This document shows positions 1 to 64,000 of a stretch of 64,000 bases of DNA, one piece after another (the first letter of the stretch is position 1; each line of letters opens with the position of its first letter). The stretch spans positions 1 to 64,000 of the forward strand of contig JACCWE010000124.1 in the NCBI GenBank assembly GCA_013697785.1, written 5' to 3'. Made by a program: the position numbers and the translations under genes. The notes under the pieces are model-generated. The model was given only the letters and a program-made list of their open reading frames with translations. It had not been told where the DNA came from and searched no databases. The stretch is from Gemmatimonadaceae bacterium. Lineage in GTDB: Bacteria > Gemmatimonadota > Gemmatimonadetes > Gemmatimonadales > Gemmatimonadaceae.

Positions 1-1
1 C

Positions 2-643
2 GGCGCCTCGGCGCGCTTCGTCATCGCGATCGCCGCGTCGACCGGCGGCCCGCGCGCGCTCGCGGAGCTCATCCCCGCGCTTTCTGCGGAGCTCGATGCC
101 TCCGTGCTCGTCGTGCAGCACATGCCACCCGGCTTCACGAAGACGCTGGCGGAGCGGCTCGATTCGCTGAGCGCGCTCGCCGTGAGCGAGGCGACGCACG
201 GCGAGACCATCGAGCCGGGACACGTCTACATCGCGCCCGGTGGACGGCACATGCGCATCCAGGGGGTCGGGCACGCGCGCGTCATCATTCTCGACGATAC
301 GCCGCCGGTGTGGGGAGTTCGCCCATCGGCAGATCCGCTCTTTCGCTCGGTGGCGGATTGCGCAGGCGCTGTGGCGATCGGCGTCGTGCTCACGGGGATG
401 GGCCGCGATGGCGCAGCGGGGCTACGCGCGATCCGCGACGCGGGCGGTGCGGGGATCGCCCAGGACCGCGAGAGCTCCATCATCTTCGGGATGCCGCAGG
501 CGGCGGCACTCGCCGGGGGGGCCAGTGTGGTGCTCCCGCTCGCCGCCATTGCGCCGATGCTCGGCACCATGGTGCGAGCGGGCGCGGATGTGACCGGAGC
601 CGGCGGGGACCTGTCCATGTACGGGGGCGGGAGCGGCCGATGA
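2..643 (+). CDS. cheB: Protein-glutamate methylesterase CheB (C-terminal part)
   Basis: Demethylates (and deamidates) glutamyl sites of chemoreceptors, giving adaptation in a chemosensory pathway. The gene enters from the left edge; the open frame begins at base 2 and only the methylesterase domain is visible (213 residues). The three catalytic elements are readable: Ser in ASTGGP near residue 14, His in QHMPPGFT near residue 40, and Asp in GMGRDGAAG. Whether an N-terminal receiver domain is present cannot be seen. The stop overlaps the next start as ATGA, so it is translationally coupled to the CheW gene. The ORF that starts at base 104 is an artefact of truncation. Family assignment is very secure. 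Confidence 0.93.
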
Positions 644-1092
644 TCGCCAACGCAATGCTCACCGAGCTGCTCCTCCTGCGCCAGGGCGCCGAATTTTTCG
701 CGCTGGAGCTCACGGCGGCCATCGAGGCGATGGAGCCGCCCGTGCTCGCGCCGCTCCCGGACGCGCCCGCATCGCTGCTCGGAATGCTCACGGACCGCGG
801 CGCCGCGATTCCGGTATTCGCAGCGAGTCGCATCCTCGAGGTCGAAGGGCGCGGCAACGGCGACGAAGTGCTCGTGATCGTGCGTGATGGCGAGCGGCAG
901 GTCGGACTGGTTGTGGATGAAGTCGAGGACGTGATCATGGCGGATCTGACGACGATGCAGCGACCTTTGGACTCGATGCGCGGCGATGGTCTCGTGCGCG
1001 GCGTCGTGCATTCCGGCAACCGCCTCGTCGCGGTGCTGGATGCGCGAGCGGTCGTGCGCATCGGCGCGCGCGCGCTCCCGGACTGCGCATGA
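640..1092 (+). CDS. CheW-like coupling protein (first of two)
   Basis: A 150-residue single CheW/SH3-like domain protein that would couple chemoreceptors to a CheA kinase. The ATG at 640 overlaps the cheB stop. Hydrophobic beta-strand pattern and the segment GDERQ-like '[16 protein letters not shown]' followed by a late '[15 protein letters not shown]' strand are typical of CheW. A longer frame open from 310 lies across cheB and is not credible. It is followed by a second CheW of different sequence, so the two are paralogues with possibly different partners. No CheA is in the window; it is expected upstream of cheB. Role is inferred from family and context. Confidence 0.88.
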
Positions 1093-1571
1093 CCATCGCC
1101 GCCGTTGCCGCGCCGCAGCAGCTCGTCACCTTCCGCCTCGCAGACGATCAGTTCGCCGTCGACATCCTCGCCGTCGAGCGCGTGCTTCGCTACAGCGCTC
1201 CCGCCGCGCTTCCGAATCTTCCGAAGTGGATCGATGGCGTGATCGAGCACAACGAGCACGTAGTCCCCGTGATCGATCTCCGCACGCGCTTCGGGCTCCC
1301 GCGCTTGCCCCCGCGTCCCGAGCATCGCATCCTCGTACTCGCCGTCGGCGACGATCTGCTCGGCGTCACCGTCGATTCCGTGCACGAGGTGATGTCCGTC
1401 GCGGCCGAGGATATCGCGGCGCCTCCAGCCCTCTTCCGCGGGTTGAACGCCGATTATCTTCGCGGACTCGTGTACGGCGAAGGCTCGCTCATCATCTTTC
1501 TCGACGTGTCGCGCGTACTGACTTCCTCCGAGCTCATCGAGCTGACCTCGACGACGGCGTCGCATGGCTGA
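1089..1571 (+). CDS. CheW-like coupling protein (second of two)
   Basis: A 160-residue CheW-domain protein: 'QLVTFRLADDQFAVDI' at the N-terminus and 'PKWIDGVIEHNEHVVPVIDL' (the classic GvinlRG.viPviDL region of CheW) are directly visible. Start ATG at 1089 overlaps the preceding stop (ATGA), and its own stop overlaps the next gene by 8 bases. It matches the canonical CheW pattern better than the first copy, so this may be the main adaptor while the other is specialised; that is inference. Acts in the cytoplasm at chemoreceptor arrays. Confidence 0.92.
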   Translation: MTIAAVAAPQQLVTFRLADDQFAVDILAVERVLRYSAPAALPNLPKWIDGVIEHNEHVVPVIDLRTRFGLPRLPPRPEHRILVLAVGDDLLGVTVDSVHEVMSVAAEDIAAPPALFRGLNADYLRGLVYGEGSLIIFLDVSRVLTSSELIELTSTTASHG

Positions 1572-2430
1572 GTCGGAGGCAGCCACCTTTCGCGCGCGCT
1601 ACGCCGCCATCGAGGCGCGTCTCGAAGCGGCGACCGCCGCCGGTGAGCGCGACGAGATCAAGGCCGAGATCATCGCGCTCTTCAAGCAGGTCGAGCTCGA
1701 GCTGACGCAGCTCGGCTCGCTGCGCGAGGACATCAAGAAGCTCGTCGAGAAGTGGAAGCAGGTGCAGCAGAGCTCCGCGCCGTCGATCGCGCCGGAGTTC
1801 GGCAGCGACCGCCCCGTGATGGTGGCGGATCATATCGGTGCGTCCACGTTCGTCGAGAAGGGATGGAGCCTCATCTCGCTCGGCGATCACGAGGGAGCGG
1901 AGCGAGCGCTCAAGCGGGCGCTCGAGCTCTCACCGAATGATCCGCAGACCGAGTCGCTCCTCGGCTGGGCGCAGATGCTTCAGGAGAAGTACGACGAGGC
2001 GCTGCTCAACTTCCAGAAAGTCCTGATGCGGCAGCCGACGAATTCGCTCGCGCGCATCAACCTCGGCTACATCTGCCTCAAAAAGCGCATCTTCGGCGAG
2101 GCGATCGAGCATCTCAGCAAGGCGATACGCCTCGACAACGACCGCAAGGCGACGTTGTACGCGCATTTCTATCTCGGACTCGTGTACGGCGAACGCGAGA
2201 TGTACGAGGATGCGCAGACGTTCTTCCGGAAGACGCTCGCGCTCGGGCCGAATCTCATCGAGGCGTACTACGAGCTCGGCCGCTCGCTCTGGTTCGATGG
2301 CAAGCGCGAGGAGGCGAAGCAAGTGTGGCGAGACGGGCTCGCGGCCAACAAGTTCAATCCATGGGGCAAGCGCTGCGGGGAGATGTTGAAGCACGTCGAA
2401 GAGGGCGGAGCTCCCGCGCGAAACGCCTAG
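1564..2430 (+). CDS. TPR-repeat protein with N-terminal helical region
   Basis: 288 residues. Residues about 1-70 are charged and helical, with heptad-like spacing (EIIALFKQVELELTQLGSLR), suggesting a coiled coil. From about residue 95 onward several tetratricopeptide motifs follow one another, for example 'GWSLISLGDHEGAERALKRA' and 'LGWAQMLQEKYDEALLNFQK'. No signal peptide or membrane segment. It is translationally coupled to the second CheW gene, so it probably serves the chemosensory complex as a scaffold, but no specific partner can be read from sequence. TPR identity is secure; function is unknown. Confidence 0.85.
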   Translation: MAESEAATFRARYAAIEARLEAATAAGERDEIKAEIIALFKQVELELTQLGSLREDIKKLVEKWKQVQQSSAPSIAPEFGSDRPVMVADHIGASTFVEKGWSLISLGDHEGAERALKRALELSPNDPQTESLLGWAQMLQEKYDEALLNFQKVLMRQPTNSLARINLGYICLKKRIFGEAIEHLSKAIRLDNDRKATLYAHFYLGLVYGEREMYEDAQTFFRKTLALGPNLIEAYYELGRSLWFDGKREEAKQVWRDGLAANKFNPWGKRCGEMLKHVEEGGAPARNA

Positions 2431-3461
2431 CGCAGCTCGCGCTCGCGACGCTCGCGCTTTCGCTCGCCCTCCTGCTCGCCGCTGCGCGAGCTCCCGCACA
2501 AAACGCCGAGACGCGATACGCCGATGCGGAGCGGCTCGATCGGGGCCGCTTCACGATCGTCGCGTTCCCCGCGGATCTCCCGCTCGCGCAAACGCTGCTC
2601 GCGGAGGCCGAGCGTAACGACTCGTTCCCCGGGCTTCCGCGGCCGCGCGAGCGTGTGCTGATCGCGATCGCGCCCGACGCACGCCGCTTCCGCGAGTGGA
2701 CCGGCGCCGGCGCGCCCGACTGGGGCGCGGCGATCGCTATCCCCGACGAGCACCGCATCGTGATGCAGGGAAGCGACGCGGGCTCCGGCGCGGGGGATCC
2801 GCGCTCCGTGCTGCGCCATGAGCTCGCGCATCTCGCACTTCACGAGCAGCTCGGCGCGCTCCCGCCGCGATGGTTCGACGAGGGGTACGCGGGCTTCGCC
2901 GCGGGCGAGTGGTCACGCGACGAGGTGCTCTCCGCCAACGTCGGACTGGTGCTGCACGGAATTCCAAAGTCGCTCGACTCGCTCGAGGACGGCTTTCACG
3001 GCGGTGCTTCGCGCGCGAGTGGCGCATACGCGCTCGCGTACCGCGCGGTGAGCGACATGTCCGCGCTCGACACCGACCGCGGGCTCGCCCTCTTCTTCGG
3101 CTATTGGAAGGCGAGCGGCTCGATGGATGTCGCGATGCGAAAGGCGTTCGGAATAACGAAAAGCGGCTTCGAGAGCGACTGGCGTGCTCGCACGATGCGG
3201 CGCTACGGAACGCTCGCGGTGATCGCGAATCTCTCGGTCATCGGCGCGCTTTTCGCATTCCTTCTGGTGCCGCTGCTCTGGACGCGTCGTCGTCGCGACA
3301 CCAGGCGCATGGTCGTTCTCCGCGCGGCCGAAGCCGAGAGCGAGAGCGCCGCACGCGCGAGCGCGCTCGAAGCGCTTCTCTCTGCTGCACTCACTTCTCG
3401 TACCCATTCACCTGAACCGTCGGCTAGTGATGGTTCTAACCACACCGACCAAAGCACGTAA
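2361..3461 (+). CDS. Secreted/membrane-anchored HEXXH metallopeptidase (peptidase MA-like)
   Basis: 366 residues from the ATG at 2361. An Arg-rich N-terminus and a long hydrophobic Ala/Leu stretch ending in AAARAPAQ look like a signal peptide with cleavage before NAETRY. The zinc site is HELAHLALHE, followed by WFDEGYAGFAAGE whose Glu is the likely third ligand, as in gluzincin 'MA-like' domains. Near the C-terminus a transmembrane helix (VIANLSVIGALFAFLLVPLL) precedes a basic, Ala-rich cytoplasmic tail. The frame extends upstream to a GTG at 2325, deeper into the TPR gene; the ATG already overlaps that gene by 70 bases. Substrate unknown. Confidence 0.8.
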   Translation: MGQALRGDVEARRRGRSSRAKRLAQLALATLALSLALLLAAARAPAQNAETRYADAERLDRGRFTIVAFPADLPLAQTLLAEAERNDSFPGLPRPRERVLIAIAPDARRFREWTGAGAPDWGAAIAIPDEHRIVMQGSDAGSGAGDPRSVLRHELAHLALHEQLGALPPRWFDEGYAGFAAGEWSRDEVLSANVGLVLHGIPKSLDSLEDGFHGGASRASGAYALAYRAVSDMSALDTDRGLALFFGYWKASGSMDVAMRKAFGITKSGFESDWRARTMRRYGTLAVIANLSVIGALFAFLLVPLLWTRRRRDTRRMVVLRAAEAESESAARASALEALLSAALTSRTHSPEPSASDGSNHTDQST

Positions 3462-3466
3462 CTTTC

Positions 3467-3495
3467 TTGACACCATGTAGCGGTCACCCTACACT
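3467..3495 (+). promoter_or_regulatory. Strong sigma70-type promoter for the small membrane gene
   Basis: TTGACA at 3467-3472, a 17-base spacer, and TACACT at 3490-3495. This is a perfect -35 with ideal spacing and a 4/6 -10. The expected start of transcription is about 3502, next to the ATG at 3503, which would give a leaderless transcript. tRNA-Val and the TPR gene downstream might also be served by it. Confidence 0.7.
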
Positions 3496-3502
3496 ACTGC
3501 GA

Positions 3503-3679
3503 ATGCCTTCTGAGGAATCCAACGTCACTTCTCGCGCGCGTCCCTACCTTTGGTGGGGACTTGCGTTGCTCGCGCTAGCCGCCGGGTACGCAGATCTGAT
3601 CCGCGGAGGCGAAACGATCGCCCCGATCCTGCTTGTGCTCGGTTATTGCGTGCTGGTGCCAATCGCCATCCTGAAGTAA
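3503..3679 (+). CDS. Small two-helix membrane protein
   Basis: 58 residues beginning MPSEESNVTSRARP. Two hydrophobic helices are visible: YLWWGLALLALAAGYADLI and the C-terminal IAPILLVLGYCVLVPIAIL, joined by a short RGGET loop. No family recognised. I prefer the ATG at 3503 over the in-frame ATG at 3467 (which would lie inside the -35 box). No Shine-Dalgarno sequence is seen, consistent with leaderless translation from the promoter just upstream. It lies alone between the peptidase gene and tRNA-Val. Bases 3680-3771 after it hold no recognisable gene or hairpin. Confidence 0.6.
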   Translation: MPSEESNVTSRARPYLWWGLALLALAAGYADLIRGGETIAPILLVLGYCVLVPIAILK

Positions 3680-3771
3680 GCTCGGCGCTCGATGTCGCCA
3701 CCAACCCGCGGCAGCAACGCCAACGCATGGCGCGCTCGTCGGCGGCCTCTCTTTGCGTTGACAGGGTTCTG

Positions 3772-3845
3772 GGGCGAATAGCTCAGTTGGTTAGAGCGCC
3801 TGCCTTACACGCAGGATGTCGGGGGTTCGAGTCCCTCTTCGCCCA
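3772..3845 (+). tRNA. tRNA-Val (anticodon TAC)
   Basis: Full cloverleaf read by eye: acceptor GGGCGAA pairs with TTCGCCC (3838-3844), D-stem GCTC/GAGC, anticodon stem CCTGC/GCAGG with loop CTTACAC (anticodon TAC, valine), variable ATGTC, T-arm GGGGG-TTCGAGT-CCCTC, discriminator A at 3845. CCA is not encoded (next bases TTGG), so it must be added by the nucleotidyltransferase. Confidence 0.97.
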
Positions 3846-3880
3846 TTGGTTTCGGCGGACCCCGGTGGTATGGGACGGGG

Positions 3881-3904
3881 TATATAGTTTACCGCATTGG
3901 AGGT
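3881..3904 (+). promoter_or_regulatory. Possible -10 element and ribosome binding site of the TPR gene
   Basis: An AT-rich patch, TATATAGTTTA, contains the -10-like TATAGT (3883-3888), flanked by GGTA/TACC, with no convincing -35. It is followed by the strong Shine-Dalgarno GGAGGT at 3899-3904, ten bases before the ATG at 3915. The RBS is secure; the promoter is tentative, and read-through from tRNA-Val is an alternative. Confidence 0.45.
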
Positions 3905-3914
3905 AAGGTCAGAG

Positions 3915-5645
3915 ATGAGAATGACTTGTCAGTCGAAGCTCCTGTTGGGTCTCATTGCCGTGTCCCTGGGCTCAACCGCTCCGGGTCACTTGCTCGCGCA
4001 GACCCGCAAGACAGAGGTGCTGCCGGACGAGACGCCGCGCGCGCTCATCGTCGCGTTCCGCTCGTCGGAGAAGGGAGCCGGGCCGTCGCTGGGCGAAAAT
4101 ATTCGCTCGAAGCTTCAGTCGGACATTCCCGTCAAGCAGCTGTACGTGATCCCGAAAGCCACCATCTGCGCCAATCTCGAGGCGTCCGGCTTCCCGTGCG
4201 ACAGCATGCCGGATGCGATTACTTCGCGCCTGCTCGCCACTTCGCTTCGCGCCGATTTCTACGTCGATGGGACCGTGACCAAGTCGGCCACCGGCTACAC
4301 GTCGAATGCCCGTCTCGTCCTCGCCCGCGACAACAGCATGGTGCAGCCGCTTCCGACTGCCACCGGCAACAAGCTCGGCGATATCGCGGCGATGATCTCG
4401 AAGTCGATACTCGATGTTCGCAAGGAGCTTCCGGACGAGCGCACGTGCGAGACCAAGCTCGGCGGCGGCGATGCCGCGGGCGCGATTACAGCCGCCAAGG
4501 CCTCGATCGTGGCGTATCCGCAGTCGTCGATCGGCCGCGTCTGTCTCGCCAACGCGTTGCTCAAGCAGGGCGCCTCCCCCGACTCCGTGATCGCAGTTGC
4601 CAAGCAGGTGACCGCGATCGATCCGCGCAGCCGTCCCGCGCTGATCATGCTCGGCGATGCCTATGCGCAGAAGAACGACTTGAATCACGCCGTCGAAGCG
4701 TGGACGAAGCTGATCGCGTCGTATCCGAAGGACGTGCAGCTCGTATCCACGGTCGTGAACAAGATCGGACAGAGCGGCCAGGCGGCCGCAGCCAAGCCGA
4801 TCATCATCGCCGCCGTCGACTCGAATCCGGGCGATCCGGATCTCGTTCACCTCAAGTATCTGATTCTGCTGGCCACGAAGGATTGCGCCGAGGCGACGGC
4901 CGCCGGTGAGCAGATGATCAAGGCAGATACGGCAGCGGCCGACACGACCTTCTTCCTGCGCCAGTCGGCGTGCTATGCGTCGGCGAACGATCCGCAGAAG
5001 TCCTCGGCGACGGCTGCGCAGGGCGTGGCGAAGTTCAAGAACAATGCGGCACTCTGGTCGCTCTACGCACAGACGCTTCGGCTCGCGGGACAGCTCCCGC
5101 AGTCGCTCGCCGCCGCGCAGACCGCAGTCAAGCTCGATCCGAAGACCGAGCATGGCTACCTCCGCATCGCTCAGGCTCAAATCGATCTCAATCAGCCCGA
5201 CAGCGCCATCGGCACACTCAAACAGGCCGTGGCCGCCGGTGAGGACAAGTCGACCGTTGGTCAATTCCTCCTCGTGCTTGGAAACAAGGCCTACAAGGAT
5301 GCGTCAGCCCAGGTGATCTCCACGTCGGACAGTCTCGCCATCCGACGCGATGCGTTTCAGAAAGCGGCCGTGATTCTCGCGACTTCCGACAGCATTTCGC
5401 CGAGTCCTGCTGCCAAGTTCGTGCTTGGCGTATCGGCGTTCAAAGTCGGTGACGCGGCGATTCGCGACAATCAGGGTAAAAAGACGTGCGAGCTCGCGAA
5501 GCTCGCTCAGAGCTCGTTCCTCACGGCGCAGATCGACATCGCGGCCGGCGGCTCGATCGATCCCAAAACGGCGCAGCAGCTGCTCGCGGCGCTCGGCCAG
5601 TACGGGCCTGCTGTGGATGGCCAAGTGAAGAAATTCTGTAAGTAG
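3915..5645 (+). CDS. Exported TPR-repeat protein
   Basis: 576 residues from the ATG at 3915, chosen because GGAGGT sits at ideal spacing; the in-frame TTG at 3897 is upstream of that RBS. Residues 1-30 form a signal peptide (MRMTCQSKLLLGLIAVSLGS, then ending LLAQ). Residues about 35-150 are an alpha/beta segment reminiscent of a TolB-N/CsgG-like domain that assembles names or values (RALIVAFRSSEKG, LRADFYVDGTVTK). The rest is TPR-like helical repeats, such as 'ALIMLGDAYAQKNDLNHAVE' and 'LWSLYAQTLRLAGQLPQSLA'. Probably periplasmic. Specific function unknown. The transcript ends at the terminator just downstream. Confidence 0.75.
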   Translation: MRMTCQSKLLLGLIAVSLGSTAPGHLLAQTRKTEVLPDETPRALIVAFRSSEKGAGPSLGENIRSKLQSDIPVKQLYVIPKATICANLEASGFPCDSMPDAITSRLLATSLRADFYVDGTVTKSATGYTSNARLVLARDNSMVQPLPTATGNKLGDIAAMISKSILDVRKELPDERTCETKLGGGDAAGAITAAKASIVAYPQSSIGRVCLANALLKQGASPDSVIAVAKQVTAIDPRSRPALIMLGDAYAQKNDLNHAVEAWTKLIASYPKDVQLVSTVVNKIGQSGQAAAAKPIIIAAVDSNPGDPDLVHLKYLILLATKDCAEATAAGEQMIKADTAAADTTFFLRQSACYASANDPQKSSATAAQGVAKFKNNAALWSLYAQTLRLAGQLPQSLAAAQTAVKLDPKTEHGYLRIAQAQIDLNQPDSAIGTLKQAVAAGEDKSTVGQFLLVLGNKAYKDASAQVISTSDSLAIRRDAFQKAAVILATSDSISPSPAAKFVLGVSAFKVGDAAIRDNQGKKTCELAKLAQSSFLTAQIDIAAGGSIDPKTAQQLLAALGQYGPAVDGQVKKFCK

Positions 5646-5668
5646 CGCTGTCGCTCCGGCGTCGAACA

Positions 5669-5704
5669 CGAAGGGCTCGCCGCTGGCGGGCCCTTCGCTG
5701 TTTT
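5669..5704 (+). terminator. Rho-independent terminator after the TPR gene
   Basis: A 13-bp stem, CGAAGGGCTCGCC (5669-5681) with GGCGGGCCCTTCG (5685-5697), has a 3-base loop GCT and one G-T wobble. It is followed by CTGTTTT (5698-5704). This is the clearest terminator in the window and separates the TPR gene from the dcw cluster. Confidence 0.9.
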
Positions 5705-5718
5705 CCGCCTCGCGAATG

Positions 5719-5753
5719 GAGCGCAAGCGCTCGCCGGATGGTAAAATCCCACC
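5719..5753 (+). promoter_or_regulatory. Candidate dcw promoter: extended -10 plus palindrome, leaderless start
   Basis: TG-G-TAAAAT at 5739-5747 is an extended -10 element. With the usual 6-7 base gap, transcription would start at or next to the rsmH ATG (5754), giving a leaderless mRNA; no Shine-Dalgarno is present. No -35 consensus is seen. In its place lies the inverted repeat GAGCGC-AA-GCGCTC (5719-5732), a possible operator. Confidence 0.55.
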
Positions 5754-6686
5754 ATGATTTCGCTCGCGCCGGACGCGTATCACATCCCCGTACTCGCCGC
5801 CGAAGTCGCGACCCTGCTCGCGGGCGCGCACTCGGTGCTCGACGGCACACTCGGCGGCGGCGGACACTCGCATCTGCTGCTCACCCAGGGTGCGAGCGTC
5901 ACGGCGATCGATCGCGACCCGCGCGCCATAGCCGAGGCGCGTGCGCAGCTCGCGGACCACGAGCGCTCCGGAAAATTTCGGCCCTTCCTCGGCAACTTCT
6001 CGGAGTTGGAGTCGATCGTCGAGCTGCGTGGAGAGCTATTCGACGGCGTCCTGCTAGACCTCGGTGTGTCGTCGCATCAGCTCGACGATCAGACGCGCGG
6101 CTTTTCCTTTCGCGAGGGTGCGCTGCTCGACATGCGAATGGGAAGCGATGCGAAGCAGAGCGCGGCGGAGCTGTTGAACGAGGCGCCGGATCAACAGCTG
6201 ATGCATCTCTTCCGTGAGTATGCCGATGAGCGCAAGGCGCCCCGGCTCGCGCGGGAAATAGTCAAGCGGCGCGCGACGGTGCCCTTTGCGACGAGCGATC
6301 ATCTCGTGAACGCGATTCGCGGCGCGCTCGGACCTCGCAGTGGGCCCGGAGACTTCGCGAGGATCTTTCAGGCGATTCGCATCGAGGTGAACGACGAGCT
6401 CGGAGCGCTCGAGCGCGCGCTCCCTGCGCTTCGCGATCGACTGACGCCGGGCGGAGCGATCGTCGTGATCGCCTATCACTCCGGCGAGGACCGCGTCGTG
6501 AAGCACGCCTTTCGCGACTGGAGCAATCCGTGCACCTGTCCTCCGCGCCAGCCGCTCTGCATCTGCGGAGCGGTCTCGCTCGGCGACAGCGTGCATCGCA
6601 AGGCGATCACCGCGAGTGAACGAGAGCTCTCGACCAATCCGCGTTCGCGCAGCGCGCGGCTTCGGGCATGGCGGCGCGCCGCGTAG
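5754..6686 (+). CDS. rsmH: 16S rRNA (cytosine1402-N4)-methyltransferase RsmH (MraW)
   Basis: Methylates N4 of C1402 in the decoding centre of 16S rRNA using S-adenosylmethionine. 310 residues, normal for the family. Visible: HIPVLAAEV at the start, the SAM-binding GTLGGGGHS, AIDRDP, the DLGVSSHQLDD motif and RGFSFREGALLDMRMG. The CxC pair near the C-terminus (CTCPPRQPLCICG) is a typical zinc-like knuckle. It opens the dcw cluster here; the usual preceding gene, mraZ, is missing. Its 3' end overlaps ftsL by 19 bases. Confidence 0.97.
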   Translation: MISLAPDAYHIPVLAAEVATLLAGAHSVLDGTLGGGGHSHLLLTQGASVTAIDRDPRAIAEARAQLADHERSGKFRPFLGNFSELESIVELRGELFDGVLLDLGVSSHQLDDQTRGFSFREGALLDMRMGSDAKQSAAELLNEAPDQQLMHLFREYADERKAPRLAREIVKRRATVPFATSDHLVNAIRGALGPRSGPGDFARIFQAIRIEVNDELGALERALPALRDRLTPGGAIVVIAYHSGEDRVVKHAFRDWSNPCTCPPRQPLCICGAVSLGDSVHRKAITASERELSTNPRSRSARLRAWRRAA

Positions 6687-6988
6687 CGTCGCGCGGGCGC
6701 GGGCGCACTTGGGTCGCACTCGCGCTCCTGGCCTTCGTACTCGTCGGCGCGGCGGTGATCTGGCGACGCGCTGAGGGCCATGCGCAGGCGAAGGCGCTGC
6801 TCGCGCTCGAGCAGCAGCGGCTTCAGCTCCAGTCCCAGCGCGCGCAGCTGCGCAGCGACATCCGCGACCTCGTGAGCAGAAGCTCGCTCGCCGCCGTCGT
6901 GGAGAAACGTCTCGACATGCACGTGCCGAACGACACGCAGCTCGTGATCCTCACGCGTCCGCGCGTGGCGGCGGCGAGCGCGCCATGA
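6668..6988 (+). CDS. ftsL: Cell division protein FtsL-like
   Basis: 106 residues: a short basic N-terminus, one transmembrane helix (VALALLAFVLVGAAVIW), then a Gln/Leu-rich coiled coil (LALEQQRLQLQSQRAQLRSD) and a short periplasmic end containing 'EKRLDMHVPNDTQLVIL'. FtsL sequences diverge strongly, so the call rests on topology, size and position between rsmH and ftsI. FtsL works with FtsB/FtsQ to activate septal FtsWI. It overlaps rsmH upstream and ftsI downstream (ATGA). Confidence 0.82.
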   Translation: MAARRVASRGRGRTWVALALLAFVLVGAAVIWRRAEGHAQAKALLALEQQRLQLQSQRAQLRSDIRDLVSRSSLAAVVEKRLDMHVPNDTQLVILTRPRVAAASAP

Positions 6989-8931
6989 CGCGCCCCTCCC
7001 GGCTGCAGCTCGTGCACGGATCGCTCGCGCTCTTCGCGCTCGCGCTCGTGCTGCGCGCCGCGCAGGTGCAGCTCTGGCAAGCGAAGCTCTGGCGGCACAA
7101 GGCGGAGCGGCAGCAGTTCGCGGCGGCCGATGTTCCGGCGGCGCGCGGCGACATCTTCGATGTGAGCGAGGTGCCGATCGCGCAGAGCCGACCCACGGTG
7201 CGGCTGCGCGTCGCGCCCAAGGAGCTCAAGGATCGCGCGGCCACCGGGCGTGCGCTCGCGAAGCTCGGTGTTCCGCGCGCGTGGGTGTCACGGGCGACGG
7301 ACCAGCATCGCGCGTGGGTGGAGCTTCCCGGCGCGTATCAGCCCGGCGACGCGGCCGCGGTGACACGCATGCGCGGAGTGTACTCCGACGCGGGTGTGGA
7401 GCGCGTCTATACGCAGCGCGCGGCGATGCGCCGGCTCGTTGGAGTCGTCGATGCGCGCGGCGTCGCTGTCGATGGGCTCGAGCTCACGCTCGACTCGCTG
7501 CTGCGCGGGGAGGAGCGAGTCGCGCGTCTCGCTCGCGATTCGCGCGGCGCGCGCATCGACGCGCCCGATGACGACGTGCCCGAGGCAGGCGACGCCGTGG
7601 TGCTCACGATCAACCAGTCGCTCCAGGAGATCTCCGAGCGGGCGCTCGCGGATGCGCTCGCGGGTACGGGTGCCGATGGCGGCGACATCGTGATCATCGA
7701 TCCGCACGACGGCGAGATTCGCGCGATGGCGAGCCGGCGCAACGATCCGAAATCGTCGGGGAGCCCGGCGGTGAGCGAACCGTTCGAGCCCGGATCGACG
7801 CTCAAGCCGCTCATGGTCTCGCGCCTGCTGCAGCTCGGACGCGCGAAGCCGGACGAGATCATGAATACCGAGAACGGCGTGTACGTGCTCGATGGCCGCA
7901 CGATCACCGATGAGCACAAGAAGCCACAGATGTCGCTCTCCGATGTCATCCGATACTCGAGCAACATCGGCATCGTCAAGTTCACCTCGCGCTTCTCGGA
8001 TCGCGAGAAATACGACGCTCTGCGCGACTTCGGGTTCGGAATGCCGTCCGGGCTGCCGTATCCCGCGGAAGCCGCCGGGACGCTCAGACTCCCGAAGGAA
8101 TGGTCCAGGCTGTCGCCTGCCTCGCTGTCGATGGGCTACGAGATCGCGGTGACGCCCCTCCAGCTCGCGGCCGCGTATGTGCCGATCGCGAATGGAGGAT
8201 TGATGCTCGAGCCCGCGCTGATTCGGGAGATTCGCGCACCGGATGGGAAGGTTCGCTATCATCATGAACCGCGCGTGTTGCGGCGCGTGATGGACCCGAC
8301 GGTCGCAGCGGTGGTACGGCGGATGCTCGTCGGCGTCGTCACGGGCGGTACGAGCACCGAGGCAGCGATGCTCAACTTCGATGTGGGAGGGAAGAGTGGC
8401 ACGTCGCGACGCACGGTTGGTAAGCACGGCTACGGCGCGGGCGCGTACACGGCGTCGTTCGTCTCCGTCTTTCCGGCCGAGGCGCCGCAATACGTGATCC
8501 TCGTGAAGCTGAACAATCCCAAGGGCGACATCTTCGGCGGCAAGACGGCCGCTCCCGTTTCGAAGATCGTGCTTCAGGCGGCGCTGGCGGCGCGCGACGC
8601 ATCGCTCGATCGCGGCACGCTCGCCACTTCGCGCGATTCGCTCGAGCCACTCGCGGACAGCTTGGCTCGCGCAACGCTCGACGATGACGACGACACGCTG
8701 CCACCCACCATTTTCGACCTCGGCCACGCGCGCCGCGCCCCCGTCGTCGCGGCCGCGCCGCGCACGGTCCCCGACGTGCGCGGGCTCTCCGTGCGCGCCG
8801 CGACGTTCGCGCTCCATCGCGCCGGCTTCAACGTCCAGCTCGATGGTTTCGGCTCCGCGCGCACGACGGCGCCGGCCGCGGGAGCGATGGCGCAGAGCGG
8901 GTCGCTCGTGCGAGTGAGCGCAGCGCAGTGA
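6985..8931 (+). CDS. ftsI: Septal peptidoglycan transpeptidase FtsI (PBP3), with C-terminal PASTA domain
   Basis: 648 residues. One N-terminal membrane helix (SLALFALALVLRAAQV), a PBP dimerisation domain (RGDIFDVSEVPIA), then the transpeptidase domain: active-site Ser in FEPGSTLKP (Ser271), the SSN motif in 'IRYSSNIG' and GKSGTSR as the KTG-type box. After about residue 590 a PASTA domain is visible (TVPDVRGLSVRAATFALHRA). Class B PBP that crosslinks septal peptidoglycan with FtsW. A PASTA domain on FtsI is common outside Proteobacteria. Starts in ATGA overlap with ftsL and ends in GTGA overlap with murE. Confidence 0.96.
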   Translation: MTRPSRLQLVHGSLALFALALVLRAAQVQLWQAKLWRHKAERQQFAAADVPAARGDIFDVSEVPIAQSRPTVRLRVAPKELKDRAATGRALAKLGVPRAWVSRATDQHRAWVELPGAYQPGDAAAVTRMRGVYSDAGVERVYTQRAAMRRLVGVVDARGVAVDGLELTLDSLLRGEERVARLARDSRGARIDAPDDDVPEAGDAVVLTINQSLQEISERALADALAGTGADGGDIVIIDPHDGEIRAMASRRNDPKSSGSPAVSEPFEPGSTLKPLMVSRLLQLGRAKPDEIMNTENGVYVLDGRTITDEHKKPQMSLSDVIRYSSNIGIVKFTSRFSDREKYDALRDFGFGMPSGLPYPAEAAGTLRLPKEWSRLSPASLSMGYEIAVTPLQLAAAYVPIANGGLMLEPALIREIRAPDGKVRYHHEPRVLRRVMDPTVAAVVRRMLVGVVTGGTSTEAAMLNFDVGGKSGTSRRTVGKHGYGAGAYTASFVSVFPAEAPQYVILVKLNNPKGDIFGGKTAAPVSKIVLQAALAARDASLDRGTLATSRDSLEPLADSLARATLDDDDDTLPPTIFDLGHARRAPVVAAAPRTVPDVRGLSVRAATFALHRAGFNVQLDGFGSARTTAPAAGAMAQSGSLVRVSAAQ

Positions 8932-10388
8932 GCTCCATTCCCGTCGAGCGCATCGTCGCCTCGCTCAAGCACGACGGACTCCTCGTCGAGGCTACGGGCA
9001 CGCTTCCCGAGCAGGTCGCCGACGTGACCGACGACAGCAGGCGCGTCGCCGCGAACGGACTGTTCATCGCGGTGCACGGTTCTGCGCGCGACGGCCACGA
9101 CTTCCTTCCGCAGGCCGAGGCATCCGGTGCGGCGGCGGCGATCGTCGAGGATCCGGGGCGCACGAGCCTTCCGTCGATCGTCGTACGCGAGGGACGGCGG
9201 GCGGCGGCCATCGCTGCATCGGCCGCGTTCGACGATCCCGCGAAGAAGCTGCGGCTGCTCGCGGTCACAGGCACGAACGGAAAGACGACCGTCGTCGGCA
9301 TTCTGCGCCATCTGCTCGACAAGCCCGACGCCCGCAGCGCTTCGATCGGCACGCTTGGCATCCTCCTCGGCAGCGAAGGCGTGCCGGTGGGCGGAGGCGC
9401 GTCGCTCACGACGCCGGGCCCCGTCGAGCTGCAGCGCGCGCTGCGGGCCCTGGTCGACCGCGGTGCGCGCACGGTGGCGATGGAGCTCTCCTCGCACAGC
9501 CTCGATCAGAAGCGAGCCGAAACTCTGGTGTTCGAGGCTGGGGTGTTCACCAATCTCACGCGCGATCATCTCGACTACCACGAGACGATGGAAGCGTATC
9601 TGCTGGCAAAATCGAAGCTGATCGCGCAGCTCGGCTCGCGCGGCGCGGCCGTCGTCAATCTCGACGACAAGGTGTGGGAGACGCTGCCGCAGGCGAATCA
9701 CCTCATCACGTTCGGCCGCAGTCCCGACGCGATGGTGCGCGCGGAGTCGGTGCTCTTCCATCCGCGCGGCAGCGAGTGGCTGCTCGTCGCCGACAATCAG
9801 CGCCACGCGCTGCAGCTGCCGCTCATCGGCGACTTCAACATCAGCAACGCGCTTGGTGCCGCGGCGGCAGCGTGGCATCTCGGCATGACGCTGTCGGCGA
9901 TCGCCGCCCGGCTGCGCACTGTGCCGCAGGTGGCGGGAAGGCTCGAAGTCATCCACGAGCGGCCGACCGTGCTCCGCGACTACGCGCACACGCCGGACGC
10001 GCTCGAGCGCTCGCTGGCGGCGGTGCGCCCGTTCGCACGCAAGAAGCTGTTCGTGATCTTCGGCGCCGGCGGTGATCGCGATCGCGGTAAGCGACCGCTC
10101 ATGGGGGCGATCGCCGAGCAGGGGGCGGACTTCGCGATCGCGACGAGCGACAATCCGCGTACGGAGGAGCCGGCCGCGATACTCGAAGACATCGAACGCG
10201 GAATGCGGCTCGCGAATCACGAGATCATCGAGGACAGGCGCGAGGCGATCAAGCGTGCGCTCGAGCTCGCGAGCACCGAGGATGTCGTGCTGCTCGCCGG
10301 GAAGGGACACGAGACCTATCAGATACGAGGCACCATCTCGTATCCGTTCGATGAAAAGGAGATTGTGGCAGAGCTGTCCGCATCATGA
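8928..10388 (+). CDS. murE: UDP-MurNAc-L-Ala-D-Glu:meso-diaminopimelate ligase MurE
   Basis: 486 residues from a GTG that overlaps the ftsI stop. ATP-binding loop GTNGKTT, substrate loop DDSRR near the start, and the diagnostic SDNPRTEEP motif: DNPR marks meso-diaminopimelate rather than lysine as the added amino acid. The carbamylated-Lys region and KGHETYQ near the end are also typical. Adds the third residue of the stem peptide in the cytoplasm. The direct reading is a Gram-negative-type A1gamma peptidoglycan. Coupled to murF by ATGA. Confidence 0.97.
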   Translation: MSSIPVERIVASLKHDGLLVEATGTLPEQVADVTDDSRRVAANGLFIAVHGSARDGHDFLPQAEASGAAAAIVEDPGRTSLPSIVVREGRRAAAIAASAAFDDPAKKLRLLAVTGTNGKTTVVGILRHLLDKPDARSASIGTLGILLGSEGVPVGGGASLTTPGPVELQRALRALVDRGARTVAMELSSHSLDQKRAETLVFEAGVFTNLTRDHLDYHETMEAYLLAKSKLIAQLGSRGAAVVNLDDKVWETLPQANHLITFGRSPDAMVRAESVLFHPRGSEWLLVADNQRHALQLPLIGDFNISNALGAAAAAWHLGMTLSAIAARLRTVPQVAGRLEVIHERPTVLRDYAHTPDALERSLAAVRPFARKKLFVIFGAGGDRDRGKRPLMGAIAEQGADFAIATSDNPRTEEPAAILEDIERGMRLANHEIIEDRREAIKRALELASTEDVVLLAGKGHETYQIRGTISYPFDEKEIVAELSAS

Positions 10389-11758
10389 CGGTGCGCGCTT
10401 TCTGGACCGTCGCGCGCATCGCCGACGCGCTGCGCGATGAGCTCACGGGCGCGATCCCGCGCGACGACCGCCCGATCGCACGCATCACGACGGATACGCG
10501 CCGCATCACGCCGGGCGACTGCTTCCTCGCGCTGGTCGGCGAGCACTTCGACGGACACGACTTTCTCCGCGAGGCAATCGAGCTCGGCGCCACGGCGGTG
10601 ATCGTTTCGCGACCGGGACGCACGACGGGACTTGGCGTGCCGGCATTCACCGTCGAGGACACACTCGTCGCCCTGGGCGCGCTCGCACGCTATCGCCGCC
10701 GCGCGTGGAGCGGCACGGTGATCGGCGTGGGTGGCTCGAATGGCAAGACGACCACGAAGGAGCTGATCCGCGCGACGCTCGAAGCGACGCTCGCCGTGCA
10801 TGCGACGACGGGGAACCTGAACAACCTGATCGGAGTGCCACTCACGCTCCTCGCGATGCCCGACGACGCGGAGGTCGCAGTGGTCGAGATGGGGATGAAC
10901 GTCCCCGGCGAGATGGCGCGGCTCCGCGCGATCGTCGAGGCGGATCTCGTCGTGATGACCAGCATCTCGGAGGAGCATCTCGAGGGACTCGGGAGTCTCG
11001 AGGGCGTAATGCGCGAGGAGTCGGAGCTCTTCGTCGGCGCGACGGTGGCGATCGTCCCCGCCTCGCAGCCGGAGATCGCTGTGGCGGCCCGGGGACGAGC
11101 GGCGCGCGTCGTGAGCGCCGGACTCGACTCGGGGGACATGCGCGCCACAAAGTGGTCGGTGAGCGCCGAGGGACTCGGTGAGTTGGAAGTCGATGGCGCC
11201 ACCGTTCGCCCTCCCGCCCGCGGCGCCCACAACCTGCGCAATGCGATGCTCGCCCTCGCCGTCGCGCGCGAGCTCGGGCTTCCGATGGAGGACGCCGCGC
11301 GGGGAATGGCGCGCGCGACCTTCCCGTCGATGCGCATGGACGTGGGTCCGCTCGGAAAGGGGAAGGCGACGCTCATCAATGATGCGTACAACGCCAGCCC
11401 CGCTTCGATGCGCGCCGCGATCGATGTCCTCGCCGCGACCGGCGCCGGCCGTCAGCGCGTCGCCGTGCTCGGCACGATGCGCGAGCTCGGCGCGCACGCG
11501 AGCCGCCTCCACGAGGAGGTGGCGCGCGCGGCATTGGCATCGCCGGTGGAGATTGTGGCCGGAATGGGCGAGATTGGCGAGGCGCTTCGCGTGGTAGGCT
11601 CGCGCGATGCGCGCGTCGTCGTGGCCGCGGACGTCGATGAGCTGTGGAAGGCGCTCGAGCCTCGCCTGGCGCCCGATGCCGTCATCCTTCTCAAAGCGTC
11701 GCGCGGCGTGAAGCTCGAGCGTCTCGTTCCACCTCTCACCGAGTGGGCCAATCGTTAG
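10385..11758 (+). CDS. murF: UDP-MurNAc-tripeptide:D-Ala-D-Ala ligase MurF
   Basis: 457 residues with the Mur ligase P-loop GVGGSNGKTTTKE, the MNVPGEMARL segment, SISEEHLEGLGS and the C-terminal 'INDAYNASPASMRAAIDVL' that is characteristic of MurF. It adds D-Ala-D-Ala to the UDP-MurNAc-tripeptide, completing the pentapeptide. The D-Ala-D-Ala ligase (ddl) is not in this cluster, while alanine racemase lies 20 kb away in this window. Overlaps murE (ATGA) and shares one base with the mraY GTG. Confidence 0.96.
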   Translation: MTVRAFWTVARIADALRDELTGAIPRDDRPIARITTDTRRITPGDCFLALVGEHFDGHDFLREAIELGATAVIVSRPGRTTGLGVPAFTVEDTLVALGALARYRRRAWSGTVIGVGGSNGKTTTKELIRATLEATLAVHATTGNLNNLIGVPLTLLAMPDDAEVAVVEMGMNVPGEMARLRAIVEADLVVMTSISEEHLEGLGSLEGVMREESELFVGATVAIVPASQPEIAVAARGRAARVVSAGLDSGDMRATKWSVSAEGLGELEVDGATVRPPARGAHNLRNAMLALAVARELGLPMEDAARGMARATFPSMRMDVGPLGKGKATLINDAYNASPASMRAAIDVLAATGAGRQRVAVLGTMRELGAHASRLHEEVARAALASPVEIVAGMGEIGEALRVVGSRDARVVVAADVDELWKALEPRLAPDAVILLKASRGVKLERLVPPLTEWANR

Positions 11759-12900
11759 TGCTCTACCATCTCTTCACTCCACTCGTCGGCAGCTGCCGAC
11801 TCTGCATCATCTTCAACGTCTTCAACTACATCACCTTCCGATCCGCCGGCGCTGCGGTGACGGGGCTGTTGCTGGCGTTCGTCGTCGGCCCGTTCGTAAT
11901 CCGGCGGCTGCGCGCGATGAAGGTGCGCCAGGTGATCCGCGCCGGAACCCCCGACAGCCACCAGGAAAAGTCGAGCACGCCGACGATGGGCGGCGTGGTC
12001 TTTCTCATCGCGGGACTCGTTGCGACGCTGCTCTGGATGCGCCTCAACAACCGCTACGTCTGGATCGCGGTGATCGCGACGGCGTGGATGGGGTGCATCG
12101 GCTTCGTCGACGACTACCTCAAGCTCAAACAGCAGCGGGAAGGGAAGAAGAATGAGGGGCTCGTCGAGCGCTACAAGCTCGTCGGACAGATCACGCTCGG
12201 AATCGCCCTCGGGCTCGCGCTCTGGCTCTCGCCGCTCTCGAACCTTCCCGGCGCGTCGACCACGATTCCCTTCTACAAGTACGTGCTCGTCGTACCCGTC
12301 TTTGCGTGGCTCTACGTGCCGTGGGTCGCGTTCGTGCTCACGGGCACGAGCAACGCGGTGAATCTCACCGATGGACTCGATGGACTCGCAACCGGGCTCG
12401 CCGCGATCTCCTTCGCGACCTTCGCGATCTTCGCCTATCTCATCGGCCGCTTCGATGCGAGCCAGTATTTGCAGATCTATTACCTCCGGGGCTCCGGTGA
12501 GCTCACTGTGTTCTGCAGCGCGCTGGTCGGCTCGCTCATCGGCTTCCTCTGGTACAACACGCACCCCGCCGAGGTCTTCATGGGAGACACCGGCTCGCTC
12601 GCCCTCGGTGGCGCGCTCGGCGCTGTCGCAATTCTGCTCAAGTCGGAGTTTCTTCTCCTGCTAGTTGGCGCGGTGTTCGCGGCCGAGACGGTTTCGGTGA
12701 TCATCCAGCGCACGGTATTCAAGTACCGGCGGCGGAAGTACGGCTTCGACTACGCGAAGGCTCACCGAATATTTCTGCGAGCACCGCTGCACCATCACTT
12801 CGAGCTCAAGGGATGGCAGGAGTCGCAGGTGGTGGTGCGCTTCTGGATTCTCGGAATTCTCTCCGCGCTCGTCGCGCTGAGCACGCTCAAGCTCAGATGA
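11758..12900 (+). CDS. mraY: Phospho-N-acetylmuramoyl-pentapeptide-transferase MraY
   Basis: 380 residues. Forms lipid I by moving phospho-MurNAc-pentapeptide to undecaprenyl phosphate at the inner membrane. Start is the GTG at 11758 (TAGTG junction with murF), giving MLYHLFTPLVGSCR; longer frames run into murF. Polytopic, about ten hydrophobic helices. The Asp motif FVDDYLK, NAVNLTDGLDGLA and the HHHFELKGW box are all visible. Downstream murD overlaps by ATGA. Confidence 0.97.
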   Translation: MLYHLFTPLVGSCRLCIIFNVFNYITFRSAGAAVTGLLLAFVVGPFVIRRLRAMKVRQVIRAGTPDSHQEKSSTPTMGGVVFLIAGLVATLLWMRLNNRYVWIAVIATAWMGCIGFVDDYLKLKQQREGKKNEGLVERYKLVGQITLGIALGLALWLSPLSNLPGASTTIPFYKYVLVVPVFAWLYVPWVAFVLTGTSNAVNLTDGLDGLATGLAAISFATFAIFAYLIGRFDASQYLQIYYLRGSGELTVFCSALVGSLIGFLWYNTHPAEVFMGDTGSLALGGALGAVAILLKSEFLLLLVGAVFAAETVSVIIQRTVFKYRRRKYGFDYAKAHRIFLRAPLHHHFELKGWQESQVVVRFWILGILSALVALSTLKLR

Positions 12901-14264
12901 TTCCCGCCGAGTGGAAGGCGAGTGAGGCCGCGATCATCGGCCTCGGGCGGAGCGGCGTGGCCGCATCGCTCCTGCTGGCCCGGCACGGGGTGCACGTGTA
13001 CGCATCGGATGGCAGCAGCGACGCAACTGCGACCGCTGGCGCTGCGAAGCTGAATGCGGCAGGAGGGATCGAGGCCGTCGCGGGCTCGCACGATCTCGAG
13101 CGCATCGCGCGTGCCGTCGTAGTGGTCGTGAGCCCCGGCGTGCCGCCCGAAGCACCGCCGCTCGAGGCCGCACGCGCTGCGGGCGTTCCGATCGTGAGCG
13201 AGATCGAAGTCGCGCTGCGTGCGCTCGACGGCACGTGCTACGTCGCCGTCACCGGCACGAACGGGAAGACGACGACCACTGCGCTCATCGGCCATCTCCT
13301 GCGCACGCTCGGCAAGCGCGTCGCCGATGCCGGAAATATCGGTACGCCGCTCACCGAGATCGCGCTTCGCGACGATCGTCCCGACTGGATCGCGCTCGAG
13401 CTCTCGTCGTTCCAGCTGCACGACACGCCGAGCGTGGACCCGACCGTCGGCGTGCTCACGAATCTCTCGCCGGATCATCTCGACCGGTACGCGAGTGCCG
13501 ACGAATATTACGCCGACAAGGCGCTTCTCTTTCGAAATGCGAACGAGACGTCGTCCTGGGTGCTCAACACCGATGACGATCTGGTGCTCGCGATGGCCGC
13601 CGGCGTACCGGGCATGCATCACGGATTCGGAATCACGAGCGCCGGCGCCGAGATGACGTTCACGGACGGCGAGCTTCGCTGGAATGGCGTGAAGATCCTG
13701 GCGCGTGAGGAGCTGCCGCTGCTCGGCAACCACAATGTGATGAACGCGATGGCTGCGTCGCTCGCGGTGATTGCGGCTGACCCCGCGCACGCCACGCGCG
13801 GCTCACTCGCGCGTATAGCCGATAGCCTCCGCTCCTTCCGCGCGCCGCCGCATCGCCTCGAGCTCGCCGGCGAGCGGGCGGGTGTGCTCTGGATCAACGA
13901 CTCGAAGGCGACGAATATCAGCTCGACACAGGTCGCGATCGACGGGATGACGCGGCCGACGATTCTCCTGCTCGGCGGCCGGCACAAGGGCGAGCCGTAC
14001 ACGTCGCTCGCGGATGGGCTGAAGAAGCACGTGCGCGTGGTGCTGGCGTATGGCGAGGCCGCGCCGATCATCGAGGAGGATCTCGAGGGCGTCGTTCGAG
14101 TCGAGCGTCTGGGCAACGATTTCGCTGAAGTCGTGGCGCGCGCGCGTGCGGTCGCGAAGCCCGGCGACGTGGTGCTCCTGTCGCCCGCGTGCTCGAGCTA
14201 CGACATGTTCCGCAACTACGAAGAGCGCGGCGCGGCGTTCCGGCGCCTCGCCGGCGTGGCGTGA
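12897..14264 (+). CDS. murD: UDP-MurNAc-L-alanine:D-glutamate ligase MurD
   Basis: 455 residues from the ATG overlapping the mraY stop. N-terminal Rossmann-like domain with GLGRSGVAAS, central ATP loop GTNGKTTTTAL, LSPDHLDRY, and the C-terminal domain with INDSKATN and LLGGRHKGEPY. Adds D-glutamate to UDP-MurNAc-L-Ala in the cytoplasm. Normal length. The stop overlaps the GTG of ftsW (GTGA). Confidence 0.97.
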   Translation: MIPAEWKASEAAIIGLGRSGVAASLLLARHGVHVYASDGSSDATATAGAAKLNAAGGIEAVAGSHDLERIARAVVVVVSPGVPPEAPPLEAARAAGVPIVSEIEVALRALDGTCYVAVTGTNGKTTTTALIGHLLRTLGKRVADAGNIGTPLTEIALRDDRPDWIALELSSFQLHDTPSVDPTVGVLTNLSPDHLDRYASADEYYADKALLFRNANETSSWVLNTDDDLVLAMAAGVPGMHHGFGITSAGAEMTFTDGELRWNGVKILAREELPLLGNHNVMNAMAASLAVIAADPAHATRGSLARIADSLRSFRAPPHRLELAGERAGVLWINDSKATNISSTQVAIDGMTRPTILLLGGRHKGEPYTSLADGLKKHVRVVLAYGEAAPIIEEDLEGVVRVERLGNDFAEVVARARAVAKPGDVVLLSPACSSYDMFRNYEERGAAFRRLAGVA

Positions 14265-15439
14265 GCTCGTCGCCGCCCGCCATCCGCGAGCGTTGGCGGA
14301 TGACGCTCGAGGCGCGCGCGCTCATCATCACGACTGGCGTCATTCTCGCCTTCGGTCTCGCGGTGCTCTACAGCGCGAGCGCGCTGGCCGCAGTGCGCGA
14401 GCAGCATGCCAACAGCTTCTATCTCCTTCGCCAGCTCTCCGGAGTCGGGATCGGGGTCGTGCTCTTCGCCATCGCCGCGAAGGTGGACGCCGAACGATGG
14501 AGAGGGTGGGCGTGGCCGATCCTCATCGTGGCGATCGTGCTCCTGCTCATCCCCGTCCTGCCGGTGCCGAACTCGATCGCGCCGCGCTTCCACGGATCAC
14601 GGCGGTGGGTGAATATCGGATTTCTCTTCCAGTCCTCGGAGTTCGCGAAGCTCGCGGTCATCATCTGGACCGCGATGCTCATCGTGAAGAAGGGCGACAA
14701 GCTGCGCCGACTGACGAAGGGGCTGCTCCCGTTCGTGCTCATTCTCGCACTGCTCAACATCCTCGTCATCCTCGAGCCCGATCTCTCGATGGCCATGACC
14801 TTCACGCTGATCATGGGGATCATGCTCTTCGCGGGTGGCGTGCGCATTGGCCATGTCGTTTTCCTCGGCGTCATCGCCATTCCGCTGCTTTGGCGCGAAG
14901 TCGAGAAAATGCAATACGCCTTGCTGCGCATGACGAGCTTCCTGAATCCCGGTGACGCGCCCGTGCAGGCGGGCTACCAGCTCAAGCAGTCGCTGATCGC
15001 CGTTGGATCCGGAGGATTGTTCGGCGTGGGCTTCGGTATGGGGCGACAGCAGCTCGGCTTCGTTCCGTTTCCGTACAACGACTTCATCGGCGCGAACATC
15101 GGCGAAGAATGGGGATTCCTCGGCATCCTCTTCATCACGCTGGTGTTCGTCGCCTACGGATGGATCGGCTTCAGGATCGCGAAGCAGGCGCGCACGACGT
15201 TCCAGCAGCTGCTCGCGATCGGGATCACCTTCATGACGGTGAGCACCGCATTCCTGCATCTCGGCGTCGTGATCGGGCTGCTGCCTACCACCGGGCTGAC
15301 GCTTCCGTTCGTGAGCTTCGGCAGAACGAATCTCGTCATGTCGATTCTGATGACCGGGATCCTCGTGAACATCGCGAGCACGCGCGAGCGCGTCGTCGGC
15401 GAGCACGCGACCAATCCTCTCGAGCGCGCGGCGGCGTGA
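14261..15439 (+). CDS. ftsW: SEDS peptidoglycan glycosyltransferase FtsW
   Basis: 392 residues from the GTG at 14261. Ten or so transmembrane helices; SEDS signatures are LYSASALA near the start, 'RFHGSRRWVNIG', the conserved Asp in LEPDLSMAM, and the C-terminal TGLTLPFVSFGRTN. Polymerises septal glycan strands together with FtsI. An in-frame alternative, the ATG at 14300 (RMTLEAR), would remove 13 cytoplasmic residues. Coupled at both ends (GTGA with murD and with murG). Confidence 0.95.
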   Translation: MSSSPPAIRERWRMTLEARALIITTGVILAFGLAVLYSASALAAVREQHANSFYLLRQLSGVGIGVVLFAIAAKVDAERWRGWAWPILIVAIVLLLIPVLPVPNSIAPRFHGSRRWVNIGFLFQSSEFAKLAVIIWTAMLIVKKGDKLRRLTKGLLPFVLILALLNILVILEPDLSMAMTFTLIMGIMLFAGGVRIGHVVFLGVIAIPLLWREVEKMQYALLRMTSFLNPGDAPVQAGYQLKQSLIAVGSGGLFGVGFGMGRQQLGFVPFPYNDFIGANIGEEWGFLGILFITLVFVAYGWIGFRIAKQARTTFQQLLAIGITFMTVSTAFLHLGVVIGLLPTTGLTLPFVSFGRTNLVMSILMTGILVNIASTRERVVGEHATNPLERAAA

Positions 15440-16551
15440 CCGTCCGCGTGATGTTCGCCGGCGGCGGCACGGGCGGGCATCTCTACCCCGGCCTCGCGAT
15501 CGCGCGCGCGCTCGTCAAGCTCGCGCCCAACGTCGAGCCGTTTTTCGTCGGTGCACTGCGCGGCATCGAGCGCGACGTCCTTCCGAAAACGGAGTTCGAT
15601 CATCTCTTGCTCGATCTCCATCCGATCTATCGGCAGCAGCCGTGGCGGAGCTGGCGCACCGTGCGCGGCTTCGAGAGCGCGTGGCGCGCACTCGCGCGGG
15701 AGAATCGCGCGCATCCGCCGGCGACGGTGATCGGCACCGGCGGCTACGCATCCGGAGCGGCACTCGCCTTCGCGCGCACCCACGGGATTCAGATTCAGCT
15801 GCAGGAGCAGAACTCCGTTCCCGGTATCACCACGCGCTTCTTCGCGCGCCGCGCCGCCGCCGTCTACCTCGGCTATCCCGAAGCGCGCGCGCAGCTTCGC
15901 CCCGGCGCGCATACGCAACTGTTCGACAGCGGAAATCCGATCGAGCCGCCCCCGGTGCCGCTACCCTCGCGCGAGCAGGCGCGCGTGGAGTGGGGCTTCC
16001 CCGCAAAAGGCGGTCAAGTGCTGCTCGCCTTCGGCGGAAGTCAGGGCGCGCGCCCGCTCAACGATGCGATCGCGTCGATGCTCGAAGCAGGGCTGCCGTC
16101 CGGACGCTTTCTGATCTGGGCGACGGGGAAGGGGTGGTACGACGCCTACGCGAAGTACGAATCGCCGAGCGTGCGCGTGCGTCCCTATCTCGCGCCGATT
16201 CAGGGCGCGTACGCCGCTGCAGATCTCGCGCTCACGCGCGCCGGCGCGCTCACCGTGGCCGAGCTATGCGCGTGGGGAATTCCGTCGATACTGGTGCCGC
16301 TGCCAACGGCCGCGGCCGACCATCAACGCGCCAACGCGCGCGCGCTCCAGGCCGCCGGCGCCGCGCTGATGCTCGAGCAGTCTACGCTTACCGCGACGGT
16401 GCTGGGCGATGCGCTCACACGATTGCTCTCGGCGCCGAAACAGCTGTCATCCATGGCCGAGCTCGCTAACTCGCGAGGTCGGCCCGATGCTGCGGAGCGC
16501 ATTGCCACTTGGGTACTTACGATAGCTCAGCTCAAGTCGGTTGACACTTGA
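15436..16551 (+). CDS. murG: UDP-GlcNAc:lipid I N-acetylglucosaminyltransferase MurG
   Basis: 371 residues from the GTG at 15436, giving MTVRVMFAGGGTGGHLYPG, the family's N-terminal lipid-binding loop. Also visible are GTGGYASGAAL, the QEQNSVPGITTR motif and FGGSQGARPLN of the C-terminal nucleotide-sugar domain. Converts lipid I to lipid II on the inner face of the membrane. The gene ends just inside an inverted repeat that precedes murC, and is the first gene of the cluster not overlapped by its successor. Confidence 0.97.
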   Translation: MTVRVMFAGGGTGGHLYPGLAIARALVKLAPNVEPFFVGALRGIERDVLPKTEFDHLLLDLHPIYRQQPWRSWRTVRGFESAWRALARENRAHPPATVIGTGGYASGAALAFARTHGIQIQLQEQNSVPGITTRFFARRAAAVYLGYPEARAQLRPGAHTQLFDSGNPIEPPPVPLPSREQARVEWGFPAKGGQVLLAFGGSQGARPLNDAIASMLEAGLPSGRFLIWATGKGWYDAYAKYESPSVRVRPYLAPIQGAYAAADLALTRAGALTVAELCAWGIPSILVPLPTAAADHQRANARALQAAGAALMLEQSTLTATVLGDALTRLLSAPKQLSSMAELANSRGRPDAAERIATWVLTIAQLKSVDT

Positions 16552-16588
16552 GCCGGTCATCCCGTCCGCGCTATATTGCGGACGCCGC
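16531..16588 (+). promoter_or_regulatory. Candidate internal dcw promoter before murC, set in two inverted repeats
   Basis: Three things are visible. (1) CTCAAGT (16531-16537) and ACTTGAG (16546-16552) form a 7-bp inverted repeat that also contains TTGACA (16541-16546). (2) TTGAGC (16548-16553), an 18-base spacer and TATATT (16572-16577) form a promoter-like pair. (3) The TATATT lies in the loop of CGTCCGC (16563-16569)/GCGGACG (16578-16584). The predicted start near 16584 leaves only about five bases before the murC ATG. Confidence 0.5.
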
Positions 16589-17968
16589 ATGACATTTTTC
16601 GACGCACAGGATCCCCGTCCCGTCCACTTCGTCGGCATCGCCGGCGCAGGGATGAGCGCGCTCGCCGAGCTGCTCGCTCGGCGAGGAATCGGCGTCACCG
16701 GCTGCGATGCCAACCCAGGCGAAAATACCGCGCTCGAGCAGCTCGGCATCATCGTTCAACCGCGACACGATCCCGCGCACGTCGCAGGCGTTCAGTCCGT
16801 GGTCGCCACCTCGGCGATGCCCAGGGATCATCCCGAGCTCGCACGCGCGCGCGAGCTCGGCATCCCCGTGATCCGTCGCGCTGAGGCGCTCGCGGGGGCG
16901 GTCGCGCTCGGGAAGACGATCTGTATTGCGGGCACGCACGGGAAGACGACGACGACGGTGATGACCACGGAGGCGCTCGCAGCCGCGGAAAGAAATCCGA
17001 CCGGCATCGTCGGTGGCCGTGTCGCAACATGGGGCGGCAACCTCAGCGCCGGCGGCGACGAGCTCTTCGTGGTCGAGGCGGACGAGTACGACCGCTCCTT
17101 CCTCGCGCTCACGCCCACCGTCGCCACGATCACCAATGTCGAGGCAGACCATCTCGACATCTACGCCGATCTCGATGACATTCGCGGCGCCTTCGCGCAA
17201 TTCGCGTCGCGCGCGCGGGCGATCGTCCTCTGCGCCGACGATGCGGGGGCCGCTTCGATCGACGTGCCGCCGACGGCGGTGATCGTGCGCTACGGCATCT
17301 CATCCCCCGACGCACGGCTCGTCGCGATCGATCTTCGCAGCGAAGGCGGGGGCACAGCGTTCACCGCAGTGCTCGATGGTTCGGAGAGCGCCGAGATCCG
17401 TCTTCGAGTGCCGGGGCGCCACAACGTGCTGAACGCCCTCGCCGCGCTCGGCAGCGGGAACGCGCTCGGCGTTCCACTCGCGGACATGGCGCCGGGGCTC
17501 GCGGCCTTCGGTGGCGTCGAGCGGCGATTCCAGCGACTCGGGGAAGTGCGCGGCGTCTCCGTCATCGACGACTACGCGCACCATCCCACGGAGATTCGTG
17601 CAACGCTCGCTGCCGCGCGCGCCGCGTATCCCGGCCGCAGGATCGTGGCCGCCTTCCAGCCGCATCTGTATTCGCGCACGCGCGACTTCGCGAGCGACTT
17701 CGGCGGGGCGCTCGCGGGCGCGGACAACATCTATCTCACCGAGATCTACGGCGCGCGCGAGAGGCCCATCGCTGGTGTCTCGGCTGCGTTGATAGAACGC
17801 GCGGCCAGCGATGCCGGGCAGCCGCTGACGTGGCGCGGCGAGCGCGCCGCCCTCGCGGCCGCACTCGCTGCCGGCACCGAGCCCGGCGACGTCGTCATCA
17901 CGCTCGGCGCGGGCGACATCACCCGGACTGGGCCCGAGCTCCTCGCTCTCCTCTCGGCGTCGCGATGA
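16589..17968 (+). CDS. murC: UDP-N-acetylmuramate:L-alanine ligase MurC
   Basis: 459 residues starting MTFFDAQDPRP at the ATG at 16589; the in-frame TTG at 16541 lies within murG and the promoter region. Motifs: HFVGIAGAGMSALAELL, ATP loop GTHGKTTTT, EADEYDRSFL, and DDYAHHPTEI. Adds the first amino acid to UDP-MurNAc. In many bacteria murC is followed by murB; here ftsQ follows directly by ATGA overlap and murB is absent from the window. Confidence 0.97.
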   Translation: MTFFDAQDPRPVHFVGIAGAGMSALAELLARRGIGVTGCDANPGENTALEQLGIIVQPRHDPAHVAGVQSVVATSAMPRDHPELARARELGIPVIRRAEALAGAVALGKTICIAGTHGKTTTTVMTTEALAAAERNPTGIVGGRVATWGGNLSAGGDELFVVEADEYDRSFLALTPTVATITNVEADHLDIYADLDDIRGAFAQFASRARAIVLCADDAGAASIDVPPTAVIVRYGISSPDARLVAIDLRSEGGGTAFTAVLDGSESAEIRLRVPGRHNVLNALAALGSGNALGVPLADMAPGLAAFGGVERRFQRLGEVRGVSVIDDYAHHPTEIRATLAAARAAYPGRRIVAAFQPHLYSRTRDFASDFGGALAGADNIYLTEIYGARERPIAGVSAALIERAASDAGQPLTWRGERAALAAALAAGTEPGDVVITLGAGDITRTGPELLALLSASR

Positions 17969-18669
17969 CGCCTCTCATCGCGATCCTCCGGTCGATTCGC
18001 TGGCGCGCTGCGGGAGTCGCGGCCGTGATCGTCGTGCTGATCGCGACGCCCTGGTGGGGACCGCGCGCCCTCTCGCATCTCGATTTCTTTCGCGTGCGTC
18101 ACGTCGAGGTGAGCGGGCAGCGCTACCTTCCGCCAGAGGATGTGCTCAAGCGGCTTCGCGTCGACACCACCACGAATGTGTGGACCGATCTGCATGAGCT
18201 GGAACGCCGCGTGAAGACGCATCCGCAGGTAAAATCGGTGTCGATCGATCGAAATCTTCCCGGCACGCTCGTCGTTCACGTGACAGAAAATTTGCCGGTC
18301 GCGTTCGTCTCTGCCGCGGGAGGCTTGCGTGCGGTCGACGCCGATGGTCGCTTTCTCCCGATAGATCCGAGTCGAATCGCCATCGATCTTCCGGTGCTCG
18401 CCAGGGCGGACACCGTGCTCCTGCATTTGCTCGCTAACGTCCGGAGCGTGAGCCCTGCGCTCTTCGGTGAGATCAGCGACATTCGGAGAACGGGAGGTAC
18501 AGACATCGCACTCACACTCTCCTCTGCTCAGGTTCGCGCGCTCGCGAGCATCACCGCGCAGCGGCTTGCCGACATCATCCCCGTCGAGGCCGATCTCGCC
18601 CGCCGCAAGGCGCGCGTGACCGAGCTCGATCTGCGCTTTCGTGATCAGGTCATCGCCAGGACGCAATGA
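17965..18669 (+). CDS. ftsQ: Cell division protein FtsQ
   Basis: 234 residues: one N-terminal transmembrane helix (AAGVAAVIVVLIATPWWG), then a POTRA domain beginning FRVRHVEVSGQRYLPPEDV with the strand pattern PQVKSVSIDRNLPGTLVVHV, then the FtsQ beta domain. Bitopic divisome protein that binds FtsL/FtsB and restrains or triggers FtsWI. Start ATG at 17965 overlaps the murC stop; the longer frame from 17830 is murC shadow. Ends in ATGA overlap with ftsA. Confidence 0.92.
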   Translation: MTPLIAILRSIRWRAAGVAAVIVVLIATPWWGPRALSHLDFFRVRHVEVSGQRYLPPEDVLKRLRVDTTTNVWTDLHELERRVKTHPQVKSVSIDRNLPGTLVVHVTENLPVAFVSAAGGLRAVDADGRFLPIDPSRIAIDLPVLARADTVLLHLLANVRSVSPALFGEISDIRRTGGTDIALTLSSAQVRALASITAQRLADIIPVEADLARRKARVTELDLRFRDQVIARTQ

Positions 18670-19931
18670 ATCCCGAACGATTGGTCGCCGGCCTCGACAT
18701 AGGCACCTCGCGCACCACCGCTATCATCGCCGAAGCGGTCGGTGACTCGCTCAACGGCTCGCTCAAGATCCTCGGCGTCGGCAACGCGCGCACCGCGGGA
18801 ATGCGCCGCGGCGTCGTTTCCGACATCAAGGAGACTACACAATCCATTCAGAAGGCGGTGCGCGAGGCCGAGCGAATGGCCGGCGTGGAGGTGGATGGCG
18901 TGTATGCGGGTATCGCGGGCGAGCACGTCGAGGCGATGAACAGCTCGGGCGTGGTGGCGGTGAACGGCGATGAGGTGACGCGCTCCGACATCGAGCGCGC
19001 GAACGAGGTCGCGCGCACCCAGCCAATCCCGACGGACCGCGAGCTGCTCCATGCGATCCCGCAGGAGTATCGCGTCGACAGGAACGCGGGGATTCGCGAT
19101 CCGGTCGGCATGAGCGGCATGCGCCTCGAGACCGAGATGTACCTCGTCACGATCGGCTCGTCGCCAGCGCTCAACCTGCGCAAGTCGATCGAGCGCGCCG
19201 GCTACAAGGTGCGTGAGCTCGTGCTCGAGCCGCTCGCGAGCTCCTTCGCCGTCGTCACCGATGAGGAGAAGGAGCTGGGCGTCGCGCTCATCGAGATGGG
19301 TGCAGGCACGACCGACCTCGCGATCTTCCACGAGGAGAAGATCCGCTTCCTCGGCACCATCCCGTACGGCGGCGCGCACGTGACCAGCGACATCGTTCAC
19401 GGAATAGGTGTCACGCAGGCCGACGCGGAGCGTCTCAAGGAAAAGTACGGGTGCGCGTACGAGCCGATCTACGAACGCTCCGATGAGGTGATCAATCTGC
19501 CCAGCACCGTGGCGCAGGGGGATCGTGAGATCAAGCGCGAGCTGCTGGCGCACATCATTCACCAGCGGATGGACGAGATCTTCGGACTCGTGAATCAGCA
19601 GATCACGAACTCGGGCTTCGCGGGGCGGCTGGCGGCGGGCGTGGTGCTCACCGGCGGCGCGTCGGCGATCGAGGGAGCGGCCGAGCTGGCGAGCGATGTG
19701 TTCGGAACGGGAGCTCGTGTCGGGTCACCGGCAGCGAGCGTCGGCGGGTTGAGCGACGCGGTCGAGGCGCCGAGGTTTTCCACGGCGGTCGGGCTCGCGC
19801 TCTTCGGTGCGCACCGCATGTCGCTCGGCGCTGCAGGCTCGGCGGCGGCAGGAAAGCGTAAGGCGATGGGGTCGCCGGGGATGGACAAAATCGCACAGCG
19901 TGTCAAGACATGGCTGCAGGATTTTTTCTAG
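18666..19931 (+). CDS. ftsA: Cell division protein FtsA
   Basis: 421 residues, actin-like ATPase that tethers FtsZ filaments to the membrane. Visible: phosphate-1 loop GLDIGTSRTTAIIAE, phosphate-2 EMGAGTTDLAIFHE, adenosine-binding LTGGASAIEGAAELA, and a C-terminal amphipathic helix KTWLQDFF, which is the membrane-targeting sequence. Normal length. It ends the overlapped run of dcw genes; a 197-base gap separates it from ftsZ. Confidence 0.97.
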   Translation: MNPERLVAGLDIGTSRTTAIIAEAVGDSLNGSLKILGVGNARTAGMRRGVVSDIKETTQSIQKAVREAERMAGVEVDGVYAGIAGEHVEAMNSSGVVAVNGDEVTRSDIERANEVARTQPIPTDRELLHAIPQEYRVDRNAGIRDPVGMSGMRLETEMYLVTIGSSPALNLRKSIERAGYKVRELVLEPLASSFAVVTDEEKELGVALIEMGAGTTDLAIFHEEKIRFLGTIPYGGAHVTSDIVHGIGVTQADAERLKEKYGCAYEPIYERSDEVINLPSTVAQGDREIKRELLAHIIHQRMDEIFGLVNQQITNSGFAGRLAAGVVLTGGASAIEGAAELASDVFGTGARVGSPAASVGGLSDAVEAPRFSTAVGLALFGAHRMSLGAAGSAAAGKRKAMGSPGMDKIAQRVKTWLQDFF

Positions 19932-20128
19932 ACGATTCGAATCCTTACGGAATTGAGTTATCCACACGGAAATAACCGTTATTTGGTGGTGTGTTAATCG
20001 ATCGGGTGCACTATATTCACCCCAGCTTTTAGAGCGGCCCGCACACTCGGTCTCATTCGTCCGCACAAACGCCCCGCAGCGCCTCCGTTCGCTTGCAGGA
20101 TCTTCCACTTCCTGGAGTCCTCCCCGCC
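19932..20128 (+). promoter_or_regulatory. ftsA-ftsZ intergenic region with DnaA box, AT-rich palindrome and -10 element
   Basis: This 197-base gap is unusually AT-rich in its first third. It contains a perfect DnaA-box sequence TTATCCACA (19958-19966), the palindrome AAATAA-CCG-TTATTT (19970-19984), and a -10-like TATATT (20012-20017) flanked by GGGTG (20004-20008) and CACCC (20018-20022). No good -35 is seen. A GGAG at 20114-20117 precedes the ftsZ ATG by 11 bases. Confidence 0.5.
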
Positions 20129-21328
20129 ATGATCTTCGAGTTCGAGGAGAACACCTCGCAGAACGCCAGGATGAAGGTTGTCGGCGTTGGCGGCGGCGGC
20201 GGCAACGCAGTCAATCGAATGATCGAGGAGCATCTGGAGGGCGTCGAGTTCATCTCGGTGAATACGGATGCGCAGGCGCTGCTCAGCTCGAAGTCGGACG
20301 TCAAGATCCAGATCGGGAAGAAGCTCACCCGCGGACTCGGCGCAGGCGCGCGGCCGGAAATCGGTCGCCAGGCCGTCGAGGAGAATCGCGACGAAGTCCT
20401 TCGTGTGCTCTCGGGCGCGGACCTCGTGTTCGTCACCTGCGGCATGGGCGGCGGCACCGGAACGGGCGCGGCTCCGATCGTCTGCGAAATGGCTCGCGAG
20501 GCGGGCGCTCTCTGCGTCGGCATCGTGACCAAGCCGTTCCTCTTCGAGGGGCGGAAGCGCATGCGTCAGGCGGAAATGGGAATCGCCGAGATGCGGAAGC
20601 ACGTCGACACGATGATCGTGGTGCCGAACGAGCGTCTGCTCGCTGTGGTGGGGAAGGGAATTCCCTTCGGCGATGCTCTCAAGAAGGCCGACGAGGTTCT
20701 GCTTCACGCGACGCAGGGCATCTCGAATCTCATCAGCGTCACCGGGCTCGTTAACGTCGACTTTGCCGACGTGCGCACCGTGATGCAGAGCGGCGGCTCG
20801 GCGCTCATGGGCACGGGTATCGGCCGCGGCGAGAATCGCGCGACGGAAGCAGCACAGCAGGCGATCTCGTCGCCGCTGCTCGACAACGTATCGATCTCGG
20901 GGGCGACCGGCGTGCTGGTCAACATCACCGGCGGCACCGATCTGACGTTGGGCGAGGTGCACCAGATCAACGAAATCGTGCACGATGCCGTGGGCGACGA
21001 CGCCGAGATCATCTTCGGCGCGGTGAACGAGCCGGCGATGCAGGGCGAGATTCGCGTCACGGTGATCGCCACGGGCTTCGACCGGGTCGTGACCGGTACC
21101 GGCTCGAGCGCAATGGAGTCGCAGAAGAACGCGTCGCAGACGCCGGTGATTCCGTTCCCGAATCAGCGCCCGCTTCGTACCACGGTCCCCGCACCGCGTC
21201 CCGCGGCCAACGAGGGAACCCGGCGCTCCACGCAGCAGCAGCCGGGCGCAACTCCGCAGTCGACGGAGAAGGCTCAGGATCTGAACGACATGGAGATCCC
21301 GACTTTCATCCGGCGTCAGATGGATTGA
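20129..21328 (+). CDS. ftsZ: Cell division GTPase FtsZ
   Basis: 399 residues from the ATG at 20129 (MIFEFEEN); a TTG at 20093 is less likely. Tubulin signature [10 protein letters not shown], upstream [16 protein letters not shown]7 loop [11 protein letters not shown], a variable Pro/Gln/Thr-rich linker and the conserved C-terminal peptide [11 protein letters not shown] that binds FtsA. Forms the Z-ring. Probably transcribed at least partly from its own promoter in the preceding gap. Its stop overlaps the TTG of the next gene. Confidence 0.98.
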
Positions 21329-22578
21329 AGAAACCCACACCGCGCGCGGTGACCACACTGGTCATCTTCGCGCTCGCTGTGTGGGCGCTCAACGTCGATT
21401 TGCCGAAGCCCTGGCTCGACGCGCCGCATCCTCTCGAAATCGACTCGTTGCAAGCGGCCTCCGGCGATTCCGATTCGCTCGCGGCCACGAGTGACACCCT
21501 CCATTCCGGCGAGACTATCGGGGCGCTGCTGTCCCGTCGCGGCGTGAGCTCGAGCGCGATGTCGAAGGTGATGGGCGCGGCGAGCGGGCTCGATGCACGG
21601 CGCATTCCGGCGGGGATGCCGGTGACGGTGCGCTCGGACTCCACGGGTGCCGCTCCGAGAGAAATAGTCTTTCAGCTCGCGCCCGACCGACTGCTGCACG
21701 TGCGGCGCACCGGCGACTCGACGTGGACGAGCAACGAGGAACGACTCCCGTGGGTGACGGACACGCTCGTCGTGAGCGGGCGTATCGACGAGAATCTCTA
21801 CCAGGCGCTCGATGACAGCGCGACGATCCTGCCGAAGGGCGCACGCGCGGAGCTCGCGTGGACGCTCGCGGACATCTTCGAGTATCGCGTCGACATGAGC
21901 CGCGAGCTGCAGCCTGGCGACCAGTTCCGCGTGCTCTTCGAGCGGATGATCGGCTCCGCCGGGCAGACGAAGATCGGGCGCGTGCTCGCCGCGCGCATGG
22001 TGCTTTCGGGGACGACGACCGAGACCGTGCGCTTCGATCAGGGCGACGGCCGCGCCGCGTACTTCGACGCGACGGGGCGATCGATGCAGGCCGCCTTTCT
22101 TCGCGCGCCGCTTGCCTTTCGCCGCATCTCGAGCGTCTTCGGGCTCCGCAAGCATCCGATACTCGGCATCTGGCGCCAGCATCAGGGGACCGACTACGTC
22201 GCAAATGCGGGGACGCCGGTGCGAACGATCGGTGATGGCGTGGTGAACTTCGCGGGGACGAAAGGCGGCTACGGAAATCTCATCGAGATTCGCCACCGGA
22301 GCGGGCTGGTTACACGGTATGGACATCTGCGCGCCTTCGCGAGCGGCATCCGCGCCGGACGCGTGGTCACGATCGGCCAAACGATCGGCTACGTCGGCAT
22401 GACCGGCCTCGCGACCGGTCCGCATCTCCACTTCGAGCTACTCGTCGACGGCACGCAGAAGGATCCAGCCACCGCTCTGAAGAAGAGTGCGGGCGCGCCG
22501 CTCGCGGCCGCCGACCGCCCGCGCTTCGACGCGCAGCTCACGATTCTTCTCGCGAGCCTCGGCAAGGCGCAAGCGTAA
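21325..22578 (+). CDS. Membrane-anchored M23 (LytM-type) peptidase
   Basis: 417 residues from a TTG that overlaps the ftsZ stop (TTGA). One N-terminal helix ([17 protein letters not shown]), then a periplasmic region with a LysM/OapA-like segment ([19 protein letters not shown]) and a C-terminal M23 domain. The zinc ligands are complete: His and Asp in HQGTDYVAN, and His in [17 protein letters not shown] is also typical. It therefore looks catalytically active rather than an EnvC-type activator. Coupling to ftsZ suggests septal peptidoglycan splitting; that is inference. Confidence 0.88.
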
Positions 22579-22619
22579 GTCGGCTTTCCGCTCACGCGTC
22601 AGCGCGTCACGTTTCTCCC

Positions 22620-24416
22620 ATGCTCGCCTGGCTTCTTTCCCTGCTCATCGCGGCGGCACTCGCGTGGTGGTCGTATCGGGGGTCGGCGGCTGGCGAGCGC
22701 CGGCGCGCGCTGCCGCTCGCCGCGCTGCGCGCGCTTGCCTGGCTCATCATGCTCGCGCTGCTCCTCGATGCGCCTGCCGGCCCGCGACGCGCGGTGCCAG
22801 CGATCGCGGCGCTCGACGCATCGGCGAGCTGGCTGCGCGGCGGCGACAGCGCGCTTTGGCGACGTGCCGTGTCGACCGCGCGCCTGGCCTCATCGGATCT
22901 TCTGCTATGGGGTGACTCCGCACGCAGTGGCTCCGCGCCCGTCGTGCCTCGAGACGTCGCGACGCGCGCGCTGCCGTTGGCCGAGCGCGCGCTCGCAGTG
23001 GGGCGGCCGCTGGTGCTCGTGACCGATGGCGAGCTCGATGATCCCACCGCACTCTCCTCGCTCCCCGCCGGCTCGCGCGTCGAGCTGCTGGCGCATGCGC
23101 CCGCGATCGATGTGGCATTGATCGGGCTCGAGGCCCCGCGCGCCGTCGTTGCGGGCGACACGTTCGATGTGCGCGTGACCGTTCGCGCGGGAGATCTCGC
23201 GCTGGGGCGCGCGACGCTCGCGCTCGAGGCCGGGAGCGACGTGGTTGCGACCATGCCGGTCGACTCGCTCACCGCCGGCCTCGAGCGAACGCTCACGATG
23301 CGCGCGAAGATCGACGGCGCGGTGCGGAGCCTGTCGCTCGCCGCGGTGATCACGGCCGAGGGAGATGTCGAGCGGCGCAACGATACGCTCGCCACGGCGG
23401 TGCAGGTCGCGCCGGCTGCGGGTGCGGTGCTCGCATCGACGTCGCCCGACTTCGATGCACGCTTCCTCATCCCGGTGCTGCGCGGCGCTATCTCGCTTCC
23501 CACGCGCGCGTACTATCGCGTCGCGCAGGGCGCGTGGCGACAGGACGGCTCGCTCGCGGCGGTGAGCGAGCAGTCAGTGCGCGCGGCGCTCGCCGAGGCG
23601 CCACTCGCGATTCTTCACGGGGACACGGCGCTCTTCGGTGCGCCACGCGCCTTCACGAAGGGATCGCTCCTTCTGTATTCTCCGTCGGCCGACACGCTCG
23701 GCGAGTGGTATCCGGTTGCGGCGCCCGCCTCGCCGATCACCTCGGTGCTCACCGGGGTGCCGTGGGACAGCCTCGCACCGCTCAGTGTGAGCCCCGGCGT
23801 GCGTGGCGATTGGACCGGACTCGTTGCCGCACCCGCGCGCAGCAGCGATCGGCGCGTCGCGATCGCGGGGAGCGAAAGTGGGCGTCGCGTGGTGACTGTG
23901 GGCGCTTCGGGACTGTGGCGGTGGGCCTTTCGCGGCGGCGTGAGCGGCGACGCGTATGCGACACTCTGGGGCGGTATATTTGATTGGCTGACGGCGGAGC
24001 GGCCGGATCCACGAGCGGCGCTGCCGGCGGACGCGATCGTTCGCGCGGGCGATCGGATTCGGTGGAGGCGCGGCACGGGGAGCGACACGCTCGTGCGCGT
24101 CGAGTTGCGAAGGCGCGGCGAGGCTCGGAGCGACACGCTGGCGCTTCACTTCGGCGGCCCGGGTGCGCTGGCCGAAAGCGCGCCGCTCGATGCGGGAACG
24201 TACGAGACGCGCGTGAGCGGCGGCACGTCGCTGCTCGTCGTGAATGCGACGCGCGAGCTGCTGCCGCGCAGAGCGAACGTAAAGGCGGGCGCGGTGGGCG
24301 GCGCTGCGCCCTTCGGCGATCAGCCGCGGCTGCGCGACTATCACTGGATCTATCTGCTGCTGCTCGGCGCGCTTTGCGCGGAGTGGCTGCTGCGGCGAAA
24401 CATGGGATTGCGATGA
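22620..24416 (+). CDS. VWA-like membrane protein with N-terminal double helix
   Basis: 598 residues. Two N-terminal hydrophobic helices (WLLSLLIAAALAWWSYRG and AALRALAWLIMLALLLDAP), then a von Willebrand A-like fold with an intact MIDAS start, DASAS (Asp66), and a later LVTDGELDD. The middle is a large periplasmic beta-rich region, and one helix (WIYLLLLGALCAEWLL) closes the C-terminus. Architecture resembles the BatA/'membrane VWA' proteins usually found with a MoxR ATPase, but no MoxR is adjacent. Located between the M23 peptidase and ftsY. Function unknown. Confidence 0.65.
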   Translation: MLAWLLSLLIAAALAWWSYRGSAAGERRRALPLAALRALAWLIMLALLLDAPAGPRRAVPAIAALDASASWLRGGDSALWRRAVSTARLASSDLLLWGDSARSGSAPVVPRDVATRALPLAERALAVGRPLVLVTDGELDDPTALSSLPAGSRVELLAHAPAIDVALIGLEAPRAVVAGDTFDVRVTVRAGDLALGRATLALEAGSDVVATMPVDSLTAGLERTLTMRAKIDGAVRSLSLAAVITAEGDVERRNDTLATAVQVAPAAGAVLASTSPDFDARFLIPVLRGAISLPTRAYYRVAQGAWRQDGSLAAVSEQSVRAALAEAPLAILHGDTALFGAPRAFTKGSLLLYSPSADTLGEWYPVAAPASPITSVLTGVPWDSLAPLSVSPGVRGDWTGLVAAPARSSDRRVAIAGSESGRRVVTVGASGLWRWAFRGGVSGDAYATLWGGIFDWLTAERPDPRAALPADAIVRAGDRIRWRRGTGSDTLVRVELRRRGEARSDTLALHFGGPGALAESAPLDAGTYETRVSGGTSLLVVNATRELLPRRANVKAGAVGGAAPFGDQPRLRDYHWIYLLLLGALCAEWLLRRNMGLR

Positions 24417-24452
24417 CGCACGCGGCGCGGAGCCGCGGCGAGAGGAGTACGA

Positions 24453-25388
24453 ATGGCGAGAATCATGCGGCGCGAGGGCGATGTCTCGAAGCGCTCGCTC
24501 TGGCAGAAGATCAAGGATGTCGCGCTGCTCGACGTCGGCGTCATCGTGCGCGGCGGCGTCAATGCCGGCAATCTCGAGCGGCTCGAGGAGCTGCTGCTCG
24601 AGGCGGACTTCGGTGTGCCGGTGACGCTGCGCCTGGTCGCCGAGGTAGAGGGGCGCGCCTCGAAGGGGCTCGCGAAATCGGAGAGTGACTTTCACGACGC
24701 ACTTCGCGATGGCGTCGAGAAGGCGCTTCGCGCGGGGCGCAGCGATCCCTCGCTCGTGTTCGCGACCGTCGCACCAACGGTGGTTCTCGTGGTGGGCGTG
24801 AACGGGGCGGGGAAGACGACGTTCATCGGCAAGCTGGCGACGCGGCTCACGCGTGAAGGAAAGAAGGTGATGGTCGCGGCGGGCGACACGTATCGCGCCG
24901 GCGCGATCGATCAGCTCCGCGTATGGGCGACGCGTGCAGGCGCGCAGTTCGTCGGCAGCGTTCCGGGCGCGGATCCGGCATCGGTCGCTTTTTCCGCAAT
25001 CGATGCGGCCATCGCGCGCGGCATCGACGTCGTCATCATCGACACGGCCGGCAGGCTGCACACGCAGGACGGGCTGATGACGGAGCTGCGCAAGGTCGGC
25101 ACCGTGATCGCCAAACGCATTCCGGGCGCTCCGCACGAGACGTTGCTCGTCCTCGATGGCACCATCGGCCAGAACGCCATCGCGCAGGCGCGCGCGTTCA
25201 GCGCCGCGGTGTCGCTGACGGGACTCGTCGTGACGAAGCTCGACGGCACGGCGCGCGGCGGCATCGTCGTCGCGGTGCACGAAGCGCTCGATGTGCCGGT
25301 GAAGTTCGTCGGCGTCGGCGAGCAGGCCGACGATCTCGTGTCGTTCGACCCCGCATCGTTCGCCGCGGAGCTGCTGGGCGCGGAGTGA
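24453..25388 (+). CDS. ftsY: Signal recognition particle receptor FtsY
   Basis: 311 residues; the ATG is preceded by AGAGGAG (24441-24447). Docks ribosome-nascent chain-SRP complexes at the membrane. It has the N and G domains (GVNGAGKTTFIGKLA, DTYRAGAIDQL, DTAGRL, TKLDGTARGG) but no long acidic A domain, which is normal for many phyla. FtsY rather than Ffh because no Met-rich M domain follows and the NG sequence ends soon after GVGEQADDLVSFD. The stop overlaps the recG GTG. Confidence 0.95.
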   Translation: MARIMRREGDVSKRSLWQKIKDVALLDVGVIVRGGVNAGNLERLEELLLEADFGVPVTLRLVAEVEGRASKGLAKSESDFHDALRDGVEKALRAGRSDPSLVFATVAPTVVLVVGVNGAGKTTFIGKLATRLTREGKKVMVAAGDTYRAGAIDQLRVWATRAGAQFVGSVPGADPASVAFSAIDAAIARGIDVVIIDTAGRLHTQDGLMTELRKVGTVIAKRIPGAPHETLLVLDGTIGQNAIAQARAFSAAVSLTGLVVTKLDGTARGGIVVAVHEALDVPVKFVGVGEQADDLVSFDPASFAAELLGAE

Positions 25389-27472
25389 GCACGCGCGCGG
25401 CGGGTCCGGCGATCGGCCTGAGCACCGGCGTCGGCTATCTCAAGGGCGTCGGCCCGTACCGCGCGGATCTGCTGCGAAAGCTCGGCATCATCGTCGCACG
25501 CGATCTGCTCTTTCACGTGCCTCACCGCTACGAGGACGCGAGCACCATCGCGCCGATCGCGAGCGCCGAGCCGGGGATGGACGTGACGGTGCTCGGCACC
25601 GTGATCTCGAAGGGCGTGATCCCCACGCGCAAAGGGCTCCGCATCTTCCAGGCGGTGATCCGCGACCAGAGCGCGATGATCGAGGTCTCGTGGCCGGGAC
25701 AGCCGTATCTCGATCGCGTGATCAAGAAGGACGACAAGCTCCTGCTCACGGGCGCCGTGCGCTTCTTTCATGGGCGCCAGCTGCAGCCACGCGAGATGGT
25801 GAATCTCGGGCCGGAGGCCGACGGCATCACGGAAGGGCGCGTGCTCTCCGTGTATCCCGCAACCGAAGGACTGTCGTTCAAGGTCATTCGCGCGCTGATC
25901 GACGCACATATCGACGCGCTGCTTCCGTTGATTGGCGAGTATCTCCCCGCGCGCACGCTCGAGCGCGCGAACGTGCCGCCGCTCCCCGAGGCGCTCCGCC
26001 TCGTCCATCGCCCACGCTCGATCGCCGACGCGATGCGAGGAATGTCGCGTCTCGCCTTCGAGGAGCTCTTCTTCGTTCACATCCTCCATCGTCGCGCGCG
26101 CGACCTCGCCCGCGAGACGCGCGAAGGGATCGGCTTCGTGAACAAGCGCGACCTTACGTCGCGCCTCAAGGCGGTGCTCCCCTACGAGCTCACGAACGCG
26201 CAGGTGCACGTCACGCGCGAGATCGTGAAGGACATGGTGAGCGACCGGCGGATGCATCGGCTGTTGCAGGGTGACGTCGGGAGCGGCAAGACGATCGTCG
26301 CGCTTTTCGCGATGCTCCTCGCGATCGAGAACGGCTTTCAGGCAGCGCTAATGGCGCCCACCGAGCTCCTCGCCGAGCAGCACGCGCGAACGTTCGAGCG
26401 GCTCCTCGCGCCGCTTGGAGTGCCCGTGCTGCTCGTGACGGGGAGCCAGTCGGCGGCGGGGCGTCGCGCCGTCGCAGCGCGAATGGAGTCCGGCGAGGCT
26501 GTGATCGTGATCGGCACGCACACGCTCGTACAGGGCGACACGAAGTTCGCGAAGCTCGGCCTCGCTGTGATCGACGAGCAGCACCGGTTCGGCGTCGAGC
26601 AGCGCGCCGCGCTCGGGGCGAAGGGCTCGCGCCCGGATGTGCTGCTCCTGAGCGCGACGCCGATTCCGCGCTCGCTCGCACTTACCCTGTACGGGGATCT
26701 CGACGTGAGCGTGCTCGACGAGCGCCCGCCCGGTCGCTTGCCCGTGACGACCGCGCTGCGTCCGGGCTCGGCGCGCGAGCGCGTGCTCACCTTCATCGAT
26801 CGGGAAGTCGAGCAGGGACGACAGGCGTACGTCGTTTATCCGATCATCGAGGAGTCTGAGAAGACCGATCTCAAGGGCGCGACCGCGATGTTCGCCTCGC
26901 TATCGACGGGCGCGTTCGCGCACCGGCGGTTGGCGCTGCTGCACGGAAAGATTCCGGGCGACGAGCGCGACGAGATCATGCGCCGATTCCGCGATGGCGA
27001 GATCGACATCCTCGTGGCGACGACGATCATCGAGGTCGGCATCGATGTCGCCAACGCGACGGTGATGCTGGTCGAGCATCCAGAGCGCTTCGGACTCTCG
27101 CAGCTGCACCAGCTTCGCGGCCGCGTGGGTCGCGGCGCGGAGGAGAGCTACTGCATTCTCCTGGGTGACGTGAGTCCCGAGGCGCGCGAACGCCTCGAGC
27201 TCTTCGCGGGCACCGACGACGGCTTCGAGATCGCGCGCCACGATCTCAGGCTCCGCGGAATGGGCGATCTCTTCGGCGCGCAGCAGAGCGGCGAGAAAAC
27301 CTTCCGCTACGCCGACCCGATTCGTGATGAGGCGCTCAACCTGCTGGCGATGGAGAGCGCGGAGGAGCTGTTGCGCGCGGATCCGTTGCTGGAGAAGCGC
27401 GAGCACCAGGCGGTGCGCACGGCGCTGTCGGAGCGGTACCCGCGAGCGCTGGCGCTGTTTCGGGTTGGGTGA
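25385..27472 (+). CDS. recG: ATP-dependent DNA helicase RecG
   Basis: 695 residues from the GTG at 25385. Remodels stalled replication forks and Holliday junctions. N-terminal wedge/OB region (GVGYLKGVGPYRADLL, HVPHRYED), then SF2 helicase motifs: GDVGSGKT (Walker A), DEQHRFGVEQR (DExH), LLLSATPIPRSL, and RGRVGRG (motif VI). A frame open far upstream to 24923 lies over ftsY and is not real. It converges with the minus-strand lipoprotein gene 12 bases away, with no clear terminator between. Confidence 0.97.
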   Translation: MSTRAAGPAIGLSTGVGYLKGVGPYRADLLRKLGIIVARDLLFHVPHRYEDASTIAPIASAEPGMDVTVLGTVISKGVIPTRKGLRIFQAVIRDQSAMIEVSWPGQPYLDRVIKKDDKLLLTGAVRFFHGRQLQPREMVNLGPEADGITEGRVLSVYPATEGLSFKVIRALIDAHIDALLPLIGEYLPARTLERANVPPLPEALRLVHRPRSIADAMRGMSRLAFEELFFVHILHRRARDLARETREGIGFVNKRDLTSRLKAVLPYELTNAQVHVTREIVKDMVSDRRMHRLLQGDVGSGKTIVALFAMLLAIENGFQAALMAPTELLAEQHARTFERLLAPLGVPVLLVTGSQSAAGRRAVAARMESGEAVIVIGTHTLVQGDTKFAKLGLAVIDEQHRFGVEQRAALGAKGSRPDVLLLSATPIPRSLALTLYGDLDVSVLDERPPGRLPVTTALRPGSARERVLTFIDREVEQGRQAYVVYPIIEESEKTDLKGATAMFASLSTGAFAHRRLALLHGKIPGDERDEIMRRFRDGEIDILVATTIIEVGIDVANATVMLVEHPERFGLSQLHQLRGRVGRGAEESYCILLGDVSPEARERLELFAGTDDGFEIARHDLRLRGMGDLFGAQQSGEKTFRYADPIRDEALNLLAMESAEELLRADPLLEKREHQAVRTALSERYPRALALFRVG

Positions 27473-27484
27473 CCGACGAAACCC

Positions 27485-28047
27485 CTAAGGCTTCCCCGGA
27501 GTGGTCGTCGTCAACCGCTTCTTGATTCGCTCCAGCTCCGCCGTCGTCTTGTTGAGCGAGTCCTGCAGCGTCTTCAACATCCCCGACACTTCCTGGTCGC
27601 GTGCATTGCTCTTCAATGAATCATCCGAGACTACGAGGTGCATCGCCGGCACGCTGTCCATCGATCGCGATTGCGACAGTGAGTCGAGTACGCGCGACAG
27701 GTGGCGGAGCACTGTAGCTTCGGTACGGTGAGGGAGCGGATCGGTCGAAGACAGGTAACCCTCGAACGCGGAAAAGGCCTCGTGCCGGCTGCCGCCTTTG
27801 TTTGCGGGATCCAGTAGAAACACACCGCGCCAGAAGATCGCCTCGTGGGCGCCGAGGGATCCCGGCTCGTTCCGCGCGAACATCGCCAGCATCGAATCCG
27901 CCGAAGCGTACTGCGTCTTCGCGGCGAGGCGCTGCGCGGAATCGAGGGTGTGCAGCCACGCAACGTCGGCCGGCACTGGCTCGACCGCGCGTGGGTGCGC
28001 GCATCCGAACATCACCGCACTCGCGAGGAGAACGAGCCGCCCAATCC

Positions 28048-28051
<4 letters not shown>
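27485..28051 (-). CDS. Lipoprotein with helical repeats and C-terminal coiled coil
   Basis: 188 residues. The N-terminus MRIGRLVLLASAVMFGC is a lipoprotein signal with the lipobox Cys at residue 17. The middle resembles TPR-like helices with 'ASADSMLAMFARNEPGSLGAH', and the end is a charged coiled coil (LKTLQDSLNKTTAELERIKK). Its start overlaps the stop of the sensor kinase gene by 4 bases, so the two form one minus-strand operon, suggesting an envelope partner or output of that kinase. No named family recognised. Confidence 0.72.
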
Positions 28052-29544
<1,493 letters not shown>

Positions 29545-29658
29545 GAGGCACACCCGCGCGGCGACGGTGCGATGCACGAAGGGCACGCCATCGGCAGGCG
29601 CGCCACCGTCAATCGAACCGGAGGTGTGGGCTCAATTCGCAATCCGCTCATCTTCTCC

Positions 29659-29688
29659 ATTATCATGGCCCAGGGACCCCTGCGCCAA
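29659..29688 (-). promoter_or_regulatory. Candidate promoter of the kinase-lipoprotein operon
   Basis: On the minus strand, TTGGCG (29688-29683), an 18-base spacer and GATAAT (29664-29659). The spacer contains the palindrome CAGGG-AC-CCCTG (29671-29682), and the -10 overlaps CCAT-TATC-ATGG (29658-29669), so an operator role is possible. Confidence 0.45.
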
Positions 29689-29817
29689 GCGCCGCCGCCG
29701 CGCTGAAACGCAATTGACTGGCCATCCGTGCTGCGTCCAAAACTCGACCCCACGTACCACCAGCCGCAACCGCTCGTTTTTGTTCCGGCTATGCGGTCAT
29801 TTGTGCGTCCCTGCACG

Positions 29818-29845
29818 TTGACACTCCAGTCCGCGACGCGATAGC
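29818..29845 (+). promoter_or_regulatory. Candidate promoter of asnS
   Basis: TTGACA at 29818-29823 with a weak -10, GATAGC at 29840-29845 (spacer 16), or TAGCTT at 29842-29847 (spacer 18). The start would fall near 29852, about 26 bases before the asnS ATG. The rest of the divergent gap back to 29,689 shows no gene or strong hairpin. Confidence 0.5.
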
Positions 29846-29878
29846 TTGCGCTCCCCAAACGTAACCTCAGCCAGATCA

Positions 29879-31180
29879 ATGACATTGGCATCCACACGCG
29901 TTAGCGGATTGAGCAGCGAAGTCGGGAAAGCCGTCACGGTGCGGGGATGGATCACCACTGTTCGCTCGTCCGGGAAAGTCGCCTTCCTCGTGCTGCGTGA
30001 TGGGACCGGCCTGCTCCAGTGCGTGCTGGTGAAATCCGCAGTGACGCAGGACGTCTGGGACCGCTTCGCCCAGCTCTCGCTCGAGACCTCGGTCGCCGTC
30101 ACCGGCGACGTGCGCGCCGACGCGCGCGCGCCCGGCGGCTACGAGCTCGGCGTCACCGATCTCGCGATCGTGGGAACGAGCCCGCTCGACTATCCGATCC
30201 AGCCCAAGGAACACGGGATCGACTTTCTGCTCGATCACCGCCATCTCTGGCTGCGCTCGCCCCGCCAGCGCGCGATCGCGACGATCAGGAGTGAGCTCGA
30301 GCAGGGCATCCAGGATTTCTTTTATCAGCGCGACTTCCTTCGCGTCGACACGCCGATCCTCACCGCCGCGATCGGCGAGCGCTCGGGACTGTTCTCCACC
30401 GAGTACTTCGATGAGGGGAGCGCGTATCTTGCGCAGACGGGCCAGCTCTACGGCGAGGCTGCCGCCGCCGCCTGGGGAAAGATCTACACCTTCGGTCCGA
30501 CCTTCCGCGCCGAAAAGTCGAAGACGCGGCGGCATCTCACCGAGTTCTGGATGATCGAGCCGGAAGTCGCGTGGAACGACTCGAACGACAACATGAAGCT
30601 GCAGGAACAGTTCGTGTCCTATCTCGTGCAGCGCGCGCTCGAGAAGCGCTCGGCCGAGCTCACGGAGCTCGAACGCGATCTCACGAAGCTCGAAGGGATC
30701 AAGCCGCCGTTCCCACGACTCGAGTACACCGAGGCGATCGATATCCTGCATCGAAAGGGGAGCACCACCCCATGGGGCGATGACCTCGGCGCCGAGGACG
30801 AGTCGCTCATCGTTGCGGACTACGATCTTCCCGTCTTCGTGATGAACTATCCGAAGGAGGCGAAAGCGTTCTACATGAAGGAAAATCCCGCCGATCCGCG
30901 CACGGTGCTCTGCGATGACCTCCTCGCGCCCGAGGGGTACGGAGAGATGATCGGCGGAAGCCAGCGCGAAGACGACTACGATCGCCTGCTCAAGCGCATC
31001 ATCGAGGAAGGACTCGACCCTGCGGCATACGAGTGGTATCTCGACCTGCGCCGCTACGGCACCTTCGTGCACGCCGGCTTCGGGCTCGGCCTCGAGCGCA
31101 CGATCGCGTGGATCTGCGGCCTTCCGCATCTGCGCGAGGCGATTGCGTTCCCGCGCATGATGCATCGTCTCAGGCCCTGA
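29879..31180 (+). CDS. asnS: Asparaginyl-tRNA synthetase
   Basis: 433 residues from the ATG at 29879 (MTLASTRVSGLSS). N-terminal OB-fold anticodon domain (VRGWITTVRSSGKVAFLVLR), then a class II catalytic domain: motif 2 'FRAEKSKTRRHLTEFWM' and motif 3 GFGLGLERTI. MNYPKEAKAFYM is characteristic of AsnRS over AspRS. It charges tRNA-Asn directly, so the organism need not rely on Asp-tRNA-Asn amidation. The 25-base convergent gap with mazG is a self-complementary sequence (TCAC at 31181-31184 with GTGA at 31194-31197) without a T run. Confidence 0.96.
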   Translation: MTLASTRVSGLSSEVGKAVTVRGWITTVRSSGKVAFLVLRDGTGLLQCVLVKSAVTQDVWDRFAQLSLETSVAVTGDVRADARAPGGYELGVTDLAIVGTSPLDYPIQPKEHGIDFLLDHRHLWLRSPRQRAIATIRSELEQGIQDFFYQRDFLRVDTPILTAAIGERSGLFSTEYFDEGSAYLAQTGQLYGEAAAAAWGKIYTFGPTFRAEKSKTRRHLTEFWMIEPEVAWNDSNDNMKLQEQFVSYLVQRALEKRSAELTELERDLTKLEGIKPPFPRLEYTEAIDILHRKGSTTPWGDDLGAEDESLIVADYDLPVFVMNYPKEAKAFYMKENPADPRTVLCDDLLAPEGYGEMIGGSQREDDYDRLLKRIIEEGLDPAAYEWYLDLRRYGTFVHAGFGLGLERTIAWICGLPHLREAIAFPRMMHRLRP

Positions 31181-31205
31181 TCACCGCGCGCGCGTGACCG
31201 CGGCA

Positions 31206-31976
31206 CTACTCCGCGAGCTTGACCTCGTTCCAGAGTGCGTCGAGCGCGACGACGCCGGCATCGGCGACGACGATGCCTCTCTCGCGCGCGAGATCCTCCA
31301 CCGCTTCGAAGCGGCGCGCGAACTTGTCGGTCGCACGATCGAGTGCCAGTGCAGGGTGCACGCCGGCGCGGCGGCAGAGATTGATGCACGCGAAGAGGAG
31401 ATCTCCGAGCTCATCTTCGAGATGCGCCTGCGCGCGCGCGGCGCCCGCCGGTCCGATGTTCTTCTGCTCGGCGAGCTCACCCCGCACCTCGGCCAGCTCC
31501 TCCTCGACCTTCTTCGCGGGGCCCTCGGTGTCGTCCCAGTCGAAGCCGACTCCAGCGGCGCGCTCCTGAAGCCGGAACGCGCGATGCAGCGTCGGCAGCG
31601 CGGCGGGAAGACCGTCGGCGATCGACTCGCGCTTCGACGCCTTCATCTCCTCCCACGGCCGGCGCTCGCCGCCGCCGAAGAGGTGCGGATGACGCTCCTT
31701 CATCTTCGTGACCAGCGAGCCGGCGACGTCGTTCACGTCGAACGTGCCTTGTTCCTCGGCGATCACGGAGTGAAAGAGCACCTGCAGGAGCACGTCGCCG
31801 AGCTCTTCGCGAGTGTCGGCGGCGTTGCCGCGGCGAAGCGCGTCGTCGAGCTCGTGCGCCTCTTCGATGAGATATGGGCGAAGAGACTCGTGCGTCTGCG
31901 CACGGTCCCAGTCGCAGCGCGCGCGAAGATCGCGCATGAGCGCAAGCGCGTCGTCGAGCGTGGATTTGTCGGCCAT
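31206..31976 (-). CDS. mazG: Nucleoside triphosphate pyrophosphohydrolase MazG
   Basis: 256 residues. Two MazG folds: the first with EEAHELDDALRRG and EELGDVLLQVLFHS, the second with VEEELAEVRGEL and LEDELGDLLFACINL; the Glu/Asp clusters bind Mg. Hydrolyses NTPs, including non-canonical ones, to NMP and pyrophosphate (house-cleaning). Two adjacent ATGs exist at 31979 and 31976. GGAGG (31985-31981) lies one base from the first and four from the second, so I choose the second. It is the only minus-strand gene between asnS and alr. Confidence 0.95.
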   Translation of the reverse strand: MADKSTLDDALALMRDLRARCDWDRAQTHESLRPYLIEEAHELDDALRRGNAADTREELGDVLLQVLFHSVIAEEQGTFDVNDVAGSLVTKMKERHPHLFGGGERRPWEEMKASKRESIADGLPAALPTLHRAFRLQERAAGVGFDWDDTEGPAKKVEEELAEVRGELAEQKNIGPAGAARAQAHLEDELGDLLFACINLCRRAGVHPALALDRATDKFARRFEAVEDLARERGIVVADAGVVALDALWNEVKLAE

Positions 31977-32023
31977 CATTCCTCCGGGGCGCGAAAGCTA
32001 TTCGGCTTCGGGCTCGCGCGGCA

Positions 32024-33103
32024 ATGCCAATGCGCCTGACTCGTGGGTGGATCGAGGTCGATCTCGATGCCGTCGTGCGCAACGCGCGCGCGATGTCGGC
32101 GCGCGCTCCGGCGATTCTGCCGATGGTCAAGGCCGACGCTTATGGAATTGGCGCCGTGCGCGTCGCGCGCGCGCTCGAGCGGCTCTCGCCGTGGGGCTAC
32201 GGCATTGCGACGATCGACGAAGGACGCGAGCTCCGGTATGCGGGGATCGTGCGACCCGTCGTGCTCTTCACGCCCGTCGACCTCGCGGATCTTCCATCCG
32301 CGCGCGACGCGAAGCTCACGCCGGCTTTGGCATCGGCGGAGGCGATCGAGCGCTGGACCAGCATCGGCGGACGCGCGTGGCATCTCGCCATCGACACGGG
32401 CATGTCGCGCTCGGGGGTGCGCTGGACGGAGCTGTCGTCGCTCGACGCTCTGCTGCGACGCAATCCGCCCGAGGGTGCCTTCACGCACTTCCACTCCGCA
32501 ACGCTCGACGACGGAACGCAGCAGGAGCAGGAGCAGCGCTTCGAGCAGGCGCTCGCGGCGCTTCCAGCGAGGCCGGCCATGCTGCACGCCGAGAACTCGG
32601 CGGCGCTCGCGCGCGCATCGAAGTCGAAGTGGAGCCTCGGCCGCCCGGGAATTTTTCTCTATGGCGTGGACGTCGGCGTCGCCGGTGTGCAGCCGGAACC
32701 GGTGGTCTCGGTGTGCGCGCGCATCGTCGAGGTGCGCACGGTAGCCGCGGGCGAGAGCGTGAGCTACGACGCATCCTTCCGCGCCGCGCGCGAGACGCGG
32801 ATTGCGACGCTGCCGGTGGGCTACGCCGATGGCTATCGCCGTGCGCTCGGCAACCGCGCGCACGCGCTCGTCGCCGGGCATCGAGCACCGGTGGCGGGTG
32901 TCGTGACGATGGACATGACGATGCTCGACGTTACCGATATCCCGGCCGCCGTGGGCGATATCGCGACGCTGTTGGGGAGCGACGGCGACGAGCGCATCAC
33001 GATCGCCGATCTCGCCGAGTGGGCGAGCGCGAGTCCCTATGAGCTCCTCACCGGGCTCCACGCGCGCCTCCCGCGCCACTACGGCGGCGGCGACGCGGCG
33101 TGA
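32024..33103 (+). CDS. alr: Alanine racemase
   Basis: 359 residues. PLP-dependent conversion of L- to D-alanine for peptidoglycan. The PLP lysine is in [10 protein letters not shown] (Lys36); '[13 protein letters not shown]' and the C-terminal-domain Tyr in [11 protein letters not shown] are in place, followed by [13 protein letters not shown] and [11 protein letters not shown]. The family more often has KADAYGHG, so the His-to-Ile change is a small oddity. A second in-frame ATG two codons later is possible. Supplies D-Ala used by MurF. Confidence 0.95.
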
Positions 33104-33160
33104 GGGCTGGCCAGAATGGTGGGCAGCCGTCGGCCAACCTAGTAGCTTTGAGCGAGTTGC

Positions 33161-33208
33161 GGGGCACCGAACCGCGACAGCGGGGTTCAATGAGGGTTCG
33201 GACACCCC
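33161..33208 (+). other. Imperfect hairpin in the alr-cdd spacer (possible cdd leader structure)
   Basis: GGGG (33161-33164) plus CCGAACC (33167-33173) pair with GGTTCGG (33195-33201) plus CCCC (33205-33208), leaving a small internal loop and a 21-base apical loop. No T run follows, so it is not an intrinsic terminator. The 173-base spacer (33104-33276) contains no other recognisable element or clear promoter. Confidence 0.4.
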
Positions 33209-33276
33209 GGGTGGCCGGCACTTTCGGACATCGACCAGACACTTCCCGAGGACGACCTGAACTCTCCGACCGCCGA

Positions 33277-33687
33277 ATGACGCATGCGGCCCCGAATGAT
33301 TCTCTCCGTGCCGCCGCGTTCTCGGTGATGGCTCGGGCGTACGCTCCCTACTCGCACTTTCGGGTTGGCGCTGCGCTCGCGACCTCGGGTGGCCACACCT
33401 TCGTCGGCTGCAACGTCGAGAACGCCTCTTATAGTGCGACGATCTGCGCCGAGCGAGCGGCGGTGCTGTCGGCGGTCGCGCAGGGCGAGAAGAGTTTCAC
33501 CTCGCTGGTCATCGCCACGGAAGGCGCATCGCCGGCCGCTCCGTGCGGGATCTGTCGCCAGGTTCTCGCGGAGTTCGCACCAACGCTCGAGATAACCAGC
33601 TGCACGACCGGTGGTGCTGAGATGCACTGGTCACTCGACCAGCTGCTGCCCGCACCATTCACTTCGAATTCTCTGCCTCGCTCATGA
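33277..33687 (+). CDS. cdd: Cytidine deaminase
   Basis: 136 residues from the ATG at 33277; the frame is open further upstream but without family similarity. Deaminates cytidine/deoxycytidine to uridine in pyrimidine salvage. Zinc ligands are of the all-Cys tetrameric type: [19 protein letters not shown] (Cys, with catalytic Glu in AER) and PCGICRQVL (two Cys). [11 protein letters not shown] is the classic N-terminal motif. Coupled by ATGA to the following lipoprotein gene, whose function seems unrelated. Confidence 0.96.
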
Positions 33688-35045
33688 TTGTGCCTCGCGC
33701 ATCGCACCGCCTTCTGCCGTTTTTCGGAGTCGCCTTGATCACGCTCGCAGCGTGCAAGGAGGATCTCGCCGGTGGGTGTGCGAGCCCGTCGCTGTGCCCG
33801 GGACAGGCGCTCGAGGTGCACGATACGGTGCTCGTCGCCAGCGAGGCGATCGACACCACCGTCGTCGTCAGCGGGATGCCGCCGCTGGGCACAGAGACCG
33901 GGCTGCTGGTCGCTCGCTACGGCGATGCGCAGGGCGACAGCGTCGTCTCCGGCGCCGTGCTCCGCTTCGATTCGCTTCCGCGCACCTTCCCCCCAACCGA
34001 TACCACAGTCGCGCCGCATGCCGTCACGAGCATCAGCGCCGCCTCGCTTCACTTCACCTCCGCGCCCGACACGTCGCTCATTCGGGACTCCGTTCGATTC
34101 GAGGTCATCGACGTCGACGCCAACGTTCCCGATCTCGACACCGCGACGATCCATCAGCTCTTCATCACGCGCCCGGCGCTCGGCACGCTCAACGTCAACA
34201 AGGATTCGCTGGCCGTCGCGCACATCGTTCCCCTGGACACCGCGTTCATCCGCCAGCGCGTGACGACTCCCGGTGGGCGCGTACGGCTCGGCGTCCGCAT
34301 CTTCAGCTACGGCCACGATAGCACCGGGCGCGCTGCGGTCGCGATCAGCCCGATCTCCTCCTCGACCGCTGCTGCGACCGGCGCGAGCGGATCGACGCTC
34401 GTGTACGAGGGACACGCCGCGGTGTCGGACACTGTGGACTCGCTCGGATTCAATGTCAGGTCGCTCTCGAAGTCCACGGGCGGCCCCGAGTTCAGATATC
34501 TGGCGAACTACCAACTGGTGCTCAAGGGATCGCCGCCCGCGCCCACCGGCATTCTCGTCGTTGGCGGCCTCCCGTCGAAGCGCGTTTACCTTCGCTTCAA
34601 TCTGCCGACGGCGCTCGTCGACTCGTCGACCACGATCGTGCGCGCGACGCTTATCCTGCATCAGCGCGGAGACTCGACCTTCACGGATGTCGACTCGATC
34701 GCACTGACTCCTCGAGTGGTGATCGCGTCGCCGATCGTCACCGACATCTCGAAGGCGGCGCTGCTCCTCGCGGATTTGACCACGATCCCGCTGCGCGCAG
34801 TGCGCGCCAATCCGAATCAGGTTCGGAGCGACAGCATCGCGCTCGTCTCGCGCGCGTCGAGCATCGTCTCGTTGTGGCGCGCGGAGGGACCGCTTCGGAT
34901 ACAACGCGCAATCGTGCTGCAGTCGTCGAGTGAGGGAAAAGATCCCCGACGCTTCTTCATCTATGGAAACACCGCGACGCCGGACTCGCTGCGTCCGCGA
35001 TTGCACTTGACCTACATCCCGCGCAGCGGCTTCGGACTTCCGTGA
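33684..35045 (+). CDS. Large lipoprotein with beta-sandwich-like segments, unknown function
   Basis: 453 residues. Lipoprotein signal [15 protein letters not shown] (lipobox Cys near residue 24). The rest is Ser/Thr/Asp-rich and beta-predicted. Two segments look alike: '[17 protein letters not shown]' followed later by '[12 protein letters not shown]', and '[14 protein letters not shown]' followed by '[13 protein letters not shown]'. This 'L-RF-L ... A-L-L' pattern recalls DNRLRE/CBM96-type sandwiches; that likeness is my inference. Overlaps cdd (ATGA) and is coupled to the barrel gene that follows, suggesting a surface lipoprotein with its partner. Confidence 0.6.
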
Positions 35046-36172
35046 TGCGATCGCTTTGCATGCTCGTTCTCTGCGCCACGTTTGCGACGTCCGCGGCCGC
35101 CCAGGGCACACTCAGCTCGCAGGGCTTCGGCTATCCCGCCGGCGGCCTGTCGACGCACGCCGAAGCGCTCGGTGGATCGATTGCGGAAAGTGATCCGCTG
35201 TCACCGGTGAATCCGGCGTCGCTCGGCTCGTGGGGGCGCGCGGGTCTCTACCTCCAGTACGACCCCGAGTATCGCACGGTGCAGGCGCCCGGCGCCTCGT
35301 CGCACACGCTCACGGCGCGCTTCCCGATGATCGCCGGCGCGCTGAACATCGGTACGCGTTTCACCTTCGGCCTGTCGGCGACGACCTTCCTCGATCGCAC
35401 TTGGGAAGTCACTCGCAACGGCTACGTCTTCTCAGGCGCCGACAGCACTCTGTATGGCGAGAAATTCAAGTCGGACGGCGCGATCAACGATCTGCGCGCA
35501 GCGCTCGCGTACAATCTCCTGCCGAATCTCAGCATCGGCGTCGCGGCTCATGTGCTGACGGGGCAGAATCGCCTGACCATCACGCGCGCGCTCGCCGACA
35601 CCGCAACCGCGATCTTCAGTGAGCTCTCGACGCTCAGCTACACCGGTCACTCGGCGTCGGGCGGCATCAACTGGCGTCCGCTCACGGTGCTGTCGCTCGG
35701 AGTCTCCGGCGATGCCGGCGGGACGATGCACTCCTTTCGCAACGACACCTCACTCAGCACTGCGAAGGTGCCGAAGCGATTCGGCTTCGGTGGCATGTTC
35801 GGCGGAATCTCGGGACTGCTGCTATCCGCGAACGCCGAGTGGAATGGCTGGTCGTCGCTCAACGGACTCGGCGACACGGATGCGCACGCGGTCGATGGCT
35901 GGGACTACGGCCTGGGCGCGGAGGTCCGTGCGCCGAGCCTCTTCGGCCAGGAGATTCCGGTGCGGCTCGGCTTCAGAAAGCGCATTCTCCCGTTCGAAGC
36001 TGCCGGCGAGCAGGTTCACGAATCCGATTACAGCGCCGGCATCGGCATTCCGGTCTCGCGCGGCCGCTCGCGCGTCGATCTCTCCGTTACGCGCGCCAAT
36101 CGCTCAGCGAATGTGCCCGACGTGTCGGAGCACGGATGGATCCTGAGCGCCGGATTCTTCGTCCGGCCCTGA
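35042..36172 (+). CDS. Outer-membrane beta-barrel protein (PorV/FadL-like pattern)
   Basis: 376 residues from GTG 35042, or 375 from the ATG at 35045. A signal peptide ends in TSAAAQG. 'LSTHAEALGGSIAESDPLSPVNPASLGSW' has the short 'a-N-PA-L' motif seen at the start of PorV/FadL-like barrels, and the rest alternates hydrophobic and polar residues in strand-turn patterns. The end is VRP rather than a terminal aromatic. Its stop precedes the REC-kinase gene by 13 bases. Acts at the outer membrane; cargo unknown. Confidence 0.65.
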   Translation: MMRSLCMLVLCATFATSAAAQGTLSSQGFGYPAGGLSTHAEALGGSIAESDPLSPVNPASLGSWGRAGLYLQYDPEYRTVQAPGASSHTLTARFPMIAGALNIGTRFTFGLSATTFLDRTWEVTRNGYVFSGADSTLYGEKFKSDGAINDLRAALAYNLLPNLSIGVAAHVLTGQNRLTITRALADTATAIFSELSTLSYTGHSASGGINWRPLTVLSLGVSGDAGGTMHSFRNDTSLSTAKVPKRFGFGGMFGGISGLLLSANAEWNGWSSLNGLGDTDAHAVDGWDYGLGAEVRAPSLFGQEIPVRLGFRKRILPFEAAGEQVHESDYSAGIGIPVSRGRSRVDLSVTRANRSANVPDVSEHGWILSAGFFVRP

Positions 36173-36185
36173 TGCGGCGTCGCGG

Positions 36186-37361
36186 ATGACGCATGTTCCG
36201 CTCATCCTCGTGGCGGACGACGTTCCCGCAAACGTCGAGCTGCTCTACGATCAGCTGGCGATGCTCGGCTATCGCGTCATCTCCGCTGTCGATGGGCCGA
36301 GCGCGGTGGAGATGTGCTTCGCCGAGAAGCCGGATCTCTGCATCCTCGATGTCGCGATGCCCGCCGGCTCGCTGCGCGTCGACGATCGCTCGACGGGCTT
36401 CGAAGTGTGTCGCCGCCTGAAGCGCGATCCGCGCACCGAGCGGATTCCCGTCATCTTCGTCACCGCGCTCAACGACACCACCGATCGCGTCAAGGCGATC
36501 GAGGCCGGTGGCGATGACTTTCTCACCAAGCCGCACAACCGCCAGATCCTGAGCGCACGCGTGCGCTCGCTGCTGCGCCTCAAATTCGCGACGGACGCGC
36601 TCGACGACAGCTATCGCAAGCTCCGCGAGCTCGAGAAGGTGCGCGACGATCTGATGAAGATGATAGTGCACGATCTCAAGACGCCGCTGACGAGCGTGCT
36701 CGCGTCGCTCGAGATGGCGCTCGACGGCGATTTCGGCGACGTCAGCGAGATGCAGCGGCGCGTGCTCGGGGACGCGGAGTCGAAGGCCGAGGATCTGCTC
36801 GGGCTCATCGGCGATCTACTCGAGGTGGCGCGCATCGAGGAGAATGCGATCGATCTCGATCTCTCGCCGATCGCGCCGGGCGCGTTCGTCGCCGAGGTCG
36901 TGCACGAATGGGAGGTCCGCTTCCAGCAGGAGGGAGCGAAGGTATTCGTCGATGTCGCCGAGGATGTGCCGGTGATCAACGCGGACAAGGGACTGCTCAA
37001 GCGGGTGTTCGCGAATCTCATTCAAAACGCGCTGACGCACACGGCAAGCGGCGTCGAGATCACGATCATGGCACACAGGGACACAGCGACGGGCGGGATT
37101 CTCTTCACGGTCGCGGACAACGGTCCCGGAATTCCCCCCGAATATCACGAGCTCATCTTTCGGAAGTTCGAGCGCGCCAAGCAGCCGGAAGTGCCACGCG
37201 TGCGGAGCTCCGGGCTCGGATTGGCGTTTTGCAAGCTCGCGGTGGAGGTGCACGGCGGGCGGATATGGGTGCGAAGCACGGAGGGGAGCGGGAGTCAGTT
37301 TCACATTGCGCTTCCGGTGAATCCCCCGGCACAGCCGTTGGCGGCGGCGCGCGAGCTGTAG
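36186..37361 (+). CDS. Receiver-histidine kinase protein (REC-HisKA-HATPase), soluble
   Basis: 391 residues and no membrane helix. N-terminal receiver with the acidic pair Asp11/Asp12, phosphoacceptor Asp55 (CILDVAMP), Thr93 and Lys115. Then a helical linker and HisKA with His162 in MIVHDLKTPLTS, and HATPase_c with NLIQNALTH, DNGPGIPPE and GLGLAFCKLA. An oddity: about eleven residues (AGSLRVDDRST, 60-70) replace the usual 'GMD' between the Asp55 MP and GFEV. Reads as a response-regulated kinase; its input and partner are unknown. Confidence 0.9.
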   Translation: MTHVPLILVADDVPANVELLYDQLAMLGYRVISAVDGPSAVEMCFAEKPDLCILDVAMPAGSLRVDDRSTGFEVCRRLKRDPRTERIPVIFVTALNDTTDRVKAIEAGGDDFLTKPHNRQILSARVRSLLRLKFATDALDDSYRKLRELEKVRDDLMKMIVHDLKTPLTSVLASLEMALDGDFGDVSEMQRRVLGDAESKAEDLLGLIGDLLEVARIEENAIDLDLSPIAPGAFVAEVVHEWEVRFQQEGAKVFVDVAEDVPVINADKGLLKRVFANLIQNALTHTASGVEITIMAHRDTATGGILFTVADNGPGIPPEYHELIFRKFERAKQPEVPRVRSSGLGLAFCKLAVEVHGGRIWVRSTEGSGSQFHIALPVNPPAQPLAAAREL

Positions 37362-37374
37362 TTAGCTTTTGACC

Positions 37375-38709
37375 ATGGCCGATTCCCCAACCGTTTACAT
37401 CGAGACGTACGGCTGTCAGATGAACGTGAGCGACTCGGAGCTGATGCTCGGGAGGCTCGCGGAGTATGGCTATCGTGCCGTCGATGTACCGGATGGGGCG
37501 GACGTGATTCTGGTCAACACGTGCGCGATTCGCGATCACGCCGAGCAGCGGGTGCTCGGGCGGATCGGTGAGCTCAAGCGTCACATGAAGGCGAGCACCG
37601 TGCTCGGCGTTACGGGATGCATGGCGCAGCGACTCGGGCCGCGTCTGCTCGAGCGCGCGAAGCATGTCGATCTCGTGATCGGCCCCGACGGTTATCGCGC
37701 GCTACCGTCGCTGATCGAGAGCGCGCGCAATGGCGAGCGCGTGGCGAAGGTCGACTTCGATCTCGAGGAGCACTACGAAGACTTCCGCGCGCGTCGCGTG
37801 GACGGCGTGAGCGCGTGGATCCCGGTGCAGCGCGGCTGCGACTACAAGTGCACGTACTGCATCGTGCCGACGACGCGCGGGCCGGAGCGGAGCCGGGCGC
37901 TCGACGACGTCGTGCGCGAGACACGCGAGACGGTGGCGGAGGGGATCACCGAGATCACGCTGCTCGGGCAAACGGTGAATTCGTACAATGACGGCACGAA
38001 CGATTTTGCGGATCTGCTGCAGGCGGTCGGCTCGGTGCCCGGGCTTCGAAGGCTCCGCTTCACGAGCCCGCACCCGAACGATTTCTCGGAGCGAGTCATC
38101 GAGGCGATGGCGACGACGGGCGCGGTGTGCGAGCACGTGCATCTCCCCATGCAGTCGGGGTCATCGACGACGCTCAAGCGCATGCTGCGCCGATACTCGC
38201 GTGAGGAATATCGCGAGTGCGTCGCGCGCCTTCGCGCCGCGATTCCGGGGCTCGCGCTGACCACGGACATTATCGTCGGCTTCCCGGGCGAGACCGAGGA
38301 GGAATTCGCGGAGACGCTCGAGATGGTGAGCGAGATCGGCTTCGATGACGCGTTTACCTTCAAGTTCTCCGCTCGCGAGGGCACGCCGGCGACGCGGCTG
38401 CCGGAATCGTGGACGATCTCGGACGAAGTTGCGAGCGAGCGGCTCGCGCGGCTGATCCTGGCCGTTCGGAGCGGCACGCGCACGATAAACCTCGGCATGC
38501 TCGGCGAGCGCCACGAGGTGTTGGTGGAGAAGCTCTCGCGGCGCGGCACGCTCCTGCAGGCACGCACGCGGCACCATCGCACGGTGCTGATTCCGGGCGA
38601 TGAGTCGATGATCGGGCGCTACCTCATGGCGGAGCTCACGGGCACCACGGGCTCGACGTTCACGGGAGCGGTGGTGCCGACACGTGCGGCGCTGCCGATG
38701 GCCGGATGA
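37375..38709 (+). CDS. miaB: tRNA-2-methylthio-N6-dimethylallyladenosine synthase MiaB
   Basis: 444 residues. Radical-SAM methylthiotransferase that adds the ms2 group at A37 of UNN-reading tRNAs. N-terminal UPF0004 domain with ETYGCQMNVSDSE, VNTCAIRDHAE and GVTGCMAQR (three Cys for one cluster), radical SAM GCDYKCTYCIVP, and a C-terminal TRAM region (ERHEVLVEKLSRR). ATG at 37375 is preferred to the TTG at 37369. MiaB rather than RimO or MtaB by the 'IETYGCQMNVSDSE' start. Coupled by ATGA to comFB. Confidence 0.95.
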   Translation: MADSPTVYIETYGCQMNVSDSELMLGRLAEYGYRAVDVPDGADVILVNTCAIRDHAEQRVLGRIGELKRHMKASTVLGVTGCMAQRLGPRLLERAKHVDLVIGPDGYRALPSLIESARNGERVAKVDFDLEEHYEDFRARRVDGVSAWIPVQRGCDYKCTYCIVPTTRGPERSRALDDVVRETRETVAEGITEITLLGQTVNSYNDGTNDFADLLQAVGSVPGLRRLRFTSPHPNDFSERVIEAMATTGAVCEHVHLPMQSGSSTTLKRMLRRYSREEYRECVARLRAAIPGLALTTDIIVGFPGETEEEFAETLEMVSEIGFDDAFTFKFSAREGTPATRLPESWTISDEVASERLARLILAVRSGTRTINLGMLGERHEVLVEKLSRRGTLLQARTRHHRTVLIPGDESMIGRYLMAELTGTTGSTFTGAVVPTRAALPMAG

Positions 38710-38984
38710 AGAATCTCCTCGAGGGCGCCGTGCTCGGCATCTACGAGGAGCTCGTCGCGAAGACGCCGAATGCGTGCGGATGCGAGAGCTGCAAGGAAGA
38801 CGCGCTCGCGTACGTGCTCAACAAGACGCGCCCACGATATAGCGGCGGCACGGATACGGGGATGGCGCTGATCGCGCTCGACCTGCAGAAGGATCAGACG
38901 CGCGCGCAGCTTGCGGTGATCGTGCTCGATGCGATCCAGCGAGTCGCGGCGAATCCGCGGCACCCGAAAATAGTAGAGTCTTAG
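38706..38984 (+). CDS. ComFB-family protein
   Basis: 92 residues. Late-competence ComFB family: N-terminal 'NLLEGAVLGIYEELVAK', then the Cys motif CGCESCKEDALAYVLNKTRPRY, typical of ComFB proteins and probably metal-binding. ComFB proteins occur in Bacillus competence operons and in cyanobacteria, where some bind cyclic dinucleotides; exact function here is unknown. It overlaps miaB (ATGA) and lies 77 bases upstream of comEC, a telling neighbourhood. Confidence 0.8.
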   Translation: MKNLLEGAVLGIYEELVAKTPNACGCESCKEDALAYVLNKTRPRYSGGTDTGMALIALDLQKDQTRAQLAVIVLDAIQRVAANPRHPKIVES

Positions 38985-39061
38985 CGCGATAGGGCAGTAG
39001 CAGGGTTGCAGCCGCGCGCCGCCGATGCGAATTCGAGCGCCGCTCGAGCGCATAGTCCGCA

Positions 39062-41278
39062 GTGCCCCTCATCGCGCTCGCCGTCCTCAGCTATGCCGCG
39101 GGCCTCGTTGCCGGCTTCATCGGCTCACCTGCCGCCGCCATCCTCTCCGGCATCGCGTACGCCTCAGTCGCCGCTCTCAACCGACGGGGCACGCACGCGG
39201 CGCTCGGCGCCCTCGTCGTCGCCGGCGCCTGCGTCGCAATGCATGATGCGGCAACCGCCGCGCGGTGCCGAGCCGATGCGCTGCATGGCGGTGAGTGGGC
39301 GGCGGAGCCGGAGGACGCGGCCGCGCCGGGAGCGTACGTTCGCGCGACGATGCGCTGGGCCGGCTGCGCGATGCCGGCATCAATGTCGGTGGAGACCGGC
39401 CGCGCTGCTGCCGGAGCCCGCGTGTCGATTCGTGGCTCGGTGTTCCTGACCGCGCGCGGGCTCAAGATCGCGCACGCGCGCATCTCGCCGCTCGGCTCGC
39501 GCGACGCGCTGCTCCTCGCTCGCGCCGGCATCGGCGCACGCATCGACACGCTCTTCCGCAAGGACGCGCCGCTGGTGCGCGCCCTCCTCATCGCCGACGA
39601 GCGCGCCGTCGATCCCGCCGTGAAAGACCGCTTCGCCGTGTCGGGGATCGTGCACATGCTCTCGATCTCCGGACTCCACGTCGCCATCATCGCGATGGCG
39701 GTCGAGCTCCTCTGCCGCATGGTGCGCCTTCGCCCCGCGACCGCGAGCATCGCAACGCTCGTCATCACAGCGCTCTATATCGCGGTCATCGGGCTCCCGG
39801 CGCCGGCCGTGCGGTCCGGTGTGATGCTCGGCGTGCGATCGCTGTGCCGCATGTTGCAACGGCCCACATCGCCGTGGGCCGCCCTCGCACTCGGCGCGGC
39901 AGTGCCGTTGGTCAGCCCCGCCACGGTGCTCGACCTCGGCTACCAGCTGAGCGTGCTCGGGATGGCGGGGCTCGTCGCGAGTGGCGCGTTAGGCAAGCGC
40001 GTGATCCCCGCCACGTGGTCCGGCACCCGCGGCTCGCTCGCGCGCGCGCTGCTCACATCGTGCGTCGCCTGCTGCGCGAGCGCTCCGCTCGTCGCCTGGA
40101 CCTTTGGGCGGATCAGCCTCGTGGCGCCGATCACGAACATCCTCGCGACGCCGGTCGTCGCCGTGCTTCAGCCCGCGCTCTTTCTCGCTGTCGCAGTCTC
40201 GCCGCTGCGCGCGCTCGGCATGCTCCTCGCCGACGCGTGCCATCCGCTCCTCCTCGCGCTCGACACGATCGCTACCGTCGGCGCGAGCGTTCCCTTCGCG
40301 GCGCTCACCGTCGCGCCAACGCTCCCCACTGCGATTCTCGCCGGTGCCGCGAGCATCGCAATGCTCGTCGCGTGCATGAGTCGCGCGCCTGCGCGCGCGA
40401 TCGCGATCTCGATCGGCGCGCTCACCGTCGCCGCGTGGCGCCCGCTCTGGCCCGTGCGCGATGGCCGCATGGAGCTTCACATGATCGATGTCGGCCAGGG
40501 CGACGCGATCGCACTGCGCACGCCTGCCGGACGATGGCTCCTCTTCGATGCCGGGCGAAACTGGACCGGCGGCGACGCAGGGCGCGCTACGGTCATTCCG
40601 TATCTCCGCCGCCGCGGCGGCGATGTCGTGCTCTTCGTGCTTTCGCATCCGCACGCCGATCATGTGGGCGGCGGGGCGAGCGTGATCGCCGGATTGCACC
40701 CGACTGCATACTGGGACGGCGCCTACGCGGGGACGAGCCCGCCGTATCGCGCATCGCTCGTCGCCGCGAGCGAGCAGCACGTCGCGTGGCGGCGCGTGCA
40801 TCCGGGCGACTCGCTCGTCGTCGACGGGGTACGCCTGCACGTGCTCGCTCCGGACTCGGCGTGGATGATCGGGCTGAAGGACCCCAATGCGGGAAGCGTG
40901 GTGGTGCGCGCTGAGTATGGTGCGATACGAATGCTGATGATGGGCGATGCGGAGAAGGGGGAGGAGGAGCGGCTCGTCGAGGAATACGGCGACTCGCTGC
41001 GAGCGGACGTACTCAAGGTCGGGCACCATGGAAGCAACACGAGCAGCACGCCGGCCTTCCTCGCGCGAGTGCACCCGCGCGTTGCGCTCATCTCGGTCGG
41101 CGCTGGGAACATGTACGGGCACCCGAGCGCGAGCACGCTCCGCTCGCTCGCCGGAGTGGGTGCCGCGGTGCTGCGCACGGATCTGGAGGGGTCGATCGTC
41201 TGCCGGACGGATGGGCGGACGCTCGAGGTGGAGGAGGGCGGCGACCGCTGGGTGGTCGGGTCGCAGTCGAAGCCCTGA
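39062..41278 (+). CDS. comEC: DNA internalisation/competence protein ComEC (Rec2)
   Basis: 738 residues from a GTG. Forms the inner-membrane channel that takes up single-stranded DNA. N-terminal helices and OB-like periplasmic part (ARVSIRGSVFLTARGLK), the Competence domain (VSGIVHMLSISGLHVAIIAM), several further helices, then a C-terminal metallo-beta-lactamase fold with MIDVGQGDAI, SHPHADHVGG, and KVGHHGSNTSST. Full-length with both domains, so probably able to import DNA. No other com genes except comFB are adjacent. Confidence 0.94.
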   Translation: MPLIALAVLSYAAGLVAGFIGSPAAAILSGIAYASVAALNRRGTHAALGALVVAGACVAMHDAATAARCRADALHGGEWAAEPEDAAAPGAYVRATMRWAGCAMPASMSVETGRAAAGARVSIRGSVFLTARGLKIAHARISPLGSRDALLLARAGIGARIDTLFRKDAPLVRALLIADERAVDPAVKDRFAVSGIVHMLSISGLHVAIIAMAVELLCRMVRLRPATASIATLVITALYIAVIGLPAPAVRSGVMLGVRSLCRMLQRPTSPWAALALGAAVPLVSPATVLDLGYQLSVLGMAGLVASGALGKRVIPATWSGTRGSLARALLTSCVACCASAPLVAWTFGRISLVAPITNILATPVVAVLQPALFLAVAVSPLRALGMLLADACHPLLLALDTIATVGASVPFAALTVAPTLPTAILAGAASIAMLVACMSRAPARAIAISIGALTVAAWRPLWPVRDGRMELHMIDVGQGDAIALRTPAGRWLLFDAGRNWTGGDAGRATVIPYLRRRGGDVVLFVLSHPHADHVGGGASVIAGLHPTAYWDGAYAGTSPPYRASLVAASEQHVAWRRVHPGDSLVVDGVRLHVLAPDSAWMIGLKDPNAGSVVVRAEYGAIRMLMMGDAEKGEEERLVEEYGDSLRADVLKVGHHGSNTSSTPAFLARVHPRVALISVGAGNMYGHPSASTLRSLAGVGAAVLRTDLEGSIVCRTDGRTLEVEEGGDRWVVGSQSKP

Positions 41279-41370
41279 AATGGCACGCTTTGGCACTTGC
41301 ACGATGTCTCGCGCAGGCGCCACTTTGCACTTGATGCGGCCACGCGGCCGCTCCCGACACGAGGTTACCC

Positions 41371-42399
41371 GTGGTTCAACATACGCCTACGTCCGTCGTC
41401 ACGATCGACCGCTACATTATCGAGCAGGAGCGCCTCTATCCCGAGGCCACCGGCGAGCTATCGGGCATCCTCTACGATGTGGCGCTCGCGGCGAAGATGA
41501 TCGCCAACAAGGTTCGCAGCGCAGGCCTCGCCGACATTCTCGGCTCCAACGAGTCGCAGAATGTGCAGGGCGAGGTGCAGGCGAAGCTCGACGTGCTTTC
41601 GAACGAGATCATCATCAAGGCGATGGACCACGGCGGTCGGCTGTGTGCGATGGCCAGCGAGGAAGAGCCGGATATCATCCCGATTCCCGACGGGTTCAAG
41701 TGCGGCAAGTACGTGCTGCTCTTCGATCCGCTCGACGGCTCCTCCAACATCGATGTCAACGTTCCCGTCGGCACCATCTTCTCGGTGCTGCGCAAGACAT
41801 CGTCGGGGACGCGCGGCGAGATGTCGGATCTTCTGCAGCCCGGACATCAGCAGGTCGCGGCCGGCTACGTGATCTACGGCTCGAGCACGATGCTCGTGTA
41901 CACGACGGGGCAGGGCGCGCACGGCTTCACGCTCGATCCGTCGATCGGTGAGTTTCTGCTCTCGCATCCGAACATCCGCATCCCGGATTCCGGCCGCTAT
42001 CTCTCCGTCAACGACTCGTACGAGCAGCTCTGGGACGAGAACGTGAAGACGCTCATGCGCTGCTATCGCGGCCTCGAGCGCGATCACAAGGCGCTGAGCG
42101 TGCGCTACGTCGGTTCGCTCGTTGCCGATTTCCATCGCAATCTTCTCGGCGGTGGCGTCTTCGCGTATCCGGCGAATGCCAAGCGCAAGCTGGGCAAGCT
42201 CCGCCTGCTGTACGAGGCGAATCCGCTCGCGTTCATCGTCGAGCAGGCGGGCGGCGCGGCGTACGACGGCACGCGACGCGTGATGGATGTGCAGCCGACG
42301 GAGCTGCACCAGCGCACGCCGCTCTACATCGGCAGCAAGCGCGAAGTCGATCTCGCCACCGAGCTGCTGAGCGGCGTCGCGGTCGGCGTCGGGGGATGA
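41371..42399 (+). CDS. fbp: Class I fructose-1,6-bisphosphatase
   Basis: 342 residues from a GTG with GAGGT (41361-41365) five bases upstream. Removes the 1-phosphate from fructose-1,6-bisphosphate in gluconeogenesis. Metal and substrate motifs: [39 protein letters not shown] and [15 protein letters not shown]. The 92-base gap before it (41279-41370) has the near-repeated TTGCACGATG (41297) and TTGCACTTGATG (41325) but no promoter I trust. Confidence 0.97.
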
Positions 42400-42412
42400 C
42401 GCGCAGCCGCTG

Positions 42413-44011
<1,599 letters not shown>

Positions 44012-44043
44012 GCGCTCGAGCGCGCGAGTGGACGCGTATCTCA

Positions 44044-44072
44044 TTGTCCACATCTGCCGGTCAGCATAACTT
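44044..44072 (+). promoter_or_regulatory. Possible promoter of the zinc-ribbon gene
   Basis: TTGTCC (44044-44049), 17 bases, TAACTT (44067-44072), or alternatively CATAAC (44065-44070). A start near 44077-44079 would leave only 2-4 bases before the ATG at 44081, and no Shine-Dalgarno is seen. Weak consensus. Confidence 0.3.
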
Positions 44073-44080
44073 TCACAGCG

Positions 44081-44557
44081 ATGCCAACTTACGAGTTCAC
44101 GTGTCCCGACGGACACGACTTCGAGAAGTTCTTCCGCACGATCTCGAGCGGCGAATCCGAGCTCCCGTGCCCCAGCTGCGGAGCGATGGCGACGCGTAAG
44201 ATCTCCGCGGGCGCAGGTCTCATGTTCAAGGGCAGCGGCTTCTACATCACGGATTACGGCAAGGACGGCAAGAAGGACCAGAACCTCGCGCGCAAGACGT
44301 CGAACGGAGAGAGCGGTTCGTCATCATCGTCGTCATCCGAGGGCGGAAGCTCGAGTGGTGATTCGAGGTCGACGGGCGACTCGAAGTCGACGGGCGACTC
44401 GAAGTCGACGGGCGACTCGAAATCCACTAGTGACACGAAATCCTCCGGCGATTCGAAGCCATCTTCTTCGTCCGATTCGAAGGCGGACTCCAAACCCGCC
44501 GCGCCGAAGCCCGAATCGAAGCCCAGCGCTCCGAAGAGCAGCAGCTTTTCCGAATGA
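44081..44557 (+). CDS. FmdB-family zinc ribbon protein with Ser-rich repetitive tail
   Basis: 158 residues. The first about 75 are a normal FmdB/CxxC-regulatory zinc ribbon: MPTYEFTCPDGHDFEKFF, LPCPSCGAMATRKIS, and FKGSGFYITDYG. The remaining about 80 residues are a low-complexity Ser/Lys/Asp tail containing tandem DSKSTG hexamers, encoded by 18-bp repeats, then a Pro/Lys-rich end (SKPAAPKPESKPSAPK). Only the first two Cys (one at residue 8, two in CPSC) are visible, so one ligand of the usual four is not Cys. Overlaps argS by ATGA. Molecular function of the family is unknown. Confidence 0.85.
   Translation: MPTYEFTCPDGHDFEKFFRTISSGESELPCPSCGAMATRKISAGAGLMFKGSGFYITDYGKDGKKDQNLARKTSNGESGSSSSSSSEGGSSSGDSRSTGDSKSTGDSKSTGDSKSTSDTKSSGDSKPSSSSDSKADSKPAAPKPESKPSAPKSSSFSE
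44360..44449 (+). repeat. Five tandem 18-bp repeats inside the zinc-ribbon gene
   Basis: Units start at 44360, 44378, 44396, 44414 and 44432 and encode DSRSTG, DSKSTG, DSKSTG, DSKSTS, DTKSSG. Units 2 and 3 are identical (gactcgaagtcgacgggc), which suggests recent slippage; a degenerate sixth unit (DSKPSS) follows at 44450-44467. Confidence 0.9.
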
Positions 44558-46335
44558 CGCCCGTCGATCTCATTCGTGCGGCGCTCCTCGATGCCGCGCG
44601 TGAGCTCGGCGCGCCCGACACGATCGCCCCGGTGCTCGAGCGCCCGCGCGATCCGGCCAACGGCGACTGGAGCACCAACCTCGCGATGATGCTCGCCAAG
44701 CCGCTCGGCGATAAGCCGCGCGCACTCGCGACGCGTCTCGTCGAGAAGCTCGATCTCGCCGCCGCCGGCGTGAGCAAGGTGGACATCGCGGGGCCAGGCT
44801 TCATCAACTTCTACATCGCTTCGGGTGCGAACGCGAGGGGCCTCGCGGCGATCGTCGCGACGGGCGACGCGTACGGACGCGACGACAGCGGTGCGGGGCG
44901 CCGAGTCGTCGTCGAGTTCGTGTCCGCGAACCCCACGGGCCCGCTCCACGTCGGCCATGGGCGCCAGGCCGTTCTCGGCGACGCGATCTCGTCGCTGCTC
45001 GAGTGGACCGGATGGTCCGTTTCGCGCGAGTACTACTACAACGATGCCGGAGTGCAGATCGCGAATCTCGCGGCATCGGTGGTCGTGCGACTGCGCGAGC
45101 TCGCCGGGTATCCGACGCAGTTCCCCGAGGGATGGTATCAGGGCGAGTACGTCCTCGAAGTTGCTCGCGCGTACATCGCCGATCGCGGCGCGAGCGATGC
45201 GAAGGCACTATTGCAAAGCGAGGCGCCTGGACTTCTTGATGCCTCGTTCGACACCGACACCCCCCGACTCACGCACGCGATCCTCGGATTCGTGCGCGAG
45301 AATCCCGACTTCGTGCGCGTGGCCGTGGACGAGCTCCGCCAAACGCAGGATCGCGACCTCAAGACCTTCGGCCTCGCCTTCGACACGTACTTCCTCGAGT
45401 CGAGCCTCTACGCGCCGAGCTCCGCGCGCGCGATCGCGCCGATGCTGGGCGGCTCGGAGGGGGAGAGCGCCGTCGATGCGACCGTGCGCAAGCTCGAGTC
45501 GAGCGGGCACACCTACGAGGAAGACGGCGCACTCTGGCTTCGCACCGAGGAATTCGGCGACGACAAGAATCGCGTCATGCGGAAGCGCGACGGCACGTAC
45601 ACGTACTTTCTTCCCGACGTCGCATACCACGTGAGCAAGTTCGGCCGCGGTTTTCCGCGCGCCATCAATGTGCAGGGCACCGATCATCACGGCACCATCG
45701 GCCGCGTGCGCGCGGGCGTGCAGGCGCTCGACGTCGGAATTCCGGCGGGCTATCCCGATTACATCCTGCACAATCTGGTGAAGCTCGTGCGCAATGGAGA
45801 GGAAGTGAAGTTCTCCAAGCGCTCCGGCTCCATTGTGACGCTCGAGGAGCTCCTCGCCGACGTCGGCCGCGATGCCGTGCGCTACTTCTTCGCGATGCGG
45901 AAGGCAGAATCGGAGCTCGTCTTCGACATCGACCTCGCGCGCGCGCAGTCCGAAGAAAATCCGGTTTACTATATCCAGATGGCACATGCGCGCCTGTGCG
46001 GGATCTTCCGCGTCGGCGACATCGATCCGCTGTCGATCGCCGCCGGCGACGTCGATTTCGATGCGCTCGTCGAGCCTGAGGAGCGCGAGCTGATCAAGGC
46101 GCTGCTCGACTTCCCGTCGATGCTTTCCGGCGCCGCCGAGGCGCTCGAGCCGCACCGCGTGGCGAGCTATCTTCTCGAGACCGCGCAGCTGGTGCACACC
46201 TGGTATCACAAGCATCATGTGCTCGGCGAGCCGCACGCGATCATGAGCGCACGGCTCTTTCTCGCGCAGGCCAGTCGCATCGTACTTCGCAACGGACTCG
46301 CGGTGCTCGGCATCGCGGCGCCGGATCGGATGTGA
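44554..46335 (+). CDS. argS: Arginyl-tRNA synthetase
   Basis: 593 residues, class I synthetase. N-terminal Add1 domain, then the HIGH box as HVGH in SANPTGPLHVGHGR, YYNDAG, the KMSK-equivalent KFSKRSG, and a DALR anticodon domain ending in 'RIVLRNGLAVLGI'. Charges tRNA-Arg. Starts in ATGA overlap with the zinc-ribbon gene, so it should be co-transcribed with it. Normal length. Confidence 0.97.
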   Translation: MTPVDLIRAALLDAARELGAPDTIAPVLERPRDPANGDWSTNLAMMLAKPLGDKPRALATRLVEKLDLAAAGVSKVDIAGPGFINFYIASGANARGLAAIVATGDAYGRDDSGAGRRVVVEFVSANPTGPLHVGHGRQAVLGDAISSLLEWTGWSVSREYYYNDAGVQIANLAASVVVRLRELAGYPTQFPEGWYQGEYVLEVARAYIADRGASDAKALLQSEAPGLLDASFDTDTPRLTHAILGFVRENPDFVRVAVDELRQTQDRDLKTFGLAFDTYFLESSLYAPSSARAIAPMLGGSEGESAVDATVRKLESSGHTYEEDGALWLRTEEFGDDKNRVMRKRDGTYTYFLPDVAYHVSKFGRGFPRAINVQGTDHHGTIGRVRAGVQALDVGIPAGYPDYILHNLVKLVRNGEEVKFSKRSGSIVTLEELLADVGRDAVRYFFAMRKAESELVFDIDLARAQSEENPVYYIQMAHARLCGIFRVGDIDPLSIAAGDVDFDALVEPEERELIKALLDFPSMLSGAAEALEPHRVASYLLETAQLVHTWYHKHHVLGEPHAIMSARLFLAQASRIVLRNGLAVLGIAAPDRM

Positions 46336-46381
46336 ACGCAGCTCCACACGCACGCGACTCTCGACTCTTACCCACCGCCAC

Positions 46382-47299
46382 ATGACCGTGCTCGTCGTCG
46401 GATCCGTCGCCCTCGATTCCGTCGAGACTCCGTTCGGCAAGGCAGAAAACGTGATCGGAGGCTCTGCCACGTTCTTCGCCGCCTCCGCGAGCCTGCTCAC
46501 GAAGGTGCAGGTCGTCGGCATCGTCGGCAGCGACTATCCGGTGGAGAAGCTCGAGCGTCTCACGGCACGAGGCGTGGATCTAGCGGGGCTCGAGCACGCC
46601 GAGGGCGAGTCCTTTCGCTGGCGCGGCCGCTACCGCCACGATCTCAACTCGGCAGAGACGCTCGAGACGAAGCTCGGTGTCTTCTCGCACTTCGCGCCGA
46701 AGATTCCGGAGCAGTTCCGCGACACCCCCTTCGTCTTCCTCGGCAACATCGACCCGCGGCTCCAGCTCGAAGTGCTCCGCCAGGTTCGGAAGCCGAAGCT
46801 CGTCGCCTGCGACACGATGAACTTCTGGATCGAGAGTCGCCGGAACGATGTCCTCGCGCTTCTCAAGGAAGTCGATATGGTAATGCTCAACGATGGCGAG
46901 GCTCGGCAGCTCACCGACGAGACGAATCTCGTGAAGGCCGCGAAGTGGATCATGGGGCGCGGACCAAAGCACGTAATCATCAAGAAGGGCGAGCACGGCG
47001 CATTCATGTTCAACGAGAAGAACGTCTTCTTCGCGCCGGCATACCCGCTCGAGAGCGTCTTCGATCCCACGGGCGCGGGCGACTCTTTTGCCGGCGGCTT
47101 CTTCGGCTATCTGTCGCGCACCAACGACATCAGCGAGGCGAACATGCGCCGCGCCGTCGTCTGCGGATGTGCAATGGGGTCCTTCGCCGTCGAGCGCTTC
47201 TCCGTCGACCGCTTCTTCGAGATCACGGAAGCGGATCTCAATGCGCGCATCGACGAGTTCCGAAGGCTCGTCGCGTTCGAGAAGGAAGTCACCGGGTGA
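46382..47299 (+). CDS. PfkB-family carbohydrate/nucleoside kinase
   Basis: 305 residues. N-terminal signature VLVVGSVALDSVETPFGKAE, GGSATFFAASASLL, and C-terminal anion-hole/catalytic DPTGAGDSFAGGFFG with the catalytic Asp. Phosphorylates a hydroxymethyl group of a sugar or nucleoside. Substrate not readable; 'CDTMNFWIESRR' and 'MLNDGEARQLT' are features of a conserved subgroup often listed simply as sugar kinase. It overlaps purM by GTGA, which might hint at nucleoside metabolism. Bases 46336-46381 show no clear promoter. Confidence 0.85.
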   Translation: MTVLVVGSVALDSVETPFGKAENVIGGSATFFAASASLLTKVQVVGIVGSDYPVEKLERLTARGVDLAGLEHAEGESFRWRGRYRHDLNSAETLETKLGVFSHFAPKIPEQFRDTPFVFLGNIDPRLQLEVLRQVRKPKLVACDTMNFWIESRRNDVLALLKEVDMVMLNDGEARQLTDETNLVKAAKWIMGRGPKHVIIKKGEHGAFMFNEKNVFFAPAYPLESVFDPTGAGDSFAGGFFGYLSRTNDISEANMRRAVVCGCAMGSFAVERFSVDRFFEITEADLNARIDEFRRLVAFEKEVTG

Positions 47300-48321
47300 G
47301 CGCGCCGCTCGACTACCGCTCCGCGGGCGTCGATATCGATGCGGCCGAGGATTCGAAGGACCGCATCAGGTCGCTCGTCGAGTCGACGTTCACGGCTGGC
47401 ACTCGCGGTGCGTTCGGCGGCTTCGGCGGGATGTTCAAGATGCCCGAGGGGATGCGCTCGCCGCTCCTCGTCTCGAGCGCGGATGGCGTAGGCACGAAGC
47501 TCAAGCTCGCCATCGATGCCGGCGTGCATGATACCATCGGCCACGATCTCGTGAACCACTGCGTCAACGACATCCTCGTACAGGGCGCGCTGCCGCTCTT
47601 CTTCCTCGACTACGTGGCGTTCGGCACGCTCGTGCCGGAGGTTGTCGAGGCGGTGGTGCGCGGAGTGGCGGCGGGCTGCCGCGAGAATGGGTGCGCGCTG
47701 ATCGGCGGCGAGACGGCCGAGATGCCGGGGCTGTACACGCCGCCGGACTACGATCTCGCCGGCTTCATCGTCGGCTCGGTCGAAGAGAGCGCGGTGCTCG
47801 GCCCCGCGCGCGTTCGCACCGGAGATGTACTCATTGGCTTCGCCAGCAATGGTCTTCACACCAATGGCTTCTCGCTTGCACGGCGAATCGTGAGTGAGCG
47901 CATGAAGCTCGGTGCGCATGACACCTTTCCCGGCTCGAAGGGTACGGTGGCAGATGTGCTGCTGCGCGTGCATCGATCGTATCTAGCGGCGCTGCGCCCC
48001 GTGCTCGGCACGGTGCACGCGATGGCGCACATTACGGGCGGTGGTCTTCCGGGGAATCTGAATCGCGCGCTGCGAAGCGATGTCGACGCCGTAGTGAACA
48101 CGCAGAGCTGGACGATCCCTGATGAGTTTCTAACGCTCGAGAACGCCGGTGGCGTCGCGCGCGAGGAGATGTTGCGCGCGTTCAACATGGGTGTCGGAAT
48201 GGTAGTGCTCGCGGACGCTTCTGCGGCCGACTCGGTGATCGCTCACGCCGCGGCGGCGGGCGTGCCCGCATGGGTCCTCGGTGAGACACGACGCGGCACC
48301 GGGGCCGTCATCTTCGCGTAG
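47296..48321 (+). CDS. purM: Phosphoribosylformylglycinamidine cyclo-ligase PurM
   Basis: 341 residues from the GTG overlapping the kinase stop. ATP-dependent closure of the imidazole ring (FGAM to AIR) in purine synthesis. Motifs: YRSAGVDIDAAEDSK, SSADGVGTKLKLA, NHCVNDILVQGA, GGETAEMPGLY, and HITGGGLPGN. Length and motif order are standard. No other pur genes in the window. Confidence 0.97.
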   Translation: MSAPLDYRSAGVDIDAAEDSKDRIRSLVESTFTAGTRGAFGGFGGMFKMPEGMRSPLLVSSADGVGTKLKLAIDAGVHDTIGHDLVNHCVNDILVQGALPLFFLDYVAFGTLVPEVVEAVVRGVAAGCRENGCALIGGETAEMPGLYTPPDYDLAGFIVGSVEESAVLGPARVRTGDVLIGFASNGLHTNGFSLARRIVSERMKLGAHDTFPGSKGTVADVLLRVHRSYLAALRPVLGTVHAMAHITGGGLPGNLNRALRSDVDAVVNTQSWTIPDEFLTLENAGGVAREEMLRAFNMGVGMVVLADASAADSVIAHAAAAGVPAWVLGETRRGTGAVIFA

Positions 48322-48337
48322 CGCTTCTGGAGGCCCG

Positions 48338-49327
48338 ATGGACATTCGTCATGGTTCACTCGTAGTTGCATTCGCGCTTGGCGCTGCCGCCGCGCTCCCC
48401 GCACAGTCGATCGATCCGCACTGCACCGACCCTTCGATCGTCGGCGTCGCTCATCAGGGCGGCGACGCATGCCAGAAGGTCGCTGACTTGTTCAACTATA
48501 TGAACATGCAGATCGGCACTTGGGTCGCCGGAGGAAATCCGACGCTGGGCCAGGGTGGCACGCTCGGCGGCCTCGGGCATTTTGCGGTGGGCGTTCGCGC
48601 CAACGTGATGAAGGCGACGATTCCAAAGGTCGACGAGATCAACGTGCAGCCGGGACCGCCTGTCGCGACGAACATCCCGAGCAGCGACAAGTGGGTGGGA
48701 CTTCCATCCGTTGATGTTGCGGTCGGCATCTTCAAGGGCTTTCCGGTCGGCGTCACGACGATTGGTGGAATCGATGCGCTCGTGAACGTTTCCTATCTTC
48801 CGACGTACACGAAGAACTCGATTCACGTCGGCGCGCAGGACAATAAATGGAATATCGGATTCGGCGGTCGCCTCGGAATCATCCAGGAGTCGTTGCTTCT
48901 TCCGGGCGTGGGTGTCTCGTACATGATCCGCGATCTTCCCACCGCGGAGCTCAGTGGTGAGGACAACTCGGGGAACACGGTAACCATTTCCGACTACAAG
49001 ATCCGCACGAAGCAGTGGCGGTTGACTGCCAGCAAGAAGCTGCTCTTTCTAGGGCTCGCGGCCGGAGTCGGCCAGGACAAGTACGACACCAAGGCATCGC
49101 TGACGTACAACGTGGACGGGAACACGCCGAACGCACCGATCGCGCTGCACATCTCGCCCACACGCACGAACTATTTCGCAGATCTCTCCTTCAATCTTCT
49201 CCTCTTGCGTCTGGTGGCCGAGGTGGGGCGGGTGACCGGCGGCAACGTCGCGACGTACAACAGCTTCTCGACCGATGCGAGCGCCGCGCGCACGTACGGC
49301 TCGCTCGGGATACGCATTGGTCTCTGA
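48338..49327 (+). CDS. Secreted beta-rich (outer-membrane-barrel-like) protein
   Basis: 329 residues from the ATG at 48338, preceded by CTGGAGG (48327-48333). Signal peptide MDIRHGSLVVAFALGAAAALPAQS. The mature part has two Cys near the start (PHCTDP, DACQKV, a possible disulfide) and alternating beta strands (GLPSVDVAVGIFKGFPVGV, WNIGFGGRLGIIQ) ending in YGSLGIRIGL. Looks like a small outer-membrane barrel. No family named with confidence. Its 3' end overlaps the presumed ribD start by 11 bases. Confidence 0.6.
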   Translation: MDIRHGSLVVAFALGAAAALPAQSIDPHCTDPSIVGVAHQGGDACQKVADLFNYMNMQIGTWVAGGNPTLGQGGTLGGLGHFAVGVRANVMKATIPKVDEINVQPGPPVATNIPSSDKWVGLPSVDVAVGIFKGFPVGVTTIGGIDALVNVSYLPTYTKNSIHVGAQDNKWNIGFGGRLGIIQESLLLPGVGVSYMIRDLPTAELSGEDNSGNTVTISDYKIRTKQWRLTASKKLLFLGLAAGVGQDKYDTKASLTYNVDGNTPNAPIALHISPTRTNYFADLSFNLLLLRLVAEVGRVTGGNVATYNSFSTDASAARTYGSLGIRIGL

Positions 49328-50420
49328 TCAGGGCGACAGCGACGCGGCGTACATGCGCCGCGCGCTCGAGCTGGCGCGCAGGGGATGGGGGCAGACGGCG
49401 CCGAACCCACTGGTCGGCGCCGTCGTCGTTCGCGATGACGAAGTGGTGGGTGAGGGATTTCACAGGCGCTTCGGCGAGGCGCACGCCGAGGTAGAGGCGC
49501 TGCGCGGTGCCGGCGACCGCGCGAAGGGCTCCACCGTGTACGTGACGCTCGAACCGTGCGCGCACACCGGGAAGACTCCTCCGTGCGCCGATGCGCTAGT
49601 CGCCGCCGGCGTCGCGCGCGTCGTCATCGCCGCGCGCGATCCAAATCCGCGCGCGGCCGGCGGCGTCGAGCGCCTTCGCGCGGCGGGGATCGATGTCCAG
49701 AGCGGCGTAGAGGAGAACGCTGCACGCGAGCTCGACGCGCCATTCTTTCACTCGTTCGTCGAGCAGCGTCCCTGGATCACGCTCAAGCTCGCGCTCTCGC
49801 TCGACGCAGCCCTCGCCGATGCGGCGGGACACTCGCGCTGGATTACCGGCGACGAGTCGCGGCGCGCGGTACACGAGATGCGCGCGGGAAGTGATGCCGT
49901 AGGCGTCGGCATCGGCACCGCGCTCGCCGACGACCCGTCGCTCACCGTGCGCGACGCGACGGCGCCGCGAATCGCGCCGACGAGGATCGTCTTCGATCGC
50001 GCGGCTCGCCTTCCGCTCGGCTCTGTGCTCGCCACCACCGCGCGCGATGTCCCGACCATCGTCGTCGCCGAGTCTCCGCCCGCCGCACGGGTCCTGGGCC
50101 TCGAGTCCCTGGGCGTGCGCGTCGTTCAGGGTGCGTCGCTCCGTGCCGCGCTCGATGCGCTGGGCACGTTGGGGCTCCGTTCGCTGCTCGTAGAGGGGGG
50201 CGCGCGCATCGCCGGTGCCCTCATCGGCGCCGGAATGGTCGATCGTCTGGTTATCTTTCAGGGGTCGGCGATCTTCGGTGCGGGCGCGCTCGGCGCGTTC
50301 GCATTCGTTGCGCCAACGGAGGTCGAGCGCGCGCCGGCATGGCGCGCGCTCGTGCGGCGCGAGATCGGCGCGGACACGATGACCGTGTATGCCCCGCCGT
50401 CGAGCGGCCCGCTCTCTTGA
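49317..50420 (+). CDS. ribD: Riboflavin biosynthesis bifunctional deaminase/reductase RibD
   Basis: 367 residues from a TTG at 49317; the ATG at 49353 (MRRALELARRG) is the alternative, but RibD proteins usually carry about ten residues before that Met. N-terminal deaminase: GEAHAEVEAL and PCAHTGKTPPCADAL give the zinc ligands. C-terminal reductase: ITLKLALSLDAALA, WITGDESRRAVH and LLVEGGARIAGALI. Deaminates then reduces the pyrimidinone from the RibA step. First gene of a rib operon; no FMN riboswitch can fit upstream. Confidence 0.95.
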   Translation: MVSDQGDSDAAYMRRALELARRGWGQTAPNPLVGAVVVRDDEVVGEGFHRRFGEAHAEVEALRGAGDRAKGSTVYVTLEPCAHTGKTPPCADALVAAGVARVVIAARDPNPRAAGGVERLRAAGIDVQSGVEENAARELDAPFFHSFVEQRPWITLKLALSLDAALADAAGHSRWITGDESRRAVHEMRAGSDAVGVGIGTALADDPSLTVRDATAPRIAPTRIVFDRAARLPLGSVLATTARDVPTIVVAESPPAARVLGLESLGVRVVQGASLRAALDALGTLGLRSLLVEGGARIAGALIGAGMVDRLVIFQGSAIFGAGALGAFAFVAPTEVERAPAWRALVRREIGADTMTVYAPPSSGPLS

Positions 50421-50438
50421 ATCGATGGAATCGCACGC

Positions 50439-51041
50439 ATGTTCACGGGGCTCGTGGAGGATGTCGGAACGATCGAGCAGGTGCGGCACACGCCGGCCGG
50501 GCGTGAGCTGCGCGTGCGCAGTCGCTACGACGACCTGACGAGCGGGGAGAGCATCGCGCTCGATGGCGCGTGCCTCACCGTTCGCGAGCACGGCTCCAAA
50601 TGGTTCACCGTCGCCGCCGTCACGACCACGCTCGAGCGCACGACTATCGGAGAGTGGGATACAGGGCGCCATGTGAATCTCGAGCGCGCGATGGTGGCGG
50701 GCTCGCGTTTTGGCGGACACATGGTGCTCGGCCATGTCGACGGCGTGGGCACCGTCACCGAGATCGAGGCGCAGGGCGACGCGCTTCTCGTCAATCTCGC
50801 GATTCCGGACGGTCTCGCCGAGCTAATGATCCCGCACGGCTCACTCACCGTCGACGGCGTGAGCCTCACCGTGAACGATCTCCCGCAACCGGACGTCGTG
50901 CAGCTCTCGCTCATCGAGTACACGCTCTCCCACACCACACTCGGCGAGCTGCGCATCGGGCAGCACGTGCAAATCGAAGGCGACGTAATCGGAAAATACG
51001 CGCGTCGAATGTTGGCTCCATATCAGCAGGCTCAGGACTGA
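50439..51041 (+). CDS. ribE: Riboflavin synthase alpha chain
   Basis: 200 residues, two lumazine-binding barrels: MFTGLVEDVGTIEQV and SIALDGACLTV in the first, GHMVLGHVDGVGTV and LTVDGVSLTVN in the second. Dismutates two 6,7-dimethyl-8-ribityllumazine molecules to riboflavin. Eighteen bases after ribD and two before ribBA. The same gene is called ribC in Bacillus nomenclature's neighbours, so symbol use differs between organisms. Confidence 0.96.
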   Translation: MFTGLVEDVGTIEQVRHTPAGRELRVRSRYDDLTSGESIALDGACLTVREHGSKWFTVAAVTTTLERTTIGEWDTGRHVNLERAMVAGSRFGGHMVLGHVDGVGTVTEIEAQGDALLVNLAIPDGLAELMIPHGSLTVDGVSLTVNDLPQPDVVQLSLIEYTLSHTTLGELRIGQHVQIEGDVIGKYARRMLAPYQQAQD

Positions 51042-51043
51042 CA

Positions 51044-52252
51044 ATGGCATTTGCAACCATACAGGAAGCGATCGAGGCGATTCGCAACGGCGAGATGCTC
51101 ATCGTCGCGGACGACGAAGATCGCGAGAACGAGGGAGATCTCATCTGCGCCGCCGAGCTGGTGACGCCCGAGATCATCAATTTCATGGCGAAGCGCGCGA
51201 GCGGATTGATCTGCCTGGCGCTCACCCCCGAACGCTGCGACCAGCTCGGGCTCGGGCTCATCGGCGAGGGGAACATCGACGCGCTGCGAACGGCGTACAC
51301 GCAAAGCATCGACGCAGCGCCGAAGTACGGGATCACGACCGGCATCAGCGCGCAGGACCGCGCGACGACGATCCGTGTCGCAGCCGATCCGGCGAGCGGC
51401 CCCAACGACGTTCGGTATGGCGGGCACGTGCAGCCGCTGCGCGCGCGGCCGGGCGGCGTGCTGGAGCGGGTCGGCCACACCGAGACGTCGATCGATCTCG
51501 CGCGCCTCGCGGGGCTGGCGCCGGCGGGGGTAGTCTGCGAGATCCTTCGCGACGACGATGGCGCGCCTGCGCGCAGACCACAGCTCGAGGAGTTCGCGGC
51601 CGAGCACAAACTCAAGTTCATCACCGTTGCGCAGCTCGTGGCCTACCGGCTGCAGACCGAGCGACTCGTGCACCGTGTCGCCGAGGCGCGGCTGCCGACG
51701 GAGTTCGGTGTATGGCGAATCATCGGCTACCACAACGATGTCGATGATCGCGAGCACGTCGCGCTCGTGCACGGCGACGTCGATCAGGGTGAGAGCATCC
51801 TGGTCCGCATGCACTCGAAGTGCCTGACGGGCGATGTCTTCGGCTCGATGCGCTGCGACTGCGGCTGGCAGCTGCACGCTGCGATGGCGCAGATCGAAAA
51901 GGCGGGGAAGGGAGTGGTCGTGTATCTGGATCAGGAGGGGCGAGGCATCGGGCTCCTCAACAAGATCAAGGCGTACGCGCTGCAGGACGGCGGCGCGGAC
52001 ACCGTAGAGGCGAACACCCGGCTCGGCTTCGAGCCCGATCTCCGCAACTACGGCATCGGCGCGCAGATTCTCCTCGATCTCGGGCTTCGCTCGATCAGGC
52101 CGATGACGAACAATCCGCGCAAGATCGTCGGCCTCGAGGGCTACGGGCTCCATGTCGAGGAGCGCGTGCCGATTCACGCGCCCGAGACTGCCGAGAATCG
52201 CGACTATCTCATCGCCAAGCACACCAAGCTCGGCCACCTGCTCGCGCACTGA
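51044..52252 (+). CDS. ribBA: Bifunctional DHBP synthase / GTP cyclohydrolase II RibBA
   Basis: 402 residues. N-terminal RibB domain (about 1-200) with DDEDRENEGDLICAAE, YGITTGISAQDRATTI and GHTETSIDLARLAGL makes dihydroxybutanone phosphate from ribulose-5-phosphate. C-terminal RibA domain with the zinc motif CLTGDVFGSMRCDCG, DQEGRGIGLLNKI and MTNNPRKI opens GTP. Start ATG at 51044; the longer frame covers ribE. Both domains have their key residues, so both activities should be present. Confidence 0.96.
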   Translation: MAFATIQEAIEAIRNGEMLIVADDEDRENEGDLICAAELVTPEIINFMAKRASGLICLALTPERCDQLGLGLIGEGNIDALRTAYTQSIDAAPKYGITTGISAQDRATTIRVAADPASGPNDVRYGGHVQPLRARPGGVLERVGHTETSIDLARLAGLAPAGVVCEILRDDDGAPARRPQLEEFAAEHKLKFITVAQLVAYRLQTERLVHRVAEARLPTEFGVWRIIGYHNDVDDREHVALVHGDVDQGESILVRMHSKCLTGDVFGSMRCDCGWQLHAAMAQIEKAGKGVVVYLDQEGRGIGLLNKIKAYALQDGGADTVEANTRLGFEPDLRNYGIGAQILLDLGLRSIRPMTNNPRKIVGLEGYGLHVEERVPIHAPETAENRDYLIAKHTKLGHLLAH

Positions 52253-52728
52253 TGACGGATTTCGTCGGCATTCCGGACATGTCGGGAAAGCATGTCGCGA
52301 TCGTCGTCAGTCGCTTCAACGAGAGTGTGACGCAGAAGCTCGTCGACGGCGCGATCGATGCGCTCGAGCGGCACAACGGCGCGCGCGAGGACATCGACGT
52401 GGTGTGGGTGCCCGGTGCGTGGGAGCTTCCCTCGGCCACGCGCGCGCTTCTCGCCACCGAGCGCTACGACGCGATCGTCGCGCTCGGCGCCGTGATCCGC
52501 GGCGAGACGCCGCACTTCGACTTCGTCGCGGGCGAGGCGTCGCGCGGACTGGCTGAGGCGGGCGCGGACTTCGATGTGCCGATCGGATTCGGGTTGCTCA
52601 CGACCGATACGGTGGAGCAGGCCGAAGCGCGCGCGGGCGGCGCGCACGGCAATAAGGGATGGGATGCGGCACTCGCCGCGCTCGAGATGATGGATCTTTT
52701 CGAAAGGCTGCGTGCGCGCGAAGGTTGA
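52252..52728 (+). CDS. ribH: 6,7-dimethyl-8-ribityllumazine synthase RibH
   Basis: 158 residues; ATG at 52252 shares its A with the ribBA stop (TGATG). Condenses the RibD-pathway amine with dihydroxybutanone phosphate. Motifs VVSRFNESVTQKLVDGA, VPGAWELP, ALGAVIRGETPHFDF (with the catalytic His) and NKGWDAALAALEM. Ends 17 bases inside nusB. Forms icosahedral or pentameric assemblies in the cytoplasm (family knowledge). Confidence 0.96.
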   Translation: MTDFVGIPDMSGKHVAIVVSRFNESVTQKLVDGAIDALERHNGAREDIDVVWVPGAWELPSATRALLATERYDAIVALGAVIRGETPHFDFVAGEASRGLAEAGADFDVPIGFGLLTTDTVEQAEARAGGAHGNKGWDAALAALEMMDLFERLRAREG

Positions 52729-53128
52729 GACGAGGGCGCGCGCGAGGGCGCTACAGGCATTGTACGCGTGGGATATGAGGCCGGGCCAGCAGCTCGAGCG
52801 CGTCGCCGCACAGATCTGGGATGATCTCCACGTGCCGCCGGATGAGCGCAAGCGTGCGGCCGTGCTGGTGCGACGCGTGATCGACGAGGGCGCGGAAATC
52901 GACCGTGCACTGCGCGAGGTGACAGTGAACTGGCGGCTCGAGCGCATCGGCGCCATCGAGCGGTCGGTGCTCCGGCTCGGCAGCGCGGAGCTCGCCCTCG
53001 ACGACACGCCGCCGCGGGTCGTCATCCAGGAAGGGGTGAAGCTGGCCGAGCGATACGGGAGCGCGCAGAGCGCACGATTCGTGAACGGCGTGCTCGATGC
53101 GCTCGCACGGCAAATGGGCAAGCTCTAG
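52712..53128 (+). CDS. nusB: Transcription antitermination factor NusB
   Basis: 138 residues from a GTG overlapping ribH. All-helical RNA-binding factor for rRNA antitermination, working with NusE (S10). 'RARALQALYAWDM' at the N-terminus and 'PPRVVIQEGVKLAERYGSAQ' then 'FVNGVLDALAR' near the end are typical. ribH-nusB linkage is widespread. The stop TAG shares a base with the GTG of the glycosyltransferase. Confidence 0.93.
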   Translation: MRAKVETRARARALQALYAWDMRPGQQLERVAAQIWDDLHVPPDERKRAAVLVRRVIDEGAEIDRALREVTVNWRLERIGAIERSVLRLGSAELALDDTPPRVVIQEGVKLAERYGSAQSARFVNGVLDALARQMGKL

Positions 53129-54237
53129 TGAAGGTGCTCGTGGTCAACTGGCAGGACCGCGAAAATCCCCAGGCCGGCGGGGCCGAGATTCATCTGCACG
53201 AGATCTTCGGCCGGCTGGCCCGACGCGGACACGACGTGACGCTGCTCTGCGGCGGGTGGAAGGGCGCGCCGCGGCGTGCAATGCTCGACGGGATGTCGGT
53301 GCATCGCGTCGGCACGAGATACACCTTCCAGTTTCTGGCGCACCGCTACTACGAACGCGCGCTCGCTGCAGAGAACGCCGACGTGCTCGTCGAGGACATC
53401 AACAAGGTCCCGCTCTGGACGCCGCGCTGGGGAGCGAAGCGAACGGTGGCGCTCGTTCCGCATCTCTTCGGCAGTACCGCCTTCCAGGAAGTGCCCGCGC
53501 CCATGGCCGCGGCGGTCTGGCTCCAGGAGCGACCGATTGGTCTCATTTATGGCAAGGTTCCATTCGAGGCGATCAGCGAGTCCACCGCCGACGATCTCGC
53601 CGCCCGCGGCATCGCGCGTACGCGGATCGCCGTCATTCATCCGGGAATCGACACCGAGGCGTACACTCCCGATGCCACGGAACGGTCGCCCGTGCCGCTC
53701 GTGGCCTACCTGGGGCGGCTCAAGCGGTACAAGCGCGTGGACTTGATCATTCGGGCATTTGCCGCGATGCGGAATCCAACCGCCCAGCTCGCGATCGCGG
53801 GCACCGGAGATCATCGCGCGGCCCTCGAAGCGCTCGCCCACTCGCTTGACCTCGGCGATCGCGTGAAGTTTCTTGGATTCATATCCGAGCCGCAGAAGCT
53901 CACGCTGCTCAGAAGTGCGTGGGTGCTTGCCTTCACATCTCCAAAGGAAGGGTGGGGGATTACGAATCTCGAGGCTGCCGCATGCGCAACGCCGGTCGTT
54001 GCATCGAGCTCGCCAGGGCTCCGCGAATCCGTGGTGGATGGTGAGACCGGGTTCCTCGTGCCGCACGGCGATCTCCCCGCGCTCGCGCACGCGCTCGAGC
54101 GTGTGGTGAGCGATCCTGCCCTCGTTGCATCCCTCGGCGCCGCCGGGCGCCGCTTCGCATCGCGCTTTACCTGGGATGCGGCGGCCGAGCAGACGGAGGC
54201 GCATCTCGCGCGCGTCGTGGCGGAGAACGCTGCATGA
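53128..54237 (+). CDS. Glycosyltransferase family 4
   Basis: 369 residues, GT-B fold. N-terminal 'NPQAGGAEIHLHEIFGRLARRGHDV' is the acceptor-domain glycine loop; the C-terminal domain has YLGRLKRYKRVDLII, LAIAGTGDHR and 'SPKEGWGITNLEAAACATPVV', which includes the EX7E pattern. Transfers a sugar from a nucleotide donor, probably to a lipid- or surface-linked acceptor at the inner membrane. Donor and acceptor cannot be read. Sits between nusB and hprK, overlapping both. Confidence 0.87.
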   Translation: MKVLVVNWQDRENPQAGGAEIHLHEIFGRLARRGHDVTLLCGGWKGAPRRAMLDGMSVHRVGTRYTFQFLAHRYYERALAAENADVLVEDINKVPLWTPRWGAKRTVALVPHLFGSTAFQEVPAPMAAAVWLQERPIGLIYGKVPFEAISESTADDLAARGIARTRIAVIHPGIDTEAYTPDATERSPVPLVAYLGRLKRYKRVDLIIRAFAAMRNPTAQLAIAGTGDHRAALEALAHSLDLGDRVKFLGFISEPQKLTLLRSAWVLAFTSPKEGWGITNLEAAACATPVVASSSPGLRESVVDGETGFLVPHGDLPALAHALERVVSDPALVASLGAAGRRFASRFTWDAAAEQTEAHLARVVAENAA

Positions 54238-55205
54238 GAAAGACCTTCACCGTCGAGCGCGTGCTCGAGCTCATGCGCGAGCCGCTGCAGCTCGAGCTCC
54301 TGAGCGATGACGCTGGTCTCGCGCGCGAGATTCTGAGCAGCGAAGTCTCGAGTCCGGGGCTGGTGCTCGCCGGCTATGTCGACCGCTTCCCGGCGCATCG
54401 CGTGCTCGTCTTCGGCGAGACCGAGATGACCTATCTCGCGTCGCTCACGGCAACGCGGCGCCGCAAGGTGATGGAGCTGTTCTTCTCCTTCGAGGTCCCG
54501 TGCGTCGTCGTCACCAAAGGGCAGAGCGTGCCCGAGGAGATGTTGCTCGCGTCGCGCCACCGCGGCGTGCCGATCCTGCGCAGCGCGCTCAAGACGGCCG
54601 AATTTTTCGCGCGTGTGAAGCCGGCGATCGCCGAGGAGTTCTCGCCGACGACGACGCTGCACGGATCGCTCGCCGATGTCTATGGAGTCGGGCTGCTGTT
54701 CGTCGGTCAGAGCGGCATCGGCAAGTCCGAGTGCGTGCTCGATCTCGTCGAGCGCGGGCATCGCCTGGTTGCCGATGATCTCGTGATCGCGACCCGTCGC
54801 GGGCACGATGTCATCATCGGGCGCGGCCACGAGCTGCAGCGGCATCACATGGAGATCCGCGGCGTCGGCATCGTCGATGTGCAGGCGATCTTCGGCATCC
54901 GCGCCGTGCGTCTGCAGAAGCGCATTGAGGTGATCGTCAAGCTCGAGGCATGGGACAAGGCAGAGGGGATCGATCGGACGGGGCTCGACGAGACGACCAC
55001 GACCATCCTCGACGTGCCGATTCCGACCGCGGTCATTCCGCTCAATCCGGGCAAGAACATCACGGTCGTCGCCGAAGTCGTTGCGATGACCCACCTGCTT
55101 CGCTTCGGTGGCGTCAACACCGCCGAAGCGTTCAACGAGCGGCTGATTGGGCGCATGCGCACGGCCGCGAATGTACGCCAGTATCTGGCGGAAGATGATG
55201 AGTGA
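54234..55205 (+). CDS. hprK: HPr kinase/phosphorylase HprK
   Basis: 323 residues. Phosphorylates HPr on Ser46 with ATP or pyrophosphate and reverses the reaction. N-terminal DRTGG-like domain (GYVDRFPAHRVLVFGETE), central Walker A GQSGIGKSE (residues 158-166), catalytic LVADD, and the C-terminal signature MEIRGVGIVDVQAIFG. Full length, unlike the truncated alphaproteobacterial forms. It heads the PTS gene set and overlaps the EIIA gene. The target Ser46 is conserved in the HPr of this operon. Confidence 0.96.
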   Translation: MRKTFTVERVLELMREPLQLELLSDDAGLAREILSSEVSSPGLVLAGYVDRFPAHRVLVFGETEMTYLASLTATRRRKVMELFFSFEVPCVVVTKGQSVPEEMLLASRHRGVPILRSALKTAEFFARVKPAIAEEFSPTTTLHGSLADVYGVGLLFVGQSGIGKSECVLDLVERGHRLVADDLVIATRRGHDVIIGRGHELQRHHMEIRGVGIVDVQAIFGIRAVRLQKRIEVIVKLEAWDKAEGIDRTGLDETTTTILDVPIPTAVIPLNPGKNITVVAEVVAMTHLLRFGGVNTAEAFNERLIGRMRTAANVRQYLAEDDE

Positions 55206-55590
55206 TTCGGTGTCGATCGTGCTCGCACATGGGCAGCTCGCGGCGGGGCTCGTCTCCGCGGTCGAGCAGATCACGGGGATGGGAAATCGCTTCGTGGCGA
55301 TGTCCAATACGGGATGCAGCGGCGCGGAGCTCGAGAAGCGCCTGCGGGAAGTGGTCGAGCAGACCGGCGCTCGAGTCGTCTTCACGGATCTTCCCGCGGG
55401 CAGCTGCAACATCGCCGCCTTCCGCCTGCTGCGCGACAAGGATGTTATAGTGGTGAGCGGGGTGAATCTGCCGACGCTCCTGCACTTCGTGACGCATCCG
55501 CAGCTGTCGCCGGAAGAAGCGGCGACGGAAGCCGTGGAGCGCGGCGCTCCGACCCTGCGAGTGACGCTCGGGACGCCACGTGGCAATTGA
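55195..55590 (+). CDS. PTS mannose-class EIIA component
   Basis: 131 residues (130 if the second ATG at 55198 is used). Phospho-acceptor His in SIVLAHGQLAAGL (residue 12 or 11), then VVFTDLPAGSCNIAAF and VSGVNLPTLLHF, the three diagnostic segments of EIIA-Man. Takes phosphate from HPr and passes it to EIIB. Overlaps hprK (11 bases) and EIIB (11 bases). Substrate cannot be told from EIIA. Confidence 0.93.
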   Translation: MMSDSVSIVLAHGQLAAGLVSAVEQITGMGNRFVAMSNTGCSGAELEKRLREVVEQTGARVVFTDLPAGSCNIAAFRLLRDKDVIVVSGVNLPTLLHFVTHPQLSPEEAATEAVERGAPTLRVTLGTPRGN

Positions 55591-56080
55591 GCTGTACCGC
55601 ATCGACGACCGGCTGATCCACGGACAGGTGATCGTTGGCTGGGGACAGCCGATGGGACTTGGGTTCCTCGTGCTCGTCGACGATGAAGTGGCGAAAAGCG
55701 AATGGGAGCAGGAGCTCTACCGCATGGGCGTTCCGCCGGAGCTCGATGTGTTTTTCGCATCGGTTGCGGACGCGACCGCCGCCCTGGACGGCTGGAACAG
55801 TGACAAGCGCCCGGGAATTCTGTTGACGTCGGACATCGACACAATGGTTCGTCTGGTCGCCGCAAGGAAGTCCATTCGCGCCGTCAACCTCGGCGGGATT
55901 CATCATCGCGCGGGGCGCGTCGAGCGGCTGCGCTATCTCTATCTGACCGGCGACGAAGTGCACGCGCTTCTCGATCTCGAGCGCCGCGGCGTCGAGGTCA
56001 CTGCTCGAGATGTGCCTGCCTCGCGACCGATTCCGTTGAGCACGCTGCTCGACGGGAAGGGAGAGGCAGGCGCCGCATGA
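55580..56080 (+). CDS. PTS mannose-class EIIB component
   Basis: 166 residues from a GTG. Active-site motif YRIDDRLIHGQV, with phosphorylatable His14; 'LVLVDDEVAKSEWEQELYRM' and 'VNLGGIHHRAG' are typical of the family. Accepts phosphate from EIIA and phosphorylates the incoming sugar. Separate from EIIA, as in the N-acetylgalactosamine-type systems. Overlaps EIIC by ATGA. Confidence 0.94.
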   Translation: MAIELYRIDDRLIHGQVIVGWGQPMGLGFLVLVDDEVAKSEWEQELYRMGVPPELDVFFASVADATAALDGWNSDKRPGILLTSDIDTMVRLVAARKSIRAVNLGGIHHRAGRVERLRYLYLTGDEVHALLDLERRGVEVTARDVPASRPIPLSTLLDGKGEAGAA

Positions 56081-56760
56081 CGCTGACGATGATCCTGATG
56101 TTCGCGCTGCTCGGGGCCTTTCTCGGACTCGATGTCGTGAGCTTTCCGCAGGCGATGCTGTCGCGCCCCATCGTGGCGTCGACGATCGCCGGTACGCTGG
56201 GCGGAAGCGCAAGTGATGGGCTTCTGGCGGGCGTCTTTCTGGAGATGATGGCGCTCGAGACGCTCCCTGTCGGCGCGTCGCGATATCCGGAGTGGGGAAC
56301 GGCGTCGGTGGTGGGAGGAGCGCTCTACGTGTCGCGCGAAGGCGACGCGACGAGCGCGCTGCTGTTCGCGATGCTGGGTGCGATGATCACGGCGTGGGTC
56401 GGAGGGTGGAGCATGTACGCACTGCGCAGGCTGAACGGACGATGGACCAAGCGCGCGCTCCCGGCACTCGAAGCCGGCGACGCGAGCGTCGTCACGTGGC
56501 TGCAGCTGCGCGGGCTCGGCGCCGATCTGTTGCGCGGCTTTGCGCTCACCGCGCTCGCGCTCGCACTGCTCGTGCCGCTCACGACCATCGCGATCGCGTA
56601 CGGCCATGGCGACTCCGCGACCATTCGCGCGGTGCTCGTCGCCGTTGCCGTATCGATCGCCGGCAGCGCGGCGTGGAAGCTCTCGCACGGCTCCAGGCAC
56701 GGGCCGTGGTTCTTCGTCGGAGGGCTCGCGATCGGCTGCGCGATGCTGTTGCGCCCCTGA
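56077..56760 (+). CDS. PTS mannose-class EIIC membrane component
   Basis: 227 residues, several hydrophobic helices (LTMILMFALLGAFLGLDVVS, LFAMLGAMITAWVGGWSMY). 'SRPIVASTIAGTLGGSASDGLLAGVFLEM' matches the conserved 'qPlv.g.l.GlilGd...Gl..Ga.lel' region of EIIC-Man. Slightly shorter than the about 250-265 usual in enterobacteria. With EIID it forms the sugar channel. The stop shares a base with the EIID start. Confidence 0.85.
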   Translation: MTLTMILMFALLGAFLGLDVVSFPQAMLSRPIVASTIAGTLGGSASDGLLAGVFLEMMALETLPVGASRYPEWGTASVVGGALYVSREGDATSALLFAMLGAMITAWVGGWSMYALRRLNGRWTKRALPALEAGDASVVTWLQLRGLGADLLRGFALTALALALLVPLTTIAIAYGHGDSATIRAVLVAVAVSIAGSAAWKLSHGSRHGPWFFVGGLAIGCAMLLRP

Positions 56761-57572
56761 TGGAAAATCAGACCGTACGTCCGCTGCCGTTTCTCACGGC
56801 TACGCGCATGGTGATCCGCATGCTCGCCGTGCAGGCCTCGTGGAACTACGAGACGATGCTCGGCACAGGCATCGGCTTTTCGGTCGAGCCGGCGCTGCGA
56901 AATCTGCCGGGCGGACGCGCAGGGCAGGCGTACCACGAGGCGCTCGCGCGCGAGACGCACTATTTCAACGCGCATCCCTATCTCGCGGCGGTCGCCGTGG
57001 GTGCTCTCGCACGTGTGGAGCTCGACGAAAGGCTTCCCCCCGCCCAGATCGAGCGCTTTCGCATCGCGCTCTGCGGACCGCTCGGCAGCGTCGGCGACCG
57101 GCTCGTGTGGGCGGGATGGCTCCCGTTCACGGTGCTCGTGGCGCTCCTCGCCTATGGGCTGGGCGGAGGTCCCGTACTCGTGTCGACGTTCTTTCTCGTG
57201 ATCTACAACGCGGGACATATCGGACTTCGCGTGTGGGGGCTCAACACCGGATGGACGCATGGGAAGCGCGTCGCCGGCTCGCTCGCAACGCCGATTCTTC
57301 GCCGCGGGCCGGAGTATCTGGCACGCGCGGTGATGGGCCTATCCGGGCTCGCGCTCCCGCTCGCAGCGGCTCGCATTCTCGGACACTCCGAGATGCCGAT
57401 CGCCGACACGGCGCGACGCACGGCTCTTGGCCCGCACGCCCTCGTCTTCCTTCTCCTCGCGATTGCCGCGCTCCTCGGCCTTGCACTCGTCAAGCTCCAC
57501 GGCCGCGTCGACGGATGGCGCGTCGCACTCTTGATCGTCGTTCTACTCGCTCTTCACTCGGTTGCCACATGA
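56760..57572 (+). CDS. PTS mannose-class EIID membrane component
   Basis: 270 residues from the ATG at 56760 (TGATG junction). 'ASWNYETMLGTGIGFSVEPAL' resembles the 'qsw nyer.q..Gf...i.Pal' motif; then 'ETHYFNAHPYLAAVAVG' and the conserved 'ALCGPLGSVGDRLVWAGWLP', followed by C-terminal helices. Unique to the mannose PTS class. EIIC and EIID together indicate a real transporter rather than a purely regulatory PTS, although transport has not been shown. Confidence 0.9.
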   Translation: MENQTVRPLPFLTATRMVIRMLAVQASWNYETMLGTGIGFSVEPALRNLPGGRAGQAYHEALARETHYFNAHPYLAAVAVGALARVELDERLPPAQIERFRIALCGPLGSVGDRLVWAGWLPFTVLVALLAYGLGGGPVLVSTFFLVIYNAGHIGLRVWGLNTGWTHGKRVAGSLATPILRRGPEYLARAVMGLSGLALPLAAARILGHSEMPIADTARRTALGPHALVFLLLAIAALLGLALVKLHGRVDGWRVALLIVVLLALHSVAT

Positions 57573-57838
57573 TGCTGGAACGAACGGTCGAAATCGTGAA
57601 CAAGAACGGGCTGCACGCGCGCCCCGCCGCCGAGATCGTGAAGCTCTCGTCGAAGTTCAAGTCCGAGATCACGATCGTGCGCGACGATCTCGAGGTGAAC
57701 GGCAAGAGCATCATGGGGGTGATGATGCTCGCTGCGGAGTTCGGGTCGAACATCGTCGTGCGCGCGAGCGGCGACGATGCGGAGGCCGCCCTCCAGGCGA
57801 TCGCCGACCTCGTCGCAGCCAAGTTCGGGGAGCGGTAG
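57572..57838 (+). CDS. ptsH: Phosphocarrier protein HPr
   Basis: 88 residues from the ATG at 57572. I chose this over the adjacent ATG at 57569 because it puts the active-site His at 15 (NGLHARPAA) and the regulatory Ser at 46 (GKSIMGVMML), the canonical positions. His15 receives phosphate from EI; Ser46 is the HprK target and its surrounding sequence is well preserved. Coupled to EIID and EI by single-base overlaps. Confidence 0.96.
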   Translation: MLERTVEIVNKNGLHARPAAEIVKLSSKFKSEITIVRDDLEVNGKSIMGVMMLAAEFGSNIVVRASGDDAEAALQAIADLVAAKFGER

Positions 57839-59610
57839 TGGATCGCCGCCTCACCGGCATTTCCGCTTCACCCGGAATCGTCGCCGGGCCTGTGTACGTG
57901 CTCCACTGGGAAGTCCCGGAGGTGCCGCAGCGGATCTTGTCCGATGAGGAGATTCCAGCCGAGATCGATCGCTTCGGACAGACGCTCGCGCGCGCACGCG
58001 ACCGCCTGGAATTCGTGCGCCGACGCGCGGCGCATCACGCCGGTGAGGAGGAGGCGGGCATCTTCGAAGCGCAGATGCTGATTCTCCAGGACACCGACAT
58101 GATCGGCCGCGTCGATGGCCTCATCCGCCAGAATCTCGCGGCCGAGTCGGCGTTCGAGATCACGATGCTCGACTTGCGCCATCACTTCGCACGCCACGCA
58201 TCGCCGATGATGCGCGAGCGCGTCGGCGATCTCGCGGACGTGCAGATTCGCGTGCTCTCGCTCCTCCTCGGCCTCCCGGACCACGATCCCGTCGACGTTC
58301 CCAAGGGCGCCAACGCGATTCTCGTCACGCACGACCTCACGCCGAGCCTGACGGTGCAGCTCGACCGCGAGGCGATCGCCGCTATTGCCACCGACGAAGG
58401 TACGCGCGTTTCGCACGTCGCCATCCTCGCGCGCTCGCTCGGCATCCCTGCCGTCGTCGGCCTTCGCGATGCGACGAGCCGCCTGCGTACCGGCGAGATG
58501 GCCATCCTCGACGGCGCCGCCGGAACGATCTCCGTCAATCCGACCGCCGAAGAGATTCGCCACTTCAACGAGCGCTCGCAGCGCGAGGCGAAGCTGAGCG
58601 AGGAGCTCGAGCTGCTCCGCACGGCCGAGTCGGTGACGCTCGATGGGCAGAAGCTCGTGCTGCGAGCGAACGTCGACTTCCCCGAGGAAGCCGACTATGC
58701 TGCGCGCAGCGGCGCCGACGGCGTTGGCCTCATGCGCACGGAGTTTCTCGTCGTCGGTCGCACGACGATGCCCGACGAGGAGGAGCAGTTCCGCGCGTAC
58801 AAGAAGGTCGCGGAGTCGTTCGACGGCGCGCCCGTCGTCATCCGCACCTACGACATCGGAGGCGACAAGCTTCCCGTTGGCGGGCACCCCACGGAAGCAA
58901 ATCCGTTTCTCGGCTGGCGGGCGATCCGCATGTGCCTCGACGAGCCGGAGATGTTCAAGGTGCAGCTTCGTGCGCTCATGCGTGCCGCGTCGTACGGCGA
59001 CGTGCGCATCATGCTTCCCCTCGTCGTCTCGCAGGACGAGGTGCGTCAGGCGCGCGCGCTCATCGCCGAGGGAGCGGCGGAGCTCGAGGCGCGCGGCGTG
59101 CCGCATCTGAGAAACATCCCGCTCGGCGTCATGATCGAGACGCCTGCCGCAGCGGTTTGCGCGGATTCGTTCGTGGGCGACGCGTCGTTCTTCAGCATCG
59201 GCACCAACGACCTCACGCAGTACACGCTTGCGGTCGACCGCGGGAACGCGAATTTGGCGCCACGCTTCACGCCGTTGCACCCCGCGGTGCTGCGCCTCAT
59301 TCAGAACACGGTGAAGGTCGGCGCCGCGAACGGCATCGAGGTGACCGTGTGTGGCGAGATGGCGTCGCAGCCGCTCACCGCATTCGCGCTCATCGGCCTC
59401 GGCGTGCGCAGCATGAGCGTCTCGCCCCGGTCGGTGACGCTGCTCAAGCGTCTCGTGCGTGGCACTACGGCGACCATCGCCGCGGCGAGCGTCGAGAAGG
59501 CGATGGACGCTCGCACCGCCACGGCGTCCGAAGCCCTCATTCTTGACGCCTTCACAGAGACATTTGGCGAGGTTGCCGAGCTGCTCGACGGCTTGCCCCA
59601 CGCGATGTGA
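57838..59610 (+). CDS. ptsI: PTS Enzyme I (phosphoenolpyruvate-protein phosphotransferase)
   Basis: 590 residues from a GTG (TAGTG junction). Transfers phosphate from PEP to HPr. N-terminal GISASPGIVAGPV, active-site His193 in GTRVSHVAILARSLG, then the PEP-binding TIM barrel with GVGLMRTEFL, IRTYDIGGDKLP and the Cys in VTVCGEMAS. Normal length, no extra GAF domain, so it is the carbohydrate type rather than the nitrogen type. Last gene of the PTS operon. Confidence 0.96.
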   Translation: MDRRLTGISASPGIVAGPVYVLHWEVPEVPQRILSDEEIPAEIDRFGQTLARARDRLEFVRRRAAHHAGEEEAGIFEAQMLILQDTDMIGRVDGLIRQNLAAESAFEITMLDLRHHFARHASPMMRERVGDLADVQIRVLSLLLGLPDHDPVDVPKGANAILVTHDLTPSLTVQLDREAIAAIATDEGTRVSHVAILARSLGIPAVVGLRDATSRLRTGEMAILDGAAGTISVNPTAEEIRHFNERSQREAKLSEELELLRTAESVTLDGQKLVLRANVDFPEEADYAARSGADGVGLMRTEFLVVGRTTMPDEEEQFRAYKKVAESFDGAPVVIRTYDIGGDKLPVGGHPTEANPFLGWRAIRMCLDEPEMFKVQLRALMRAASYGDVRIMLPLVVSQDEVRQARALIAEGAAELEARGVPHLRNIPLGVMIETPAAAVCADSFVGDASFFSIGTNDLTQYTLAVDRGNANLAPRFTPLHPAVLRLIQNTVKVGAANGIEVTVCGEMASQPLTAFALIGLGVRSMSVSPRSVTLLKRLVRGTTATIAAASVEKAMDARTATASEALILDAFTETFGEVAELLDGLPHAM

Positions 59611-59622
59611 ACGGGGTAAAAT
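59593..59622 (+). promoter_or_regulatory. Candidate metK promoter
   Basis: TTGCCC (59593-59598), 18-base spacer, TAAAAT (59617-59622), overlapping the end of ptsI. The predicted start is near 59629, leaving a leader of about 69 bases before the metK ATG. Confidence 0.55.
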
Positions 59623-59635
59623 GCAACTCGATCGC

Positions 59636-59670
59636 CTGGGCCGTCGGGCGCTGAAACGCGTCTCGGCCAG
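59636..59670 (+). other. Hairpin in the metK leader
   Basis: CTGGGCCG (59636-59643) pairs with CGGCCAG (59664-59670) with one bulged G, enclosing a smaller stem GCG (59648-59650)/CGC (59657-59659). No T run follows. I cannot match it to a known SAM riboswitch class, so it is only a candidate regulatory leader. Confidence 0.35.
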
Positions 59671-59697
59671 CACGCGCACGTACCCTCGCCGCCCCCA

Positions 59698-60879
59698 ATG
59701 AACAGCTTCGTTTTTACGTCCGAATCGGTGACCGAAGGTCATCCAGACAAGATCGCGGATCAGATCTCCGATGCCGTGCTCGATGCGATCCTGACGGCGG
59801 ATCCCGATGCCCGCGTGGCGTGTGAAACGCTCGTCACCACAGGGCTCGCGTGCGTGGCCGGCGAGATCACGACCGACACGTACGTCTCCATTCCCGACAT
59901 CGTGCGTGGGACGATCTCCTCGATCGGCTACAACGACGCGTCGTTCGGCTTCGACGGCAAAACGTGCGCGGTGCTCAGCACGATCGACCGCCAGTCGCCG
60001 GACATCGCGCAGGGCGTGGATACGGGCGGCGCGGGCGATCAGGGAATGATGTTCGGCTATGCGTCGGACGAGACGCCCGAGCTCATGCCAATGCCGATCC
60101 AGCTCGCGCACCGGCTCACGCAGACGCTCGCCGAGCGTCGCAAGTCGGGCGCGCTGCCGTGGCTGCGTCCCGACGGCAAAGCCCAGGTGACGGTTGAGTA
60201 CGAGGACGGAAAGCCCGTGCGCGTTGGCACCATCGTCGTCTCGACCCAGCACGCTGAGACAGTCTCGGAAGAGGAATTGCACGCGTCGATCAAGTCCGAA
60301 GTGATTCAGCGCGCGATTCCCCCCGAGCTACTCGATGACAACGTGAAGTACTGGATCAATCCTACGGGCCGTTTCGTGGTCGGCGGACCGCAGGGTGATG
60401 CCGGGCTCACCGGGCGCAAGATCATCGTCGACACGTACGGCGGCGCCGCGCGGCATGGCGGCGGCGCGTTCAGCGGCAAGGATCCCTCCAAGGTCGATCG
60501 CTCCGCCGCGTACGCCGCGCGCTGGGTCGCGAAGAACATAGTCGCGGCCGGCTTCGCGAAGCGCTGCGAGGTGCAGCTCGCGTATGCGATCGGCGTCGTC
60601 GAGCCGGTGAGCATCATGGTCGACACGTTCAACACGTGCACGATCCCCGAAGAGCGGATCATCCACGCGATCCGCGAGGTTTTCGATCTGACTCCGCGCG
60701 GCATCATCACGGCTCTTGGCCTTCGCTCGCCGATCTATCGTCGAACCGCATCGGGCGGCCACTTCGGCCGCGCTCCGGTGACCGAGAAGGCCGGCGGTAC
60801 GTCGCTTTCGTTCTTCACGTGGGAGCGCACCGATCGCATGGATGATCTGCGCACCGCCGCCGACAGCTCGCGCGTTTAG
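59698..60879 (+). CDS. metK: S-adenosylmethionine synthetase
   Basis: 393 residues. Makes S-adenosylmethionine from methionine and [23 protein letters not shown] start, [12 protein letters not shown] hexapeptide, [18 protein letters not shown]-loop-like motif. All family hallmarks are in place. Followed 30 bases later by S-adenosylhomocysteine hydrolase, forming an activated-methyl-cycle pair, and fed by the candidate promoter upstream. Confidence 0.98.
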
Positions 60880-62268
<1,389 letters not shown>

Positions 62269-62321
62269 TTGCCGGTAATGCGGTGCCGTAGTGGCGCGAA
62301 CGGCCTCGAGCGGGAGATGAG

Positions 62322-62864
62322 ATGATCGAAGTCAGCGTGGCGCGTCTCGGGCTCGATAGCGTTTCGAGCTCGTACGTCGTGATTCTGCAGGAGAAAGGCG
62401 GCGAGCGGCTGCTCCCGATCTGGATCGGGCAGCCGGAGGCCGAGAGCATCGTGATGGAGATGAATCACATCCGTCCGCCGCGGCCGCTCACGCACGACCT
62501 GTGCAAGCGACTGATCACGGGGATGGGGGCGGTGCTCCATCGCGTGCAGATCACCAAGGTCCAGGACAATACGTACTTCGCCGAGCTGCATCTGCTGCGC
62601 GGTGAGGATCTGTTTCAGATCGACGCGCGCCCGTCGGACAGCATCGCGATCGCGTTGCGCTTCTCTGCGCCGATCTTCGCGCAGGAGTCGCTGCTCACCG
62701 CGATCGAGGTCGAGGACGCGGAGATCGGTGGCACGGCGGACGATGACGATGAAGAGGAGAACACGCCGATGATTCCCGAGGAGCCGCGCGATATCAGCGC
62801 GGAGTCGCTCAAGGAGTATCTGGAGAAGATGCGCCCCGAAGACTTCGGTAAGTTCAACTTGTGA
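62322..62864 (+). CDS. Bifunctional nuclease family protein (DUF151)
   Basis: 180 residues with GGGAG (62312-62316) five bases before the ATG. The first about 135 residues are the BFN/DUF151 domain: 'VILQEKGGERLLPIWIGQPEA' and 'IDARPSDSIAIALRFSAPIF' are its hallmarks. Then an acidic stretch (ADDDDEEEN) and a short C-terminal helix. Members in plants have reported nuclease activity; the bacterial role is not established. Overlaps the following gene by GTGA. The 53-base gap before it is featureless. Confidence 0.88.
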   Translation: MIEVSVARLGLDSVSSSYVVILQEKGGERLLPIWIGQPEAESIVMEMNHIRPPRPLTHDLCKRLITGMGAVLHRVQITKVQDNTYFAELHLLRGEDLFQIDARPSDSIAIALRFSAPIFAQESLLTAIEVEDAEIGGTADDDDEEENTPMIPEEPRDISAESLKEYLEKMRPEDFGKFNL

Positions 62865-64000
62865 AGCGGGAAGAGACGATCGTGTTGGGTGCAGCGGGGG
62901 CGGTCGCGAGAAGCGGCCGCCCTTCGCGTGATGCGTGGTGGCTGCTCGCGATCGCGCTCGTGTTCGCGCTGCCGGGCGTCGTGCGCGCACAGGACGCCGA
63001 TACCGTGGCGCCGACGTCCGCCACCGTCGATGGACGCGTGATGCGTCCGCGGGTCCGCGCACTCGGGCCGGTGAGCGGCGCGTGGGTCACCATCCATCGC
63101 GTGGCCTCGGATAGCGCGGGTCCTATCGATTCGATGCGGACCGGCGGCGATGGAAGATTCCACTTCAAATATACGCGCCACGGCCGCGCGGACGCCGTTT
63201 ATTTCGTGTCGGCATCGTACGACGGAATCGCGTACTTCTCACGCCCGCTCACGACGACTCGCGTCACCGGCGACGAAGCTGCGATCGCGGTCTTCGACAC
63301 GACGTCGATTCACTTTCCGTTGGCGATCAAGGGACGGCACGTCGTCGTGTCGTCGCCGAGCGTAAATGGAACGCGAGAGATCGTCGAGGCGTACGAGATC
63401 GCGAACGAGAGCGATCAGACGCTCATCTCGCCTGACGATGCGCATCCCACGTGGACGGCGCCCATTCCCGCCGGCGTCGTGAACCTCCAGGTGGGAGAGA
63501 GTGATGTGTCGGCGGCGGCGATCACCGCGTCGGGCGGGCGTGTGCGCGTGACGGCGCCATTCGCTCCCGGGCTCAAGCAGCTCTCGTTCTCGTACGTCGT
63601 CCCGCAATCACTCTTTCCGCTGCACATCCCGATCGAGGAGCCGACGACGGTGCTCGAGCTCCTGCTCGAGGAGCCGCGCGCGGAGGCCCGCGGCGCGAAT
63701 ATCAAGCCGCAGCAGCCGGCAACGATAGAACGTCGCATCTTCCAGCGCTACCTGGGCGCCGATGCGCCGGCTGGCTCATCGATCGAGGTGCGTGTGCCGG
63801 TGATCATCGCAGCGGCAAATGCGCACGTCTACTGGCAGATCGCAGCAGCGCTGGCGGCACTGATGGCGGCGGGGCTGGCCGCGTGGTACGCGCGCGCGCG
63901 GAGCAGGCGCACCGGCGGTGTCTCGAAGCCCGCCTTGCGCGAGCCGAGTGCGACGGAAACGCTCGCACGCGCGATTGCGAAGCTCGACTCGGAGTTCGAG
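62861..64000 (+). CDS. Secreted/membrane carboxypeptidase-regulatory-like protein (3' end outside window)
   Basis: Open for 380 codons from the GTG at 62861 to the window edge, with no stop. After a basic start comes a hydrophobic signal segment (WWLLAIALVFALPGVVRAQ). A CarboxypepD_reg/transthyretin-like sandwich follows (ATVDGRVMRPR to GGDGRFHFKY), then a second beta region, one membrane helix (IAAALAALMAAGLAAWYA) and a cytoplasmic tail ending ...ARAIAKLDSEFE, which looks like the start of a short C-terminal helical motif. Coupled to the DUF151 gene. Function unknown. Confidence 0.72.
   Translation, partial: MKREETIVLGAAGAVARSGRPSRDAWWLLAIALVFALPGVVRAQDADTVAPTSATVDGRVMRPRVRALGPVSGAWVTIHRVASDSAGPIDSMRTGGDGRFHFKYTRHGRADAVYFVSASYDGIAYFSRPLTTTRVTGDEAAIAVFDTTSIHFPLAIKGRHVVVSSPSVNGTREIVEAYEIANESDQTLISPDDAHPTWTAPIPAGVVNLQVGESDVSAAAITASGGRVRVTAPFAPGLKQLSFSYVVPQSLFPLHIPIEEPTTVLELLLEEPRAEARGANIKPQQPATIERRIFQRYLGADAPAGSSIEVRVPVIIAAANAHVYWQIAAALAALMAAGLAAWYARARSRRTGGVSKPALREPSATETLARAIAKLDSEFE

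Follow-up and report, generated by a model that had tools for sequence, protein, structure and literature searches.

How bacteria couple division to replication is an old question, and a DnaA-box word that much of a family keeps at ftsZ, at a similar distance from the promoter, offers an obvious site at which to study that coupling. The locus considered here raises that question for Gemmatimonadaceae: is the box upstream of ftsZ a genuine DnaA site, and does it act on ftsZ transcription? In the window (the whole stretch of 64,000 nucleotides analysed), ftsA (18666..19931, + strand; an ORF scoring 405.8 bits with TIGR01174, above the cut-off) is followed by ftsZ (20129..21328, + strand; TIGR00065, 424.9 bits), whose start is common to the genus. 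The exact DnaA-consensus box that the original prediction placed before ftsZ is present between the two genes as TTATCCACA (19958..19966, + strand), 26 bases from the ftsA stop and 162 bases from the ftsZ start. This classical DnaA box lies near a putative promoter, starting 54 bp before TATATT (20012..20017, + strand), the presumed -10 element of ftsZ. The gap is AT-rich, as had also been claimed, with 40–43% GC in 80-base segments between 19900 and 20019 versus 54–80% before and 51–71% after. No other exact TTATCCACA occurs in the window, where 0.02 copies are expected and an exact copy appeared in 2 of 100 shuffles; for the gap, 0.0011 exact boxes are expected from its base composition. The gap has a single exact box; a further one within one mismatch of TTATCCACA was not found in the 330 nt before ftsZ, and a generic sigma-70 promoter and terminator scan of 19850–20140 gave no match.

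Absence of the box from close relatives would have counted against the original prediction, and the box withstood this test. We searched 134 genomes, assigned to Gemmatimonadaceae by their record titles, for FtsZ and dropped 11 in which the gene was absent or truncated (G031, G032, G078, G096, G103, G116, G122, G126, G147, G151 and G153), which left 123 ftsZ upstream regions from 31 genera. All five members of the window's genus have the exact box, and G111, from a sister genus, has it at the same place. Across the family, the word TTNTCCACA, whose free third position was picked after the data had been seen, was found up to 300 nt upstream of ftsZ in 85 of the 123 genomes and in 24 of the 31 genera, the genus count being the fairer number because congeneric genomes are related. 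The best of 559 permuted words reached nine genomes and five genera, and 200 Markov simulations gave at most five genomes (mean 0.74). The exact TTATCCACA precedes ftsZ in 42 of the 123 genomes, with a maximum of one in the simulations. Taken at 85 of 123 genomes and 24 of 31 genera, these counts point to a site conserved by selection. When unfiltered 8-mers were ranked by genera, TTATCCAC and TTTTCCAC came out on top with 14 genera each, a number also reached by the -10 word and by a single GC-rich word. The 6-mer TGTGGA occurred in 90 genomes, second to TATATT among the words listed, and stood among GC-rich background words when ranked by genera; no box word was in the top 16 of the 7-mer ranking.

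Conservation is incomplete within the family. TTNTCCACA is missing within 300 nt of ftsZ in 38 of the 123 genomes, including every member of g13 (7) and of g24 (13). Given that GTGGA is kept at the site with changed ends in many genomes of g13, g24 and part of g20, the box is weak or lost in these groups. The word lies inside ftsA in at least two of the 85 genomes (G086 and G115), with the end of ftsA recognised by our script in only 72 of the 123 regions, and G014 has an exact box downstream of its -10 element. Outside the family, TTNTCCACA was found in none of 23 ftsZ upstream regions from two sister families, one of which has a site with one mismatch; among the sequences listed for these families, ftsA runs close to ftsZ. 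It was also found in none of 20 regions from five further families, in which the script gave ftsA–ftsZ gaps of 16 to 216 bases. Of the best 80 FtsZ loci from a named collection, 18 have the word, all within the first 26, a dividing line set after the result was known. These 26 are mostly titled Gemmatimonadetes, Gemmatimonadaceae, Gemmatimonadota or Gemmatimonas, and some records of the collection are the same genomes as in the family sample.

The box occurs in two layouts. In 75 genomes from 21 genera it lies on the minus strand, reading TGTGGANAA in the direction of ftsZ, and for the ten genomes that make up the rest of the 85 it was found on the opposite strand only. In the minus-strand layout, the distance from the box to a -10-like word (TATATT, TATTCT or TATACT) has a genus median of 85.5 bp and a range of 76 to 117 bp over 20 genera, G115 with its box in ftsA included; with genus medians spread from 76 to 117 bp, we do not claim helical phasing. 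In the window's genus (5 of 5) and in G111, the box is on the opposite strand, its distance to the downstream TATATT is 53–55 bp, and a palindrome separates them. TATATT itself is found within 300 nt of ftsZ, on either strand, in 92 of the 123 genomes and 29 of the 31 genera, and we presume it to be the conserved -10 element of the ftsZ promoter. Since the box persists in two positions and orientations, it seems to be the box itself that has been retained. A tree of FtsZ (47 rows, labels set by hand) is too weak at depth to tell which layout is ancestral.

Each layout has a second element beside the box. In the minus-strand layout, TCA-N6-TG starts at -31..-23 from the box in 41 of the 75 genomes (12 of the 21 genera), and 26–28 bases before it in 40 of the 75. 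When TCA was required at 26–28 bases before, 61 of the 123 regions had an exact box and 71 a box with up to one mismatch; the reversed control of this composite of TCA and box, also with up to one mismatch, was found in none of the 123. The element resembles the core consensus of IHF. A scan of 11 genomes for the composite returned six matches, four of them at ftsZ, and none when read backwards; the two others lie in C127 of the source genome, inside an ORF by our own reading, and in C3 of G008. A regulon defined by the composite was rejected on these numbers, 6 of the 11 genomes having no match. The word TCGTC also recurs around the box, mainly after it, with 49 occurrences in 14 genera between -60 and +90, 31 of them at +46 to +48.

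In the window's genus, where the box lacks TCA-N6-TG at the 26–28 bp spacing, the neighbouring element is the palindrome AAATAA-CCG-TTATTT (AAATAACCGTTATTT; 19970..19984, no strand), a possible operator of a candidate dimeric regulator. It had been described as four bases from the box; the palindrome is present, but the spacing is three bases (CGG). Its core, ATAACNGTTAT, is intact in four of the five genus members and degenerate in G002 and G111. It occurs once in the whole source genome, at ftsZ, and a role as a genome-wide operator was ruled out by this single copy. The -10 element is flanked by GGGTG (20004–20008) and CACCC (20018–20022), as the original prediction noted, adding that murC and ftsZ share CTATATT within an inverted repeat. 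This pair is not kept in G001, G002, G003 or G004, the last being the closest relative with an FtsZ 98% identical, and it was discarded as an inverted repeat common to murC and ftsZ. CTATATT does occur twice in the window, at 16571 and 20011 (0.26 expected), as had been noted for murC and ftsZ; because TATATT is the conserved presumed -10 element, the link with murC is probably just one of promoters. Before murC, CTATATT (16571–16577) lies inside GTCCGC/GCGGAC with a TTGACA starting 30 bases before TATATT, and it looks like a promoter -10 element.

An indication of what binds the box comes from the dnaA loci of the same organisms. Among the 30 best matches to dnaA from 37 genomes searched, TTNTCCACA lies within 400 nt upstream in 24 (14 of 17 in the family, 10 of 13 in the sister families) and is missing in six. 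In G026, assembled as a single contig, TTATCCACA is at base 1, 5' of dnaA. The source genome encodes a full-length DnaA with RDHSTVIH, whose C-terminal part matches solved DnaA domains, residues 361–446 matching 1J1V, a DnaA entry that holds a DnaA box, and DnaA of G026 matches PF08299; a DnaA with the box-binding domain IV is thus encoded. Since the same word precedes dnaA in 24 of 30 loci, with a further copy before parA in the source genome, DnaA is likely to be the binder of the ftsZ box. A 640-aa protein with two PF00308 matches and no domain IV match was also detected (G000:C139, L203:1144-3066 and L205:1033-2946), with relatives in the sister families. By our reading of coordinates, such stretches lie on the ftsZ contig in 19 genomes, about 21–28 kb away, two of these genomes having part matches only. 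This two-module DnaA-type ATPase is a candidate Hda-like regulator of DnaA.

The box word is not enriched genome-wide. The 3.81-Mb source genome has six exact copies of TTATCCACA and five of the word read backwards, the corresponding numbers for TTWTCCACA being 10 and 9; G026 gave 15 against 13. Two of the other five exact copies in the source genome lie in gaps on the dnaA-bearing contig, one before parA and one between the bactofilin and NIF3 genes with TTCTCCACA adjoining, and the remaining three are in coding sequence according to our ORF reading. The words before parA and at bactofilin/NIF3 (G000:C154:15080-18437) are about 17–20 kb away from dnaA and are possible markers of the replication origin. 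G026 (4.6 Mb) has only four exact boxes, all intergenic by the same kind of reading, located before dnaA, a gene for an Fpg-type glycosylase, an unknown gene and ftsZ. This genome also contains an inverted pair of TTATCCACA and TTTTCCACA with a separation of 53 bp (G026:C1:1630566-1630627); it lies in a gap of roughly 800 bp, before a gene without a Pfam match, and the pair could be a DnaA-titration or DARS-like locus.

The explanation we favour, and hold with some confidence, is that ftsZ of Gemmatimonadaceae has a separate promoter and that the 9-mer, in its regulatory region, is a real DnaA-binding site, at which DnaA would act as a transcription factor together with a second factor. In many genera the latter would sit at TCA-N6-TG, and in the window's genus it would use the ATAACCGTTAT palindrome. 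Bound DnaA may contact RNA polymerase or the partner at the second element, and transcription of ftsZ from the TATATT promoter could then be adjusted by the level or nucleotide state of DnaA, in step with the replication cycle. The centre of the box and the presumed start would be about 62 bp apart in the window's genus and about 93 bp apart in many others, the box lying upstream as with activators that bind ahead of a promoter. DnaA binding, its action on transcription, activation as the sign of that action and the cell-cycle role are what we infer from the sequences. In all, the site is real and conserved, its regulatory role is likely, and the window's genus has its own version of it.

Among the alternatives, the one that survives best, although we consider it unlikely, is that another protein recognises TGTGGANAA and TCA-N6-TG and that the likeness to a DnaA box is coincidental. 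Position 3 is free at ftsZ, where A, T, C and G all occur, whereas upstream of dnaA the 24 loci with a site have TTTTCCACA, with one exception. The spacing of 26–28 bp to TCA-N6-TG could also mean a single bipartite site, and g13 and g24 keep mostly GTGGA alone. However, ftsZ has the exact classical box more often than any other form (42 of 123), dnaA and parA are preceded by the same word, and the window's genus has the box without TCA-N6-TG at that spacing. We give a rather small chance to the possibility that DnaA binds without affecting ftsZ transcription, the site serving to titrate DnaA or to mark the division locus. Such a role has been proposed for the silent boxes of Escherichia coli, which has three boxes upstream of ftsZ that are described as having no effect on its transcription (PMC8203912, PMC10532879), but a single box is little for titration, and many genera maintain the distances from the box to the -10 element and to other conserved elements, which a titration site need not do. 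A chance match has next to no probability: the gap is AT-rich and the word is hardly commoner in the genome than its reverse, but with 0.0011 copies expected in the gap, it is refuted by the conservation counts (five of five genus members and 85 of 123 family genomes).

Returning to DnaA as a regulator of the ftsZ promoter, the conserved box suggests a coupling of replication to division in Gemmatimonadaceae. More tentatively, a composite switch at a separate promoter of ftsZ may have evolved near the origin of the family, in which DnaA and a partner some two and a half helical turns from it would tie the supply of the Z-ring directly to replication initiation. Under the same composite-switch reading, and as speculatively, the box could in one clade have been re-sited with its orientation inverted, or gained a second time.

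The original prediction invoked DnaA control of division genes in Proteobacteria, a precedent that holds for Caulobacter crescentus, where DnaA is reported to bind the ftsZ promoter region in vitro and to activate ftsZ (PMC3193534, PMC8203912), but not for the E. coli boxes upstream of ftsZ, described as not acting on its transcription (PMC8203912). In Gemmatimonadota, of which a few species have been characterised, FtsZ-based fission has been suggested in a paper that nowhere mentions DnaA in its main text (PMC11271474). Among the titles and beginnings of abstracts listed, we found no study of DnaA as a regulator in this phylum and, within the open-licence literature, none of DnaA boxes at its ftsZ genes. 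The E. coli boxes lie within ftsQA and share with the window's box a position upstream of ftsZ in the dcw cluster, whereas the latter lies between genes and beside a separate promoter. In Bacillus subtilis, DnaA binds the ftsL promoter (PMC8203912), likewise a division-gene promoter, although gene and phylum differ. Caulobacter has DnaA boxes in the ftsZ promoter region. It belongs to another phylum, however, and has two boxes, a configuration not found here, where there is one box with a candidate partner element and the genus, and broadly the family, keeps a similar distance to TATATT. Control of ftsZ by DnaA is known from Caulobacter, and what is new is the phylum, the architecture and the second element.
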